Below, piece by piece: positions 1 to 64,000 of a DNA stretch of 64,000 nucleotides. This stretch comes from Thiosocius teredinicola. GTDB taxonomy: Bacteria; Pseudomonadota; Gammaproteobacteria; Chromatiales; Chromatiaceae. How positions within the stretch are numbered: position 1 is the stretch's first letter; each line of letters opens with the position of its first letter. The stretch lies in the NCBI RefSeq assembly GCF_002009425.1, contig NZ_CP019936.1:4637297-4701296 (forward strand), written 5' to 3'. The notes beneath the pieces were generated by a model, which had not been told where the DNA came from, searched no databases, and was given only the letters and a program-made list of their open reading frames with translations. A program made the position numbers and the translations under genes.

Positions 1-965
1 TCTGCACGCTCTGCGATATGCCGCAAACGGTCGAAGTTGACGTTGGCACCACTGAGTATGCCCACCAATGTCTGCTCTTTGGCTTTCTCGCGAGCGATGT
101 ACTTCTTGATACCCGCCACCGCAAGCGCTCCGGCAGGCTCGGCAACACTCCGCGTATCGTCGAAGATATCCTTGATCGCCGCACAGATCTCATCGGTGGT
201 AACCAAAATCACCTCATCGACAACCTTGCGCGCGACGCGAAATGTTTCCTTGCCGATCTGGCGCACTGCGACACCATCAGCGAACAGCCCTACTCGGGGC
301 AACACGACACGGCGACCGGCAGCCATGGCTCGCTCCAGCGTCGGGGAATCCTCCGGCTCGACGCCGATGACTTTTATCTCCGGCCGTACGTGCTTGATGT
401 AAGCAGCAACACCGGCGATCAGGCCACCGCCTCCGACGGGCACAAACACCGCATCGATGGGGTCTGCGTGTTGTCGCAAGATCTCCATACCGATCGTGCC
501 TTGGCCTGCAATCACATCCGGATCGTCGAAGGGATGAATGAAGGTCAAACCTTTGGCTTCGACCAGCTTCATCGCGTGCGCGAAGGCATCGTCATAAGAA
601 TCGCCCTGCAGCACGGCCTTGCCACCAAGGCGACGTACGGTTTCGACCTTGATGCCCGGCGTAGTCACCGGCATAACGATGGTAGTTGCAACACCGAGCC
701 GCTTTCCGGCAAGAGCGACACCTTGTGCATGATTGCCGGCTGAAGCAGCCACGACGCCTGCAGCACGTTGCTCATGCGTCAGCTGATAGATCTTGTTGTA
801 GGCGCCGCGCAACTTGAAAGAGAAAACCTGCTGCTCGTCTTCGCGCTTGAGCAACACCCTGTTGCTTGTTCGCGATGACAGCCGCGCAGCTGTTTCCAGC
901 GGCGACTCGACCGCGACATCATAGACGCGAGCCCGCAGGATCTTTTCAACGTAGTTGCGTGACAT
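1..965 (-). CDS. ilvA: Threonine ammonia-lyase, biosynthetic type (3' end beyond window)
   Basis: PLP enzyme that deaminates threonine to 2-oxobutanoate, the first committed step to isoleucine. The gene starts at ATG 965 and runs off the left edge; about 321 codons are visible. Near residue 50 is the SFKLRGAY motif holding the PLP lysine, and further on a glycine-rich phosphate loop (VPVGGGGLIAG). The N-terminus (ILRARVYDVAVESPLE...) resembles the long biosynthetic IlvA rather than catabolic TdcB. The C-terminal ACT-like regulatory domains would lie outside the window, so allosteric control by isoleucine cannot be checked. Divergence from rpiA is a common gammaproteobacterial arrangement. The family is certain; the biosynthetic subtype is likely. 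Confidence 0.93.
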   Translation of the reverse strand, partial: MSRNYVEKILRARVYDVAVESPLETAARLSSRTSNRVLLKREDEQQVFSFKLRGAYNKIYQLTHEQRAAGVVAASAGNHAQGVALAGKRLGVATTIVMPVTTPGIKVETVRRLGGKAVLQGDSYDDAFAHAMKLVEAKGLTFIHPFDDPDVIAGQGTIGMEILRQHADPIDAVFVPVGGGGLIAGVAAYIKHVRPEIKVIGVEPEDSPTLERAMAAGRRVVLPRVGLFADGVAVRQIGKETFRVARKVVDEVILVTTDEICAAIKDIFDDTRSVAEPAGALAVAGIKKYIAREKAKEQTLVGILSGANVNFDRLRHIAERA

Positions 966-1311
966 ACCAGCTCTCTCAAATTGAATCGACAAATTTCCGC
1001 GTTACGCCGGAACCCGCAATACTCCGGACCGGCCTCTTCGCCATGCGCGCCAACAACCGGCTTGCAACATCGAGCGCTTACCCGGCAGGCGAAAACATCA
1101 ATCGTATCAGCATTGCCTGCAACTCTGCCTGAAGTATGTACCGTCGACTTGGAGAACAGCGCAGGCCGCTGTTGTTCCGACCGCACGATGCGTACGCGCA
1201 CCCGGATTGATGCGCCGGAGTCGGCCGGCTGGCCTGCGTGCAGGCATCGGTGATACCTTCTGCGCCATCAGAAAACTCACGGGCGAAGACCCGACCAAGC
1301 AGAGGGCAGAT
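966..1311. other. ilvA-rpiA divergent intergenic region
   Basis: These 346 bases separate the divergent starts of ilvA and rpiA and must hold both promoters. I see no convincing -35/-10 pair, no leader-peptide attenuator with an isoleucine or valine run, and no hairpin followed by a T tract. Open frames here lack family resemblance. Confidence 0.4.
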
Positions 1312-1971
1312 ATGAACGCAGACGAAATGAAACGACAGGCGGCGCAAGCTGCGATCGAGTACCTGCCGGAAGGCGGCATCATCGGTGTCGGCACCGGCTC
1401 GACCGTCAACCATTTTATAGACGCCTTCGCAGACGTGAAGGGCCGGTTCGATGGTGCCGTTTCCAGCTCTGAGGCATCCACAGAGCGCATGAAGAAGCTC
1501 GGCATACCCGTACTCGACCTGAACGCTACCGGCGGCTTGGAGGTTTACGTCGACGGCGCAGATGAATCGAATCGCCAGCTACACCTGATCAAGGGGGGTG
1601 GCGGCGCGCTTACGCGAGAAAAGATCGTCGCGGCGGCCAGCAAGAAGTTTGTCTGCATCGCGGACGAGTCAAAGCTTGTCGACGTACTGGGCAAGTTCCC
1701 ATTGCCGGTCGAAGTTATCCCGATGGCACGCAGCTACGTCGCACGCGAACTGGTCAAACTCGGCGGCAGCCCGGTGTGGCGTGAGAACTTCGTCACCGAC
1801 AACGGCAACCTCATACTCGACGTACATGATCTCGAGATCATGGAGCCGGTGAAACTGGAAACCCAGATCAATCAGCTGGCCGGCGTCGTAACCGTCGGGA
1901 TATTTGCTCACCGCCCGGCGGACGTGCTGATTCTCGGAACGCCCGAAGGTCCCAAAGTAGTCAAACCTTGA
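1312..1971 (+). CDS. rpiA: Ribose-5-phosphate isomerase A
   Basis: Interconverts ribose 5-phosphate and ribulose 5-phosphate in the pentose phosphate pathway; cytosolic. The 219-residue product matches the family's usual length. It shows the phosphate-binding [13 protein letters not shown] motif, the YVDGADE loop with catalytic acids, the [11 protein letters not shown] lysine motif and the conserved [14 protein letters not shown] block. The open frame extends 35 codons upstream, but ATG 1312 (MNADEMKRQ...) aligns with the E. coli N-terminus and follows an AGAGGG ribosome-binding sequence. It ends shortly before a strong bidirectional terminator shared with the convergent porin gene. Confidence 0.96.
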
Positions 1972-2028
1972 CCTCGGGCTTAGCAACAGCCGCGGTTCAG
2001 CCAGCACGCTGTGCTGGCTACGCACAAT

Positions 2029-2058
2029 AAAAAACGGGGCCCGAAGGCCCCGTTTTTG
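2029..2058. terminator. Bidirectional rho-independent terminator, rpiA/porin
   Basis: An A-tract, the stem CGGGGCC, loop CGAA, stem GGCCCCG and a T-tract form a near-symmetric hairpin between the convergent rpiA and porin genes. T-runs follow the stem on both strands, so it can end transcription from either side. Confidence 0.9.
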
Positions 2059-2081
2059 ATCACGAGAATCTAATCGTTCGA

Positions 2082-3140
2082 TTAGAAGCTGTGGATCATA
2101 CCGAGCGAGAAGACGTCCTGGTCGCCGTCGTCGCCACCGCTAACCTCAACTTCATTGGTAGCGTATGCAGCGTAGACTTTGGTGCGCTTGCTGAAGTTGT
2201 GCTCAGCAGCCAGACCCCAGCCAGTGGTCTCTTCATCACCAGCACTGCCGCCGCCGACGTCAAATTCAGAATCGGTGTACACCAAGCTCAGAGCGTTGTT
2301 ACCAAAGGTGAACTTGCCGGTTACAGCCCAAGCGGTGTAATCGACGACATCAGCCAAATCGCTGTCTTCGTACTGCGCACCGATGCTGAAGTTGTTGAAG
2401 GTGTAGCTTGCACCAACCTGGAATACGGTGGTGTCATCAGCATTTGCCTTACCCTGGTCACCCGAGTAGTCGGTGTAGCCAACGCTGGCTTTCAGACCGT
2501 TGCCTGAGTACATCAGGCCTGCGGACCAGTGGTCAGCCAGACCGTCGGCACCACCGGTACCGGTACCGGTAGCGACGCCGTCGTCTTCACCCGGAACGAT
2601 CGCAACCGCAGCGGTGAAACCGCTGAAGTTCGGGGTTACGTAAGCAATTGCGTCATCGACGCGTGCTTCGTGGAAGACACCGATCGGAGCGCCGCCAGAG
2701 ATGTCCCAGCTAGCGTTCGAACGGTTCAGGTCGATGATCGAGTCACCCAGACGCTCGTTACCAGCAGCGTAGAAAGCCAGTTTCTGCGGGGTGTCATGAC
2801 GACCAACCAGGAAGGTACCCCAGTCGCCAGCGAGGCCAACGAAGGTGTTACGGCCGTTGTTGATACCGCTGTTGTCGTCAACGTCGATACCGAATTCGAA
2901 CTGATAGATAGCCTTCAGGCCGTTACCCAGATCTTCCGAACCCTTGAAACCAAGGCGCGAAGAACGGCTGTTGACTTCGTAGTTGTCTTTTTCAGCCGGA
3001 GCAAGAACGCTGGAGGTGGCCTCGTAGTCGATAGCGTCGACCGAGACGTGGGCTTTACCGTAAACGACTGCGTCAGCGAAAGCAGCCGGGGCAGCAGCGC
3101 AAGCAGCGACGATGGCTGCAGACAGAAGCTTTTTGTTCAT
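2082..3140 (-). CDS. Outer-membrane general porin
   Basis: Trimeric beta-barrel porin of the Gram-negative porin (OmpC/Porin_4) type, passing small hydrophilic solutes across the outer membrane. The 352-residue product has a clear signal peptide (MNKKLLSAAIVAACAAAPAAFA, about 22 residues) cleaved before DAVVYGK. Alternating aromatic/polar strands follow, including the SRLGFKGSEDLGNGL motif near residue 60 typical of these porins. The chain ends in phenylalanine (MIHSF), the signal for BAM-dependent insertion. A GGGAG ribosome-binding site sits about 7 bases before the ATG. Substrate preference cannot be read from sequence. The gene is monocistronic, between its own promoter and a terminator. 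Confidence 0.9.
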   Translation of the reverse strand: MNKKLLSAAIVAACAAAPAAFADAVVYGKAHVSVDAIDYEATSSVLAPAEKDNYEVNSRSSRLGFKGSEDLGNGLKAIYQFEFGIDVDDNSGINNGRNTFVGLAGDWGTFLVGRHDTPQKLAFYAAGNERLGDSIIDLNRSNASWDISGGAPIGVFHEARVDDAIAYVTPNFSGFTAAVAIVPGEDDGVATGTGTGGADGLADHWSAGLMYSGNGLKASVGYTDYSGDQGKANADDTTVFQVGASYTFNNFSIGAQYEDSDLADVVDYTAWAVTGKFTFGNNALSLVYTDSEFDVGGGSAGDEETTGWGLAAEHNFSKRTKVYAAYATNEVEVSGGDDGDQDVFSLGMIHSF

Positions 3141-3460
3141 TGAGAACTCCCGTAAATAGGTTTTGGTTTAAAGAAAAGCTGTGCGAGGAGAATAGTAGTG
3201 TTTCCCATACCACAGCGCAAGCACTTTTTTGCAAAAAATCCACACTTTGTTGTTTTGTTGCAAAAACCCAACATCCCTGATTAAAGCAAGCCTCTGAATG
3301 CGCAATATTTTTCTTTTTACAAAAGCAACTTAGAGCGCACACCTAATCTGGTGTCGAATTTCTGTCAGATTTGATTTTTTTGTACTCTGACGCTGAAAGA
3401 CGCGAAAAGAGTGACCACAATCGCTTCAGCGTGACAATTGTGCAGCAGATGGGGGAGATA
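3141..3460. other. Porin upstream region
   Basis: Apart from the porin promoter, this stretch is A/T-rich (3221-3400) and holds no plausible gene. Any terminator for the minus-strand tRNA-Gln transcript should lie here, but I see no clear hairpin with a T-run. Confidence 0.4.
3192..3220 (-). promoter_or_regulatory. Sigma-70 promoter of the porin gene
   Basis: Reading the minus strand: -35 TTGCGC, 17-base spacer, -10 TACTAT, giving a predicted start near 3185 and a leader of about 45 bases. The DNA just upstream is rich in A and T runs (3225-3260), which could act as an UP element, as expected for an abundant porin. No obvious OmpR-like repeat array was recognised. Confidence 0.7.
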
Positions 3461-3536
3461 TGGCTGGGGCGGTAGGGATCGAACCTACAACCTACGGAGT
3501 CAGAGTCCGTCGCTCTGCCAATTGAGCTACGCCCCA
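3461..3536 (-). tRNA. glnV-like: tRNA-Gln (CUG anticodon)
   Basis: A 76-base tRNA on the minus strand with encoded CCA (3461-3463). The acceptor stem TGGGGCG pairs with CGCCCCA. A D-arm (GCTCAATTGGCAGAGC) and TpsiC arm (GGTTCGATCC) are present. The anticodon loop CTCTGAC, closed by ACGGA/TCCGT, puts CTG at the anticodon and so reads the glutamine codon CAG. It lies 160 bases downstream of rpsI in the same direction and may be read through from the ribosomal operon. No separate promoter is obvious. Confidence 0.96.
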
Positions 3537-3560
3537 AAAAAGAAAAGGCACGAAATGCCT
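3536..3560 (-). terminator. Weak terminator-like hairpin abutting tRNA-Gln
   Basis: On the minus strand a 5-bp stem AGGCA/TGCCT with loop TTTCG is followed by a T-rich run (TTTTCTTTTTT) that ends exactly at the tRNA 5' boundary. It could end rpsI transcripts or serve as a processing site. The stem is short, so this is tentative. Confidence 0.3.
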
Positions 3561-3654
3561 GGAAGACGCGGGATCGCCCCTTCGACACGATATTTCGGTC
3601 GCGGGAGAAGGCGATATCTCTTGATTTCGCCCAGGAACTAAAACACGAGCAGCC

Positions 3655-3686
3655 AGAAAGGTGCTGCTGGGCAAGCCGGCAGCACC
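3655..3686 (-). terminator. Hairpin downstream of rpsI
   Basis: GGTGCTGC and GCAGCACC form a perfect 8-bp stem around an 11-base loop, starting 13 bases after the rpsI stop. On the minus strand it is followed by TTTCT, a weak U-tract. It probably ends or stabilises the rplM-rpsI message. Confidence 0.5.
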
Positions 3687-3698
3687 AATCGGCAGCGA

Positions 3699-4091
3699 TT
3701 AACGCTTCGAGTACTGCGGACGCTTGCGCGCTTTGTGTAGGCCGACCTTCTTACGCTCGACCATACGCGCGTCGCGGGTCAGGAACCCTGCGCGACGAAG
3801 CGGCACGCGCATATTCTCGTCGTGTTCGACCAGCGCCCGTGCGATGCCATGGCGAATTGCACCAGCCTGTCCAGTCGTACCACCACCGATAACGGTGACG
3901 TTGATGTCGAGCTTGTCGGCCATTTCAGTCACGACCAGAGGCTGGCGAACAACCATGCGAGCCGTTTCACGGCCGAAGAACTTGTCGAGCGGGCGGCCAT
4001 TGACGGTGATTGCACCGTTACCGTGACTCAAAAAGACGCGGGCCGTTGAAGTCTTGCGGCGGCCGGTTCCGTAATTCATCTGCTGTGCCAT
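3699..4091 (-). CDS. rpsI: 30S ribosomal protein S9
   Basis: Small-subunit ribosomal protein whose C-terminal tail reaches the decoding P site. The 130-residue product has the usual length. It shows the family block [13 protein letters not shown] at the N-terminus, [19 protein letters not shown] in the middle and the conserved basic tail ending KRPQYSKR. It lies 14 bases after rplM and is surely co-transcribed with it, the standard bacterial rplM-rpsI operon. Confidence 0.98.
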
Positions 4092-4105
4092 GTTCTATTC
4101 CGATC

Positions 4106-4537
4106 TCAGATTTCCAACGGCTTGGGCTGCTGCGCCTGATGAGTATGCTCGGGTCCGGCAAAGATCCGAAGCTTCTTCATCATCGCGCGACCCAGCGGGT
4201 TGCGAGGCAACATGCCGCGAACGGCCGTTTCGATGACGCGCTCCGGTGCTTTCTGCAGCTGCTTTTCAAGACTGATCGACTTCAAGTTACCGATATAGCC
4301 GGTGTGATGATGGTACATCTTGTCTTTCAGCTTATTACCCGTAACGGCCACTTTTTCAGCGTTGATCACCACGATGTAATCGCCGGTATCGATGTGCGGC
4401 GTGAAAATCGGCTTGTGCTTACCTTTCAGGCGACGTGCAATTTCTGACGCCAGGCGCCCAAGCGTTTTGCCGTCTGCATCAACCAATAACCATTCCCGGC
4501 GGACTTCTGCGGGCTTAGCGCTGACCGTGGTGTTCAT
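4106..4537 (-). CDS. rplM: 50S ribosomal protein L13
   Basis: Early-assembly large-subunit protein. The 143-residue product carries the family landmarks [36 protein letters not shown] and [13 protein letters not shown] longer frame could begin at TTG 4552, but ATG 4537 is preferred: it has GGAG nine bases upstream and matches the E. coli length (142 residues). First gene of the rplM-rpsI operon, driven by the strong promoter at 4587-4615. Confidence 0.97.
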
Positions 4538-4586
4538 TTCATTCTGCTCCAAACAAGGAGTGCAAGTGTGTCACGAAAGGGCGCGA

Positions 4587-4615
4587 ATCTTACCGGGGAA
4601 CAAAATAATTCGCAA
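4587..4615 (-). promoter_or_regulatory. Sigma-70 promoter of rplM-rpsI
   Basis: Minus strand: -35 TTGCGA, 17-base spacer, -10 TAAGAT, followed by a GC-rich discriminator (TCGCGCCC). The predicted start is near 4580 and the leader about 43 bases. A GC-rich discriminator is characteristic of promoters under stringent (ppGpp/DksA) control, which fits a ribosomal operon. Confidence 0.8.
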
Positions 4616-4765
4616 GCATTTTGGGGCAGTTAGCGCTGTACTCGAGCTCGCCGAACGAATGCCAGATCACGATCTGCGCCGCCAGCCATCGCCGCCACCC
4701 GTTAGAAAAGCAATAACACTAACATTTACAAGCAGATAGGATTGCTCACAAATTCTGTCGATATG

Positions 4766-4798
4766 AAAAAAAAAGCGCGACAGGGGGTGTCGCGCTTT
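4766..4798 (-). terminator. Strong rho-independent terminator below the ferredoxin gene
   Basis: A perfect 10-bp stem (AAAGCGCGAC/GTCGCGCTTT) with a 7-base loop is followed on the minus strand by nine T residues. It lies 129 bases after the stop of the ferredoxin gene and ends minus-strand transcription before the rplM promoter. Confidence 0.9.
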
Positions 4799-4926
4799 CC
4801 AAAGTAACCACCAAAGGAGGATGGAGGAGAACTGATCCTTTCGAATCAGTATGTGCAGATATTCTGATATTCCGTGCTGTTTGTCAACCCCTGTTCAGAC
4901 CTTCAGTGTGCGACCGTTCACGACTT

Positions 4927-5244
4927 TCAATCCTGGTCAATTCTGAGGCGGTCGACCACTTGGCCGCCGATCAGGTGCTTTTCGATGATCTCGTCGAGAT
5001 CCGAGTTGTCGACATAGGTGTACCACGTTTCTTCGGGATAGATGACGATCACCGGCCCCGATTCGCAGCGATCCAGGCAGCCGGCGTTATTGATGCGCAC
5101 CTTGCCCTGACCAGCAATACCCAGTTCCTTGCAACGCTGTTTGACGTAAGCGCGCGCATCAGTGGCACCGCATTGGTTGCAACACTGTCGACCGTCATCC
5201 CGCTGGTTGGTACAAAAGAACACATGGTGCGAAAAATAACTCAT
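4927..5244 (-). CDS. Thioredoxin-like [2Fe-2S] ferredoxin
   Basis: Small redox protein of the thioredoxin-fold 2Fe-2S ferredoxin family (related to the NuoE domain and Shethna-type ferredoxins). With start ATG 5244 the product has 105 residues. Candidate cluster cysteines are C11 and one of C21/C22/C25, plus the CLDRC pair near 56 and 60, matching the family's C-x(about 10)-C ... C-x3-C layout. The motif CESGPVIVIYPEETWY is typical. A longer frame from 5322 is rejected because it would overlap the divergent neighbour and its first 26 residues do not resemble the family. The electron partner is unknown; the divergent Fe-S protein 46 bases away is a candidate. Confidence 0.85.
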   Translation of the reverse strand: MSYFSHHVFFCTNQRDDGRQCCNQCGATDARAYVKQRCKELGIAGQGKVRINNAGCLDRCESGPVIVIYPEETWYTYVDNSDLDEIIEKHLIGGQVVDRLRIDQD

Positions 5245-5290
5245 ACAACGACCCGTCCACGGCATGGCGTAAAGCCTCATTATATAGGCC

Positions 5291-6484
5291 ATGTATCCAA
5301 CGGATGACCAAACAGCCGCCAAGGCGAAACTCGATCGCTGCGTAAAATGTGGGATGTGCCTGCCGGAATGTCCGACTTACCGTCTTAGCAGTGACGAGAA
5401 TGAATCTCCGCGTGGCCGGCTGGCGTTGATTGAAGGCCTGGCGGATGGTCGCCTGAAACCGGATGCCGCCGTTCGCCGCCATCTCGATAACTGCCTCACG
5501 TGTCGGCGTTGCGAAGCCGTTTGCCCGTCAGGCGTCGAGTACGGCAGTCTCGTTGAGTACGCTCGGGCTGAGTTGGCTCCAGGCAAGCCGCGTCGTTGGC
5601 TGAAGTTACTGCAAGAACCGCGGTTGATGCGCTGGGCTGGTCAGGCCGCCCAGCTGCTCCCGTTAACGCTATCCAAACCACTAGGGCCATTGCATCGGCT
5701 CCATCTGCTCGGGAACAGTCTAGCCGGGGGAGGGCGCCCCCCACGCCCCGGGCACCTTGACGCAACCTCGCGGCCGATTAAGGGCCGGGTAGGGCTGTTT
5801 CTCGGCTGCGCGACGTCGGCAAAGCAAGGAACTGCATTGAACGCTGCAGTCCTGCTACTTCGGTATTGTGGCTTCGATGTGGAAATCCCGGCAGACCAGG
5901 GTTGTTGTGGCGCCTTGGCGCAACATGCCGGCGATGTCACCACCGCGAAACGCCAGGCCGAGGCATTTCAGCGCGCGTTCCCCCGCGGACTCGATGCGGT
6001 GATCTCCATTGCCAGCGGATGCGGTGTGCATATCGAGGGCCACGCAAGCCCAATCCAACTTCCGCATCGGGACATCTGTGAATTTTTGCTCACCGAGTCC
6101 GAACTGACGGCTGACGATTTCCGTCCTCTGGATGTTGCCGTTCTGGCGCATACCCCTTGCACCATGGCGAACGTTTACAAAGGTGGAAACTGGTCGCAGG
6201 CACTACTTTCGAAGATTCCCGGTGTTTCCGTTGAGCCGCTAGGTGTTGCAGGCCACTGTTGCGGCAGCGCCGGAGACTACATGCTGCGTCACCCGGCGAC
6301 CGCCGACATCCTACGCAGGCCGTTGCTGGATCAGGCGCTAGCGCACCCCACCGCGCCGATCACCACGACCAATATTGGTTGCGCGATGCATATCTCTGCA
6401 GGCCTGCTCGAACGCGGTGTGCGACGGGAAGTCCTTCATCCCGTCGAATTACTGGCACGCCAGCTGGCCGATCGCTCGATGTGA
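5291..6484 (+). CDS. GlcF-like Fe-S protein with two CCG domains
   Basis: The 397-residue protein has two N-terminal [4Fe-4S] motifs, C17-x2-C-x2-C-x3-C27 followed by P, and C68-x2-C-x2-C-x3-C78 followed by P. Two cysteine-rich CCG domains follow, marked by DQGCCGALAQHAGD and GHCCGSAGDYML. This is the architecture of the glycolate oxidase iron-sulfur subunit GlcF and of other heterodisulfide-reductase-like electron carriers. No glcD or glcE flavoprotein subunit lies nearby, so glycolate oxidation is not established. It starts 46 bases from the divergent 2Fe-2S ferredoxin and is followed, after a hairpin, by coq7. A general role in passing electrons toward quinone is inference. Confidence 0.85.
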   Translation: MYPTDDQTAAKAKLDRCVKCGMCLPECPTYRLSSDENESPRGRLALIEGLADGRLKPDAAVRRHLDNCLTCRRCEAVCPSGVEYGSLVEYARAELAPGKPRRWLKLLQEPRLMRWAGQAAQLLPLTLSKPLGPLHRLHLLGNSLAGGGRPPRPGHLDATSRPIKGRVGLFLGCATSAKQGTALNAAVLLLRYCGFDVEIPADQGCCGALAQHAGDVTTAKRQAEAFQRAFPRGLDAVISIASGCGVHIEGHASPIQLPHRDICEFLLTESELTADDFRPLDVAVLAHTPCTMANVYKGGNWSQALLSKIPGVSVEPLGVAGHCCGSAGDYMLRHPATADILRRPLLDQALAHPTAPITTTNIGCAMHISAGLLERGVRREVLHPVELLARQLADRSM

Positions 6485-6485
6485 A

Positions 6486-6516
6486 ACGAAGGAAGGCGTA
6501 AGGGGCTTTCCTTCGT
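6486..6516 (+). other. Intercistronic hairpin between the Fe-S gene and coq7
   Basis: A 12-bp stem (one G-T wobble) closes a 7-base loop directly after the Fe-S protein stop codon. No T-run follows, so it looks like an mRNA stability or attenuating structure rather than a full terminator. Confidence 0.5.
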
Positions 6517-6565
6517 GAATTGCGGTTAAATACGGTTACCAGCTGGTCACTATTTCGGATCCGTC

Positions 6566-7210
6566 ATGCAACCGCGAAATTATTCACCCGCCGACACGTT
6601 GATGATGAACATCGATCAAGCCATGCGTACCCTGTTCGGCCGTCCGCAAGTTACGGAACGAACAAACCCTGCAGGCGACATTCCAGATACGGAACTGACC
6701 GAGCAGGAGCGCGATCACATTGCACGCTTGATGCGAATCAACCATACAGGAGAAGTCTGTGCGCAAGCCCTCTATCAGGGCCAGGCACTAACAGCGCGCG
6801 ACCCCGAGGTGCGCAGGAGCATGGAACGTTCAGCGGCAGAAGAAAACGACCATCTGGATTGGTGTGAGCAACGGGTAGAGCAATTGGGTGGACGCCTTAG
6901 CGTGCTCAACCCGATCTGGTATGCAGGCTCATTCGCGATCGGCGCTGCGGCCGGGCTAGCCGGTGACAAATGGAGCTTGGGATTCGTCGCCGAAACAGAG
7001 AAACAGGTAGAAGGGCATCTGGATGAACACCTCAACCAGGTACCTCAGCACGACGCCAGAACGCGGGTGATTCTCGAACAGATGAAAGCCGACGAGATCG
7101 TGCATGGCGAAAAGGCGCGGGCACACGGGGGAGTAAGCCTGCCGCAGCCAATCAAGGCATTGATGAAAGTAACGGCCAAGATCATGACGAAGTCGGTGTA
7201 CCGGCTCTAG
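6566..7210 (+). CDS. coq7: 3-demethoxyubiquinol 3-hydroxylase (COQ7 family)
   Basis: Di-iron hydroxylase of late ubiquinone biosynthesis, acting at the inner membrane on 3-demethoxyubiquinol. The 214-residue product shows the four-helix di-iron ligand pattern: E in RINHTGEVCAQALYQGQ, ExxH-type EENDHLDWC, ETEKQVEGHLDEHL and ADEIVHGEKA. The hydrophobic segment WYAGSFAIGAAAGLAGD is the membrane-associating helix. An N-terminal extension (YSPADTLMMNIDQAMRTLFG) is normal for the gammaproteobacterial form. Presence of coq7 implies ubiquinone and aerobic respiration. Confidence 0.95.
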   Translation: MQPRNYSPADTLMMNIDQAMRTLFGRPQVTERTNPAGDIPDTELTEQERDHIARLMRINHTGEVCAQALYQGQALTARDPEVRRSMERSAAEENDHLDWCEQRVEQLGGRLSVLNPIWYAGSFAIGAAAGLAGDKWSLGFVAETEKQVEGHLDEHLNQVPQHDARTRVILEQMKADEIVHGEKARAHGGVSLPQPIKALMKVTAKIMTKSVYRL

Positions 7211-7309
7211 CAAACCCGGCATCCGGGAGCAGCATTGAAGGAATCCCTACTTGTGGAGGAGGTCTCGACCGCTTGACCTCAGCCCTCCAGCACGAAACAG
7301 TTGCTGTAC

Positions 7310-9346
7310 CTATGTCTGGTCCAGAGCATCAAAAAGCGGCTTGAGGTGTTTCGCATACGGCGTCCAGCGGCTAACCGAACTCTGGTAGATCGGCTGTCGC
7401 ACCTGCCATTTACTCGCTGTGTCGACCTTGCGCTCCTGGTCGTAATAACTGAGCATCCGTTCGTCCCAACCGATGCCGACAAAATCGGCCAGTTCGCGCG
7501 CCTTGGTCGGCAGATCGGCGACAAGGTCTTCGTATTGAAGGGTGTACACCGGATTCGGCACCACCTTCAACCAGTGCGCCATCAGGCGTTCATACAAACG
7601 AAAGAAGTGACCCAGGCTTTTCAGATCGGTTGCGTAGTCGTGAAACTCGCTGAAATCCTGAAAATATATCGACAGAAGATTGTCACGCGGATCGCGTTTG
7701 ACGTGAATGATCGGGGCCTTGGGGAATAGCATGCCAAACACCCCGAGCTGTTCGAAATTGTGCGGAAGCTTGTTCGTGACTTTCGTCTCGCCACGCTGTG
7801 TCAGCGCCTGCATCTTCTCCAGGTAGATCTCTGCATGCCTCGCGGTTTCGTCGCAGGTCACCGCTGAACACCGATCGAGACCGGCTCGCGGGTCTGGAAA
7901 CTCCAGGCCCGCCGAGCTGCACAGCTTGGAGACGTAACCATATTCGCCCGCACCGAATACATTTGGGTGCGAACTGATGATCTGCTCGGTAAGCGTCGTA
8001 CCGGACCGCGGCATACCGACAATCAACACCGGCAGACGCGAGTCCGATCCACATGTTGCACGCTGCTCAAAAAAGTCCGATGTGAAGGTACTTTCGACGC
8101 TCGCAACCCATTGAGCGTACGCCTCGCGATCGAACCTGTTTCCGCGTAGCCGGTTTCCCAGTCGGTAATACCGGAATGACTCGTCATACTGCTTGGTGTA
8201 CCGGTAGTGATTACCCAGGGAGAACCCGATCCGGCGACGCGTCTCGGAATCGACGGACTTGTCGTCAGCCAGTTTGCGCAATTTCGCCACATCGCCATCG
8301 GTGAGTTTGCGGCCGGGAGCGATCAAGAGCGCTGCGAATGCACCGGCATGATCTGGTTCGAGTTCGAGCACCCGATGCAAGCAACGTTCTTGCGCTGTAA
8401 AATCGCCGATGAACGTGAATTGACGCGCGACGTCGTACAAATACACCGCCTTGTCACCCGCCTTCGCAGTTGCACTGTCGAGCAATGCCCTCGCTTGGTC
8501 AATCTCGCCGAGCGCCGCATGAACACGCGCCACGGCTATGTCAACGGCGATATTGTCGTAGCCCTGAGCATCAGCCTTACGCAATGCCTCAGCGGCACGA
8601 TCATATTCGCCTGTCTGCAATAACAAATCGCCGAACTCAAACCACATGTCCGGCGCTTCGGATTGTCTTTCGAGTGCTCGATGATAGTAGCTCTCAGCAA
8701 GTGACGACTGCCCCAGCCCGCGATACACGTTGCCGATCTGGAAGAGCAGTCGGGGCTCGGGCGCCTGAACCAGCTCTTCAACCTTCCGCACGGCCGCCGC
8801 GGCCTTCTGCGGCTCTTTCAGTTCCATATTGCAAATCGCCAGATTCAGGTGGACTTGCGGGTCATCCGGCTTCAATCGAGCGGCTTGTGAAAAGGCAGCT
8901 TCAGCTTCATCGTGCTGTTTTTTCCTGACGAAAACAATTCCGAGGTTGGTATACGCATCGGCATTGCGCGGTTCGAGCCGAATCGCTGCGCGTAGACTCT
9001 GCAGGGCCCCATCCAGGTCGTTCTCGGCAAACAAGGCTGCAGCCAAACTGTAATGATAAAGCCCGATCTTGGGCGCGACTTTTATTGCCCGACGGATGAG
9101 GCGCTTGCTCTCGTCCTTGTTGCCGGTTTGTAGAGAGACCTGACCGGCAAGATGCAGAAGATCCGGGTGATTCGGCGCAACGGAAAGACCTTGGCCAACC
9201 GAAATTGCGGCAGCTTGCAAATTGCCTTTGCTCAACAATTGAGCCACGTTGCTCGCGATAACTGAGGCCTGCCGTTGGGCCACATCGTCTGTCGAGGCTC
9301 TTCTTGCTTTTGCTGTCGCTGGCGGCTTAGTGCGTTTCCGACTCAT
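7310..9346 (-). CDS. Tetratricopeptide-repeat sulfotransferase
   Basis: The 678-residue protein has an N-terminal half of about ten tetratricopeptide repeats (roughly 30-400, e.g. PRNADAYTNLGIVFVRKKQH) and a C-terminal PAPS-dependent sulfotransferase domain. The 5'-phosphosulfate loop LIVGMPRSGTTLTEQI lies near residue 440 and the 3'-phosphate motif HVKRDPRDNLLSIYF near 550. The family moves sulfate from PAPS to a carbohydrate, peptide or lipid acceptor; the acceptor here cannot be told. No signal peptide is seen. It stands alone between convergent coq7 and co-directional hemE, and nothing nearby suggests a polysaccharide cluster. Confidence 0.85.
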   Translation of the reverse strand: MSRKRTKPPATAKARRASTDDVAQRQASVIASNVAQLLSKGNLQAAAISVGQGLSVAPNHPDLLHLAGQVSLQTGNKDESKRLIRRAIKVAPKIGLYHYSLAAALFAENDLDGALQSLRAAIRLEPRNADAYTNLGIVFVRKKQHDEAEAAFSQAARLKPDDPQVHLNLAICNMELKEPQKAAAAVRKVEELVQAPEPRLLFQIGNVYRGLGQSSLAESYYHRALERQSEAPDMWFEFGDLLLQTGEYDRAAEALRKADAQGYDNIAVDIAVARVHAALGEIDQARALLDSATAKAGDKAVYLYDVARQFTFIGDFTAQERCLHRVLELEPDHAGAFAALLIAPGRKLTDGDVAKLRKLADDKSVDSETRRRIGFSLGNHYRYTKQYDESFRYYRLGNRLRGNRFDREAYAQWVASVESTFTSDFFEQRATCGSDSRLPVLIVGMPRSGTTLTEQIISSHPNVFGAGEYGYVSKLCSSAGLEFPDPRAGLDRCSAVTCDETARHAEIYLEKMQALTQRGETKVTNKLPHNFEQLGVFGMLFPKAPIIHVKRDPRDNLLSIYFQDFSEFHDYATDLKSLGHFFRLYERLMAHWLKVVPNPVYTLQYEDLVADLPTKARELADFVGIGWDERMLSYYDQERKVDTASKWQVRQPIYQSSVSRWTPYAKHLKPLFDALDQT

Positions 9347-9398
9347 CGCTGTTGATCATCATTGACCCGCCCTGTGCAGGGCACTAAAGCAACCGCGC

Positions 9399-10466
9399 CT
9401 AGGTCGAGTGATACTGCCGACTTTTCTCATGCACCGCCTGGATCATCGCTGCTGCATGCTCTGGGGGGATTGCCGGATGAATTCCGTGACCAAGATTGAA
9501 CACATGGCCGGTTCCTTCACCGTAGCTCGCAAGGATCTCTGCGACAGCGCGTTCGATAGCCTCGGGTGAAGCATACAGGGTGCAGGGATCAAGATTGCCC
9601 TGAAGCGCGACGCGGCCGCCAACACGTGCGCGCGCCTCGCCGATATCTGTCGTCCAGTCCAGACCCAGCGCGTCGCACCCGGTGTCTGCCATCCATTCCA
9701 GCCACTGTCCGCCACCTTTGGTGAACAATATCACGGGTACACGCCGACCATCTGCCTCACGGGTCAGGCCGTCAACGATCCGCTGCATGTAGGCCAGGGA
9801 GAATGCGCGATAGTCCTTTGGGGTCAGCGTGCCGCCCCAGGTGTCGAAGATCATCAGCGCCTGGGCGCCGGCCGCTACCTGAGCATTGAGATAGGCGGTG
9901 ACGGCATCGGCGAGTTTCTCGAGCAGCAGATGCATCGATGCCGGATCATCGAACATCATGCCCTTCGAGCGTGAGAAGGTTTTGGTGCTGCCGCCTTCGA
10001 CCATGTAGGTCGCGAGCGTCCAGGGACTACCGGAGAACCCGATCAGCGGGACGCGGCCGTCGAGCTCGTGCCGGATGGTGCGCACCGCGTCCATCACGTA
10101 ACGCAACTCCTGTTCCGGATCGGGAACGCCGAGTGCGGCGATCGCCGCCTTGTCGCGCACAGGGCGCTCGAAACGCGGCCCTTCGCCTTCGCTGAAATAC
10201 AGACCCAGGCCCATGGCGTCAGGCACGGTAAGGATGTCCGAAAACAGGATCGCCGCATCCAAGGGGAACCTGTCCAGAGGCTGCAGCGTGACTTCGCAGG
10301 CGAGTTCGGGGTTCATGCACAGGGCCATGAAATTACCCGCCTTTTCGCGAGTCGCGCGGTATTCCGGCAGATACCGACCGGCCTGCCGCATCATCCACAC
10401 GGGCGTCATGTCGACGGGTTGGCGCAGCAGCGCACGCAGAAAACGGTCGTTCTTAAGTTCGGTCAT
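9399..10466 (-). CDS. hemE: Uroporphyrinogen decarboxylase
   Basis: Removes four carboxyl groups from uroporphyrinogen III to give coproporphyrinogen III in heme synthesis; cytosolic. The 355-residue product has the usual length. It carries the substrate-binding [16 protein letters not shown] motif near the N-terminus, the [11 protein letters not shown] aspartate loop and [17 protein letters not shown]. It is followed by gltD on the same strand after 118 bases. Confidence 0.97.
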
Positions 10467-10584
10467 GGTGTTCCTTGTGGGTACCCCATCGATACCCGCG
10501 TTGGGTCAGCGCACCTTCAGACGCAGATATGTCGGTGCGCACACCCGGCATGATATCAGGTGCGCCGATGACGCACCGACCGAC

Positions 10585-12042
10585 TCACCGCGGCAGCGAC
10601 GTAACGCCCATCAGGTATTCATCGACGGCGCGGGCGCACTGCCGGCCTTCACGAATCGCCCAGACAACCAGTGATTGGCCACGACGCATATCGCCGGCGG
10701 CGAATACTCCGTCAATCGACGTCTTGTAGGCGTCGGCGCCTTCGGTGCTGCCCTGAACATTGCCCCGACCGTCCAGCTCAACCGCCAGGTCGGTCAACAG
10801 CCCTTCGTGCACCGGATGTACGAAACCCATCGCCAGGGTCACGAGGTCGGCCTTCAGCTCAAACTCCGAACCTTCGACCTCTGACATCTGCCAGCGCCCC
10901 TGCTCGTCTTTGTCCCAGCGGACCAGGGCGCACTTGAGCGCCCGCAGATTGCCATCGTCGTCGCCGAGGAACTCCTTGGTCGTGACATTCCAAAGCCGTT
11001 CACAGCCTTCTTCCTGCGAGGACGAGGTGCGCAGCTTGTTTGGCCAATCCGGCCAGGTAAGGCCTTTGTCTTCTTTTTCCGGCGGCTTGTCGAGAATCTC
11101 GATCTGCGTAACCGATGCCGCGCCATGGCGATTCGAGGTGCCGATGCAGTCCGAGCCGGTATCGCCACCACCGATGACCACAACATGCTTGCCGGCGGCG
11201 CTGATCAGTTGCTGTTCGGCGCCCGGTACCTGCTGAACCACCTTGCTGTTGGCGCGCAGGAAATCCATCGCGAAGTGCACGCCGTTGAGATCACGGCCCG
11301 GCACCGGTAGATCACGCGGCTTTTCCGATCCGCCGGCGAGCACGACGGCGTCGAAATCATCCAGCAGGCGTTGTGTCGGAAAATCCGGACCACCCACGTG
11401 CGTGTTGACGTGGAACTTGACGCCCTCGGCCTTCATCTGGCCCATGCGGCGCTTGATAACCTGCTTTGCCAGTTTGAAATCCGGTATGCCATAACGCAGC
11501 AAGCCACCGACGCCATCTTGCTTCTCATAAACCGATACCGTGTGACCGGCGCGCGCCAGCTGCTGGCCCGCGGCCATACCGGCCGGCCCTGAGCCTACGA
11601 CGGCAACACGTTTGCCGGTCTTGTGGGCAGCGATCTGCGGCTGGATCCAACCTTCGGCCCATGCCTTTTCAACGATCGACAGCTCGATATTCTTGATCGT
11701 TACCGGCGAATCTTCGATGTTCAGGGTGCACGATGCTTCGCACGGCGCCGGACAGATACGCCCCGTGAACTCCGGAAAGTTGTTCGTCGAGTGCAATACT
11801 TCGATGGCTGACCGCCAGTCGCTCTGATAGACCAGGTCATTCCAGTCGGGAATCAGGTTGTCGACCGGACAGCCTTCATGGCAGAACGGTATCCCGCAGT
11901 CCATGCAGCGCGCGCCCTGCTGGCTGACCTGCTCTTCCGACAGCGGAATCGTGAACTCATCATAGTGGGTGAGTCGGTCTGCGACCGGCGCATAACTGCG
12001 GTCAAGTCGGGCGATTTCTTTGAACCCTGTTGGCTTACCCAT
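10585..12042 (-). CDS. gltD: Glutamate synthase (NADPH) small subunit
   Basis: The beta subunit of NADPH-GOGAT takes electrons from NADPH through FAD and passes them to the large subunit. The 485-residue product has the N-terminal Fe-S cysteine region ([14 protein letters not shown] and CPAPCEASC). An FAD-binding [16 protein letters not shown] loop follows near residue 150, and an NADPH-binding [16 protein letters not shown] loop near 290. It is encoded 98 bases after gltB with a hairpin between, as expected of a gltBD operon. Confidence 0.97.
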
Positions 12043-12104
12043 TGTTCAAACACTCACTTGCAATCAGGCCAACGCCCTTTTGCGCAAATCTTAGAAATTA
12101 TGTT

Positions 12105-12132
12105 GGGCGGCCACCGGCAATGGCAGCCGCCC
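12105..12132 (-). other. gltB-gltD intercistronic hairpin
   Basis: GGGCGGC and GCCGCCC form a 7-bp GC stem around a 14-base loop, starting 8 bases after the gltB stop. It has no T-run. It may set the relative amounts of the two subunits by protecting the upstream message. Confidence 0.5.
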
Positions 12133-12140
12133 GGATTGGT

Positions 12141-16793
<4,653 letters not shown>

Positions 16794-17093
16794 CGCATAC
16801 CTCTTCTTAAATCTTCTGGGGGTCGCATACCGACCGACGACACACAACCGCGAGAGACGGCGGCGCCCTCTCAACGGCAGAAACTCATTGGCAACAGCGG
16901 GGATGCCCGGGCATCTGTTGCGACTTAGTGGCATGTGCAATAAACACGCCGCCGCATCGCCAAACAGGTGCAAACACCTTTGACCCGGCCGGCTGAGCGG
17001 ACCCGCTAGGATAATGGAATCAGAATATTCGAACCACTGTTTTGCACTGCACACAAAACGCAGCGCCCCGAACAAACATTTAATCGACTGATA
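16794..17093 (-). other. gltB upstream region
   Basis: These 300 bases between damX and gltB should hold the gltB promoter. I found no convincing -35/-10 pair or sigma-54 element. An inverted repeat GTTTTG-N9-CAAAAC lies at 17039-17059; it has no T-run and its role is unknown. The upstream frame extending gltB through this region is judged non-coding. Confidence 0.4.
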
Positions 17094-18929
17094 TTAAAGA
17101 GTTTTCTTGATCGACGCGAAGGTGCGCGGCCAGATATCCGACGTACGCATGTCGGCCGGCAGACGATTGCGCGCCGCCAGTGCAGCCGCACGCGACGGAT
17201 AATCGCCAGCGACCAGGGAGAACCAGGGTTTGCCGTTGAGGGGCCGCTCAAAGATCGCGTAAGGCGCCTCAACGGCGTGCAATCGGATGTACTTCTGGAT
17301 GGCGGCCCTGTCACGTGCACCAAGAAGTTGCAGGGTGTAGTGGGTGGCGGGCCGGGACTTCAACCATTCGACGCCTTTCGCCGCACTTGCGACCGGAGCC
17401 GCAACGGGTTTGGGCGCCATCGAAGGAGTTGCCGCCACAGTCTTCTCTTCGGTCTTTTCTTGCGCAGCCGGCGTCGTCCGATCCTCGACCGGCGCAGCGC
17501 CGGGCCGGTTGTCTACAACCTTCTCGCGCGACGGCCGAGCTTCGGCGGGCGCGGATGGAGCTACGACGGGCGGGGCCGCTGCCGCATCCGCCGGCTTGGG
17601 CTGCGAAGCGGGGGGTTCACGCAATGCAGAGACTTGAACCCCGGTGCTATCGGCCGCGACAGGATCGGCATCGCGCCCTGTCGCCAGCGGTTTGGTTGCC
17701 GGCGGCGGGGTGGTTTCTTCTGCAGGTTTTTGCGACTCAGGCGCAACGTCTTTAGCGCCCGCGCCCGAATCCGCCGCAGTCATTGCATCCTTCATCACGG
17801 CGGCTAGCGGATCGTCGGCCGCCGGTGATGTCTCGGCAGGTTTTGGAGACGCCTTTTCCGGAGCAGTGTCGGCCGGCTTGGCAAGCCCTGTCTGCGCCTC
17901 TTGCATTGCGCCGATCTGCGGCTCGGCCTTTTCGTAGGCGCTATCGGCTACCAACGGTGTTAGTTCGGGTAGTGCAATCTCGGGTACGGAATCCGCTAAC
18001 GACTCATCGTCCACGCCGCCTGTGGCGAGCTGATCGGCTTCAACTGGCGGCGCCAATGGCTTAGCGGCCGTGGCGCCGAGCCCATCCACTGGCGATGCAG
18101 GCGCAACCGAGCCGGACGGAGCAGGAAGCTCCGGCACCTCGACCTCAACAACGGTTGGCGCAGGGGGCTCGAAAAGCGCGTTGATCTCGTCTTGGAAGAC
18201 GAGTATCGCTCCCAAGAGAATGACAACCGCACCGCCGGCGATCCATTGCCAGGCAGGTCGGCCCACGGGCACCGGTGGCTTCGGCTCTTTGGCAGGCGGA
18301 GCCGGCGATCTTGACAACACCTCGTTCAAGCCCGCCAACAACGGGCCCGGTTGACCTTGGGCGGCACCGTGCAATGCGGCCGCCAGACCTTCGCTGACCT
18401 TCAAGGCATGCTCGCCAGCGCTGGCGAGCAGGAAGCGCATGCTTTCATCGGCATCGAAGCCCGGCAGGTCGACGAAATTCACCTGCCAGTTATCTCCTGC
18501 CTGGCGCGGCAAACCGCCTTGGCCGATCAACAGCAGATGCCCGCCGTGGCGTCGCAGGTCATCGAGATACTCCATATCCATGACCGCGAGCTCGTCGGCG
18601 TTGTCCACGACCACAAGCAGGCCTTGTTCGCCGATAGCGGCGAATATGTTTTCCGGCCAAGGACCCATGTTCGCGCCAACGACATCCAGTTGCCCTACAG
18701 CGGCGGCCGGGATATCGCTGTCTTGCCCCGCGCCGACGCGAACCACCGCCATATCGTCGCCGAGAACAGCAAGCAGGCGTTCAGCGAACAGGGTCTTACC
18801 CGCGCCGCTCGGCGCGCGCAGATAGATCACCTCATCGGCATTGCGCACCAGGTGCAACAGCAGCTGCAGCCTTTCGCCCCGGGCCGGCGTTTCAAAATAG
18901 CTGTCGGCGGCGTGGGCGCTAGGCGGCAT
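17094..18929 (-). CDS. damX: DamX-like AAA/SPOR-domain cell-division protein
   Basis: The 611-residue protein has an N-terminal AAA-type ATPase region with a Walker A loop ([11 protein letters not shown], about residue 39) and a Walker B-like strand ([11 protein letters not shown]). A single membrane helix lies near 229-248 ([17 protein letters not shown]). A roughly 280-residue linker rich in Ala, Pro, Glu and Lys follows, and then a C-terminal SPOR domain (about 530-605, beginning [11 protein letters not shown]). SPOR domains bind septal peptidoglycan stripped of stem peptides. The position immediately after aroB, with an 11-base overlap, is the classical damX location. The N-terminal ATPase is cytoplasmic and the SPOR domain periplasmic. 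Confidence 0.88.
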
Positions 18930-20004
18930 CGAGCGACTGCCTCAGGGAGTCCATATTGAAATCGGACGTAACCACGGCTTTGCCGATGCCGTGCATCAAC
19001 ACCAATCGCAACTGGCCATCCATCACTTTCTTGTCCACCGCCATCAACTCGAGGAAACGCTCGGCCGTCACTTCGGCAGGGGGTGCCGTGGGTAGCCCGG
19101 CGGCCCCGATCACCTCGACAATTCGGTCGACGTCACCCTGTGTCATCCATCCGAGCCGTTGGGAGAAAGCTGCTGCCATGCACATACCGGCGCCGACCGC
19201 CTCGCCGTGCAGCCACGCGCCATATCCCATACCCGTTTCGATCGCGTGGCCGAAGGTATGTCCGAGATTCAGCAGGGCGCGTTGGCCGGCTTCGAGTTCG
19301 TCCGCAGCGACAACTGTTGCCTTGTCGGCACACGATCGTTCGATCGCGTAGATCAAGGCCGCTGGGTCGCGCGCGACCAGCGAGGTCATATTCGACGCCA
19401 GCCAGTCGAAGAACTCAGGATCGTTTATCAAACCGTATTTGATCACTTCAGCAAGACCGGCAGACAATTCCCGATCGGGCAGTGTGTTCAACGCCGCCGT
19501 ATCCGCGATCACGCATTGCGGTTGGTGAAAGGCACCAATCATGTTCTTACCCAAAGGGTGATTGACCCCGGTCTTGCCGCCAACAGACGAATCGACCTGC
19601 GACAACAGGGTGGTCGGCACCTGGATGAAATTGACCCCGCGCTGGTAGCTGGCGGCAGCGAAGCCCGCCATGTCGCCGATCACGCCACCACCCAGCGCGA
19701 CCAGCGTGCAACGACGATCGAAGCGATTTTCCAACAGGGCGCTGTAGATGCGATCGAGAATGTCGAGCGTCTTGTATTTTTCGCCGTCGGGAAGGACGAC
19801 GCGGGCAACGCGGTACCCAGACAGCGCATTCTCTACGCGTTCGAGGTACAGCGGAGCGACGGTTTCGTTGGTGACCACCATGACCTGCTGGCCATGGATA
19901 TGAGGCGCATACAGCGACGTGTCTCCGAGCAGGTCGGGACCAATGAAAATCGGATAGGCTCGCTCGCCGAGATCGACTTTCAAAGTGCGCATTGCGGATG
20001 ACAT
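18919..20004 (-). CDS. aroB: 3-dehydroquinate synthase
   Basis: Converts DAHP to 3-dehydroquinate, step two of the shikimate pathway, using NAD and a divalent metal. The 361-residue product shows [35 protein letters not shown] and the metal-binding histidines of [11 protein letters not shown]. An internal ATG at 19992 ([11 protein letters not shown]) is an equally good start and matches shorter homologues. It follows aroK by 68 bases and overlaps damX by 11 bases, so translation of the two is probably coupled. Confidence 0.96.
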
Positions 20005-20072
20005 GGTCCGGGAGTTCCTGGTTGATTCGCGATCATTGCTCGCAAATTCTACACGGCTCCGGCCGGAATGCG

Positions 20073-20588
20073 TCAGCTGCGAACGGTGTCCAGGATCTCG
20101 TTTGCGACGGAAGTAGCACTCCTTCCCTCGGTGCTGACGGTGTAATCCGCGGTCGCACGATACAGCGGGTCACGAATTTCGAGGAGCTTTTTGAGCTGTG
20201 CCAGCGGGTCTTCCGTCTGCAATAACGGGCGGTTGCGGTCGCGGTGCGTACGTTCGAACTGCTGCTCTGCCGAACATGCGAGGTAGAACACGATGCCACG
20301 GGCAGACAGGTGCTGCCGGTTCTCCGGCGAGATAACGGCGCCACCGCCAGTAGCCAGCACCTGGCCTTCTACCTGGGTCAGTTCATCGATGACTTGGCGC
20401 TCGCGCGCCCTAAACCCATCCTCGCCCTCGTAGGCAAAGATAGTCGGGATATCCACACCGGTGCGGCGTTGGATCTCGAGGTCGGAATCGTTGAACGCCA
20501 TGCCCAGCGCTTGCGCCAGCTGTTTGCCGATCGTGGTCTTGCCGGCACCCATCGGGCCGATCAGAAAAATTCGGTTCGGTATCGCCAT
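20073..20588 (-). CDS. aroK: Shikimate kinase
   Basis: Phosphorylates shikimate at the 3-hydroxyl. The 171-residue product has a P-loop [16 protein letters not shown] at residues 7-22, shikimate-binding [11 protein letters not shown], the GGGAV motif and the lid RNRPLLQ. The length and fold are typical of AroK/AroL. The order pilQ-aroK-aroB-damX is a conserved gammaproteobacterial block. Confidence 0.97.
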
Positions 20589-20605
20589 GGACTAGGTATG
20601 CCAGA

Positions 20606-20641
20606 AGCAGCAACGGCGGACAAGTGCCCGCCGTTGCTGCT
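20606..20641 (-). terminator. Strong hairpin between pilQ and aroK
   Basis: A perfect 14-bp stem (AGCAGCAACGGCGG/CCGCCGTTGCTGCT) with an 8-base loop lies 20 bases past the pilQ stop. No T-run follows, so it may be an imperfect terminator or an mRNA-protecting structure that lets some transcription through into aroKB. Confidence 0.55.
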
Positions 20642-20661
20642 GCTTGAGAAAAGATCCCGGA

Positions 20662-22770
20662 TTAACGCAGAGTCAGCGTGTCCTTCAGGATCTTGGGCGT
20701 CACGAAGATCAGCAGTTCGCTGTTCTCGTCCTGGATTTGCTCCTGCTTGAACGCCCAACCGACGTAGGGCAGGTCACCGAAGAACGGCACCCGGCCGATA
20801 TTCTTGGCCTTGGTACGTTCAAACACACCACCGAGGACGACGGTTTCGCCGTTGTCCACGAGCACCGAGGTCTCCAGCTCGCGGGTATCGACCGGCGGCA
20901 CACCCAGCACCGCGCGGGTGAAGTCCGGGTTGTCCTTGTTGACCTTGAGATCCATGATCACACGGTCATCCGGCGTGATGTGCGGCGTGACTTCCAGCTG
21001 CAACACGGCCTCTTTAAAGGATACCGACGTTGCACCACTCGAGGTTGCTTCCTGGTAAGGAATCTCGACACCCTGCTTGATCGAAGCAGTGTTCTGGTCC
21101 GACGTGATCACGCGCGGGCTCGATACGATCTCGCCTTTGCCTTCCTGCTGCATGGCGCTCAGTTCAAGGCGCAACAGGTATGAACCCATCTTGCCGAGGA
21201 CGAAGTTGACTGCGCCACCGCTGCCGGCCGCCAGAGTCTGCGGCAGGTTGACCAGCAGGTTCTCGTTGTCGCTATCGCCAGTTACGACGAATGGACCGGC
21301 AATGTTCGTTGCCAAGTCACCCTGCAAACCGCCACCGAACAGACCAACATCGCCATCGTGCGAACCGACCGCCGAGAAACCAAGCTTGACACCGAGGTCA
21401 CGGGCAAAATCGTTGTTGGCAATGACAATCCGCGACTCGATCAGCACCTGGCGAACCGGGATATCCAGATCCCCAATCAGGGCGCGGATCTCGCTCAGCT
21501 TGGCCGCCGTGTCCTGGACCAGCAGCGTATTGGTACGCTCGTCGATCGACACGCTACCACGGTCGCCTAGCAACTTGTTGTCCGGAGACTTGAGCAACTT
21601 GGCCAGATCTTCCGCCTTCGCATAGTTGATCTGGATAAGCTCCGAACGCAACGGTGCCAACTCTGCGATCTGCTGCTGAGATTCGAGCTCAAGCTTTTCG
21701 CGGGCAGCAATCTCTTCGGTCGGCGCAACCAGAATGACGTTGTTGGTCTTGCGCATCGACAGACCCTTGGTCTTCAGGATGATATCCATCGCCTGATCCC
21801 AGGGGACGTTCTTCAGGCGCAGTGTGATGCGACCGGATACCGTGTCACTGACCACCATGTTGAGGCCAGTGAAATCCGCCAGCAACTGCAGTACGGCACG
21901 CACCTCGATATCCTGGAAGTTCAGCGACAGGCGATCGCCTTCGTAAACCTTCTGAGCCTTGAGGCGAGCCTCTTTTTCCTGCTTGGTCAGGGCCCGGAAT
22001 TCGACGGTGTAGTTGTTGTTCGCCTGGTATGCCAGATGTTCGAACTCACCACCGGTCGCAATCGTCATGCGTACATTGCGACCGTTCGGACGCGTCTGAA
22101 TCGACTTGACCGGGGTGGCGAAGTCCATGACATCCAGCGTGCGTGCCAGCTGTTCCGGAATCGCGGTGTTCATGAAATCGAGCACGACTGAGTTGCCCTG
22201 CTGACGCATATCTACCACGATGGACGGATCGGAGAGTTCGATCTCGACGCGCCCTTCACCTTCGGGGCCACGGCGGAAATCGATGTTTTCCAGTCCGGCA
22301 CCACCTTTGCCTTTGGCCACGCTGTGTGACGAAGCCGTCGCGGCGGCCGGCGCCGCAGCCGACATGCTGCCCGCACCGCTGCCGGCGCCGACATCAATGA
22401 TGACCTTGTTACCCTCGGTCTTCACTTCGTGCCCAACCGATTCGAGCAGATTGATCACGACGCGCGTGCGGTCACCCGCTTCGATCGCCGTCACACTGCG
22501 CGCCACCCCGATGGCAATCGGCGTTACCTTCTGCGGCAAACCATTGGTCGTGCCCGGAAGATCGATGGCTATACGTGCAGGGTTATCCGTCGTGAACGAT
22601 ACCGGGTTCGACACCGCTTCGCTGGTCGTCAGGACGACCTCGACACGGTTACCTGGCAATGCCGAAAAACTCACGTCCTGCAGCTGGCCAGCCAGTGCAT
22701 CGGACAGGAAGGCCCATGCAAGCACTATCCCCAAGAGTGCCTTGTTGCGTGCCTTTACCTTCTTAACCAT
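20662..22770 (-). CDS. pilQ: Type IV pilus secretin PilQ
   Basis: Outer-membrane secretin through which the type IV pilus leaves the cell. The 702-residue precursor starts with a signal peptide (about 28 residues, ending SDALAG). AMIN domains follow (about 30-260), which bind peptidoglycan, then a secretin/TonB short N-terminal domain (LSLNFQDIEVRAVLQLLADF, about 295-360), a NolW-like N1 domain and the C-terminal secretin barrel (VPFFGDLPYVGWAF near the end). Last gene of pilMNOPQ, 11 bases after pilP. Confidence 0.96.
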   Translation of the reverse strand: MVKKVKARNKALLGIVLAWAFLSDALAGQLQDVSFSALPGNRVEVVLTTSEAVSNPVSFTTDNPARIAIDLPGTTNGLPQKVTPIAIGVARSVTAIEAGDRTRVVINLLESVGHEVKTEGNKVIIDVGAGSGAGSMSAAAPAAATASSHSVAKGKGGAGLENIDFRRGPEGEGRVEIELSDPSIVVDMRQQGNSVVLDFMNTAIPEQLARTLDVMDFATPVKSIQTRPNGRNVRMTIATGGEFEHLAYQANNNYTVEFRALTKQEKEARLKAQKVYEGDRLSLNFQDIEVRAVLQLLADFTGLNMVVSDTVSGRITLRLKNVPWDQAMDIILKTKGLSMRKTNNVILVAPTEEIAAREKLELESQQQIAELAPLRSELIQINYAKAEDLAKLLKSPDNKLLGDRGSVSIDERTNTLLVQDTAAKLSEIRALIGDLDIPVRQVLIESRIVIANNDFARDLGVKLGFSAVGSHDGDVGLFGGGLQGDLATNIAGPFVVTGDSDNENLLVNLPQTLAAGSGGAVNFVLGKMGSYLLRLELSAMQQEGKGEIVSSPRVITSDQNTASIKQGVEIPYQEATSSGATSVSFKEAVLQLEVTPHITPDDRVIMDLKVNKDNPDFTRAVLGVPPVDTRELETSVLVDNGETVVLGGVFERTKAKNIGRVPFFGDLPYVGWAFKQEQIQDENSELLIFVTPKILKDTLTLR

Positions 22771-22781
22771 TGTGCCTTCTC

Positions 22782-23297
22782 CTATTCCTCGCCCAGTGCC
22801 AATGCTGCTTCTTTTTCCAAGAAGCCTGAACCAGTGGGTACGAGTTCAATCAGCTCTATTTTGTCTTCACTGATGCGTGTGATCTTGCCGTCATTCAGGC
22901 CCAGATAATTGCCCGTCGCCACGCGATGTATCGTGCCATCCGAGGTCTTGACCAGACCCCAGGTCGCTTGTTCCTGCTCCAACGTTCCTACCATGCGCAG
23001 CGAGTCGAGCGAATATGACTCCAACTCTTCTTTGCGCCGATTCGGATCGGGACGGATTCCCGTATCCAACACAGACTCCGTTGCGGCGGTTTCGTCTTCC
23101 TGCGGCGTAAAGGGATCGCGACGATTCTTGGCCGCGTAGACAAACCCCACCACCTGCTTGATCTCCGGAATCGGTTCGATACCTGACGCCTGACGACTCT
23201 TCACATCGTCGATATAGGTCTGCAGATCAGACTTGTCGGTATTGACACAACCGGCCAGCAACAGAGGCACCATCAATGGGATGAACTTCTTCATCAT
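22782..23297 (-). CDS. pilP: Type IV pilus inner-membrane lipoprotein PilP
   Basis: Lipoprotein that links the PilMNO inner-membrane platform to the secretin. The 171-residue precursor has a lipobox LLAGC with the lipidated Cys at 17, a disordered linker, and a C-terminal beta domain (LRMVGTLEQEQATWGLVKTSDGTIHRV) that binds the PilQ N0 domain. Its ATG overlaps the pilO stop by one base (TGATG), indicating coupled translation. Confidence 0.95.
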   Translation of the reverse strand: MMKKFIPLMVPLLLAGCVNTDKSDLQTYIDDVKSRQASGIEPIPEIKQVVGFVYAAKNRRDPFTPQEDETAATESVLDTGIRPDPNRRKEELESYSLDSLRMVGTLEQEQATWGLVKTSDGTIHRVATGNYLGLNDGKITRISEDKIELIELVPTGSGFLEKEAALALGEE

Positions 23298-23887
23298 CAG
23301 CCACCTGCCTCATCAAGATAACGGTACGTACGAGCGGTCGCTTCCATGATCAGTTCACCCGGTGAATTAGGGCGCGGTGCGATGGAAACGTCGTGCACAG
23401 TGACGATTCGCGGTAACGCCGCCAGGCCACTGACGAACTCACCAAACTCGTGATAGGTGCCGATGACTCGCAACTTGATCGGCAGCTCTGCGTAGAAGTC
23501 TTTCGGGATCTCTGACTGCGGTTGGAACAATTCGAATTCCAACCCGGCTGCGAGACCGGTCTGCGAGACGTCCACCAGCAGGTCGGCGACCTCGGTCTTG
23601 TTCGGCAACTGACGCAGCATCGCACCGAATGACTCGCGCATTTCGTTCAGCTGCGCCCGGTAGGCTTCGAGATTGGCCGCTTTTTGCTGCTTTTCTTCGA
23701 ATTCTCCACGCAAGTCCTGTTCGATCCGCTCGACACGTTCGAGCTCGACGTACTGCGCCTCGGTATCAAGGTAATACCAGCCCACACCAACCAGCGCGCA
23801 CACGATGATGATCAGGATCGCCTTGACGATGGCCGGCCAGTCACCGATGTTGCTGAAATCAAGCTCGTTGAGTTCCTGCATGTTCAT
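23297..23887 (-). CDS. pilO: Type IV pilus alignment protein PilO
   Basis: Bitopic inner-membrane protein that pairs with PilN. The 196-residue product has one membrane helix (about 20-40, VKAILIIIVCALVGVGWYYL), then a coiled coil (about 48-95, rich in Glu/Gln/Arg) and a ferredoxin-like periplasmic domain (ELPIKLRVIGTYHEFGEFVSG). The start codon overlaps the pilN stop (ATGA). Confidence 0.95.
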   Translation of the reverse strand: MNMQELNELDFSNIGDWPAIVKAILIIIVCALVGVGWYYLDTEAQYVELERVERIEQDLRGEFEEKQQKAANLEAYRAQLNEMRESFGAMLRQLPNKTEVADLLVDVSQTGLAAGLEFELFQPQSEIPKDFYAELPIKLRVIGTYHEFGEFVSGLAALPRIVTVHDVSIAPRPNSPGELIMEATARTYRYLDEAGG

Positions 23888-24450
23888 TGGGCAGCCTCCT
23901 CTTTGGGCACAACCTGCACCAAATCCAACTGGAAGGTGCTCCCCGCCGCCGCTTTACGGTCCTCGTCTTTGTGCTCGATGATCTTGAGCTTGGGATCGTT
24001 CAGCCAGGGGCTGGCCTCGATATTTCGCATATAGGTCGAGACACGGGCGTTCGACTGTGCGCGACCATCCAGCACCAGTTTCTTGCCGGCCTGCACAGCT
24101 TTCGTCAGATAGGCTCCATCCGGCACAACCGTCACCAACTCGTCAAACAGATGCACAATTTGAGGGCGACTGACCTGCAGGTCTTCGATCACCTTCATGC
24201 GGGCAATCAGCTTCTGGCGGGTGCGATCGAGCTCCTCGATCTCTTTTATCGCCTTGTTCATCGTGGCGATTTCGCCCTCCAGAATGCGGTTGCGCTCGTT
24301 CTGGTTGTCAATCATTCCCTGATTGAACATGTGCCAGTAGAAGAGACCGAGAAAGGTCACCACCAAGGCACCAAGCACCATCAGGCCGAAGTCACGGCGA
24401 CGCTGCTTGCGCAGTTTTTCTCGCCAAGGTAATAGGTTAATGCGCGCCAT
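23884..24450 (-). CDS. pilN: Type IV pilus biogenesis protein PilN
   Basis: Inner-membrane partner of PilO. Its short cytoplasmic N-terminus INLLPWREKLRKQ is the signature that inserts into a groove of PilM. A membrane helix lies near 20-42 (GLMVLGALVVTFLGLFYWHM), then a coiled coil and a periplasmic domain. An upstream TTG at 24459 would add three residues, but ATG 24450 gives the canonical MARINLLPWRE start, one base after the pilM stop. AGGAG lies about 13 bases upstream. Confidence 0.95.
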   Translation of the reverse strand: MARINLLPWREKLRKQRRRDFGLMVLGALVVTFLGLFYWHMFNQGMIDNQNERNRILEGEIATMNKAIKEIEELDRTRQKLIARMKVIEDLQVSRPQIVHLFDELVTVVPDGAYLTKAVQAGKKLVLDGRAQSNARVSTYMRNIEASPWLNDPKLKIIEHKDEDRKAAAGSTFQLDLVQVVPKEEAAQ

Positions 24451-24451
24451 G

Positions 24452-25886
<1,435 letters not shown>

Positions 25887-28352
25887 ATGAAGTGGTTCTG
25901 GAAATTTTTTAAGTTTGGGCTGTGGCTGGGGATCTTCGGCGTGCTCGCCGGGGCCGCTGCTGTCGGCATCGCCTACTACTATCTCGAACCCGAGCTCCCC
26001 GAAATCGACAACCTGCGCGACGTCCGCTTGCAGGTGCCGTTGAAGGTCTACACGCGTGACGACAGACTGATCGCGGAGTTCGGCGAGAAGCGCCGGATAC
26101 CGCTGGATCACGAAGAACTGCCGGAGCGTCTTATCCAGGCATTCCTCGCCGCCGAAGACGCCAATTTCTACACCCATCCGGGTGTCGACTATCGCGGTCT
26201 GGCGCGCGCCGGCATCCAACTCGCCTTGACCGGCGAGAAACGCCAAGGCGGCAGTACCATCACCATGCAGGTCGCACGCAACTTCTACCTGAGCAGTCAG
26301 AAGACGTTTACCCGCAAGATCAGCGAGATATTTCTCGCCCTGCGCATTGAAAACGAGTTGAGCAAAGCAGAGATCCTGGAGCTCTATCTGAACAAAATTT
26401 ACCTGGGTCATCGCGCCTATGGTGTCGGCGCAGCGGCGCGCGTGTACTACGGCAAAACGGTCGGAGATCTCGATCTTGCCCAGACCGCCATGATAGCGGG
26501 CTTGCCGAAGGCTCCGTCTGCCTTCAATCCATTAACCAATCCATCGCGTGCCATCGCACGCCGCAACTACGTGCTGTCGCGGATGCTCGAACTGGGTTAC
26601 ATCGACCAAGCACAGTACGACGAAGCCCACGCGCAACCAGTCACGGCGAGCCGATACTCGCCCGACATCCAGATCGAGGCGCCGTACGCCGCCGAAATGG
26701 TACGCGCCGAGATGGTCGACCGCTTTGGGGAAGATGCGTACACCGGTGGCTATTCGGTCTATACGACACTGAAGGCCGAGGAGCAGAGCGCCGCCAACGG
26801 GGCATTGCGTCACGCCCTCGACGACTACAGCGACCGCCACGGCTATTACGGCCCCGAAAGTCAGCTCGACAGCGTGCCCACGCAACCGGAAGAACTGGAC
26901 GCCATTCTCGCGGATCACCCGACCGTCGGCGAACTGCTGCCGGCCGTGGTAACGGCTGTCGACGACAAAGCGGCGAGTGTTTATTTGGGCGAAGGCTCGA
27001 CCGGAACCGTCGATTGGAAACAAATGGAATGGGCGCGTCCGTATATCGAACTGGACAACCGCGGACCGGCGCCGAAGAAGCCCGCTGACGTCGTTGCTGC
27101 CGGCGACCTCATCCGGGTGAAATGGGTTGAGCAGGACGACAAGAAAGTTCTGCGGCTATCGCAGATTCCGCGCGTCGCTGCCGCGATGATCGCGCTCGAC
27201 CCGAACAACGGTTCGATCCGCGCCCTAGTAGGCGGATACGACTTCTATCACAGCAAGTTCAATCGCGTCACCCAAGCGAAACGTCAGCCCGGTTCGGGAT
27301 TCAAGGCATTCATCTACTCGGCGGCGCTGGCCAGCGGCTTTACGCCAGCCAGCCTGATCAACGACGCGCCCGTGGTGTTCGAAGACCCGAGCCTCGAAGG
27401 CGCATGGCGGCCGGAAAACTACTCGGGCAAGTTCTTCGGCCCGACCCGCTTGCGCTATGCACTGACCAAGTCGCGCAACCTGGTTTCGATACGTTTGCTG
27501 AGCTCGATGGGCATCGATAACGCGGTCAGACATATCGCAAAATTCGGCTTCGATCCAAAAGAAATCCCCCACAACCTGTCACTCGCACTGGGTAGCACTG
27601 AAGTAACGCCGCTGCAGATGGCGACCGGGTACGCGGTGCTGGCCAACGGTGGCTACCGCGTCGAGCCCTTCATGATCAATCGCATCGAGCAATCAGACGT
27701 CGGCGTGATCTATCGAGCAAACCCGCTGACGGTCTGCAAGGACTGCCCCGCGGTGGTCGCAGATACTGCTGCCGAAACACCCACTGACCAAGCGGAAGAG
27801 AGCGCCGCGCCACCCAACGAGTCGGCTACCGACCAACAGCCCAGGGTCGCGCCGCGTGTACTGGATGAGCGTAATCGCTACCTGATGTATTCGATGATGC
27901 AGGACGTTATCCGCGCCGGCACCGCGACCAAGGCACGCGAGTTGGGTCGAAAAGACATCGCGGGCAAGACCGGCACCACCAACGACCAACGCGATGCCTG
28001 GTTCAACGGATTCAACCAGAATATCGTTGCAAACGTCTGGGTAGGCTTCGATGACAACAGCAAGCTTGGACGCGGTGAAGTCGGCGGCAAAGCAGCTCTG
28101 CCCGCCTGGATCGAGTTCATGCGCACCGCGTTGAACGATGTGCCCGACGTCGAGCCGACCATGCCCAAAGGCATCGTGCGCATGCGCATCGATCCACGCA
28201 CTGGGGCACGTGCCAGTGCGGCCACCGAAGACGCCATCTTCGAACTGTTCATGGCCGAGAATGCGCCCGAATACGCCGGCGGCACCACGAACACCGGCAC
28301 CGTATCGTCGCAGCCGGTAACCACCACCCCGCCGACCCAGGATCTGTTCTGA
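25887..28352 (+). CDS. mrcA: Penicillin-binding protein 1A
   Basis: Bifunctional class A PBP that polymerises and cross-links peptidoglycan. The 821-residue protein has one N-terminal membrane helix (about 10-30). A glycosyltransferase-51 domain follows, with catalytic Glu about residue 90 in AAEDANFYTHPG and GGSTITMQVARN, then an inserted OB-like domain (about 330-420). The transpeptidase domain has SxxK at PGSGFK (Ser about 469), SxN at KSRN and KTGTT near 693. Divergence from pilM is a conserved gammaproteobacterial layout. The C-terminal tail is Thr/Pro-rich and probably disordered. Confidence 0.95.
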   Translation: MKWFWKFFKFGLWLGIFGVLAGAAAVGIAYYYLEPELPEIDNLRDVRLQVPLKVYTRDDRLIAEFGEKRRIPLDHEELPERLIQAFLAAEDANFYTHPGVDYRGLARAGIQLALTGEKRQGGSTITMQVARNFYLSSQKTFTRKISEIFLALRIENELSKAEILELYLNKIYLGHRAYGVGAAARVYYGKTVGDLDLAQTAMIAGLPKAPSAFNPLTNPSRAIARRNYVLSRMLELGYIDQAQYDEAHAQPVTASRYSPDIQIEAPYAAEMVRAEMVDRFGEDAYTGGYSVYTTLKAEEQSAANGALRHALDDYSDRHGYYGPESQLDSVPTQPEELDAILADHPTVGELLPAVVTAVDDKAASVYLGEGSTGTVDWKQMEWARPYIELDNRGPAPKKPADVVAAGDLIRVKWVEQDDKKVLRLSQIPRVAAAMIALDPNNGSIRALVGGYDFYHSKFNRVTQAKRQPGSGFKAFIYSAALASGFTPASLINDAPVVFEDPSLEGAWRPENYSGKFFGPTRLRYALTKSRNLVSIRLLSSMGIDNAVRHIAKFGFDPKEIPHNLSLALGSTEVTPLQMATGYAVLANGGYRVEPFMINRIEQSDVGVIYRANPLTVCKDCPAVVADTAAETPTDQAEESAAPPNESATDQQPRVAPRVLDERNRYLMYSMMQDVIRAGTATKARELGRKDIAGKTGTTNDQRDAWFNGFNQNIVANVWVGFDDNSKLGRGEVGGKAALPAWIEFMRTALNDVPDVEPTMPKGIVRMRIDPRTGARASAATEDAIFELFMAENAPEYAGGTTNTGTVSSQPVTTTPPTQDLF

Positions 28353-28368
28353 CGATCATCGGCAGCAT

Positions 28369-28953
28369 ATGAACGATCTCAGACGACTGATCGCCGACGT
28401 TGCCAAACGGGTGGTAGAAGACAGCCTGGAACTTCCAACCGCGCTGCGCCAGGTGGCGCAAGAACTGGGAATCAGACTCAAACCAGGTCAACCGGATGCG
28501 GCAACCATGCGCGCCGCCATTCAGGACTACCGCGAGTTGTTCAAGCCGGAGCAGGCAAAGCAGCTTCACGAAAACCGCCGCATGGCGATCGAAGCAATGC
28601 GGCAGTTTGACGCGTTTCAGCCAAGACTAATCGGGTCTCTGGTCAACGGCGACGGTCCGGTCGATGTCATTCGCCTGCTGCTGACCGCCGACACGCCCGA
28701 ACAGGTGATCATGCACCTGAGCGACCAACGCACCCCGTGGCGCGAGACGGAGGCGAGGATGCATTACTCCGGAGGCCGGATCGAGGCGCTACCAGCGCTA
28801 CGCTTCCAGGCCGGCGACAGTAATGTGGAGCTGATCATTATGCCGCCGCAACAACGCAGCGACCCGCCAAGAGATCCGATCGGCGGCGGTAAGCTGGCCG
28901 CACTGAGCCAGGATGAACTGGCAGCCCTCGTTGAAAGGACTGCCAGCCACTGA
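28369..28953 (+). CDS. Conserved-looking protein of unknown function
   Basis: I do not recognise a named family with certainty. The 194-residue product is soluble, with no signal peptide or membrane helix. It has a helical N-terminal half (about 1-85) and a mixed C-terminal half containing RLIGSLVNGDG, HLSDQRTPWRETEARMHY and VELIIMPPQQR. The G-S-x-x-N-G turn followed by short strands is faintly reminiscent of nucleotidyltransferase-fold proteins, but catalytic acidic residues are not evident; this is a weak inference. It starts 16 bases after mrcA and is probably co-transcribed. Its TGA stop directly abuts the gltA stop on the other strand. Confidence 0.75.
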   Translation: MNDLRRLIADVAKRVVEDSLELPTALRQVAQELGIRLKPGQPDAATMRAAIQDYRELFKPEQAKQLHENRRMAIEAMRQFDAFQPRLIGSLVNGDGPVDVIRLLLTADTPEQVIMHLSDQRTPWRETEARMHYSGGRIEALPALRFQAGDSNVELIIMPPQQRSDPPRDPIGGGKLAALSQDELAALVERTASH

Positions 28954-30249
28954 TCAACGCTGATCGACTGGCAGGTAGTCGCGCTTGCCCGCACCTTGAT
29001 ACAACTGGCGCGGACGGCCGATGCGGTGTTTCGGGTCATCGAGCATTTCCATCCAGTGGCTCACCCAGCCGGCGGTACGCGCAATAGCGAACATGACGGT
29101 GAACATGCTGTCCGGGATACCCAGCGCGCGGTAGATGATACCCGAATAGAAATCGACGTTCGGATAGAGCTTCTTCTCCAGGAAGTAGTCATCCTTCGAC
29201 GCGAGTTCTTCGAGGCGCATCGCCAACTCGAACAAGGGATTGTTGGTATCCGCGAGTTTCTCGAGGACCTGATAACAGACCTCGCGAATGATCTTCGCGC
29301 GCGGATCGTAGTTTTTGTAGACGCGATGGCCGAAGCCCATCAGGCGGAACGGATCGTCCTTGTCCTTGGCCTTGGCGAGATACTTGTCGATGTTCTTCAC
29401 ATCGCCGATCTGCTCGAGCATGTCGAGAACCGCTTCGTTGGCGCCACCGTGAGCCGGCCCCCACAACGAAGCCGTGCCAGCGGCGATACAGGCGAAGGGA
29501 TTGGCTCCCGAGCTGCCCGCGAGCCGTACAGTCGAGGTCGACGCGTTCTGTTCGTGATCGGCATGCAGAATGAACAGCAGGTCCATGGCGCGTTCGGCCA
29601 GCGGGTCCACTTCATAGTCTTCACACGGCGTGGAAAACATCATCTGCAAGAAGTTGCCGGTGTAGCTCAGATCGTTGCGTGGATACATCACCGGCTCGCC
29701 CACATTGTGCTTGTAGCAGGCGGCTGCGATCGTCGGCAGCTTCGCAATCAGGCGGTGCGCACTGATCTCGCGATGGCGCGGGTCACTGATATCGGTCGAA
29801 TCGTGATAGAAGGCGGACAACGAACCCACCACGCCGACCATCATAGCCATCGGGTGCGCATCGTAATGAAAGCCTTCGAAGAAACGCAGCAGCGACTCAT
29901 TGATCATGGTGTGCCGCGTGATGACGCTATTGAAGTCATCGAGTTCGGTTTTGCTCGGCAGCTCACCATACAGCAGCAGGTACGCCACCTCGATAAACGA
30001 AGACTTTTCGGCCAACTGCTCGATCGGGTAGCCACGATAGCGCAGCACGCCCTCGTTGCCGTCGATGTAGGTGATCGAGCTGTTGCAGCTGGCGGTCGAG
30101 ACAAAGCCGGGATCGAACGTAAATACCTTGCCCTGAGCATAGAGCGACGTGATATCAACGGTATCGGGACCCTCAGTGCCGGAGTGAATCGGAAGCTCGA
30201 TAGACTTTCCGGTATCACTGAAGGTGAGGGTGGCTTTCCTGTCAGACAT
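28954..30249 (-). CDS. gltA: Citrate synthase
   Basis: Condenses oxaloacetate and acetyl-CoA to citrate at the entry of the TCA cycle. The 431-residue product is of the type II, NADH-sensitive hexameric class typical of Gram-negatives, with an N-terminal beta region ([14 protein letters not shown]) before the helical core. Catalytic motifs are [17 protein letters not shown] (His), [14 protein letters not shown] (His) and the Asp/Arg region downstream; GWVSHWMEM closes the core. Confidence 0.97.
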
Positions 30250-30492
30250 GTGGCCGTTCCTCTAGGCTGATTTGAAGCTAGGCGCAAAAGCCTAACACAA
30301 CCGGATTTCCATCCGATTATTGGAATTGTCGCGCCGCCGCGGGGCCGTTTTTTAATGCACAAACGCCGAAAACCGGCGGAACCGGCTGCCCCATACGCAC
30401 GCAACCACGCATCAATTCGCACCAGGCCAGTGCAGTTCCCGGCCTGCCCGTTTGCTGATCCGGACGCTCTTCAGCAAACTCTGAAGACGGAA

Positions 30493-31422
30493 TCAGGCTA
30501 ACGGAATTCGTTCGATATCATGCCGTACTGCCGCCGCCGACTCGCGAAACATCGCTTGCTCATCGTCACTCAATCCGAGATCCAGCACCTGGACCAAACC
30601 ACGCTCGTTCAATATGCAAGGCACACCCATGGCAATGCCGTCTTCTTCATATTCTCCCTGCAATATCGCAACGCTGGGCAACACCCGGTTTCTATTGTGG
30701 CTGATCGCATCGACCATCGCTGCAATAGACGCGCCAGGCGCATCGTAGGCGCTGGCGTTCTTGCGCAGCGCGAGTATCTCTGCGCCCCCACCGCGGGTGC
30801 GCTCAACGATTTCTTCGATCTGTTGTTCGCTCAGAAACTGCGATACGGGTATGCCATTGACTGTGCAAAATCGCGGTATCGGCACCATGCTGTCGCCATG
30901 ACCGCCCAGCACAATCGTGGTGATGTCGCGGGTCGAAAAACCGGTCTCCATCGCGATGAAGGCCGCCATGCGCGAGGCATCCAACACCCCAGCCTGACCC
31001 AATACCCGTTCCCGCGGCCAGCCGGTGCGCTGCCAGACGCGATAGGTCAGCACGTCAACCGGATTGGTTACCATGATGACGATGGCGTTCGGTGCGAATT
31101 GCATAACGTCGTCGATGATGCCGTCGATCACTTTGAGATTGACGCCGAGTACGTCAGACCTCGACATGCCGGGTTTGCGCGGCACACCCGCCGTCACCAC
31201 AACCACATCGGCATCGCGCATCGCTGCCGGGTCGTTGCTGCCGCTTACGCGGGTATCGAATTCGAAGAAAGGCGCAGTCTGGAAGATATCCAGCGCCACG
31301 CCCTGCGGCACGTCTTCGCGGATGTCGATCAACACAACCTCACGACAGGTCTCTTGTTCCGCAAGAATCTGTGCCGTGGTTTCGCCGACCCTGCCGGCCC
31401 CCACGATCGCAACTTTCTGCAT
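30493..31422 (-). CDS. mdh: Malate dehydrogenase, LDH-like type
   Basis: NAD-dependent oxidation of malate to oxaloacetate. The 309-residue protein has the Rossmann loop VAIVGAGRVGETTAQ at the N-terminus and the active-site loop GVPRKPGMSR. Arginine at the substrate-discriminating position marks malate rather than lactate specificity. VTNPVDVLTY and the catalytic His in GGHGDSMVP are present. This is the LDH-like MDH class rather than the E. coli-type Mdh. It sits between gltA and malic enzyme on the same strand, forming a local malate/oxaloacetate/citrate set. Confidence 0.93.
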   Translation of the reverse strand: MQKVAIVGAGRVGETTAQILAEQETCREVVLIDIREDVPQGVALDIFQTAPFFEFDTRVSGSNDPAAMRDADVVVVTAGVPRKPGMSRSDVLGVNLKVIDGIIDDVMQFAPNAIVIMVTNPVDVLTYRVWQRTGWPRERVLGQAGVLDASRMAAFIAMETGFSTRDITTIVLGGHGDSMVPIPRFCTVNGIPVSQFLSEQQIEEIVERTRGGGAEILALRKNASAYDAPGASIAAMVDAISHNRNRVLPSVAILQGEYEEDGIAMGVPCILNERGLVQVLDLGLSDDEQAMFRESAAAVRHDIERIPLA

Positions 31423-31535
31423 TGTTTTTTCTCCGTCTCTCTGTCGGCAGACGCTGGGCCCGCCTCGTTTTGAGCTTAGACGAAGAATCCGGTCATCCGT
31501 TTCATCACGCAGAAGCTATTGCCTGAGAAGCAAGA

Positions 31536-31564
31536 AAGGCGCAGCGGTTGCACCGCAGCGCCTT
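31536..31564 (-). terminator. Terminator of the malic enzyme gene
   Basis: A long stem (AAGGCGC, one mismatch, GCGGT; loop of three) lies 35 bases after the malic enzyme stop and is followed on the minus strand by TCTT. It separates malic enzyme from mdh. Confidence 0.65.
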
Positions 31565-31598
31565 CGAGCAAGCGACATAACTTATTGAAACTAAGCCA

Positions 31599-32876
31599 CT
31601 ATTTTTCTGGGTAATCTTTGGGCCACGCAGCCCGGGCGACGCCGCTATCCATCGCCGCACGCGCAACGGCCGGCGGGATAACGTCTTTGAGACGAACGTC
31701 CAGCGGCTTGGGCAGAATGTAGTCCGGGCCAAACGACAGAGCGCTCAGGCCATACGCATCCAACACCTCTTGCGGCACGGGCTGGTGCGTCAGGTCCTTC
31801 AATGCATGCACGGCCGCAATCTGCATGTCTTCGTTGATCCGGCTGGCACGCACATCCAGGGCGCCACGGAAGATGAAGGGGAAGCCCAGAACATTGTTGA
31901 CCTGGTTTGGGTAATCCGAACGACCAGTCGCCATGACCAGATCGTCACGGACCTTTACAGCGACTTCCGGACGGATCTCCGGCACCGGGTTGGACAGGGC
32001 GAATACGATCGGCTTGTCGGCCATCGACGCCAACATCTCGGGCGATACCAAGTCCGGCCCGGATACGCCGATGAACACGTCGGCGCCTTGCATGGCGTCT
32101 TCCAACGTGCGTGCTTCGGTTTCGACGGCAACACCGAACTTGTACGGGTTCAGGTCCTTACGCCCGAGGTGGATCACGCCCTTACGATCGAGCACCAGGA
32201 AGTTGTCACGGTGCGCACCCATCGCAATCAGCAGACGAACCGCCGCGATACCCGCAGCGCCTGCACCCAACACAACAATCCGAGCACTATCCAGGCTCTT
32301 GCCCTGCAGCTCGAGCGCATTCAACAGGCCGGCGGCGATGATGATCGCGGTACCGTGTTGGTCGTCGTGGAACACCGGGATATCGAGTTGCTCGATCAAC
32401 GCCTGCTCGATCTCGAAACAGTGCGGCGCCGCGATGTCCTCAAGATTGATGCCGCCGAAGGTCGGCGCGATACGCATCACTGTCTCGATGAACTCCTGCG
32501 GGCGCTTGGCATTCACCTCGATATCGAATACGTCGATGCCGGCAAAGTGCTTGAACAGCACCCCCTTGCCTTCCATCACCGGTTTGCCGGCCAACGCACC
32601 GACATTTCCCAAGCCAAGTACCGCGGTGCCATCGGTAATTACCGCGACCAGATTGCCTTTGGCGGTGTACTTGTAGGCATCCTGTGGGTCGTCAGCGATG
32701 CGACGTACTGGCTCGGCAACGCCCGGCGTATAGGCCAACGCCAGATCGCGTTGTGTCCGGGTCGACTTGGAGACCTCGACGCTGATCTTGCCGGGACGCG
32801 GATTGGCGTGATAGTCCAACGCGGCCTGGTTGATCTCAAAATCGGCATCGGCGTTTTGTTGTTTTGCCTGCGTCAT
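31599..32876 (-). CDS. maeB: NADP-dependent malic enzyme, single-domain form
   Basis: Oxidatively decarboxylates malate to pyruvate. With start ATG 32876 the product is 425 residues, covering only the malic and NAD-binding domains (AYTPGVAEPVRRI, the FKHFAGIDVFDIE metal-site block and VVLGAGAAGIAAVRLL as nucleotide loop). It lacks the C-terminal phosphotransacetylase-like domain of E. coli MaeB (759 residues). The frame extends 61 codons upstream, but those codons overlap rpmE and its terminator, so they are not coding. Cofactor preference is assigned by resemblance only. Confidence 0.92.
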   Translation of the reverse strand: MTQAKQQNADADFEINQAALDYHANPRPGKISVEVSKSTRTQRDLALAYTPGVAEPVRRIADDPQDAYKYTAKGNLVAVITDGTAVLGLGNVGALAGKPVMEGKGVLFKHFAGIDVFDIEVNAKRPQEFIETVMRIAPTFGGINLEDIAAPHCFEIEQALIEQLDIPVFHDDQHGTAIIIAAGLLNALELQGKSLDSARIVVLGAGAAGIAAVRLLIAMGAHRDNFLVLDRKGVIHLGRKDLNPYKFGVAVETEARTLEDAMQGADVFIGVSGPDLVSPEMLASMADKPIVFALSNPVPEIRPEVAVKVRDDLVMATGRSDYPNQVNNVLGFPFIFRGALDVRASRINEDMQIAAVHALKDLTHQPVPQEVLDAYGLSALSFGPDYILPKPLDVRLKDVIPPAVARAAMDSGVARAAWPKDYPEK

Positions 32877-32908
32877 GGCTTGGCTCCGGATGGCGGGGAC
32901 AGAAAGTC

Positions 32909-32929
32909 TAAACGAGAAAAGGCGCCGCA
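32909..32929 (-). terminator. Terminator of rpmE
   Basis: AAGGCGCC and GGCGCCTT form a perfect 8-bp stem with a 5-base loop, followed on the minus strand by TTCTC. It lies between rpmE and the malic enzyme start. Confidence 0.75.
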
Positions 32930-32965
32930 GGGGCGCCTTCCTGTGTTCCTGTAAGCCGGCTCGGC

Positions 32966-33169
32966 TTAGCGACGGAAACGTTTGCGGAACTGGTCGACAC
33001 GGCCGGCCGTGTCCATCAGTTTCTGCTGACCGGTATAGAATGGGTGGCATGCTGAGCACACTTCGACTTGCAGCGTGTCGCCACCGATGGTGGAACGCGT
33101 TTCGAAAGAGTTACCGCAGCTGCACACGACCTTGATGTCGGTGTAGTTCGGATGCACGTCCGCTTTCAT
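32966..33169 (-). CDS. rpmE: 50S ribosomal protein L31
   Basis: Large-subunit protein bridging the two ribosomal subunits. The 67-residue product has the zinc-binding cysteines of the C-plus form (VVCSCGNSF and [15 protein letters not shown]). This form can be exchanged for the zinc-free RpmE2 paralogue under zinc starvation in many bacteria. A GGAG ribosome-binding site lies about 9 bases before the ATG. Monocistronic, with a good promoter, a leader hairpin and a terminator. Confidence 0.97.
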
Positions 33170-33186
33170 TTCGTCTCACTCCAACA

Positions 33187-33203
33187 CTCACCGATTCGGT
33201 GAG
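33187..33203 (-). promoter_or_regulatory. Inverted repeat/hairpin in the rpmE leader
   Basis: CTCACCGA-T-TCGGTGAG is a perfect 8-bp inverted repeat located 18 bases before the rpmE start, inside the predicted leader. It could be a tight RNA hairpin used in L31 autoregulation, which is known for E. coli rpmE, or a DNA operator. Confidence 0.45.
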
Positions 33204-33246
33204 CGGTTTATCAACTGGTGATCGCGCCGGGCGCGAAAGGCCGCGT

Positions 33247-33275
33247 AACATAAAACACGGCCAGCGAAATTGCAA
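33247..33275 (-). promoter_or_regulatory. Sigma-70 promoter of rpmE
   Basis: Minus strand: -35 TTGCAA, 17-base spacer, -10 TATGTT, followed by a GC-rich stretch. The leader of about 70 bases contains the inverted repeat at 33187-33203. Confidence 0.7.
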
Positions 33276-33286
33276 GCGGTTTCGGG

Positions 33287-33655
33287 TCAGTCCTGCGCGC
33301 GGGCAAATGCCACGACTTCACCGCCCATCGGGCGTCGAGCCGAGGTATCGGGCACGTGTCCGTTAACCAGGCCCTGCAGCTCCGCGAAACGATCGTTCAG
33401 GCCGCCTTCGCCAAGCACCATGCGCCACATCATGCGCGAGATCCGCAGGCAGGCCGCCATCGGCGTGCGTGCCAGGCGACGTTCCTGGTCGATTCGCCAT
33501 TGCAGTCGGCGCAGGCGCTCGCGGTTGTCCTCGGGGGCTTTCTCGATGACGTCTTCAATCGCGGCGAGACGCATCTTCTCGAACGCCTCAGGATCGTTCT
33601 TGGCCATATCGGACCAGGCGTCAAAATCAAACTCGGCAGTATTTTTTTGTTCCAT
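33287..33655 (-). CDS. DUF3135 family protein
   Basis: A 122-residue cytosolic protein resembling the DUF3135 family: FDFDAWSDMAKNDPEAFEKMR near the start, then a basic helical region (RLRRLQWRIDQERRLARTPMAACLRISRMMW). No function is established for the family. The longer frame from 33697 is set aside because ATG 33655 begins the recognisable domain. The rpmE promoter starts just before its 3' end. Confidence 0.75.
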   Translation of the reverse strand: MEQKNTAEFDFDAWSDMAKNDPEAFEKMRLAAIEDVIEKAPEDNRERLRRLQWRIDQERRLARTPMAACLRISRMMWRMVLGEGGLNDRFAELQGLVNGHVPDTSARRPMGGEVVAFARAQD

Positions 33656-33822
33656 CACATTCGCCCTAAAGTTTCTTTCGGGTCGGCCGTAAACCATCAG
33701 TTTCGGCGCAATTCGAGATCAACCTACCACAGGGTTTTGCGCCTTGTCTTGCCGAATTAAAAGCCACCTAAGGGGATGTTGATTCCCTCATTTTCTTATT
33801 GTATTTCATATACTTAATGGCG

Positions 33823-34104
33823 CTACCGCGGTTCGTCGGCATTTTGACGCCACACGAGACTCCCATCGCGGGCGATGGCGGTTTCGATGCGATCCAGGCG
33901 CACGCTTTCTTCGCCGCCATCCAAGGTCTTTAGGACAAGGTATTCGGCGCGATCTCGCGTCTGGAGTGTCCACAAAGTGCCTTGCAGGCTGATCGAAAGC
34001 CCGAAGTCATCTCGTGCCAGCACCCTGGCGCGAACCCGACGCATAACCAACACCTCGAGTTCGGAATACAGACCGCAGGGGATCGGAGCATACTCAGTCG
34101 TCAT
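33823..34104 (-). CDS. rof: Rho-binding antiterminator (Rof/YaeO)
   Basis: Small inhibitor that binds the transcription terminator Rho and blocks its RNA binding. With start ATG 34104 the product has 93 residues: PIPCGLYSELEVLV at the N-terminus and EYLVLKTLDGGEESVRLDRIETA near the middle match the Sm-like Rof fold. Its start overlaps the stop of the CPXCG gene by 11 bases. The 18 extra upstream codons of the open frame lie inside that gene and are unlikely to be used. Confidence 0.82.
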   Translation of the reverse strand: MTTEYAPIPCGLYSELEVLVMRRVRARVLARDDFGLSISLQGTLWTLQTRDRAEYLVLKTLDGGEESVRLDRIETAIARDGSLVWRQNADEPR

Positions 34105-34282
34105 CGCGCGCCACCGTGATTCGCCAGTCGCCGCCATCGGCGAACAACAACACCTCAATCGGCTTGCAACACACGCTGCAGTCCTCGATGTAGCGTTGTT
34201 CGCCGGCTGAGGCGTCGACCGCCAGTTCGATCGTTTCGCCGCAGTAAGGGCATTGCACAGCTGCGAAATCCAGTGATTCCAT
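34094..34282 (-). CDS. CPXCG-motif cysteine-rich protein
   Basis: A 62-residue protein with two putative zinc-binding pairs, CPYCG (residues 11-15) and CSVCC (about 35-39) followed by KPIEV. This matches the small CPXCG-motif family, of unknown function, possibly a zinc ribbon. It lies 8 bases after hemW and overlaps rof by 11 bases, so hemW-CPXCG-rof is likely one operon. Confidence 0.85.
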   Translation of the reverse strand: MESLDFAAVQCPYCGETIELAVDASAGEQRYIEDCSVCCKPIEVLLFADGGDWRITVARDDD

Positions 34283-34290
34283 TAGTCCGC

Positions 34291-35472
34291 CTAGGCGTCC
34301 GGTTCGAAGATCGCCAGCAGGTCGTTGAGAAAATCCAGGCCCAGTCGGGTCGGCCTCAGCACCGCGGGATCAGGGTCCATCAGCCCGCAGCGTCGCGCCT
34401 CGCATAACGGTTCAGCAACATCATCGAGTGTTAGACCGGCACGGTCAGCGAGGAATCCCAGCGGTACGCCATCGACGAGTCGCAACGCATTGAGGAAGAA
34501 CTCGACCCCCAATGAATCTCTTGCGACAAGGCTTTCGCTGAGAACCGCACCGCGCGCGGCTTGCGCCAGGTAGGCGGCCGGCTGGCGCTGTTTGCTGCGG
34601 CGCCAAATGCGTCCCGCTCGCTCGGTGCGTTTGCCGTGCGCGCCGGCTCCAATGCCGATGTAGTCTCCGAACCGCCAATAGTTGAGATTGTGACGACACT
34701 GGCGATCAGAAGACGCATAGGCGGAGATTTCGTATCGCCGGAAACCGGTCTCGTCGAGGCGCTGCAAACCCGCGTCCATCATGTCGGCAACCTCATCGTC
34801 TCCGGGCAATGACGGCGGCTTGTGGTGGAACAGGGTGTTGGGTTCGAGCGTCAGCTGGTACCACGACAGATGCGTCGGCCCCAGATCGATGGCAGTGTTC
34901 AGGTCTGACAAGGCTTCATCGGACGTTTGAGCAGGCAGTGCATACATCAAGTCCAGGTTGAGATTGTCGAAACCTGCAGCCCTGGCCATGGCGATCGCCG
35001 ACCGGGCCTCAGCCGAATTGTGGATGCGGCCCAAGGCACTCAGCTTGGCATCGTCGAAGCTCTGCACGCCGATCGACAGGCGATTCACGCCGGCCGCCCG
35101 ATACCCGGCAAATCGTCTCGCTTCGGCGGTACCCGGGTTGGCCTCCAGCGTAATCTCGATGTCGGCGGACAGCGCAACCCGCCGGTTAACGCCCTCAAGC
35201 AGGCGCCCGATCTGCTGCTCATCAAACAAGCTCGGCGTACCGCCGCCGATGAAGATGCTGTGGATCTCGTTCAACGGCTGCCGCCCGCACTCGATCACGA
35301 AGTCGCTCAGCAAGGCGTCGATGTAGGCGGCCTGGTCTATCTCTGTGACGACCGCATGCGAGTTGAAATCACAGTACGGGCATTTGCGCACACACCAAGG
35401 GATATGCACATACAGGGATACGGGTATGTCGGCGACAATCAGAGTAGGTGATGCAACGCCGTCGCCGCTCAC
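34291..35472 (-). CDS. hemW: Radical SAM heme chaperone HemW
   Basis: Radical SAM protein of the HemN-like family that binds heme and is thought to insert it into target proteins. The CVRKCPYCDFNSH motif carries the [4Fe-4S]-SAM cysteines near residue 30; GGGTPSLF and NLNLDLMYALPAQT are family motifs. The frame is open to 35526, but that overlaps uvrD. GTG 35472, 11 bases after the uvrD stop, is the best start (393 residues), although its ribosome-binding site is weak. It lacks the extra N-terminal cysteine that would make it a true coproporphyrinogen dehydrogenase (HemN). Confidence 0.93.
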   Translation of the reverse strand: MSGDGVASPTLIVADIPVSLYVHIPWCVRKCPYCDFNSHAVVTEIDQAAYIDALLSDFVIECGRQPLNEIHSIFIGGGTPSLFDEQQIGRLLEGVNRRVALSADIEITLEANPGTAEARRFAGYRAAGVNRLSIGVQSFDDAKLSALGRIHNSAEARSAIAMARAAGFDNLNLDLMYALPAQTSDEALSDLNTAIDLGPTHLSWYQLTLEPNTLFHHKPPSLPGDDEVADMMDAGLQRLDETGFRRYEISAYASSDRQCRHNLNYWRFGDYIGIGAGAHGKRTERAGRIWRRSKQRQPAAYLAQAARGAVLSESLVARDSLGVEFFLNALRLVDGVPLGFLADRAGLTLDDVAEPLCEARRCGLMDPDPAVLRPTRLGLDFLNDLLAIFEPDA

Positions 35473-35483
35473 AGCGCCATTCT

Positions 35484-37652
35484 CTAAGCAATTGCCTGGA
35501 GGTTGGCATAGGCGACCACCAGCCATTTGGCACCGACCTCTTCAAAGACAACCTGCACCCGCGCACCATTACCCTGGCCTTCGGCATTCAGCACCACGCC
35601 TTCACCAAACTTGGGATGTTGCACGCGCTGGCCAAGCTGAAATCCGGTCTCTGCCTGGGCCGCCGCCAACGAGCCGGCTGCAGCACTGTAGGGTCGACTC
35701 ACATTTGGCCGCGCACGCACTTCCTCGATCAGGTCCGACGGAATCTCCCGCAGAAAGCGCGAGGGCAGCGGGTAGCTTTCAGAGCCATGCAGTCGCCGAG
35801 ACTCGGCATGTGTCAGGTACAGCTGCGACATTGCGCGCGTCATGCCGACGTAGCACAGGCGACGCTCTTCCTCGAGACGTTCCGGGTCTTCGGCCGACAT
35901 GCTATGCGGAAACAGCCCCTCCTCCATGCCGCCGATAAACACCAACGGAAACTCCAACCCCTTGGCCGAGTGCAGCGTCATCAACTGCACACAGTCCTCA
36001 TATTCTTCGGCCTGGGTATCGCCGGCCTCGAGCGCCGCGTGGGCCAGAAAGGCATCCATTTCACTGAGCCCCTCGTCTTCGACCTCGTCAACCTCGAACT
36101 GACGACAGGCGTTGACCAGTTCCTCAAGGTTCTCGATGCGGTCCTGACCCTTTCCGTCGCGACTTTTCTCGAAGTGCTCCTTAAGGTGCGACGCCTCGAT
36201 GACGAAAGCGGCGCGCTCGGGCAACGCCTCTTCCGCACTGTTGGCGTCGATCTCTTCGACCAGATCGAGAAAACCGCGCAGGGCGTTTGCCGCACGTGCC
36301 GCCATCGCGCCACCGCGCAGCAGGTCACCGGCCGCCTGCCACAGCGAACAACCGAAGTCGCGCGCATGCGCACGTACTGCGTCCAGCGTGCGCGGACCGA
36401 TGCCACGGGGTGGCTGATTTACCGCACGTTCAAATGACGGATCATCGTGCCGGTTGGAAAGCAGACGCAGATACGCCAAGGCATCTTTGATCTCGGCGCG
36501 CTCGAAGAAGCGCAAACCGCCGTAGACGCGATACGGAATCCCGGCCTGGATCAACGACTCTTCGAACAGACGCGATTGCGCGGTGGTGCGATACAGGATT
36601 GCCATCTCGGTGCGACGGCTGCCGTGTTCGATGGCGGTTCGAATCCGTTCGACAACGAACCTGGCCTCGTCGACTTCGTTGAACGCGCCGTAGACCCGAA
36701 TGGGCTCGCCGTCACCGTCTTCGGTCCACAACTGCTTGCCCAGGCGGGTCGGGTTATTGGCGATGACCGCATTGGCGCCGCGCAGGATGTTGCCGGTCGA
36801 GCGATAGTTCTGTTCGAGGCGCACCGCCAGCGCATCCGGGTATTGAGTCTGGAAATCCTGGATATTCTCGACGCGCGCACCGCGCCAGCCATAGATCGAT
36901 TGATCGTCGTCGCCGACCACGAACAGCTTATGTTGCTGGCCAGTCAGCAATCGCAGCCAGGCGTACTGGATGCTGTTGGTGTCCTGAAACTCGTCGACCA
37001 GGATCGCCCCGAACCGCTGTCGGTAGTGCTGCAATACGTCCGGCCGGTCGCGCCACAGCTCATGGGCGCGTAACAACAGTTCCGCAAAGTCGACCGTGCC
37101 GGCGCGTTGGCAAGCGGCTTCGTACTCGCGGTAGATCGCGATCATCTGCCGCTGGTAGGGATCGCCGCCATGATCGAGATGATCGGCGCGCAACCCTTCG
37201 TCCTTCTGCTTGTTGATGAACCACTGCGCCTGGCGCGGCGGCCACTGGCTGTCGTCGAGGTTCATCTCGCGGATGATGCGCTTGATCAATCGGTGTTGGT
37301 CATCCGAATCGAGAATCTGAAACCCCTGCGGCAGACCGGCCTCCTGCCAATGCGCGCGCAACAGGCGATGGGCGAGGCCGTGGAAGGTACCGACCCACAT
37401 GCCACCGACCGGCTGACCCAGCAAGGCCTCGATGCGATGGCGCATCTCACGCGCCGCCTTGTTGGTGAAGGTCACCGCCAGAATGCCCCACGGCGACAAC
37501 CCCTCGACCTGGATCAGCCAGGCAATGCGGTGAACCAGCACGCGGGTCTTGCCCGAGCCGGCGCCGGCCAGCACCAGTGCATTGCCCATCGGTGCCGTAA
37601 CGGCTTCGCGCTGGGCATCGTTCAACCCATCGATGATGTGAGATACGTCCAT
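35484..37652 (-). CDS. uvrD: DNA helicase II UvrD
   Basis: SF1A 3'-5' helicase of nucleotide-excision and mismatch repair. The 722-residue product has the Q-motif GLNDAQREAV, Walker A VLAGAGSGKTRVLV (about 28-41), Walker B VDEFQDTN near 220, GDDDQSIYGWRGA, QNYRST, LMTLHSAKGLEFPLVF and CYVGMTRA. The C-terminal PKFGEGVVLNAEG region is a Tudor-like RNA-polymerase-binding segment typical of UvrD. No LexA-type CTG-N10-CAG box was seen just upstream. Confidence 0.97.
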   Translation of the reverse strand: MDVSHIIDGLNDAQREAVTAPMGNALVLAGAGSGKTRVLVHRIAWLIQVEGLSPWGILAVTFTNKAAREMRHRIEALLGQPVGGMWVGTFHGLAHRLLRAHWQEAGLPQGFQILDSDDQHRLIKRIIREMNLDDSQWPPRQAQWFINKQKDEGLRADHLDHGGDPYQRQMIAIYREYEAACQRAGTVDFAELLLRAHELWRDRPDVLQHYRQRFGAILVDEFQDTNSIQYAWLRLLTGQQHKLFVVGDDDQSIYGWRGARVENIQDFQTQYPDALAVRLEQNYRSTGNILRGANAVIANNPTRLGKQLWTEDGDGEPIRVYGAFNEVDEARFVVERIRTAIEHGSRRTEMAILYRTTAQSRLFEESLIQAGIPYRVYGGLRFFERAEIKDALAYLRLLSNRHDDPSFERAVNQPPRGIGPRTLDAVRAHARDFGCSLWQAAGDLLRGGAMAARAANALRGFLDLVEEIDANSAEEALPERAAFVIEASHLKEHFEKSRDGKGQDRIENLEELVNACRQFEVDEVEDEGLSEMDAFLAHAALEAGDTQAEEYEDCVQLMTLHSAKGLEFPLVFIGGMEEGLFPHSMSAEDPERLEEERRLCYVGMTRAMSQLYLTHAESRRLHGSESYPLPSRFLREIPSDLIEEVRARPNVSRPYSAAAGSLAAAQAETGFQLGQRVQHPKFGEGVVLNAEGQGNGARVQVVFEEVGAKWLVVAYANLQAIA

Positions 37653-37869
37653 CGGGCGATTTTACCAGCTGGGCAGCGCCACGGTTCACGCTGACTCCGC
37701 AGAAAGCGGTCCGCAGCCGTCGCCGCCAGTAAGCGTAGCGTCTTGGCCAAAACGCCAATGGGCGCACAAAGCGCTCTGCATAGGCAGCTATTGCAGTGCC
37801 ATCGGATAAGGCTTACTTTGGATTCAGCGGAAAGTTGGACTAGGCATGGATACCAACCCGATACACAGC

Positions 37870-38394
37870 ATGAAGATTGTAGCGATCTCGTTAGCCTGCG
37901 CGCTTTCGTTTCTGACCGGATGTGACAATCCGGCGAACAACGCCACTCCGGCGAATGATCCTCGCATGCCCGCTTCCTCCGCTGCCATGCTGGATCCGTG
38001 CAGCATCATCAGCGGGACGGACGCCGAATCAATCCTTGGTGAACCGGTTCAGCCAGCTCAAACCAGTGAGAACCCCGCCGTCGGTGCGAAATTGTGTATG
38101 TACAATCCCGTCAGTGAGGGATCGACGCGATTCCTGCAGATTTCGTTGACACAAGATGCCGCAATGCGGTCCAGCAGTAGCACCGCGACCTCGATCTTCC
38201 GGAGCCTCAAGTCCGGTTTCGACGGTTCGAGAACCGACATCGACGGACTTGGCGATGAAGCGTTCATCGCGACCGGCGGACTTCATCTGTTGAAAGACGG
38301 TTACTACGTCAACATTGGCGCCGGCAATACGAACTCCGACGCGGTGCGCTCACAACTGCTCGCTGCGGGCGAGTTGGCTGCCCAGAGATTGTGA
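37870..38394 (+). CDS. Putative lipoprotein, unknown function
   Basis: From ATG 37870 the product is 174 residues with a signal peptide MKIVAISLACALSFLTGC, lipobox LTGC and lipidated Cys at 18, followed by a disordered Ala/Pro/Asn stretch. The mature part begins LDPCSIISGTDAESILGEPV and contains GAKLCMYNP and DIDGLGDEAFIATGG. This reminds me of DUF3558-like lipoproteins, in which two cysteines bracket a small alpha/beta domain; I cannot confirm that family. ATG 37846 would add eight residues and remains possible. Monocistronic in appearance. Confidence 0.7.
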   Translation: MKIVAISLACALSFLTGCDNPANNATPANDPRMPASSAAMLDPCSIISGTDAESILGEPVQPAQTSENPAVGAKLCMYNPVSEGSTRFLQISLTQDAAMRSSSSTATSIFRSLKSGFDGSRTDIDGLGDEAFIATGGLHLLKDGYYVNIGAGNTNSDAVRSQLLAAGELAAQRL

Positions 38395-38689
38395 AAGCCT
38401 GGACGATCCTCGGATGTCGAGAAATGTTGAGCGCGCGGCGCCCCCCTTCCTGAAAGCGCACACGAGCACGGTCGCTGTTCGCACTTGTTAGGATCGCCAA
38501 TCTCGAAGTGTGGTCGAAACATCGACCCCGCCGCTCCGCTTCATTAAGCTTCGCGTGGTTCGCGCATCAGGACGACCGGCTACCGACCAATCCATTCGGA
38601 TATGGCACTTGCCCTCGTTCTGCGCCCGTGTCGTAACACGACCCATCCATCCCCCATGGAATGAACTGACAACTTTGAAAGGAAACACG

Positions 38690-39268
38690 ATGAACATTCG
38701 CTCGATTTTCAAACTCTTCGCGCTTGCCCTCCTGGTCGGTGCATTGGCCGGCTGCTCCAGCGGCGTCAAACGATCAGCCGGGGCCGAGAATGCAGGCGAG
38801 ACTGCCGGACCCACGGTCGACGCCAGCCAGCAAACGCGAATGAGCGTCTCCGAAATTCAGATTGGCTTTACGGACGAAGCCAAGGAGCAATACAAGGACA
38901 ACATCAAGTTTGATCCCGACGCTTTGGCGTCGACGATGCGTCGCGCCCTGGCCGCCAACGACTTGATGGAGCCCGAGGCCGGCAACCATTTGCGGGTGAC
39001 CATATCCGATGTGCGCGTACGCTCCAATTTCTCTGCCGTCATGTTCGGCTTCATGGCAGGCAGCGACCACATTACGGGCAATGTCGAAGTTGTCGAACCG
39101 AACGGAACGGCACTCGATCAATTCGAGATCAGCGCTTCCTATGCACTCGGTGGTTTCGCCGGCGGGCAAGACGGCGCTCGGATGAACTGGCTTTACGAAA
39201 AGTTTGCCGAGCTTGCGGCGAAAGAATTGCTCGGCGACCCCGAGAAAACAACCACCGCAGGTAACTGA
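38690..39268 (+). CDS. DUF4410-like lipoprotein
   Basis: From ATG 38690, with AAAGGA seven bases upstream, the product is 192 residues. It has a signal peptide with lipobox LAGC (Cys about 22), a short linker, and a domain with SVSEIQIGF, MRRALAANDLM, HLRVTISDVRVRSNFSAVMFGFMAGSDHITGNVEV and an amphipathic C-terminal helix (MNWLYEKFAELAAKEL). The layout matches DUF4410-type outer-membrane lipoproteins of unknown role. A longer frame from 38510 would hide the signal peptide and is rejected. Followed by a clear terminator. Confidence 0.78.
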   Translation: MNIRSIFKLFALALLVGALAGCSSGVKRSAGAENAGETAGPTVDASQQTRMSVSEIQIGFTDEAKEQYKDNIKFDPDALASTMRRALAANDLMEPEAGNHLRVTISDVRVRSNFSAVMFGFMAGSDHITGNVEVVEPNGTALDQFEISASYALGGFAGGQDGARMNWLYEKFAELAAKELLGDPEKTTTAGN

Positions 39269-39328
39269 CGAGGTACGGGGCTTTCTTCCCCATAGAAGCC
39301 AAAGCCTCGACCGCGTGTCGGAATGAGA

Positions 39329-39353
39329 GCCGCCGTTAATCGGCGGCTTTTTT
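39329..39353 (+). terminator. Rho-independent terminator
   Basis: GCCGCCG, loop TTAAT, CGGCGGC and six T residues. The plus-strand T-run shows it ends the lipoprotein transcript; it also lies just past the convergent ureG stop. Confidence 0.9.
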
Positions 39354-39355
39354 CA

Positions 39356-39976
39356 TCAGGCAGCACGCAACATCCCTTCGCGCTCGATGAAGGCAATGAT
39401 TTGCTCCAGCCCCTGCTGGGTCTTCATGTTGGCGAACACCCAGGGCCGGTCGCCGCGCATGCGGTTGGTGTCTGCCTCCATCACCTCCAACGACGCGCCG
39501 ACATGCGGTGCCAAGTCGATCTTGTTGATCACCAAGAGGTCGGATCGCGTGATACCGGGGCCGCCCTTGCGCGGGATCTTCTCCCCCTCGGCGACGTCGA
39601 TCACGTAGATGGTCAGATCGGCGAGTTCCGGGCTGAACGTGGCCGACAGATTGTCGCCGCCGCTCTCGATGAACACGACATCCAGGTTCGGAAACTTGTG
39701 CTGCAGATCCTCGACGGCGGCGAGGTTCATCGATGCGTCTTCGCGAATCGCTGTGTGCGGGCAGCCGCCCGTCTCGACCCCGACGATGCGCTCGAAAGGA
39801 AGAGCCTCGGCACGCATCAGGATCTTGGCGTCTTCCTGGGTGTAGATGTCGTTGGTCACCACGGCGATGTCGTAGCGATCGCGCAGCGCTTTGCACAGCA
39901 CTTCCAACAATGCCGTCTTGCCGGAGCCGACCGGGCCGCCGACGCCGACACGCAGTGCCGCCTTGCTTGTCGTCAT
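39356..39976 (-). CDS. ureG: Urease accessory GTPase UreG
   Basis: SIMIBI-class GTPase that delivers nickel to urease. The 206-residue product has a P-loop [15 protein letters not shown], nickel-binding CPH in [16 protein letters not shown], and a guanine-specificity motif [13 protein letters not shown]. Last gene of the urea block, 30 bases after ureF. Confidence 0.97.
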
Positions 39977-40006
39977 GTCGATACCTCGCTCATCCGGTCG
40001 CCGCCG

Positions 40007-40693
40007 TCAGGAGCGGAACAACCGTGTGTATTGTGTTTCGTGTCGTGCGCTGGCGATTGCCAATGCGGGCGCGGCGCTGCCGATATCGTTATCGTCGAGC
40101 TGCATGGCCTTGTCGACTGCCGCGGGAATGTCCGCCGCCAACGCGAGCTGCAGGCGCTGACCCTCGGTCTGGCCCAGCGGCACCAGCTTGATCGCCGCCG
40201 CCACTTGGTTCTCCAGCCAACCCCAGGTGTAACCCAGCAGGCAATCCTGCAGTCCGATACCCCAATGCACCGCTGCCACGGCAAACGGTGCCGCCTGACA
40301 ATGCGCCAACGTTTCGCGCCACCGGGCGACCCGCTCGATACCCAGATCGTTGAGCAGCGTGATCAACGCCCTCGCCCGTTGCTTTTCTTCCATCCGCAGC
40401 TCGCGTGACTCGCGGCTGGCGAACAGAAAACGCCCCCACCTTTCGATCTCCGGCAGGTCGTCGGTCTCGACAGCCCGATAAAGACGAATCAGCACCGGCA
40501 GTTCACATCCGGCCAATCCGTCGCCGAGCAATCCCGCCAGCCAGTCCGCCGTGGAATCTGCATCGCGTACCCATCCGGCCTCGATCGCCCACTCCAGACC
40601 CTGCGAATAGGTGAACGCCCCGATCGGCAGCGTCGGGCTGACCAACTGCATCAGCCTCAGGCGTGCGAGTGGGTCAGTGGGCGTGTCCGTCAT
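40007..40693 (-). CDS. ureF: Urease accessory protein UreF
   Basis: All-helical protein that joins UreD to UreG in the activation complex. With start ATG 40693 the product is 228 residues, with [27 protein letters not shown] near its N-terminus, the hallmark of UreF. The start lies inside the 3' end of ureE (20-base overlap), so translation is probably coupled. The longer frame to 40918 covers ureE sequence and is not used. Confidence 0.95.
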
Positions 40694-41147
40694 GGCCGTG
40701 GTCGTGGTGTGCATGTGAGTGGGCATGACCGCCGCCGTATGCCCCGGGTTCGGGTTCGAACGGCGCTTCGACACAGCGCGGCGCCAACCCGAGGCCACGC
40801 ACCATGTTGTCGAGCACATGATCGTGCAGATAACGCAGCACGCCATCGTCGATCTGCAGCGCGACGTGTCGGTTGCCCAGGTGATAGCAGGCGCGCGCCA
40901 AAAGCAGTGAGTCGTCACAGCGAACCTCGGAAACAGGCTCTGCCGCTGCGGCGATGCGCACGATCATGCCGTCGGTGTCGCTGAGCAGGTCGCCGTTGCG
41001 CAAGGTCGTGCCACGTTCGAGAAAGATGCCCACGTCTCGCCCGTCATCGAGCATGGCGCGCATGCGGCTGCGCTGCCGCTTGTCGTAGGGCAGGGTCAAC
41101 GTCGCTGTCGGTTCGCCTTGGGCGATGCGGCAGTTGAGCTCGATCAT
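40674..41147 (-). CDS. ureE: Urease nickel metallochaperone UreE
   Basis: Dimeric nickel donor. The 157-residue product has the UreE N-terminal beta domain ([25 protein letters not shown]), the metal-binding central part ([13 protein letters not shown]) and a histidine-rich tail alternating H with A, D, G and S over the last 20 residues. That tail gives it high nickel capacity. It is 9 bases after ureC and overlaps ureF. Confidence 0.96.
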
Positions 41148-41156
41148 CGGACGGGT

Positions 41157-42860
41157 TCAGAACAGAAAATAGCGCTGCGCCATCGGCAACACATCGGCCG
41201 GCTCGCAGGTCAACAGCTCACCATCGGCGCGCACCTCGTAGGTCTGTGGATCGACCTCGATCGTTGGCTGCCAATCGTTCAGCAGCATGTCGCTCTTCTG
41301 CACGCCACGGCAGTTGCGCACCGTGCCGACCAACGACTCCAGGCCGAGATGACGGTGCACATCGGCTTCGTAGGCCGCCTTCGACAGGAACGTCATCCGC
41401 GTGGCATGGCGTGCCCCGCCCAAGGCGCCGAACATCGGCCGATAGTGCACCGGCTGGGGTGTCGGGATCGACGCATTCGGGTCGCCCATCGGCGCCGCGG
41501 CGATCATGCCGGCCTTGATGATCAGGCTCGGCTTGGTGCCGAAGAAGGCGGGCTTCCACAACACCAGGTCGGCCAGCTTGCCGAGCTCGACCGAACCGAC
41601 CTCGTGCGCGATGCCATGCGTGATCGCCGGGTTGATCGTGTACTTGGCGACATAGCGGCGGGCCCGCAGGTTGTCGTGCTTCGCGGTGTCACCGGGCAGG
41701 CTGCCGCGCTGCACCTTCATCTTATGCGCGGTCTGCCAGGTGCGAATAACCACCTCGCCGACACGCCCCATGGCCTGCGAATCCGAGGCGATCATCGAGA
41801 AGGCGCCCAGATCGTGCAGGATGTCTTCGGCCGCGATCGTTTCGCGGCGGATACGCGACTCGGCGAAGGCAACATCTTCGGCAATCGAGGGAGACAGGTG
41901 ATGGCAGACCATCAACATGTCGAGGTGTTCGTCGACCGTGTTGACGGTATAGGGCCGCGTGGGATTGGTCGACGACGGCAACACGTTGCTGTAGCCCGCC
42001 GCCTTGATGATGTCCGGCGCATGGCCGCCACCCGCACCTTCGGTGTGATAGGTATGGATCGTGCGCCCGGCCATCGCGGCCAGGGTGTCTTCGACAAAGC
42101 CCGATTCGTTGAGCGTGTCGGTATGGATCGCGACCTGCACATCGAAGTTCTCGGCAACGGTCAGGCAATTATCGATGGCGGCCGGCGTCGTGCCCCAGTC
42201 TTCATGTAGCTTCAGACCAATCGCACCGGCAACGATCTGCTCGGACAACGGGCCAGGACGCGAGGCATTGCCCTTGCCGAGAAAGCCGAGGTTGACCGGA
42301 ATCGCGTCGGCGGCCTGCAGCATGCGCTGAATGTTCCACGGCCCGGGCGTACAGGTGGTCGCGTTGGTGCCGGTGGCAGGACCGGTGCCGCCACCCAGCA
42401 TGGTCGTCACGCCCGACATCAGCGCCTCTTCGGCCTGCTGCGGACAGATGAAGTGAATATGTGAATCGATCCCGCCGGCGGTCAGTATTTGACCTTCACC
42501 GGCGATCGCCTCGGTGCCCGGCCCGATCACGATATCCACGCCGGGTTGCACGTCCGGATTACCGGCCTTGCCGATGCCGACGATGCGACCGTTCTTGATG
42601 CCGACATCCGCCTTCACGATACCCCAGTGGTCGAGAATCAGCGCATTGGTAATCACGACATCGACGGTCTGCGAGGATGGCTGCTGGCTCTGACCCATAC
42701 CGTCGCGGATAACCTTGCCGCCGCCGAACTTGACCTCGTCGCCGTAGATGGTGCGGTCTTCTTCGACTTCGATGAACAATTCAGTATCGGCAAGACGCAC
42801 CCGGTCACCGACGGTCGGGCCGTACATCTCTGCATAGGCCTGCCGGCTGATGCTGGCCAT
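41157..42860 (-). CDS. ureC: Urease alpha subunit
   Basis: Catalytic subunit of nickel urease (urea to ammonia and carbamate). The 567-residue product keeps all active-site elements: HIHFICPQQ (Ni histidines), carbamylated Lys in GLKLHEDWG, His ligands in HTDTLNESG and [15 protein letters not shown], flap Cys-His in MVCHHLSPS, and the aspartate ligand in ASDSQAMGR. Its ATG overlaps the ureB stop by one base (TAATG). Confidence 0.98.
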
Positions 42861-43180
42861 TAGCTGTCACCTCGCTCGAGCGGGCCCATCACGTGCCCGC
42901 GAAATCCGTACACATGACGATCACCGGCATACTCGACCAGTTCGACTTCGCGGGTCTGTCCCGGCTCGAACCGCACGGCAGTGCCGGCCGGGATATTCAA
43001 GCGATAACCACGCGCCTTCTCGCGCTTGAAGTCCAGCGCCTGGTTGGTCTCGAAAAAATGGTAATGCGATCCGACCTGGATCGGCCGGTCACCCGTATTG
43101 GCCACCGACACAGTCACGGTCTTGCGGCCGGCATTCAATTCGATCTCGCCATCTGCAGCGATCACTTCACCGGGGATCAT
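42860..43180 (-). CDS. ureB: Urease beta subunit
   Basis: Structural subunit of the (alpha beta gamma)3 enzyme. The 106-residue protein starts [19 protein letters not shown] and contains [12 protein letters not shown] and [14 protein letters not shown]-like sequence (here [15 protein letters not shown]). Separate ureA and ureB genes are usual in Gram-negative ureases. Confidence 0.97.
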
Positions 43181-43232
43181 TTGCGGCTCTCCTCGTCGGC
43201 GTGCACCGACCTCGAACAGGCAATGCGTGAGT

Positions 43233-43535
43233 TCACACGATCGGATCGTGCACGGTCACCAGCTTGGTACCGTCGGGAAATGTCGCCTCGACCTGCACCT
43301 CGGTGACCATTTCGGCGACACCGTCCATCACGTCTTCACGCTTGAGCAGGGTGCGCCCGTGATCCATCAGCTCGGCCACGCTGCGACCGTCGCGCGCACC
43401 CTCCATGATGGCTGCGCTGATGTAGGCGACCGCTTCCGGGTAGTTGAGTTTCAGCCCGCGGCCCATGCGCCGTTCGGCCAACAGCGCTGCCGTGAACAAC
43501 AACAGCTTGTCTTTCTCTCGAGGCGTCAGCTCCAT
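43233..43535 (-). CDS. ureA: Urease gamma subunit
   Basis: Smallest structural subunit, 100 residues, the usual length. It begins [23 protein letters not shown] and carries [22 protein letters not shown] and [18 protein letters not shown]. It follows ureD by 26 bases. Confidence 0.97.
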
Positions 43536-43561
43536 AGCGTCTTAATTCTCGATCTCGTTGT

Positions 43562-44401
43562 TTAGGTGGCCCAGATACGCGGCAGGTGGGGCATCCGCCC
43601 GATCGCTTGTTCGCGTAATGCCTGCCAGATCGCGGTAAACATCCGCCGCGCGCCTTCGGTCGAATTGCCAAGATACCGCACCACAAGGATATCTTCGAGC
43701 AACGTGGCACCGGTGTAATCCGGCCCGTCGGTCAACAGCAGATCGCGGCAACGCTCAATACTCTGCTCGTCGGCATTGCTGATGTACAAGGTGGCGCCGA
43801 CCGCCATGCCGGCCATCAACGACAAACGGGCGCGGTTGTCGGCATCGACACGCAGGCGGTCGATGACCAGCGGCATGCCGTCGCGCTGAATCGTCAGGCG
43901 GCTGTCCAAGCGACCGTGTTCAAACAGCTCCTTGATCGCCGGGCGACCCAGGCATTGAATCTCCCAAGCACACAACCGCGCATCGCCGAGCAAATCAATG
44001 TCGGTCTGCAAGCGCACATCGGCGCCCGGAAACAGGATATTTTCCTGCGGCAACCACTCCAAGGTCGCCCCCGGCTGCACGTTGATGCGCTGGGTTTGCG
44101 AGGCATGACCGGCCGCGCTGCGGTAGAACTTGGTCGCGCCCGGTGTCGTCAACACAGCATGGGCACGGGCGCCGACATCTACCGAGATGTCGAGGGCATC
44201 GCCGGCGACGACACCGCCCGGTGGATGCAGCAGGTATACGTGACAGATATCGCCTTCGGGGTAAAACGGCCGCTGCACGGCCAACGGACCGTGGCGCTCC
44301 CGGTCAACCAGCACGGTGCGTTCGCCGCGTACTGCAAAGCCGAGCCGAAGGCGGGCCTGCCAGCCTTCGGTACGCGGAAGCGTTGCGACGGATGCCGTCA
44401 T
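43562..44401 (-). CDS. ureD: Urease accessory protein UreD
   Basis: Scaffold that docks UreFG on apo-urease and may channel nickel. With start ATG 44401 the product is 279 residues: WQARLRLGFAVRGERTVL, GPLAVQRPFYPEG, HPPGGVVAGDALDI and TTPGATKFYRS are UreD landmarks. The longer frame starting at 44461 overlaps the 55-codon gene upstream. That gene's stop is 10 bases before this start, so the two are in one operon. Confidence 0.95.
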   Translation of the reverse strand: MTASVATLPRTEGWQARLRLGFAVRGERTVLVDRERHGPLAVQRPFYPEGDICHVYLLHPPGGVVAGDALDISVDVGARAHAVLTTPGATKFYRSAAGHASQTQRINVQPGATLEWLPQENILFPGADVRLQTDIDLLGDARLCAWEIQCLGRPAIKELFEHGRLDSRLTIQRDGMPLVIDRLRVDADNRARLSLMAGMAVGATLYISNADEQSIERCRDLLLTDGPDYTGATLLEDILVVRYLGNSTEGARRMFTAIWQALREQAIGRMPHLPRIWAT

Positions 44402-44411
44402 TTGCAATTGC

Positions 44412-44579
44412 TCAGCGACGGCGCTTGACCCACGGGATCGCGACCGCCAGCAGGGGAACAAGGGTCAAGACCAGCCACGCATGCTCAACCACATGTTGCG
44501 CCACCGGTATATCGGCGACGTGAGCCTGGCTGCTTGCAGCAAGGCTCATCAGACCCATGATCGAAACGAACTTGCGCAT
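44412..44579 (-). CDS. Small secreted/membrane peptide in the urea operon
   Basis: A 55-residue gene with a strong GAGGGGGGA ribosome-binding sequence five bases before ATG 44579. The peptide starts with a signal-like segment (MRKFVSIMGLMSLAASSQA). A short polar stretch with histidines (HVADIPVAQHVVEHAW) follows, then one hydrophobic helix (LVLTLVPLLAVAIPW) and a basic VKRRR tail. It lies 19 bases after urtE and 10 bases before ureD. I do not recognise it. A nickel- or transporter-related membrane role is pure inference from position and histidines. Confidence 0.7.
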   Translation of the reverse strand: MRKFVSIMGLMSLAASSQAHVADIPVAQHVVEHAWLVLTLVPLLAVAIPWVKRRR

Positions 44580-44598
44580 GTTTCCCCCCTCGGAAAGA

Positions 44599-45294
44599 TC
44601 AGACGGTCAGGTATTGTTGTATCAGCTCTTCATTCAACTCCGGCATATCGCCGGTTGCAACCGCCCGCCCGCGGTCAAGCAGGCAGAAACGGTCCGCCAC
44701 CTTGCGCGCAAACGGCAGCTTTTGTTCGACCAGCAACACCGTCAGGCCCATCTCCTGGTTGAGACGACGCACGATGTTGCCGATATCCGCGACGATATTG
44801 GGCTGGATGCCCTCGGTCGGCTCATCCAGGATCAGCAGCTTGGGATCGGTGACCAGGGCGCGGCCGATCGCAAGCTGCTGTTGCTGTCCACCGGACAGGT
44901 CGCCGCCACGCCGGCCCATCATCTCTTTGAGCACCGGAAACAGTTCGAAGATGAAATCCGGGATCTTGCGCAGGCCGTCGCGCCGCGCCGGCAGGCCGAT
45001 CAACAGGTTCTCCTCGACCGACATCAACGGAAAGATCTGCCGGCCCTGCGGCACATAGCCGATGCCCAGGCCGGCGCGCTGTTCGGCGCTCGCACCGGTC
45101 AGATCGTGCCCGAGGTAGTTCATGCCGCCCGACTTGACCGGCAACAGACCCATGATGCACTGGAGCAACGTGGTCTTACCGACCCCGTTGCGCCCCATCA
45201 ACACGGTGCACTGGCCTTCCGGCACCTCGAGATCGAGATCCCACAGGGTGTGTGACTGGCCGTAGAACTGGTTGAGTTGCTCGATCTTCAACAT
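44599..45294 (-). CDS. urtE: Urea ABC transporter ATP-binding protein UrtE
   Basis: LivF-type ATPase. The 231-residue product has Walker A LMGRNGVGKTTLLQ (about 35), signature LSGGQQQQLAIGRALV and Walker B LLILDEPTEGIQPNIV. The N-terminal FYGQSHTLWDLDLEVPEGQ is typical of UrtE. With UrtABCD it forms a high-affinity urea importer. Confidence 0.95.
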   Translation of the reverse strand: MLKIEQLNQFYGQSHTLWDLDLEVPEGQCTVLMGRNGVGKTTLLQCIMGLLPVKSGGMNYLGHDLTGASAEQRAGLGIGYVPQGRQIFPLMSVEENLLIGLPARRDGLRKIPDFIFELFPVLKEMMGRRGGDLSGGQQQQLAIGRALVTDPKLLILDEPTEGIQPNIVADIGNIVRRLNQEMGLTVLLVEQKLPFARKVADRFCLLDRGRAVATGDMPELNEELIQQYLTV

Positions 45295-45318
45295 GACCCG
45301 ATTCCGACGCGGTAGCGG

Positions 45319-46140
45319 TTACTCGCCAAGGTAGACCTCCACGACCTTCGGGTCGTTCTGCACCTGGTCCATCGATCCTTCGGCCAGCACGGTGCCCTGG
45401 TGCAACACCGTGACCCGCGAGTTCAGTGCACGCACGAAGTCCATATCATGTTCGACGACTACCACCGAATGCTCGCCGGCGAGCGACGTCAGCAGTTCCA
45501 CTGTGCGGTCCATCTCCTGGTGCGTCATACCCGCGGCGGGTTCGTCGACCAGCAACAACAAGGGGTTCTGCATCAGCAGCATGCCGATCTCCAGCCACTG
45601 TTTCTGACCGTGCGACAAGGCACCGGCGAGTCGTTGCGCCTCGGTACTGAGGCCGGTGAGTTCGAGTACTTCGTCGATGTGCTCGCGCTGTTCGGCGTTG
45701 AGTTTGGCGCGCAAAGTGCGCCACACACCTTTCGGCCCGGCCATCGACAATTCCAGGTTCTCGAACACCGTGTGGTGTTCAAATACCGTCGGCTTCTGAA
45801 ACTTGCGACCGATGCCCGCCTGCGCGATCTCCGGCTCACTCATCTGCAGCAGGTTCATGCGCGATCCGAACCAGCAGGCCCCGGTGTCCGGGCGCGTTTT
45901 GCCGGTGATGATATCCATCATGGTGGTCTTGCCTGCGCCGTTCGGCCCGATCAGGCAACGCAGCTCACCGGCGTCGACATAGAAATTCAGATTGTTGATC
46001 GCCTTGAAGCCGTCGAATGCGACTGACACGTCTTCCATGTACAGCACGGTGCCGTGCGACAGGTCGAGACCGTCGACCGTCTTCGACACCATGAAGTTGA
46101 AGACGCGGTCGCGACGAAAAACGCCCTGAACGCCGCTCAT
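45319..46140 (-). CDS. urtD: Urea ABC transporter ATP-binding protein UrtD
   Basis: LivG-type ATPase of 273 residues: Walker A CLIGPNGAGKTTMMDIITG, signature in GALSHGQKQWLEIGMLL, Walker B LLLVDEPAAGMTHQEMD. The start is fixed by the ATGA overlap with the urtC stop (46137-46140); the frame's eight upstream codons lie within urtC. The variant signature SHGQ is normal for this family. Confidence 0.95.
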   Translation of the reverse strand: MSGVQGVFRRDRVFNFMVSKTVDGLDLSHGTVLYMEDVSVAFDGFKAINNLNFYVDAGELRCLIGPNGAGKTTMMDIITGKTRPDTGACWFGSRMNLLQMSEPEIAQAGIGRKFQKPTVFEHHTVFENLELSMAGPKGVWRTLRAKLNAEQREHIDEVLELTGLSTEAQRLAGALSHGQKQWLEIGMLLMQNPLLLLVDEPAAGMTHQEMDRTVELLTSLAGEHSVVVVEHDMDFVRALNSRVTVLHQGTVLAEGSMDQVQNDPKVVEVYLGE

Positions 46141-47222
46141 GACTCGGCCTCCTTGCGCCGCCACAGTCCGACGATACCGCGCGGCAACAGCAGGGTAACC
46201 AGCACGAACAGGCCGCCGAGGGCAAACAACCAGAACTCGGGAAAGGCCGCGGTGAACCAGCTTTTCGCATAGTTCACGCCGACCGCGCCGAGTACGGCAC
46301 CATACAAGGTGGCGCGCCCGCCCATCGCCACCCAGATCACGACCTCGATCGAGTTCAGCGGGGCGAATTCACCCGGATTGATGATGCCGACCTGCGGCAC
46401 GTACAGTGCACCGGCGACACCGGCAAGCATCGCCGAGAACGTGAATATGGCGAGCTTGACGTGTTCAACCTTGTAGCCGATGAAGCGCGTGCGATCTTCG
46501 GTATCGCGGATCGCCACCGCCACCCGACCGAGACGCGATTTCACTAGGGCGCGACAGGCGATGTAGCCAATGGCCAACGCGACGCCGGACGCAATGAACA
46601 AACCGATACGCGTGCTATCGGATTGCAGACTGAAGCCAAGTATGTCCTTGAAGTCGGTCAGGCCGTTATTGCCACCGAAACCCATCTCGTTGCGGAAGAA
46701 CGCCAGCATCAGGGCGTAGGTCAACGCCTGGGTAATGATGGACAGATAAACGCCGGTCACGCGCGAGCGAAAAGCCAGCCAACCGAACACGAAGGCGAGC
46801 AGCCCCGGTGCGAGAAACACCATCAACGCGGCGAACCAGAACTGATCGAAGCCGTGCCAGAACCAGGGCAGTTCCTGCCAGTTCAGAAACACCATGAAGT
46901 CGGGCAGCAACGGATTGCCGTAGACACCGCGCTCGCCGATCTGGCGCATCAGGTACATGCCCATGGCGTAACCGCCGAGCGCGAAGAACGCGGCATGGCC
47001 GAGGCTCAGAATGCCGAGATAGCCCCACACCAGGTCGACGGCCACAGCGAGCAAGGCATAGGTGAGGTACTTGCCGAGCAGGGTCACCGTGTAGGTCGAG
47101 AGATACAGCGGGTTGTCCGTCGGCAGACTGTTGAGGATTGGTACCGCGATCATCACGGCGATCAGGATCAACAGAAAGACCTGCCCACCCCGGTCTCCCT
47201 TCAGGCTACGCGTCAACAACAT
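46137..47222 (-). CDS. urtC: Urea ABC transporter permease UrtC
   Basis: LivM-type inner-membrane permease, 361 residues with about eight to ten hydrophobic helices. GYLGILSLGHAAFFALGGYAMGMYLMRQ and AGVAGALYVPQVGIINPGE are characteristic. It follows urtB by 82 bases. Confidence 0.94.
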   Translation of the reverse strand: MLLTRSLKGDRGGQVFLLILIAVMIAVPILNSLPTDNPLYLSTYTVTLLGKYLTYALLAVAVDLVWGYLGILSLGHAAFFALGGYAMGMYLMRQIGERGVYGNPLLPDFMVFLNWQELPWFWHGFDQFWFAALMVFLAPGLLAFVFGWLAFRSRVTGVYLSIITQALTYALMLAFFRNEMGFGGNNGLTDFKDILGFSLQSDSTRIGLFIASGVALAIGYIACRALVKSRLGRVAVAIRDTEDRTRFIGYKVEHVKLAIFTFSAMLAGVAGALYVPQVGIINPGEFAPLNSIEVVIWVAMGGRATLYGAVLGAVGVNYAKSWFTAAFPEFWLFALGGLFVLVTLLLPRGIVGLWRRKEAES

Positions 47223-47304
47223 GGCCGTCGCACTCCAGGTCGCCGTACCTGCAAAGGCATCGACACCTCACTGTCAAAGCGCCAATCGACGATCAACTTC
47301 ACAA

Positions 47305-48912
47305 TCAACCCTCGGCAGCACGGCCTTTCTGCGGGAACAATCCGCGCGGCCGCTTCTGAATGAACAAAATGATGAACACGAGCACCAGGATCTTGGCCAG
47401 CACCGCACCCGCCCAGGGCTCCATGATCTTGTTGGCGATCCCGAGGCTGAGGCCGCCGACCAATGTGCCCCACAGGTTGCCGACACCGCCGAACACCACG
47501 ACCATGAAGCTGTCGACGATGTACGACTGCCCCAGGTTCGGTCCGACGTTGGTCAGCTGCGACAGGGCCACGCCTGCGATGCCGGCGATACCCGAACCGA
47601 GACCGAAGGTCATCGCATCGACCCGCGACGAGCGCACGCCCATCGCGCGCGCCATGGCCCGGTTCTGCGACACCGCGCGCACCTGCAGACCCAGCCGGGT
47701 GTACTTGAGCACCATGAACAGGCCGGCGAATACCAGCAGGCAGAAGATGAAGATGTATAGGCGGTTGTAGGTCAGCGACAGCACGCTGTTGATCTGCCAG
47801 AAGCCGCTGAGAAAATCCGGGTTCGACACCGGCACGTTCTGCGGCGAGATCACGGTACGCACCAGCTGCTGCAGGATCAGGCTGATACCGAACGTCGCAA
47901 GCAGTGTCTCCAGCGGGCGACCGTACAAGAAACGGATCACGCCGCGCTCGATCGCCACGCCCACTGCACCCGATACAAGGAAGGCGGCAGGTATCGACAG
48001 CAGGATCGACAGGCCGATCATGTCGGGCATCGCCTGCTGGATCAGATAGGTGGTGTAGGCGCCGAGCATGATCAGCTCGCCGTGCGCCATGTTGATCACG
48101 CCCATGACGCCGAATGTGATCGCCAGGCCGATCGCGGCCAATACCAGTACCGAACCGGCGCTCAGGCCGAAGAAGAAGGTCTCGACATGACCATAGAACG
48201 CGACACGGTCTTCGATCTTCTTCATCGCAGCAGCGGCCGCAGCGCGCACCGACTCGTCCGGATCGTCAGCCGCCAGGCGGGTCAGCTGGTTACGCACGCC
48301 CTGCTCCAGGCTGCCCGATACGCCTTCGATTGCAGCGCGCCGTACTTCCGGGTCGGGGTTGCTCAACCGCGCCAACTCCATCGCATCCTGCATCACGGCA
48401 CGTACCGCCTTGTCCTCTTCGGTTTGCAGCAGCCGCTCGAACAGTGCAGCGTGTTCCGGCTCGCTGTTCGACAACATCTCTTTGACTGCGCGCAGGCGCA
48501 TCTCAGGGTCCGCATTCGACAGACCGATCTCGGCCAGCAGGCTGCGGATATGTCCGCGCATGGCATTGTTGATCGTGAAACGCTTGAATTTGCGTTTGCT
48601 GGTCTTACCGTAGCTTTCGCCGGTAAGCGCATCGATGGCGACCGTCTCCCCGCCTTCGCGCGCCATGACGACCAGGCGGTTGTTTTGTTTCAGGTAGCGC
48701 AATTCGCCGTCGAGCAAACCGCGCAATAATTCAGTGGCTTTTTCGTGACCGGATTGGGCAATCGCGACCACACCTTCGTCTTTCACGCCGAAGTTGCGAT
48801 CCAGGATCTGTTCGAAGGCAGCGTCCAGCGTTGCGTCGCCCGTCTGAATCTCGGCCGCATGCGAGGGAGACAGCAGACACAACAGGAGTGCGGCAAGGAC
48901 GAATCGCAGCAT
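47305..48912 (-). CDS. urtB: Urea ABC transporter permease UrtB with periplasmic N-terminal domain
   Basis: The 535-residue protein is a LivH-type permease (helices from about 250; FGVMGVINMAHGELIMLGAYTTY is the family motif). It is preceded by a signal peptide (about 20 residues) and a roughly 220-residue extracytoplasmic region. That region contains HEAT-like helical repeats around residues 130-235 (DPEMRLRAVKEML, DPEVRRAAIEGVSG, DPDESVRAAAAAAMKKIE). Such extended UrtB proteins occur in proteobacteria; the role of the extension is not known to me. It could bind UrtA or another periplasmic partner. Confidence 0.94.
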   Translation of the reverse strand: MLRFVLAALLLCLLSPSHAAEIQTGDATLDAAFEQILDRNFGVKDEGVVAIAQSGHEKATELLRGLLDGELRYLKQNNRLVVMAREGGETVAIDALTGESYGKTSKRKFKRFTINNAMRGHIRSLLAEIGLSNADPEMRLRAVKEMLSNSEPEHAALFERLLQTEEDKAVRAVMQDAMELARLSNPDPEVRRAAIEGVSGSLEQGVRNQLTRLAADDPDESVRAAAAAAMKKIEDRVAFYGHVETFFFGLSAGSVLVLAAIGLAITFGVMGVINMAHGELIMLGAYTTYLIQQAMPDMIGLSILLSIPAAFLVSGAVGVAIERGVIRFLYGRPLETLLATFGISLILQQLVRTVISPQNVPVSNPDFLSGFWQINSVLSLTYNRLYIFIFCLLVFAGLFMVLKYTRLGLQVRAVSQNRAMARAMGVRSSRVDAMTFGLGSGIAGIAGVALSQLTNVGPNLGQSYIVDSFMVVVFGGVGNLWGTLVGGLSLGIANKIMEPWAGAVLAKILVLVFIILFIQKRPRGLFPQKGRAAEG

Positions 48913-48997
48913 GGTTCCGGCTTCGTTTTATCGTTATCGGAGGGGTGGCGCCGATGTACGGGGCATCGGCGCCACAGCTTTGCACAGCTAACTCAGA

Positions 48998-50293
48998 TCA
49001 CTCGTAGTTCTGACCCGAGCACTTCGCCGTCTTGACGTTGTAGTTGCCGCAGGAAAGCGGCGCACGCCAATCGGAGATCAGGTCTTTCGAACCTTCGAGG
49101 AAGTCGGACCAGGCATCGCCGACCACCAGACCGGGGGTACGCGAAACGATCTGGAACTGACCGTCGTCGAGGATCTCGCCGATCAGCACCGGCTTGGTGA
49201 TGTGATGGTTGGGCATCATTGCCGAGGTACCGCCCGACAGGTTCGGTACGGCCACACCGATGATGGCGTCGGCAACGGCGTCCGGATCGGTCGTGCCGGC
49301 CTTCTCAACCGCTTTTACCCACATGTTGAAGCCGATGTAGTGCGCTTCCATCGGGTCGTTGGTGACGCGGTCTTCGTTCTTGATGAACTTGTGCCAGGCT
49401 TCGATGAAGCTGTCGTTGTTCTCGTCTTCGACACTCATGAAGTAGTTCCACGCGGCCAGGTGACCGACCAGTGGCTTGGTGTCGATGCCGGAGAGTTCCT
49501 CTTCGCCGACCGAGAAGGCCACGACCGGAATATCTTCGGCCGAGATGCCCTGGTTACCCAGTTCCTTGTAGAACGGCACGTTCGCATCGCCGTTGATGGT
49601 CGAGACGACCGCGGTCTTCTTGCCGGCCGAACCGAACTTCTTGATCTCGGCAACGATCGACTGCCAATCGGAATGACCGAACGGCGTGTAGTTGATCATG
49701 ATGTCGGCAGACGCGACGCCCTTGCCCTTGAGGTAGGCCTCGAGGATCTTGTTGGTGGTGCGCGGGTACACATAGTCGGTACCGGCCAAAACCCAGCGCT
49801 CGACGCCTTGTTCCATCAGGTAATCGACGGCAGGGATCGCCTGCTGGTTCGGCGCGGCACCGGTGTAGAACACGTTCTTGGACGACTCTTCGCCCTCGTA
49901 TTGCACCGGGTAGAACAACAGGCTGTTGAGTTCTTCGAACACCGGCAGCACCGACTTGCGCGACACCGAGGTCCAGCACCCGAACGTGGCGGCAACCTTC
50001 TCTTTCTCGATCAGCTCGCGCGCCTTTTCAGCAAACAGTGGCCAGTTGGAAGCCGGGTCTACAACCACCGCTTCAAGTTTTTTACCGAGCACACCGCCCT
50101 TTTTGTTCTGCTCCTCGATCAGCATCAGCATGGTGTCTTTCAGCGTCGTCTCGGAGATCGCCATGGTGCCCGACAACGAGTGCAGGACACCGACCTTGAT
50201 GGTGTCGGCAGCGCTGACCGCGCCGGCAACACTCATCGCCGTGACGGCCGATACGGCCAATGACATTCGGCGGAGTTGCGTAACAAAGCTCAT
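48998..50293 (-). CDS. urtA: Urea ABC transporter substrate-binding protein UrtA
   Basis: Periplasmic receptor of 431 residues with a Sec signal peptide (about 29 residues, ending AVSAA). The mature protein begins DTIKVGVLHSLSGTMAISE and contains FGCWTSVSRKSVLPVFE and LFYPVQYEGEESSKNVFYTG, matching the UrtA/AmiC-like family rather than amino-acid binders. First gene of the urea block, behind the sigma-54/NtrC-type control region. Confidence 0.96.
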   Translation of the reverse strand: MSFVTQLRRMSLAVSAVTAMSVAGAVSAADTIKVGVLHSLSGTMAISETTLKDTMLMLIEEQNKKGGVLGKKLEAVVVDPASNWPLFAEKARELIEKEKVAATFGCWTSVSRKSVLPVFEELNSLLFYPVQYEGEESSKNVFYTGAAPNQQAIPAVDYLMEQGVERWVLAGTDYVYPRTTNKILEAYLKGKGVASADIMINYTPFGHSDWQSIVAEIKKFGSAGKKTAVVSTINGDANVPFYKELGNQGISAEDIPVVAFSVGEEELSGIDTKPLVGHLAAWNYFMSVEDENNDSFIEAWHKFIKNEDRVTNDPMEAHYIGFNMWVKAVEKAGTTDPDAVADAIIGVAVPNLSGGTSAMMPNHHITKPVLIGEILDDGQFQIVSRTPGLVVGDAWSDFLEGSKDLISDWRAPLSCGNYNVKTAKCSGQNYE

Positions 50294-50416
50294 TCTTGAA
50301 TTTCTCCCCTTTCGGATTTAGCGAAACTGTCGCCAGCCGGCACCCAGCGAATAGTCACCGGCTCGGCACGGCCGGTCGGGTTGTGAATCCGGCCAGGACG
50401 ACAGATGCCCGGTGAC

Positions 50417-50432
50417 TGCAGTAGCTATGCCA
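50417..50432 (-). promoter_or_regulatory. Putative sigma-54 promoter of the urt-ure operon
   Basis: Minus strand: TGGCAT-N5-CTGCA, with GG and GC exactly ten bases apart, against the consensus TGGCAC-N5-TTGCA (two mismatches). The predicted start is near 50406, about 113 bases before urtA. NtrC-type sites lie upstream at suitable distance. Confidence 0.7.
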
Positions 50433-50496
50433 ATTCCATAAGGACTTGTTTCAACGCAAGAAAATCGAAAACCGAGCACGCTCCGACAAAGCGAAC

Positions 50497-50511
50497 GCAC
50501 CATCGTTGCCC
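50497..50511 (-). promoter_or_regulatory. Second, weaker NtrC-like site
   Basis: GCACCA-TCG-TTGCCC has one perfect half and one poor half. Its centre is 32 bases (three helical turns) from the strong site, the same spacing as the two NtrC sites at enteric glnA. Confidence 0.45.
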
Positions 50512-50528
50512 GTCCGCACAAAAGTGGC

Positions 50529-50543
50529 GCACCATACTGGTGC
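50529..50543 (-). promoter_or_regulatory. NtrC-binding dyad (enhancer site, near perfect)
   Basis: GCACCA-TAC-TGGTGC matches the inner dyad of the NtrC consensus at all twelve defined bases. Its centre is about 130 bases upstream of the predicted sigma-54 start. Confidence 0.75.
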
Positions 50544-50792
50544 CTCAAGACCATGCATGCATCAGGGGGAATGGCGCGATCTTAGCGACCGGATGTTTGC
50601 CGACGTTGGGCGCGTAAATAACTGAATTCAGTACGCTGCCGTGTTCTACACGCGGCATGTTCAGCGTCGCTGAATGCGACGCCCTGTTACGGTGCAGCAA
50701 ATCGCAATGCTGCGAACACGCAAATCAACGCCTGGGCACCACAAAGGAGCGGAGAAAAGCGGGAGGGTCAGACGCAATCCCTAGAAACACAA

Positions 50793-50811
50793 CACCCCCT
50801 GAACGGGGGTG
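50793..50811 (-). terminator. Terminator of the PilT/PilU gene
   Basis: A 7-bp stem (CACCCCC/GGGGGTG) with a 5-base loop lies 36 bases after the stop, followed on the minus strand by TTGTGTTT, a poor U-tract. Confidence 0.55.
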
Positions 50812-50846
50812 CTGCAGTACTCGTAGCTGAAAAGGGTCGCGCCGGA

Positions 50847-52007
50847 TTAACGGAACTCGGCAACCACGCCGTCGTCGTCGCCGGACTCGGTCGGTTCGAG
50901 CGACAGGCCGCTGCCCCAATCGGTGCTGGTGACCTTCTTACCGGCGTTGGATGTCTTGATCTGGATCTTCACGTTGCTCGACGAGTCGGCGAAGTCATAC
51001 GCGACCTCTTCGGTGATCCGGCCTTCGTGATACAGGCTGACCAAGTGCTGGTCGAACGACTGCATCTTGTACTGACCACCGCGCTCGATGGCGTCCTTGA
51101 TACCGCCGATTTCCAACTTGCTGATCAGATCGGCGATATAGCCGGTGTTGATCATGACCTCGACCACGGCCACCTTGCCGCCGTCTTTGGCCGGCACCAG
51201 GCGCTGACAGACGATCGCCCGCAGGTTCTGTGCGATACGCTTGGCCTGGGCTTCGAGACCGTCTTTCGGGTAGAAACCGAGGATACGCTCCATGGTCGTC
51301 ATCGCGTTGTTGGCGTGCAGGGTCGACAGTGCGAGGTGACCGGTGTTGGCGAATTTCAGCGCGAATTCCATCGTATCGTGGTCGCGGATCTCACCCATTA
51401 GAATGACGTCGGGCGATTCGCGCAGCGCCGCCTTCATGCCGGTGCCGAAATCCAGCGTATCGACGCCGATCTCGCGCTGCGCGACGATCGATTTCTTATG
51501 CTCGTGCACGTATTCGATCGGATCTTCCAACGTCAGGATGTGCCCACCGGCACTGCTGTTGCGGTGATCGATCATGGCTGCCAGCGTGGTCGACTTACCC
51601 GAGCCGGTCGCACCGACCAGCAGGATCAAGCCGTTGCGCGCCATGACCATATCTTTGAGCACCGGCGGCACACCCAGCGTGTCGACCGTCGGTACATCGG
51701 TGTTGATGTGACGCAACACCAGCGCCGCCTCGCCGCGTTGGCGGAAGGCATTGCCACGAAAACGGCCGATGCCTTTGTACGACAGTGAGAAATCGACCTC
51801 GCCGTGCTCTTCGAAATGCTTCAACTTCTCGTCGGTCAGGATCTCGCGTACCGCCCGTTCGGCGTCGCCTACATCCAACGGCTCACCGAGTTGTGCAAAG
51901 CCTTTGGGTGTCTTCATCGAGATCTTTGCGCCGGTGTAGAAAAACACGTCGGCCGCGTTGTTCTGCACCATGATCTGAAGAATTCGGGGGACGTCGATAT
52001 GCGCCAT
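50847..52007 (-). CDS. pilU: Type IV pilus retraction ATPase, PilT/PilU family
   Basis: Hexameric ATPase that depolymerises the pilus for twitching motility. The 386-residue product has the PilT N-terminal PAS-like domain (FRGNAFRQRGEAALVLR), Walker A VGATGSGKSTTLAAM (about 130), Asp box LTLEDPIEYVH, Walker B ESPDVILMGEIRD and His box STLHANNAMTTMERI. The acidic C-terminal tail and absence of a PilT AIRNLI motif favour PilU. PilU usually follows pilT; no pilT is next to it here, so the subtype is tentative. It would act with the pilMNOPQ machine encoded about 25 kb away. Confidence 0.88.
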   Translation of the reverse strand: MAHIDVPRILQIMVQNNAADVFFYTGAKISMKTPKGFAQLGEPLDVGDAERAVREILTDEKLKHFEEHGEVDFSLSYKGIGRFRGNAFRQRGEAALVLRHINTDVPTVDTLGVPPVLKDMVMARNGLILLVGATGSGKSTTLAAMIDHRNSSAGGHILTLEDPIEYVHEHKKSIVAQREIGVDTLDFGTGMKAALRESPDVILMGEIRDHDTMEFALKFANTGHLALSTLHANNAMTTMERILGFYPKDGLEAQAKRIAQNLRAIVCQRLVPAKDGGKVAVVEVMINTGYIADLISKLEIGGIKDAIERGGQYKMQSFDQHLVSLYHEGRITEEVAYDFADSSSNVKIQIKTSNAGKKVTSTDWGSGLSLEPTESGDDDGVVAEFR

Positions 52008-52215
52008 AACTGCGAACGCTCCTATAGCATCACGCGTAGAAAGAAGCCGGTCCTGTCACCCTTTGTGCGCCGCAACCATGTCGGATCGCATCGCAGACAA
52101 GCCGGGGTCAATGGCTTTTGTATCGGTGGATGGGACGAAAACTTGCCCCTCATTCGTCCATTATGTGAACCAAACGACTTAAGCGGCCACGTTCGCCGGC
52201 GGCTGGGCGCAGCTT

Positions 52216-52710
52216 TCACACGGCCTGCAGACGCTTCTTGATACGGTGCAAGCGTATGGTCATCGCGTTGCGACTCACACCGTACTCATCGGCGATCTCA
52301 GCCGTGGATCGGCCTTCGGCCAGTTGCATCAACAGCGGCTCGCGTTCGTCGTCACTGAGCCGGCCGAGGAGTTGATCGAGGTAGATCCGCTGATCCGGCG
52401 CCGCATCGTGCCCCAGATCATTGGCATGGTCGTCGATGTCGACCAGATCGAGCCGCTTACGCTCGAACAACCGCGCGTATTCGCGTTTCAGAATGGTGAT
52501 CAGCCAGGCTTTGCCGGCGGCGAACTGTTGTAGCGAGTCGGCTGCACGCCAGGCGCGTATCCAGGTCTCCTGCACCAGGTCGCGTGCCAGATCGGGGTCA
52601 CCGCACAGCATCCAGGCAACGCGGTTGAGCACATCATTGTGCGCCGCGTACAGGCTGTCGAAACAGTTTTTCGGGGTTTGTTCGGCGAGGCTTTGCTGCA
52701 TGGCACTCAT
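52216..52710 (-). CDS. ECF sigma factor
   Basis: A 164-residue group IV sigma factor: sigma-2 region LARDLVQETWIRAWRAADSLQ (about 40-60) and sigma-4 helix-turn-helix STAEIADEYGVSRNAMTIRLHRIKKRLQ at the C-terminus. Its ATG overlaps the TGA of the DUF255 gene (ATGA), so the two are translated together. No anti-sigma gene is adjacent on this operon. A matching ECF-type promoter lies before the upstream partner (54295-54324), suggesting autoregulation. Confidence 0.9.
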   Translation of the reverse strand: MSAMQQSLAEQTPKNCFDSLYAAHNDVLNRVAWMLCGDPDLARDLVQETWIRAWRAADSLQQFAAGKAWLITILKREYARLFERKRLDLVDIDDHANDLGHDAAPDQRIYLDQLLGRLSDDEREPLLMQLAEGRSTAEIADEYGVSRNAMTIRLHRIKKRLQAV

Positions 52711-54266
52711 GCCTGGTCTCCTTTCTTATTGCGCGGAATTAGAGTAAGTGAGTAGTTACTTTTTGAGTTCCTGATGCGGTCTCTGTCGGCCAGCAGGATG
52801 CCGGCGTCGGTCAGGCGAGAAACGGCGACCTCGGGCGTCGCGAGGTAACGCATGACGTGGTCGGCCAGGGCCCGCTGCCGGTCTTCGCCGGTGTGCGACG
52901 CGAGCGCGTACATGAACCGGGCGGCGTGGATGTTCTGATCGAGTTGCGGCGTCGGCTTGATCGGGGTGCCGTTATCCGCGGCAGACAGCAGCCCGCCTGG
53001 GGCGTGGCGAAACTCGCGATCGATGATGTCGGCGGCCAGTACCGCCTGTTTCAACCACACGGACTGACCGCTCACCTCGTACACGGCGAGCATCGCGCGG
53101 CCCATGTAGAGGTTGTCCGACAGGTAAGGCCCGGCTTTATCGTCTGCGCCGTGGCTGAAACCGCCGTCGGCGCGACGCCGATTACGCAGTACCCACTCCA
53201 GCGCCCGCGTCGCCAGGCGCAGGTGCTTGTCCTGGCCTGTCACCTGGTAGAGCGTGACCAGACCTTCGATCGCCTTGCCGTTGGCGTCGGCGTACTGGCT
53301 CTTGTCGATGCGCGGCAGGCCACGCGCCAAACGCTGGTCACGCGGCAGCTCGAAGTAATCGTGCGCCTTGCTCCCCTGCTCCAGATCGGCATCCTGGCTG
53401 GTGAACAAGCCGCCGTTGTCGGCCCGCATGAAGTCGTTGAGCCAGTTCGCGACCATCTCGGCTGCAAGGCGATAGCGCGGATCGCCGAACTGGTGGTACG
53501 CGAGGCTGTAGGCACGCAAGTAGGCGGCCTGCGTCGCCATGATCTTTTCGTAGTGCGGATGTGCCCAGTCGCCGTGGGTCGAGTACTGGTAGGCGCCGCC
53601 GAACTCGGCGTCGATCAGCTGCAGGGCGGCATCGAGGTGGCGGCGCGCACGCTGCGCGGCATCCGCGTCGCCATTGGCCGCCAGATGCAGATCCCATTCG
53701 ATCGAATCCGCATCGAGAAACTTCTGCATCAGGCGCAGACCGCCGGATGCGGGATCATCGGCATCCAGGTGGCGCTGTTGCAGGGCGTCGCGCAGCGCCG
53801 GGGACAACGCCGCGGAAACGGCGCTGGTTTGTGCAGCGCGGGTCGGCTTGTGCTGCTCGCTGCGGTCGATCGACGCCGTGCGCCGTAGCAGACCGGCCAT
53901 CTCATCCGGCGCGATATAGCCGGCGCGCTTCACCAGCTCGCGGCCGTCGGGGGTCAGGACGATAGTCGCCGGCCAGCCGTAGTCGCGATACCGTTCAGCC
54001 AGGTCCGGGCGCGCATCGTGGTCGGCCTGGACGGCGACATAGTGTTCGCTGAGCGCCTCGAGAACGCCCGCGTCCCGGTACGTCGTCGACTCCATGACGT
54101 GGCACCAATGGCACCATACGGCGACCAGATCGAGCAAAATCAGCTTGTCTTGTTTCTCGGCCTGATCGAATGCGGCTGGCCCGTAGGGCTGCCAGTCGGC
54201 TGCCGTCACCGCCCCGGTCGGCTGCGACAGCAGCAGTAGCAGTGTCAGTTCTCGCAAAGCGCGCAT
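52707..54266 (-). CDS. DUF255 thioredoxin-like protein, exported
   Basis: From ATG 54266, preceded by a strong GGAGGAGAAAGGG sequence, the product is 519 residues. It has a signal peptide (MRALRELTLLLLLSQPTGAVTA), an N-terminal thioredoxin-fold domain with the active site VWCHWCHVME (about residue 51) of the DUF255/YyaL family, and a C-terminal alpha/alpha barrel-like region (about 200-510, YQYSTHGDWAHPHYEKIM, GLFTSQDADLEQGS). Cytosolic homologues are long (about 680 residues); this exported, shorter form is unusual. Function is unknown; a periplasmic thiol or stress role is inference. Co-translated with an ECF sigma factor. Confidence 0.85.
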   Translation of the reverse strand: MRALRELTLLLLLSQPTGAVTAADWQPYGPAAFDQAEKQDKLILLDLVAVWCHWCHVMESTTYRDAGVLEALSEHYVAVQADHDARPDLAERYRDYGWPATIVLTPDGRELVKRAGYIAPDEMAGLLRRTASIDRSEQHKPTRAAQTSAVSAALSPALRDALQQRHLDADDPASGGLRLMQKFLDADSIEWDLHLAANGDADAAQRARRHLDAALQLIDAEFGGAYQYSTHGDWAHPHYEKIMATQAAYLRAYSLAYHQFGDPRYRLAAEMVANWLNDFMRADNGGLFTSQDADLEQGSKAHDYFELPRDQRLARGLPRIDKSQYADANGKAIEGLVTLYQVTGQDKHLRLATRALEWVLRNRRRADGGFSHGADDKAGPYLSDNLYMGRAMLAVYEVSGQSVWLKQAVLAADIIDREFRHAPGGLLSAADNGTPIKPTPQLDQNIHAARFMYALASHTGEDRQRALADHVMRYLATPEVAVSRLTDAGILLADRDRIRNSKSNYSLTLIPRNKKGDQA

Positions 54267-54294
54267 CCCTTTCTCCTCCAGATGTCTTACCTGG

Positions 54295-54324
54295 AGATAC
54301 GCAGGGGTATCGAAAACGGATGCA
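54295..54324 (-). promoter_or_regulatory. ECF-type promoter before the DUF255-sigma operon
   Basis: Minus strand: TGCATCCG, 15-base spacer, CGTATCT, with a predicted start about 22 bases before the ATG. The elements resemble bipartite ECF promoters rather than sigma-70 ones. Recognition by the sigma factor encoded in the same operon is inference. Confidence 0.55.
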
Positions 54325-54565
54325 CTTCGACGCAACTTTTTTGCGCCGGCTGTCGATCAGCTCAACGGTTGATGACCGGGCAGCCGATTCGGCCGCGCAG
54401 GGCACTCGCTGCCTTGCAACACCTTTCGAGGCTATTTATCTGCGTCCATGTCGGCGGCGACCACTCGCCTGCGCAAACCGGCAAAAGGGTTGGTTTTACT
54501 GAAAAAAGGACTCGACCCGCACCAAGCGCAGGATCGATGGCGCTCGAGGCGACTCGGCCGTGAGC

Positions 54566-55270
54566 CTAGATGCTGACCGGCGCGGCATACAAAACCGGCC
54601 CTGTCGGCACACCGGTCGGCGATCCGCCGGCCGGTTCAAGACTGACCGCCAGGGCCTTGGTGTCACGCCAGGTGGCATTGGCCGGCAACGACCGCTGGAT
54701 CTCGTTGCCGCTCAGCACACCCAAGGAGATCGGCGCCACGCCCTCGCCACGCACCAGCCACAGCTCATGCGCCTTGCCGGCAGCCGGCGCGGCCGCCGCC
54801 ACCCGACTGACCGCCACCTCGCGCGCCCGCCAATCGCACACCACCATCCATTGCGGCTGATCCTGCGTATCACGCAATACCACGTCATAGACCGGCAAGG
54901 CTTCGGGGCCTTGCACCGGGCCTTGGGTCAGCACCGGCACCAAGACCGCAAGCAAGGCCAGCAGCGCGGCCGCCGTGGTCATCCGCCACAGCATCAGCGA
55001 CTGCCACCATGGTGTCTTCAATGGTGCCTGCACAGCATCGTCGACCGCCCCCGGGGCAATCACGCGTTCGATCTCAATCCACACACGTTGTGGCGGCTGC
55101 ACGACGCTCGTCGTATCGTTCAGCCCGACCAGGCGTGCCTCCCACAGGTTCACCAGGTCGCGCAACGCAGGGTCGTGGTCCATCTGTTTTTCGAACGCTC
55201 GCCGTTGCTCGCCGTCGAGCGTACCGAGCACGAACTCTGCGGCCCGCATATCCCGTTCTTCGGCACTCAT
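54566..55270 (-). CDS. RskA-type anti-sigma factor
   Basis: A 234-residue protein with an N-terminal anti-sigma domain (about 1-60: AAEFVLGTLDGEQRRAFEKQ...), one membrane helix (about 97-117, TTAAALLALLAVLVPVLT) and an extracytoplasmic RskA domain (about 125-234: WMVVCDWRAREVAV, AHELWLVRGEGVAPISLGVL). It lies one base after the sigma factor stop. It should hold that sigma factor at the membrane until proteolysis. ATG 55270 is preferred over the upstream start that would overlap the sigma gene. Confidence 0.9.
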   Translation of the reverse strand: MSAEERDMRAAEFVLGTLDGEQRRAFEKQMDHDPALRDLVNLWEARLVGLNDTTSVVQPPQRVWIEIERVIAPGAVDDAVQAPLKTPWWQSLMLWRMTTAAALLALLAVLVPVLTQGPVQGPEALPVYDVVLRDTQDQPQWMVVCDWRAREVAVSRVAAAAPAAGKAHELWLVRGEGVAPISLGVLSGNEIQRSLPANATWRDTKALAVSLEPAGGSPTGVPTGPVLYAAPVSI

Positions 55271-55271
55271 A

Positions 55272-55847
55272 TCAACCACGGTAGTCGCCCTCCCCGTCCA
55301 GGCAGGCTTTCAGTACCTTCAGGCCGCGCCGAATCCAGCTTTTGATCGTGCCGACGGGCGAACCGAGCCGTTGGCTCAACTCGTCGTGCGTATAGCCCTC
55401 GCAGTACGCCAACACCAAACAAGCACGCCTGGGGCCTTCCAACTCATCAAGACAGGTATTCAGGCGCGCGTTGTCCACCGCCCTGCCCGCCAGTTCGGCC
55501 ACATCCGGCTCGTTGGCGGCGCGTTCTTCGAGGCCCTCTTCGGCGTCGACCTGCACCGCAGTCTTCGCCCGCCGCAACAGGTCGATGGCGCGATAACGGG
55601 CAATGCTCAACAACCACGTCATCACCGCACCCTTGCCCACGTGATACTCGGTGGCCTTGTGCCAAACCTTGATGAAAACGTCTTGCAAGGCATCCTCCGC
55701 CATCTCTTCGTTCTTCAAGATACGCAGGAGCACGGCAAACAGTTTCGCCGACGTCGCCTGATAGAGATCGGCGAATGCAATACGGTCTCCCATCGCGCAG
55801 CGCGCGACGAGATATTCAAGCGTCGAACCAGCCTGGGTCTCGGTCAT
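55272..55847 (-). CDS. ECF sigma factor, SigK-like
   Basis: A 191-residue ECF sigma factor: region 2 IAFADLYQATSAKLFAVLLRIL with AEDALQDVFIKVWHKATEY (about 25-70) and region 4 YCEGYTHDELSQRLGSPVGTIKSWIRRGLK (about 145-175). The partner anti-sigma gene follows directly. RskA-controlled sigma factors often answer redox or envelope stress; the inducer here is unknown. Confidence 0.93.
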   Translation of the reverse strand: MTETQAGSTLEYLVARCAMGDRIAFADLYQATSAKLFAVLLRILKNEEMAEDALQDVFIKVWHKATEYHVGKGAVMTWLLSIARYRAIDLLRRAKTAVQVDAEEGLEERAANEPDVAELAGRAVDNARLNTCLDELEGPRRACLVLAYCEGYTHDELSQRLGSPVGTIKSWIRRGLKVLKACLDGEGDYRG

Positions 55848-56180
55848 TTTGGATTGTTGTGGATTACGCCAAAGGGTTCAGCCTAGCGCTGCGGTTTCGA
55901 TGCAACAACTCGGCGGTCGACAGAAGGTGCACACCATCGAGAACGGCTGCCCGCGCCGCCCAGCACCCTGAGACCGGAAAAACTGAAACGATCTTTCTGC
56001 AAACCGGCGAATTTCGGTACCAACAGCGATGAAACCTTTCTTAATGTCGTCGTGTCCGACTTTTATACTGCAGTGCAATAAAACGAAGGTCCGCTACCGG
56101 CATCGCCGACCGACCCCGGTCCTGCCGCTTTCTTCGTGCCACCGCAAACCCGTGTCGGATAAGCCTAGGAATTCTCATCG
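55848..56180. other. Sigma factor-RND operon divergent region
   Basis: Carries the likely promoter of the RND operon on the plus strand (56041-56069) and must hold the promoter of the ECF sigma gene on the other strand. I could not recognise a second copy of the TGCATCCG/CGTATCT elements here. Confidence 0.4.
56041..56069 (+). promoter_or_regulatory. Possible sigma-70 promoter of the RND efflux operon
   Basis: -35 TTAATG (weak), 17-base spacer, -10 TATACT (strong). A palindrome ACTGCAGT at 56067-56074 overlaps the -10 and could be an operator half. The leader would be about 105 bases. Confidence 0.5.
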
Positions 56181-57278
56181 ATGTTCGCCCGTTTAGCCCT
56201 TGTCGTTGTCTTGCTCGCCATCATTTTCGGCGGCATCTTCGGCTGGAAATACCACACCGCCCAACAGATGGCCGCCGCCCAGGCGGGCGGACCGCCGCCG
56301 GCGGCCATCGCCGCGACGACCGTAAAACAGGAAAATTGGCGACCGTACATCCAGGTGGTGGGCAGCCTGTCGGCCGTCGCCGGCATTGAAGTCTCCAGCG
56401 AGGTCGGCGGGCTGGTCAGTGCGATCCACTTCAACTCGGGCGAACACGTCACTCAAGGCAAACTGCTGCTCGAACTCGATGACGAGACCGACCAGGCCGC
56501 ATTGAAAGGACTGGAGGCCGAGCGCCGCCTTGCCCTGCTCAAGTACCAGCGTGCGGCCCAATTGATCAAAGACAAATCGGTGTCGAAGTCGGACTTCGAC
56601 GAAGCGCGCGCAACACTCGACAACACCAGCGCACAGGTTGAGTCGCAGCGCGCACTGCTCGAGAAAAAGCAGATTCGTGCACCGTTCGACGGCCGCCTGG
56701 GGATTCGCCGCGTGGACCTCGGCGAGTACCTGACACCGGGCGCCGCCATCGTGCCGCTTGAACAACTCGACCCGATCTATGCCGACTTCACGCTGCCGGA
56801 GCGCGAGCTCTCGCGCATCACAGAGGGCCAGACCATCGCGGTCCAGGTGCAGGCCTACCCGGACCGGCGCTTCGAGGGGCACATTATCGCGATCGATCCC
56901 GGCATCCAGGTCGGCAGCCGCAGCTTCCGCGTCAGGGCGCAGCTCGAAAACGCTGACTCATCGCTGCGACCCGGCATGTTCGCCGACGTTCGCGTCATGA
57001 TGCCGACCGAAGACAGCGTGATCACGATACCCGGCGAGGCCATCAGTTACGCGCCGTACGGCGATTCGGTATTCCTCATCGAGGAGAAGGACGGCAAAAA
57101 AATGGTCTCGCGGCGCCAGATCCAGACCGGCAATACACGCAACGGCAGGGTAGAGGTCGTCTCCGGATTGCAGGTCGGTGACGAGATCGTCAGCGCCGGC
57201 CACAACAAGCTGCGCAACGGTCAGCCGGTCTTGGTCGACGACAAGCCGGCACCTTCCGAGCGGGCACCCGGCGCATGA
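56181..57278 (+). CDS. RND efflux periplasmic adaptor protein
   Basis: Membrane-fusion protein of 365 residues. It has an N-terminal membrane anchor (about 4-22), a lipoyl half-motif (VSSEVGGLVSAIHFNSGEHVT, about 74), an alpha-hairpin (about 100-165), the second lipoyl half (IRAPFDGRLGIRRVDLGEYL) and a beta-barrel domain (DFTLPERELSRITEGQ). It joins the inner-membrane pump to an outer-membrane channel. The stop overlaps the pump gene's ATG (ATGA). No TolC-type channel gene or TetR/MarR regulator is adjacent. Confidence 0.93.
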   Translation: MFARLALVVVLLAIIFGGIFGWKYHTAQQMAAAQAGGPPPAAIAATTVKQENWRPYIQVVGSLSAVAGIEVSSEVGGLVSAIHFNSGEHVTQGKLLLELDDETDQAALKGLEAERRLALLKYQRAAQLIKDKSVSKSDFDEARATLDNTSAQVESQRALLEKKQIRAPFDGRLGIRRVDLGEYLTPGAAIVPLEQLDPIYADFTLPERELSRITEGQTIAVQVQAYPDRRFEGHIIAIDPGIQVGSRSFRVRAQLENADSSLRPGMFADVRVMMPTEDSVITIPGEAISYAPYGDSVFLIEEKDGKKMVSRRQIQTGNTRNGRVEVVSGLQVGDEIVSAGHNKLRNGQPVLVDDKPAPSERAPGA

Positions 57279-60200
57279 AGTTCACCGATCTCTATATCAA
57301 GCGTCCGGTGCTGGCCAGCGTTGTCAGCCTGCTGATCCTGGTGGTCGGCCTGCGGGCGATCACCTCGCTCGAGGTCCGCCAGTATCCGGAAACCCAGAAC
57401 ACCGTGGTAACGGTCACGACCAGCTACCCCGGGGCGGGCGGCGAGTTGGTCAAAGGTTTCATTACCACGCCGCTGCAACAGGCGATCGCCGAGGCGCAGG
57501 GCATCGACTACCTGTCGTCGACCAGCCGCCAGGGCACCTCGGTGATCGAGGCGCACATGCAGCTCAACTATCCGCCGGAGGCGGCGGTCGCCGAGATCCA
57601 GGCGAAGGTCGCCAGCCAGCGCAACGTACTGCCGGCCGAGGCACAGGACCCGGTCATCACCTCGCAGACCGGCGATGCCACCGCGTTGATGTATCTGGCG
57701 TTCTACAGCGAATCGATGGCGCCGTCGCAGATCAACGACTATCTGCTGCGCGTGGTGCAACCCAAGCTGCAGGCGATCCCCGGCGTCGCCAAGGCCAACC
57801 TGATCGGCAACAAGAGCTTCGCGATGCGCGTCTGGCTCGACCCGCGACGCATGGCGTCACTCGGCGTGACCGCGAAGGACGTGGCCGACGTGCTGCGCGC
57901 CAACAACTACCTGTCGGGCATCGGCCAGGCGCGCGGCGAATACACGGTGATCGACCTGTCGGCCACGACCGACGTCGCCAACGTCGAAGACTTCCGCCGC
58001 CTGGTGGTACGCGACACCGGCGGCACGCTGGTGCGCCTCGGCGACGTCGCACGCCTCGATTTGGGCGCCGAAGACTATGAAACCTCGACCTGGTACAAGG
58101 GCCAGCCGGCGATCTTCGTCGGTGTCGAGCAGGCACCGGGGGCCAACCCGCTGACGGTCGCCAAGAAGGTCCACGTGGCGATCGAGCAGATCCGCAGCCA
58201 ATTGCCGACCGGTCTCGAAGTTCACATCCCGTACGACGCCAGCGCCTTCATCCAGGAGTCGATCGACGAGGTGTTCACCACGCTGGTCGAAGCGGTGCTG
58301 ATCGTGCTGGTCGTGATCTTCCTGTCGCTGGGTTCGATGCGTGCTGCCGTGGTGCCCGGCGTCGCCGTGCCGCTATCGCTGATCGGCGCTGCGTTTCTGA
58401 TGCTGATGGCCGGCTTTTCGATCAACCTGCTGACACTGCTCGCCATGGTGCTGGCGATCGGTCTGGTGGTCGACGATGCGATCGTCGTGGTCGAGAACGT
58501 TCACCGCCACATCGAGATGGGCAAGTCGCGCTTCCGGGCGGCGATCGACGGTGCACGCGAGCTCGGCCTGCCGATCATCGCGATGACCACGACGCTGGTC
58601 GCGGTGTATGCGCCGATCGGCTTCATGGGCGGGTTGGTCGGCACCTTGTTCACCGAGTTCGCGTTCTCGCTGGCCGGCGCCGTGCTGATCTCGGGCATCG
58701 TCGCGCTGACGCTGTCACCGATGTTGTCATCCAAGGTGCTGCAACCGGCCGGCAAGGCAGGGCGCTTCGAACACGCGGTCGAGCGCTTTTTCACCGGGCT
58801 GGCCAACTTCTACCTGCGTCGCCTGCGCGGTGCGCTGAACTACCTGCCGGCAACGTTGCTGTTCGCCGCGGTCGTACTTGGCAGTATCTATTTCATGTTT
58901 GCCACGACCCAGTCCGAACTGGCGCCGACCGAAGATCAGAGCATCCTGTTCTTCCAGGCGACGGCGCCGCAGACCGCTTCACTGCCATATAACGAGGCGT
59001 ATACGCGCGAGATCGTCGAAACGTTCGAATCGGTGCCCGAGTATCACGAGAGCTTCATCCTGGTGGGCTTCGGCGGCGACGACAACGTCGTGTTCGGTGG
59101 CTTCAAGATGGAACCGCCTTCGCAGCGCGAACGTTCGCAGATGGATGTCCAGCCCGAGCTGCAGGGCAAACTTGCCGGCATTGCCGGTTTTCAGACCGCG
59201 ATGTTCCCGCGGCCGAGCCTGCCGGGTAACCGTGGTCTGCCATTCCAGTTCGTGATCCAGAGCGACGCCGATTTCCGCGAGCTCGATCAGATCGCCGATC
59301 AGCTGATCGGGCAGGGCATGGCGAGCGGTCAGTTCCAGTTCCTGCAGAAATCGATCGAGTTCTCGCGGCCCAAGGCGGTCGTCGCGATCGACCGCGACCG
59401 CGCCGGCGACCTCGGCATCTCGATGGCCGACATCGGTCAGAACCTGGCGACGCTGCTCGGCGGCAACTACGTCAACCGCTTCAGCCTCGAGGGTCGAAGC
59501 TACAAGGTTATTCCACAAAGCGAAAAGACATTTCGCCTGACACCCGAGATGCTCGGTGATTTCTACCTGCGCTCGGCGAGCGGCGAGCAGGTGCCGCTAT
59601 CGTCGTTGGTGCGCATAGAGCGGGCGGTCGAGCCGAGCAAGCGCACGCAGTTCCAACAGCTCAATGCGATCACCGTGCAGGGCCTGCCGGCGCCCGGCGT
59701 ATCTGAAGGCGACGCGATGGCGGCGATGGAAAAGATCGCCGGCGAGGTGTTCCCACAGGGCTATAGCTTCGACTACACCGGCCAGACGCGGCAGTTCGCC
59801 CAACAAGGCAGCGCCTTGATCGCGACCTTCTTCATGTCGCTGTTGGTGATCTACCTGGTGTTGGCGGCGCAGTTCGAGAGCTGGCGCGACCCGCTGATCA
59901 TCCTGGTGTCGGTGCCGATGTCGATCGCCGGCGCGATGGCATTCCTGACACTCGGCTTCGCGACGATGAACATCTATACCCAGGTGGGCCTGATCACGCT
60001 GATCGGCCTGATCGCGAAGAACGGGATCCTGATCGTCGAGTTCGCCAACCAGTTGCAGATCGAAGAGGGGCTGGGCAAGCGCGAGGCGATTGAAAAGGCC
60101 TCGGCTATTCGCCTGCGACCGATCCTGATGACGACCATCGCCATGCTGGTTGCGATGGTGCCGCTATTGACGGCCAGTGGCCCGGGCGCAGTCAGTCGCT

Positions 60201-60394
60201 TCGATATCGGCCTGGTGATCACCACCGGCCTGGGTATCGGCACACTGTTCACGCTGTTCGTCGTGCCGGCCGTGTACATGCTGCTCGCGCGCGACCACCA
60301 GAAAGACCTCGAAGCCGCAGAGCAGGGCGGGGAGACTGAAGATGGCGCCGCGTCGCCACGCGACGAGGGCAAACCGCTGACCTCGTCGACCTGA
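57275..60394 (+). CDS. RND-family efflux transporter permease (AcrB/MexF-like)
   Basis: Proton-driven inner-membrane pump of 1039 residues, the full family length, with about twelve membrane helices and two large periplasmic loops. The proton-relay pair of aspartates in AIGLVVDDAIVVVENVHRH (helix 4) and the lysine in GLIAKNGILIVEFANQ (helix 10) are intact, so it should be active. It is of the hydrophobic/amphiphilic (HAE-1) type. Substrate range cannot be predicted; solvents, drugs or lipids are all possible. Confidence 0.95.
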   Translation: MKFTDLYIKRPVLASVVSLLILVVGLRAITSLEVRQYPETQNTVVTVTTSYPGAGGELVKGFITTPLQQAIAEAQGIDYLSSTSRQGTSVIEAHMQLNYPPEAAVAEIQAKVASQRNVLPAEAQDPVITSQTGDATALMYLAFYSESMAPSQINDYLLRVVQPKLQAIPGVAKANLIGNKSFAMRVWLDPRRMASLGVTAKDVADVLRANNYLSGIGQARGEYTVIDLSATTDVANVEDFRRLVVRDTGGTLVRLGDVARLDLGAEDYETSTWYKGQPAIFVGVEQAPGANPLTVAKKVHVAIEQIRSQLPTGLEVHIPYDASAFIQESIDEVFTTLVEAVLIVLVVIFLSLGSMRAAVVPGVAVPLSLIGAAFLMLMAGFSINLLTLLAMVLAIGLVVDDAIVVVENVHRHIEMGKSRFRAAIDGARELGLPIIAMTTTLVAVYAPIGFMGGLVGTLFTEFAFSLAGAVLISGIVALTLSPMLSSKVLQPAGKAGRFEHAVERFFTGLANFYLRRLRGALNYLPATLLFAAVVLGSIYFMFATTQSELAPTEDQSILFFQATAPQTASLPYNEAYTREIVETFESVPEYHESFILVGFGGDDNVVFGGFKMEPPSQRERSQMDVQPELQGKLAGIAGFQTAMFPRPSLPGNRGLPFQFVIQSDADFRELDQIADQLIGQGMASGQFQFLQKSIEFSRPKAVVAIDRDRAGDLGISMADIGQNLATLLGGNYVNRFSLEGRSYKVIPQSEKTFRLTPEMLGDFYLRSASGEQVPLSSLVRIERAVEPSKRTQFQQLNAITVQGLPAPGVSEGDAMAAMEKIAGEVFPQGYSFDYTGQTRQFAQQGSALIATFFMSLLVIYLVLAAQFESWRDPLIILVSVPMSIAGAMAFLTLGFATMNIYTQVGLITLIGLIAKNGILIVEFANQLQIEEGLGKREAIEKASAIRLRPILMTTIAMLVAMVPLLTASGPGAVSRFDIGLVITTGLGIGTLFTLFVVPAVYMLLARDHQKDLEAAEQGGETEDGAASPRDEGKPLTSST

Positions 60395-60414
60395 GCGACG
60401 ACCGGCTGCTTCAG

Positions 60415-61581
60415 TTAGGGACGCGCATCGGCTGTTTTCTGGCCGATGCGGATCACCACGAACTCGGCCGGGCGTACCAGCGCAACCCCCACCTGAACGA
60501 TCAGGCGGCCGGCATCGATGTCGGCCTTGGTCATCGTGGTGCGATCGCAGCGCACGAAGAACGCATTACTGGATTTGCTGCCGGCCAGACGCCCCATTCG
60601 CCACTGGTCGTCGAGAAAGGTCTCAACGATCTGCCGGATCTGCGCCCAGAGGGGTTCATCGTTGGGCTCGAACACGGACCACTCGGTGCCCTGATTGATC
60701 GCGTGCTGCAGGAAGATGAAATAACGCCGCACGTTGACGTATCTCCATTCGGGATCGCTGCTCAGCGTGCGCGCGCCCCAGACCCGCAACCCGCGTTGCG
60801 GGAACTGGCGCAGCGTGTTGATGCCGACCGCATTCAGATGATCGGCCTGTGCCGCATTGAGCGCCTGCGCCACACCGATCACGGAGCGCATCACCTCGTT
60901 GGCCGGCGCCTTGTGTATTCCCTGGCGCCGATCGACCCGGGCCAGCACACCGGCGACTACCCCGGATGGCGGTATCGTGACCGTCTTGCGCGTCTTGCCG
61001 TCCGCCAACTGCAGCCAGGGGTAGTACAGTGCCGCCGACCGCGACTCGATCGATGCGGCATAGCGTTCGATCTCATCCGGGGCCTCACCGCGTAGTGGGT
61101 CCAGCAGCACGAAAACCCGTTCTGCGATATCTGCCGTGGCGGCAAAATCCAGCAACAGGCCGTTGACCTCACGCGCCAGTCTCGGCAACACCGTCGCCCC
61201 CGGTGCCGCCAGGGTAAACAGACCACGCAATCCGGCTACCGCGCGCAGTGCCGCCTGGTAGTTGCGCAGTGACGGTGCTCGACCGTTACCGCCAGCCACA
61301 CGAACCACGTGCAAGCGCGTTCCGCCTTCGGCAAAGAAGGCACGCACGGCATGCGCCATATGGTTGATCTGCCGCTGCCGGCCACCGATCGCCAGGTCCT
61401 CGCTGCCCCCGTATTGGCGCTGATAGGCGTGAAAGCTGGTGATCACCCGCGAAAGCCGGCCGGCCGTGCCGCGCGCCGTCGGCCCGATGAACAGGGTGGT
61501 CGGCGATGCAGTGGACATGATCCGGCGCGAGCGAAAGCTGACTTCTTCGACATAGACGCCAGGGGCAAGGTATTCAGGCAT
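60415..61581 (-). CDS. Contractile phage-type tail sheath protein (orphan)
   Basis: The 388-residue product matches the sheath family of contractile tails. Its N-terminus YLAPGVYVEEVSFRSRRI and TLFIGPTARGT are typical. The C-terminal domain FLDDQWRMGRLAGSKSSNAFFVRCD followed by VGVALVRPAEFVVIRIGQ is the well-conserved interlocking part. With ATG 61581 (GAGGAAAG about 7 bases upstream) the length is like P2 gpFI. The frame's upstream 29 codons lack resemblance. No tube, baseplate, spike, AAA ATPase or other phage gene is within the window, so it is neither a visible prophage nor an obvious contractile injection cluster. It lies 99 bases downstream of, and in line with, the radical SAM gene. 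Confidence 0.87.
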   Translation of the reverse strand: MPEYLAPGVYVEEVSFRSRRIMSTASPTTLFIGPTARGTAGRLSRVITSFHAYQRQYGGSEDLAIGGRQRQINHMAHAVRAFFAEGGTRLHVVRVAGGNGRAPSLRNYQAALRAVAGLRGLFTLAAPGATVLPRLAREVNGLLLDFAATADIAERVFVLLDPLRGEAPDEIERYAASIESRSAALYYPWLQLADGKTRKTVTIPPSGVVAGVLARVDRRQGIHKAPANEVMRSVIGVAQALNAAQADHLNAVGINTLRQFPQRGLRVWGARTLSSDPEWRYVNVRRYFIFLQHAINQGTEWSVFEPNDEPLWAQIRQIVETFLDDQWRMGRLAGSKSSNAFFVRCDRTTMTKADIDAGRLIVQVGVALVRPAEFVVIRIGQKTADARP

Positions 61582-61680
61582 GGTGGTTCTTTCCTCGGCG
61601 CGGTGGTCGCAGTAGCCGCGTAATCTACCTGTCCCGCGCCGATACGTCAGGCCAACGAATGCCGGCAATGCAAGTAACCC

Positions 61681-62790
61681 TCAGTGTGCGGGGTTGTGCG
61701 CCGCTTCCTGCACCGGCTCATGCATCGACACGGGCTGACGCCGGCTCCCCCAGTGCCCAGGCTCATTCTCGAACACGCCGGCAATCAGGTGGCCGCAGTT
61801 TGCGCAATGGCCGTTGTCCTTGAGTTGCCAATCGCCGAGCTGGTACCAGTCGCGCTCGATAACCCGGGTGCCGCACTGCGGGCAGTAGGTGCTGTCGCCC
61901 TCGGTGTCGTGCACGTTGCCGACGTACACATAGTGCAGGCCGGCATCCAAGGCGATACGTCGCGCCCGTTGCAGCGTGGCCGGCGGGGTAGGCGGTACAT
62001 CCGTCATTTTGTAGTCGGGATGAAACGCCGAGAAATGCAGTGGCACCTCGGGCCCGAGTTTTTCCAGGCACCAGTCTGCGAGGCGATGCAGTTCGTCGTC
62101 CGTATCGTTGTGGCCCGGAATCAGCAACGTGGTCAGTTCGAGCCAGCAGTCGGTTTCGTTGTGGATGTATTCGATCGTATCCAGCACCGGCAGCAGATGA
62201 CCGCCGGTCAACTTGTGATAGAAGTCTTCGGTGAACGCCTTCAGATCGACGTTTGCGGCATCCATATGGGAGAAGAACTCACGTCGCGGCTCTTCGCAGA
62301 TATAGCCCGCCGTGACCGCGACCGACTTGATGCCCTGTTCGCGACAGGCAGCGGCCGTATCCAGCGCGTATTCGAAGAAGATCACCGGGTCATTGTAGGT
62401 GTAGGCCACGCTGCGGCATCCGAGGCGCTTGGCGGTGGCGGCGATCGTCTCCGGCGCGGCGCTGGAAGCCAGGGTATCGATCTCGCGCGATTTGCTGATA
62501 TCCCAGTTCTGACAGAACTTGCAGGCCAGGTTGCAGCCTGCCGTACCGAATGAGAACACCGGCGTGCCCGGCAGAAAGTGGTTAAGCGGTTTCTTTTCGA
62601 TCGGGTCGACACAGAAGCCGCTGGAGCGCCCGTAGGTGGTCAATACCATCTGGTCGCCTTCGCGCGCGCGCACGAAACACAGACCGCGCTGGCCGTCCTT
62701 CAGATGACAATAACGCGGGCACAGGTCGCATTGGATGCGACCGTCATCCCGTATGTGCCAGAAACGACCGGGTACGGTGTCGCTAATCAT
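61681..62790 (-). CDS. amrS: AmmeMemoRadiSam system radical SAM enzyme
   Basis: Radical SAM protein of 369 residues from ATG 62790 (GGGAGG upstream). The [4Fe-4S]-SAM motif is CNLACKFCQNWDISK (about 84-98). An N-terminal CDLCPRYCHLKDGQRGLC cluster and a C-terminal zinc-ribbon-like pair (CPQCGTRV, CANCGHLI) are also present. This matches the PflA-like enzyme associated with AMMECR1 and Memo proteins. The reaction is unknown. The extra 48 upstream codons of the open frame are not family-like. Confidence 0.92.
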   Translation of the reverse strand: MISDTVPGRFWHIRDDGRIQCDLCPRYCHLKDGQRGLCFVRAREGDQMVLTTYGRSSGFCVDPIEKKPLNHFLPGTPVFSFGTAGCNLACKFCQNWDISKSREIDTLASSAAPETIAATAKRLGCRSVAYTYNDPVIFFEYALDTAAACREQGIKSVAVTAGYICEEPRREFFSHMDAANVDLKAFTEDFYHKLTGGHLLPVLDTIEYIHNETDCWLELTTLLIPGHNDTDDELHRLADWCLEKLGPEVPLHFSAFHPDYKMTDVPPTPPATLQRARRIALDAGLHYVYVGNVHDTEGDSTYCPQCGTRVIERDWYQLGDWQLKDNGHCANCGHLIAGVFENEPGHWGSRRQPVSMHEPVQEAAHNPAH

Positions 62791-62920
62791 GACAGACCTC
62801 CCTATGTGTCCGATGTCGGACTGAGGCAGCTCAAACAACTTCACCGAAACGGCGCAAGATGCTTGCAATCCAACAGCCAATGACCCATTAAATCTATAGA
62901 CCCGCAGCCCATGGGGAGCC

Positions 62921-63706
62921 ATGATGCACGTCAAAACACCCGCCGTCGCCGGGTTGTTCTACCCCGGCACGGAGCCAGAACTACGCAATACCGTCGACAG
63001 GCTGATGCAGACCGTATCGGCCGACAGCGAGGTGCGGCCGCATGCCTTGATCGCGCCGCACGCCGGCTACCAGTATTCCGGTCCGATTGCTGCAAATGCC
63101 TACGCCTCGCTGCGCCCCTGGGCCGCGGAAATCCGCCATGTGGCGGTATTGGCGCCGTCGCACCGGGTACCGTTCCGCGGCATAGCGCTGAGCAACGCCG
63201 ATGCCTTTCAGACCCCGTTGGGTGCGATACCGGTCGATACCGAAAGGGTGAAGTCGCTGGCGGCGCTGCCGCATGTCGGTTACCTGGATGCAGCCTTCGC
63301 CGAAGAACATGCCCTCGAGGTCCAATTGCCGTTTCTGCAACGCGTGCTCGACGACTTCAGCCTGATCCCGCTGATCGTCGGCGATGCCGAGGGTGAGGAT
63401 GTTGCCCAGGTGATCGAAACCCTGGTCGCAGACGATATCCTGATCGTCGTCAGCTCGGATCTCAGCCACTATCACGGCTATGCGGAGGCACAACGGCGCG
63501 ACGCCAACACCACCGGGATGATCGAAGCCATGCAGGCGGATGACATCGGCCCGTATGACGCCTGCGGCGCTTACCCGATCCGCGGGCTGTTGAAGGCGGC
63601 GCAACACCACGGTTGGCACGTCAAGACACTGGATCTGCGCAATTCCGGTGACACGGCCGGCGATAAATCGCGCGTGGTGGGATACGGAGCCTATGAGTTC
63701 TACTGA
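62921..63706 (+). CDS. amrB: AmmeMemoRadiSam system protein B (Memo family)
   Basis: A 261-residue protein of the Memo family, related in fold to class III extradiol dioxygenases: VAGLFYPG, LIAPHAGYQYSGPIAANAY, VLAPSHRVPFRGIALS, EEHALEVQLPFLQRVL, and VVSSDLSHYHGYAEAQRRD with histidines lining the presumed metal site. Start ATG 62921 or the adjacent ATG 62924. It diverges from the radical SAM gene and overlaps the next gene by 14 bases. Confidence 0.93.
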   Translation: MMHVKTPAVAGLFYPGTEPELRNTVDRLMQTVSADSEVRPHALIAPHAGYQYSGPIAANAYASLRPWAAEIRHVAVLAPSHRVPFRGIALSNADAFQTPLGAIPVDTERVKSLAALPHVGYLDAAFAEEHALEVQLPFLQRVLDDFSLIPLIVGDAEGEDVAQVIETLVADDILIVVSSDLSHYHGYAEAQRRDANTTGMIEAMQADDIGPYDACGAYPIRGLLKAAQHHGWHVKTLDLRNSGDTAGDKSRVVGYGAYEFY

Positions 63707-64000
63707 ATCCATCAATGAATTCGGGCCTGCGCAGCGCGCCGCATTGATCGAGATCGCACGTCGTTCGATCGAGCATGGCCTGCAGTTCGGTCGACCCTAC
63801 GTGGTGATACCCTCGGAACTCCCACGCGACCTCAAGGCGATCCGCGCCAGCTTCGTCACCTTGCAAAAGAACGGCGAGCTGCGCGGCTGTATCGGCCACC
63901 TCGAAGCGGTCCAGCCGTTGGGCGTGGATGTGGCCGAAAACGCCTTCGCCGCCGCATTTCGCGACCCACGCTTTGCGCCGCTGCGTGCCGCGGAATTCGA
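63693..64000 (+). CDS. amrA: AmmeMemoRadiSam system protein A (AMMECR1 domain), partial
   Basis: Begins at ATG 63693 inside the end of the Memo gene and runs off the right edge; about 102 codons are visible. LIEIARRSIEHGLQFGRP, ASFVTLQKNGELRGCIGHLE and AFAAAFRDPRFAPL are the AMMECR1 signature blocks (the LRGCIG core is nearly invariant). Function is unknown; tight coupling with Memo suggests a shared step. Confidence 0.93.
   Translation, partial: MSSTESINEFGPAQRAALIEIARRSIEHGLQFGRPYVVIPSELPRDLKAIRASFVTLQKNGELRGCIGHLEAVQPLGVDVAENAFAAAFRDPRFAPLRAAEF

Follow-up and report, generated by a model that had tools for sequence, protein, structure and literature searches.

Sheaths are usually regarded as machine parts. 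If selection maintains single sheath genes in the absence of tube and baseplate, the lattice they form is useful in itself. This question is raised by a lone eCIS-type sheath gene of Thiosocius teredinicola, which lies in a stretch of 64,000 nucleotides (hereafter the window). Surveys that demand several linked core genes cannot detect lone sheaths. The host of this copy, T. teredinicola 2141T, is described as a cultivated shipworm gill symbiont (PMC7705117), which makes the question directly testable.

Sheath gene and its neighbourhood

The genome of the window (G000) consists of 1 contig of 4,790,451 bp with completeness 100. The features of the locus are listed in Table 1. In the 388-aa protein PF04984 and PF17482 reach 64.2 and 43.3 bits, above their curated cut-offs of 31.4 and 26.9. 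Hence, the original prediction of an intact sheath protein with a conserved C-terminal domain is borne out. The PHROG match of the gene is tail sheath (E 1.3e-57), and the top match of the protein in the PDB sequence search is 9ezm (E 5e-84). The protein is assigned to the eCIS sheath family by the two Pfam domains together, by the fold with its arms and by the near-invariant positions. GC by codon position (67.6/49.4/76.3%) follows the pattern of a coding gene and resembles that of five nearby genes, the second position being somewhat higher in the sheath gene. No promoter for the gene is found by a sigma-70 scan.

Table 1. Features of the lone sheath locus and the T6SS operon of the same genome
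Feature	Position	Strand	Remarks
eCIS-type lone sheath gene	60415..61581	-	ATG at 61581, 388 aa
Shine-Dalgarno-like AGGAAAG	61589..61595	-	7 nt 5' of sheath ATG, read from sequence
N-terminal arm, residues 1-20	61522..61581	-	residues 1-17 pLDDT < 50; 8/9 conserved positions kept in 1-24
Insertion-domain site, residues about 95-100	61282..61299	-	surface domain of tube-linked relatives absent here; alignment of 13 sheaths
Helix 309-328	60598..60657	-	8/10 conserved positions kept in 311-339
C-terminal arm, residues 371-388	60418..60471	-	residues 372-388 pLDDT < 50
AcrB-type RND efflux pump	57275..60394	+	convergent with sheath gene; adjoins radical SAM gene in G001
Radical SAM gene (AmmeMemoRadiSam set)	61681..62934	-	co-directional, 99 nt upstream of sheath gene
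Memo gene	62921..63706	+	PF01875 170.5 bits
AMMECR1 gene, truncated by window end	63690..64000	+	PF01871 79.5 bits
T6SS operon of G000 (VipA, VipB, Hcp, gp25, TssF, TssG, ClpV-like)	L072, G000:C1:3147500-3167400

The nearest neighbours (AcrB-type RND pump, radical SAM, Memo and AMMECR1) are ordinary cellular genes, as had been predicted. The true start of the radical SAM gene probably lies downstream of the longest-frame start. This gene is present in all eight congeners. In one of them, G001, no more than a few tens of bases separate the radical SAM gene from the RND gene, and there is no sheath; the remaining seven have the RND gene at a greater distance or outside the stretch fetched.

A second block is absent at the corresponding place in G001. 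It occupies 52707-55847 of the window (compare L160), comprises genes for a DUF255 thioredoxin, an RskA-type anti-sigma and an ECF sigma factor, and separates the pump membrane fusion gene from the T2SSE gene, which are near neighbours in G001.

Search for tube, cap and baseplate

Does the sheath have partners? Ten profiles made from the eCIS of a congener find nothing except this sheath in the window and in 17.9 kb past the other side of the gene (L071), and eight of the ten, rerun on the window at E <= 0.01, again find the sheath alone. The source genes of these profiles include the second sheath and the second tube of that eCIS. The sheath, tube, Pvc16 cap, CIS_tube/LysM and gp25 were identified by Pfam (tube and sheath via same-profile matches), the gp27-like and baseplate-J-like profiles were named by eye, and the profile labelled cap4255 is not a cap. 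These profiles find no tube or baseplate gene in the window, in line with the original prediction, and no gp25, LysM, gp27-like or baseplate-J-like gene is linked to the sheath in the window and L071.

Genome-wide searches covered the sheath, tube, cap and gp25, and those for gp27-like, baseplate-J-like and LysM genes covered the window and L071. The only PF04984 match in G000 is the gene at 60415-61581 itself, with no second sheath. A 17-row eCIS tube profile finds no tube at E <= 0.1; it detects all three positive controls, of which G007 and G078 have their own rows in the profile and G757 has none. PF14065 (Pvc16/DUF4255) finds no cap and detects its controls G007, G078 and G504. The PF06841 tube search of G000 is also empty, but its control is silent too, so the absence of the tube rests on the 17-row profile instead. 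The sole gp25 match sits in the T6SS operon, between VipA, VipB, Hcp and TssF, TssG, ClpV-like genes. Hence, as far as the profiles reach, the earlier suggestion that the rest of the apparatus is encoded elsewhere in the genome does not hold: a hidden eCIS is ruled out for tube, cap and gp25. What G000 contains is a single intact eCIS-descended sheath gene, without tube or cap, between two genes that adjoin in a congener.

Two other identities of the gene were rejected. The edge of a prophage or tailocin is contradicted by the tail-gene profiles, which give no other match in the 60 kb to one side of the gene or in the 18 kb to its other side. A T6SS sheath is excluded since the protein matches PF04984/PF17482 and not the VipA/VipB families. 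Phage matches to the sheath reach an identity of at most 37.6% among the best 10 of 807 records.

Structure and conserved positions

The AlphaFold2 model of the window protein (28-row alignment) has pLDDT 82.4 and pTM 0.81. Foldseek places it on the CIS sheaths of Streptomyces, Halogeometricum borinquense, Algoriphagus, AFP and PVC, with Streptomyces CIS sheath 9gts as the top PDB match (E 4.6e-34, query TM 0.81). Sheath subunits are described as interlocking through terminal arms and binding the tube by an attachment helix (PMC6088184, PMC8894135). Residues 1-20 are disordered in the predicted monomer, as expected of an exchange arm, and would be exchanged between neighbouring subunits. Helix 309-328 is probably the positional equivalent of the tube-attachment helix, judging by the known sheaths treated in PMC6088184.

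The window protein is short. A surface insertion domain of roughly 180-200 residues is present in the three aligned tube-linked sheaths of its subclade, and all 25 tube-linked rows of the subclade tree have at least 562 aa (longest frame). The domain is missing from the window copy, G098 and G122, with left edges that differ among them.

The core, on the other hand, is well kept. Near-invariant sites, defined as at least 85% conserved among 105 tube-linked sheaths, number 61, and the window copy retains 59 of them, with T to S and V to I at the other two; for tube-linked rows the median number of missed sites is 3. This limits any unconstrained phase at those sites to about 0.10 amino-acid changes per site at most. 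With such a ceiling the window copy is either under selection or recently orphaned.

Lone sheaths in other bacteria

The genomes searched form overlapping sets of 142 relatives, 369 of the class, 398 of the phylum and 210 of the order, together with 17 of the genus of G098. Counts are based on fetched loci in which a sheath frame reaches 250 bits or more; 93 genomes have one. A tube lies beside every sheath seen in 73 of them. Ten carry a lone sheath confirmed with wider flanks (G000, G098, G122, G277, G479, G504, G573, G820, G822 and G832); since only the best matches per search were fetched, 10/93 is not a frequency. Each of these flanks measures 8.4 kb or more, apart from one side of G479, where the contig ends after 3.9 kb; in G000 they reach 60 kb and 18 kb. 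In five more genomes (G017, G022, G032, G370, G889) the sheath is at a contig end or in a short locus and was counted neither as lone nor as tube-linked, and five low-scoring ones (G070, G103, G459, G531, G792) are read as phage-type by score and context. The named contigs have the tube in 32/32 cases. At the order level a sheath match occurs in 51 of the 210 genomes, with a tube alongside in 18 of 19 newly fetched loci.

The tube profile finds no tube in G000, G277, G573, G820, G822 and G832, and only a match of E 0.022 in G122. By PF14065 search a cap is absent from nine of the ten lone-sheath genomes; the exception is G504, which has, besides its lone sheath, another contig with a cap, two tubes and a sheath. 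A single lone tube gene occurs in G098 and another in G479, each on a contig different from that of the lone sheath. These lone tubes (L151 9093-9776, G098:C37; L152 9258-9767, G479:C10) have no other eCIS profile match within about 9 kb. In G479 a hemerythrin-domain gene (L136 8443-8862) overlaps the start of the lone sheath. In G573 a 201-aa AAA ATPase piece (L135 10858-11463) stands directly upstream, with a 4-base overlap with the lone sheath start, as if an eCIS had collapsed through internal deletion.

Congeners of the window genome were examined as well. No intact lone sheath occurs in the eight: G007 has an eCIS that looks complete, on a separate contig, G008 a stub, and the remaining six nothing at E <= 0.001. 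The G008 stub is C-terminal, of 60 codons and 58% identical, with no N-terminal part found alongside; at L138 9686-9865 (G008:C15) it reads in frame into an unrelated long frame and is thus a decayed sheath in the genus of the window. Three tube matches each are found in G002, G003 and G005, where the sheath search at E <= 0.001 is empty; of the matches in G005 (L187, L192 and L194, G005:C464) one has an internal stop. The three clustered PF06841 tube genes of G002 (L153, G002:C110, 2788-4727) and G003 (L154, G003:C20, 8236-10182) are a mirror image of the lone sheath; they adjoin riboflavin genes, as seen by eye, and in L154 one tube gene is fused behind about 180 extra residues.

Phylogeny and shared neighbours

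In the trees the window sheath is placed in a subclade of long eCIS sheaths. A quick tree of 122 rows requires 7 label changes with only the ten verified lone rows and 14 with seven undecided rows added. Seven changes mean that lone sheaths are several lineages, not one. The first subclade tree joins the window copy with G098 and G832 at 63/95.9, where G098 and G832 are not shown as sisters; the second joins it with G122 at 51/31, a long-branch join, and there its grouping with G098 and G832 is not rejected (p 0.437). The window copy sits on a long branch (1.08; median 0.36, first subclade tree). One ancient lone-sheath clade is not supported: the five lone rows of the subclade as one clade have p-AU 0.039 in the first subclade tree (G022, at a contig end, being only possibly lone), and a clade of window, G098 and G122 has p 0.0021 in the second.

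No gene family near lone sheaths is seen at more than two loci of different genera, and a conserved partner gene was rejected since sharing is limited to pairs of loci. An ECF sigma gene and a DUF255 thioredoxin gene lie near the sheath both in the window and in G122, at up to about 6 kb (about 5 kb in G122); the two sigma genes are 34% identical but come with anti-sigma genes of different types. A DUF4331 gene lies within about 6 kb of the lone sheath of G122 (L065 15599-17134) and of the possibly lone sheath of G022 (L069 2-541). A tblastn of the ECF sigma, DUF255 and DUF4331 genes against all loci, including about 9-20 kb of extra flank for seven other lone-locus genomes, gives no further case beyond the syntenic gene of the window, G001, G007 and G008. 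The scatter of lone sheaths and the lack of a widely common neighbour family fit remnants as well as domestication. A mobile vehicle was also considered and rejected: the only viral contig from a pattern-limited scan (L167) and the two plasmid records examined, out of 25 listed among 157 matched, carry multi-gene CIS loci.

Selection on lone sheaths

Among the relatives searched the window copy has no close ortholog, and the dN/dS figures come from other lone lineages. G098 and G832 belong to one genus, and their sheaths are sisters at 100/98 in the second subclade tree. Tube and cap are both absent from G832 by profile. The two loci have common surroundings (alpha-galactosidase, methyltransferase, MFS and DUF1456 genes) with local shuffle; given that the precise position of the sheath is not the same, two independent insertions are just conceivable. 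The sheath pair has dN 0.281 and dS 0.651, a ratio of 0.43 (bootstrap 0.35-0.53), and four neighbour genes have 0.24-0.35. Neutral simulation of this sheath gives a mean of 4.9 stops per lineage with a minimum of 0. The pair differs by the in-frame loss of about 170 residues, which form a surface domain, and the core is intact. The shared region suggests a common ancestor whose sheath was already lone; in that case G098 shed the insertion domain in its lone life and retained the core.

The syntenic lone pair G820/G822 has dN 0.0096 and dS 0.0497, a ratio of 0.19 (bootstrap 0.10-0.34) on 29 nucleotide differences; other genes around it range from 0.00 to 0.67. Lone sheaths are thus intact in two congeneric pairs with dN/dS below 1, and the values point to purifying selection that is weaker than for most neighbouring genes.

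Proposed tube-free use and its alternatives

We tentatively suggest that the window gene is a retained sheath used without tube and baseplate, most likely as a self-assembling, self-standing homopolymer, and give this reading a little less than an even chance. The second option of the original prediction, a sheath domesticated for another job, is plausible for the window copy. In favour of tube-free use are the sheath fold of the model, the near-invariant positions kept, the coding-type GC by codon position, the two lone pairs with dN/dS below 1 and the precedent of the T4 and phiKZ polysheaths. In the proposed mechanism the monomer would fold as the sheath core, with the N- and C-terminal arms free until they pair with neighbours. 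With arms free in this way, the protein is expected to assemble by itself in the cytoplasm, into rings or into an empty tube resembling polysheath. Such a polymer, being without the outer insertion domain, would be thinner and would lack the surface features of that domain. At a guess, it could serve as a scaffold, or its subunit could block or cap contractile machines. The retention of core, arms and helix together with the absence of the outer domain suggests to us that the protein can self-assemble and that any function would be tube-free. Several observations weigh against this. The attachment helix is about as conserved as elsewhere (8/10) and is not required without a tube. The diffocin sheath did not self-assemble, in the account of PMC6088184. 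No congener (0/8) retains an intact lone gene, and lone sheaths are scattered on the tree. Finally, the sigma-70 scan gives no promoter, and the ceiling of 0.10 changes per site leaves room for recent orphaning.

The window copy may instead be recently orphaned. A young remnant, left from a lost eCIS or transferred in alone, undecayed and without a job, is almost as likely as the tube-free use, with somewhat less than an even chance. It is favoured by the stub of G008, by the sheathless tube matches of G002, G003 and G005 with their one internal stop, by the ATPase piece upstream in G573, by the order-level matches (51/210 genomes, 18/19 new loci tube-linked) and by the long branch of the window copy. 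However, 59 of 61 near-invariant positions are retained, the ribosome site and codon composition are good, the whole surface domain is absent in frame, and two other lone lineages evolve at dN/dS below 1. The original prediction had named a normal locus in relatives, or loss or decay in close strains, as signs of a remnant. This stands in part: homologs are tube-linked in 73 of 93 genomes and 0 of 8 congeners have an intact lone sheath, but two congeneric pairs elsewhere keep theirs intact under dN/dS below 1.

It is unlikely that the short sheath is an interfering subunit, which would co-assemble with the sheaths of resident, competing or phage machines and jam or cap them. Kept core and arms with a missing outer domain would suit such a role, and relatives often have eCIS-type sheaths (a match in 51 of 210 order genomes); against it, the host itself has as its contractile machine a T6SS, whose sheath is another pair, VipA and VipB. 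That the sheath works in trans with a distantly encoded tube and baseplate is very improbable: the lone tubes of G098 and G479 and the conserved attachment helix would agree with it, but G000, G832, G277, G573, G820 and G822 have no tube or cap and the sole G000 gp25 belongs to the T6SS, so that for G000 it is refuted as far as sequence profiles reach, though a strongly diverged tube might evade them.

Returning to tube-free use, we consider with more doubt its general form, that lone eCIS sheaths reflect recurrent domestication in which the sheath alone is kept, the outer domain is sometimes trimmed and the polymer takes a tube-free intracellular or interference role.

Comparison with known systems

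The protein family is already known; lone selected sheath genes are without description among the literature matches listed. None of the listed titles is about lone sheath genes, the search for lone or leftover sheaths having most subscription papers and bioRxiv outside its scope. The eCIS survey in PMC8213781 states a threshold of at least 4 linked core genes, later at least 10, and since several linked core genes are demanded, lone sheaths are excluded by construction. To that extent it was fair to call the locus something undescribed.

The T6SS sheath VipA/VipB is also contractile and present in G000, but it belongs to PF05591 and PF05943, whereas the lone gene has PF04984 and PF17482 and lies about 1.5 Mb from the T6SS. 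The N4 sheath reportedly acts as a receptor binder. Non-contractile sheaths, which PMC9230969 counts as 2 among 114 from phages, likewise have the sheath fold without contraction, but are phage proteins. The sheaths of T4 and phiKZ form polysheaths without tube or baseplate, and according to PMC6088184 this assembly uses domain I only, whereas the diffocin sheath CD1363 has no tendency to self-assemble. Polysheath, however, arises from sheath produced apart from a phage which does possess the partner genes; none of these was found in G000. Finally, the eCIS sheaths (Afp2/3/4, Pvc2/3/4, AlgoCIS, Streptomyces CIS) are like the window protein in sequence (PDB E 7e-80 to 3e-30), fold, arms and core motifs. 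Unlike them, it occurs in a genome where no tube, cap or eCIS gp25 is found, and it is a short form.
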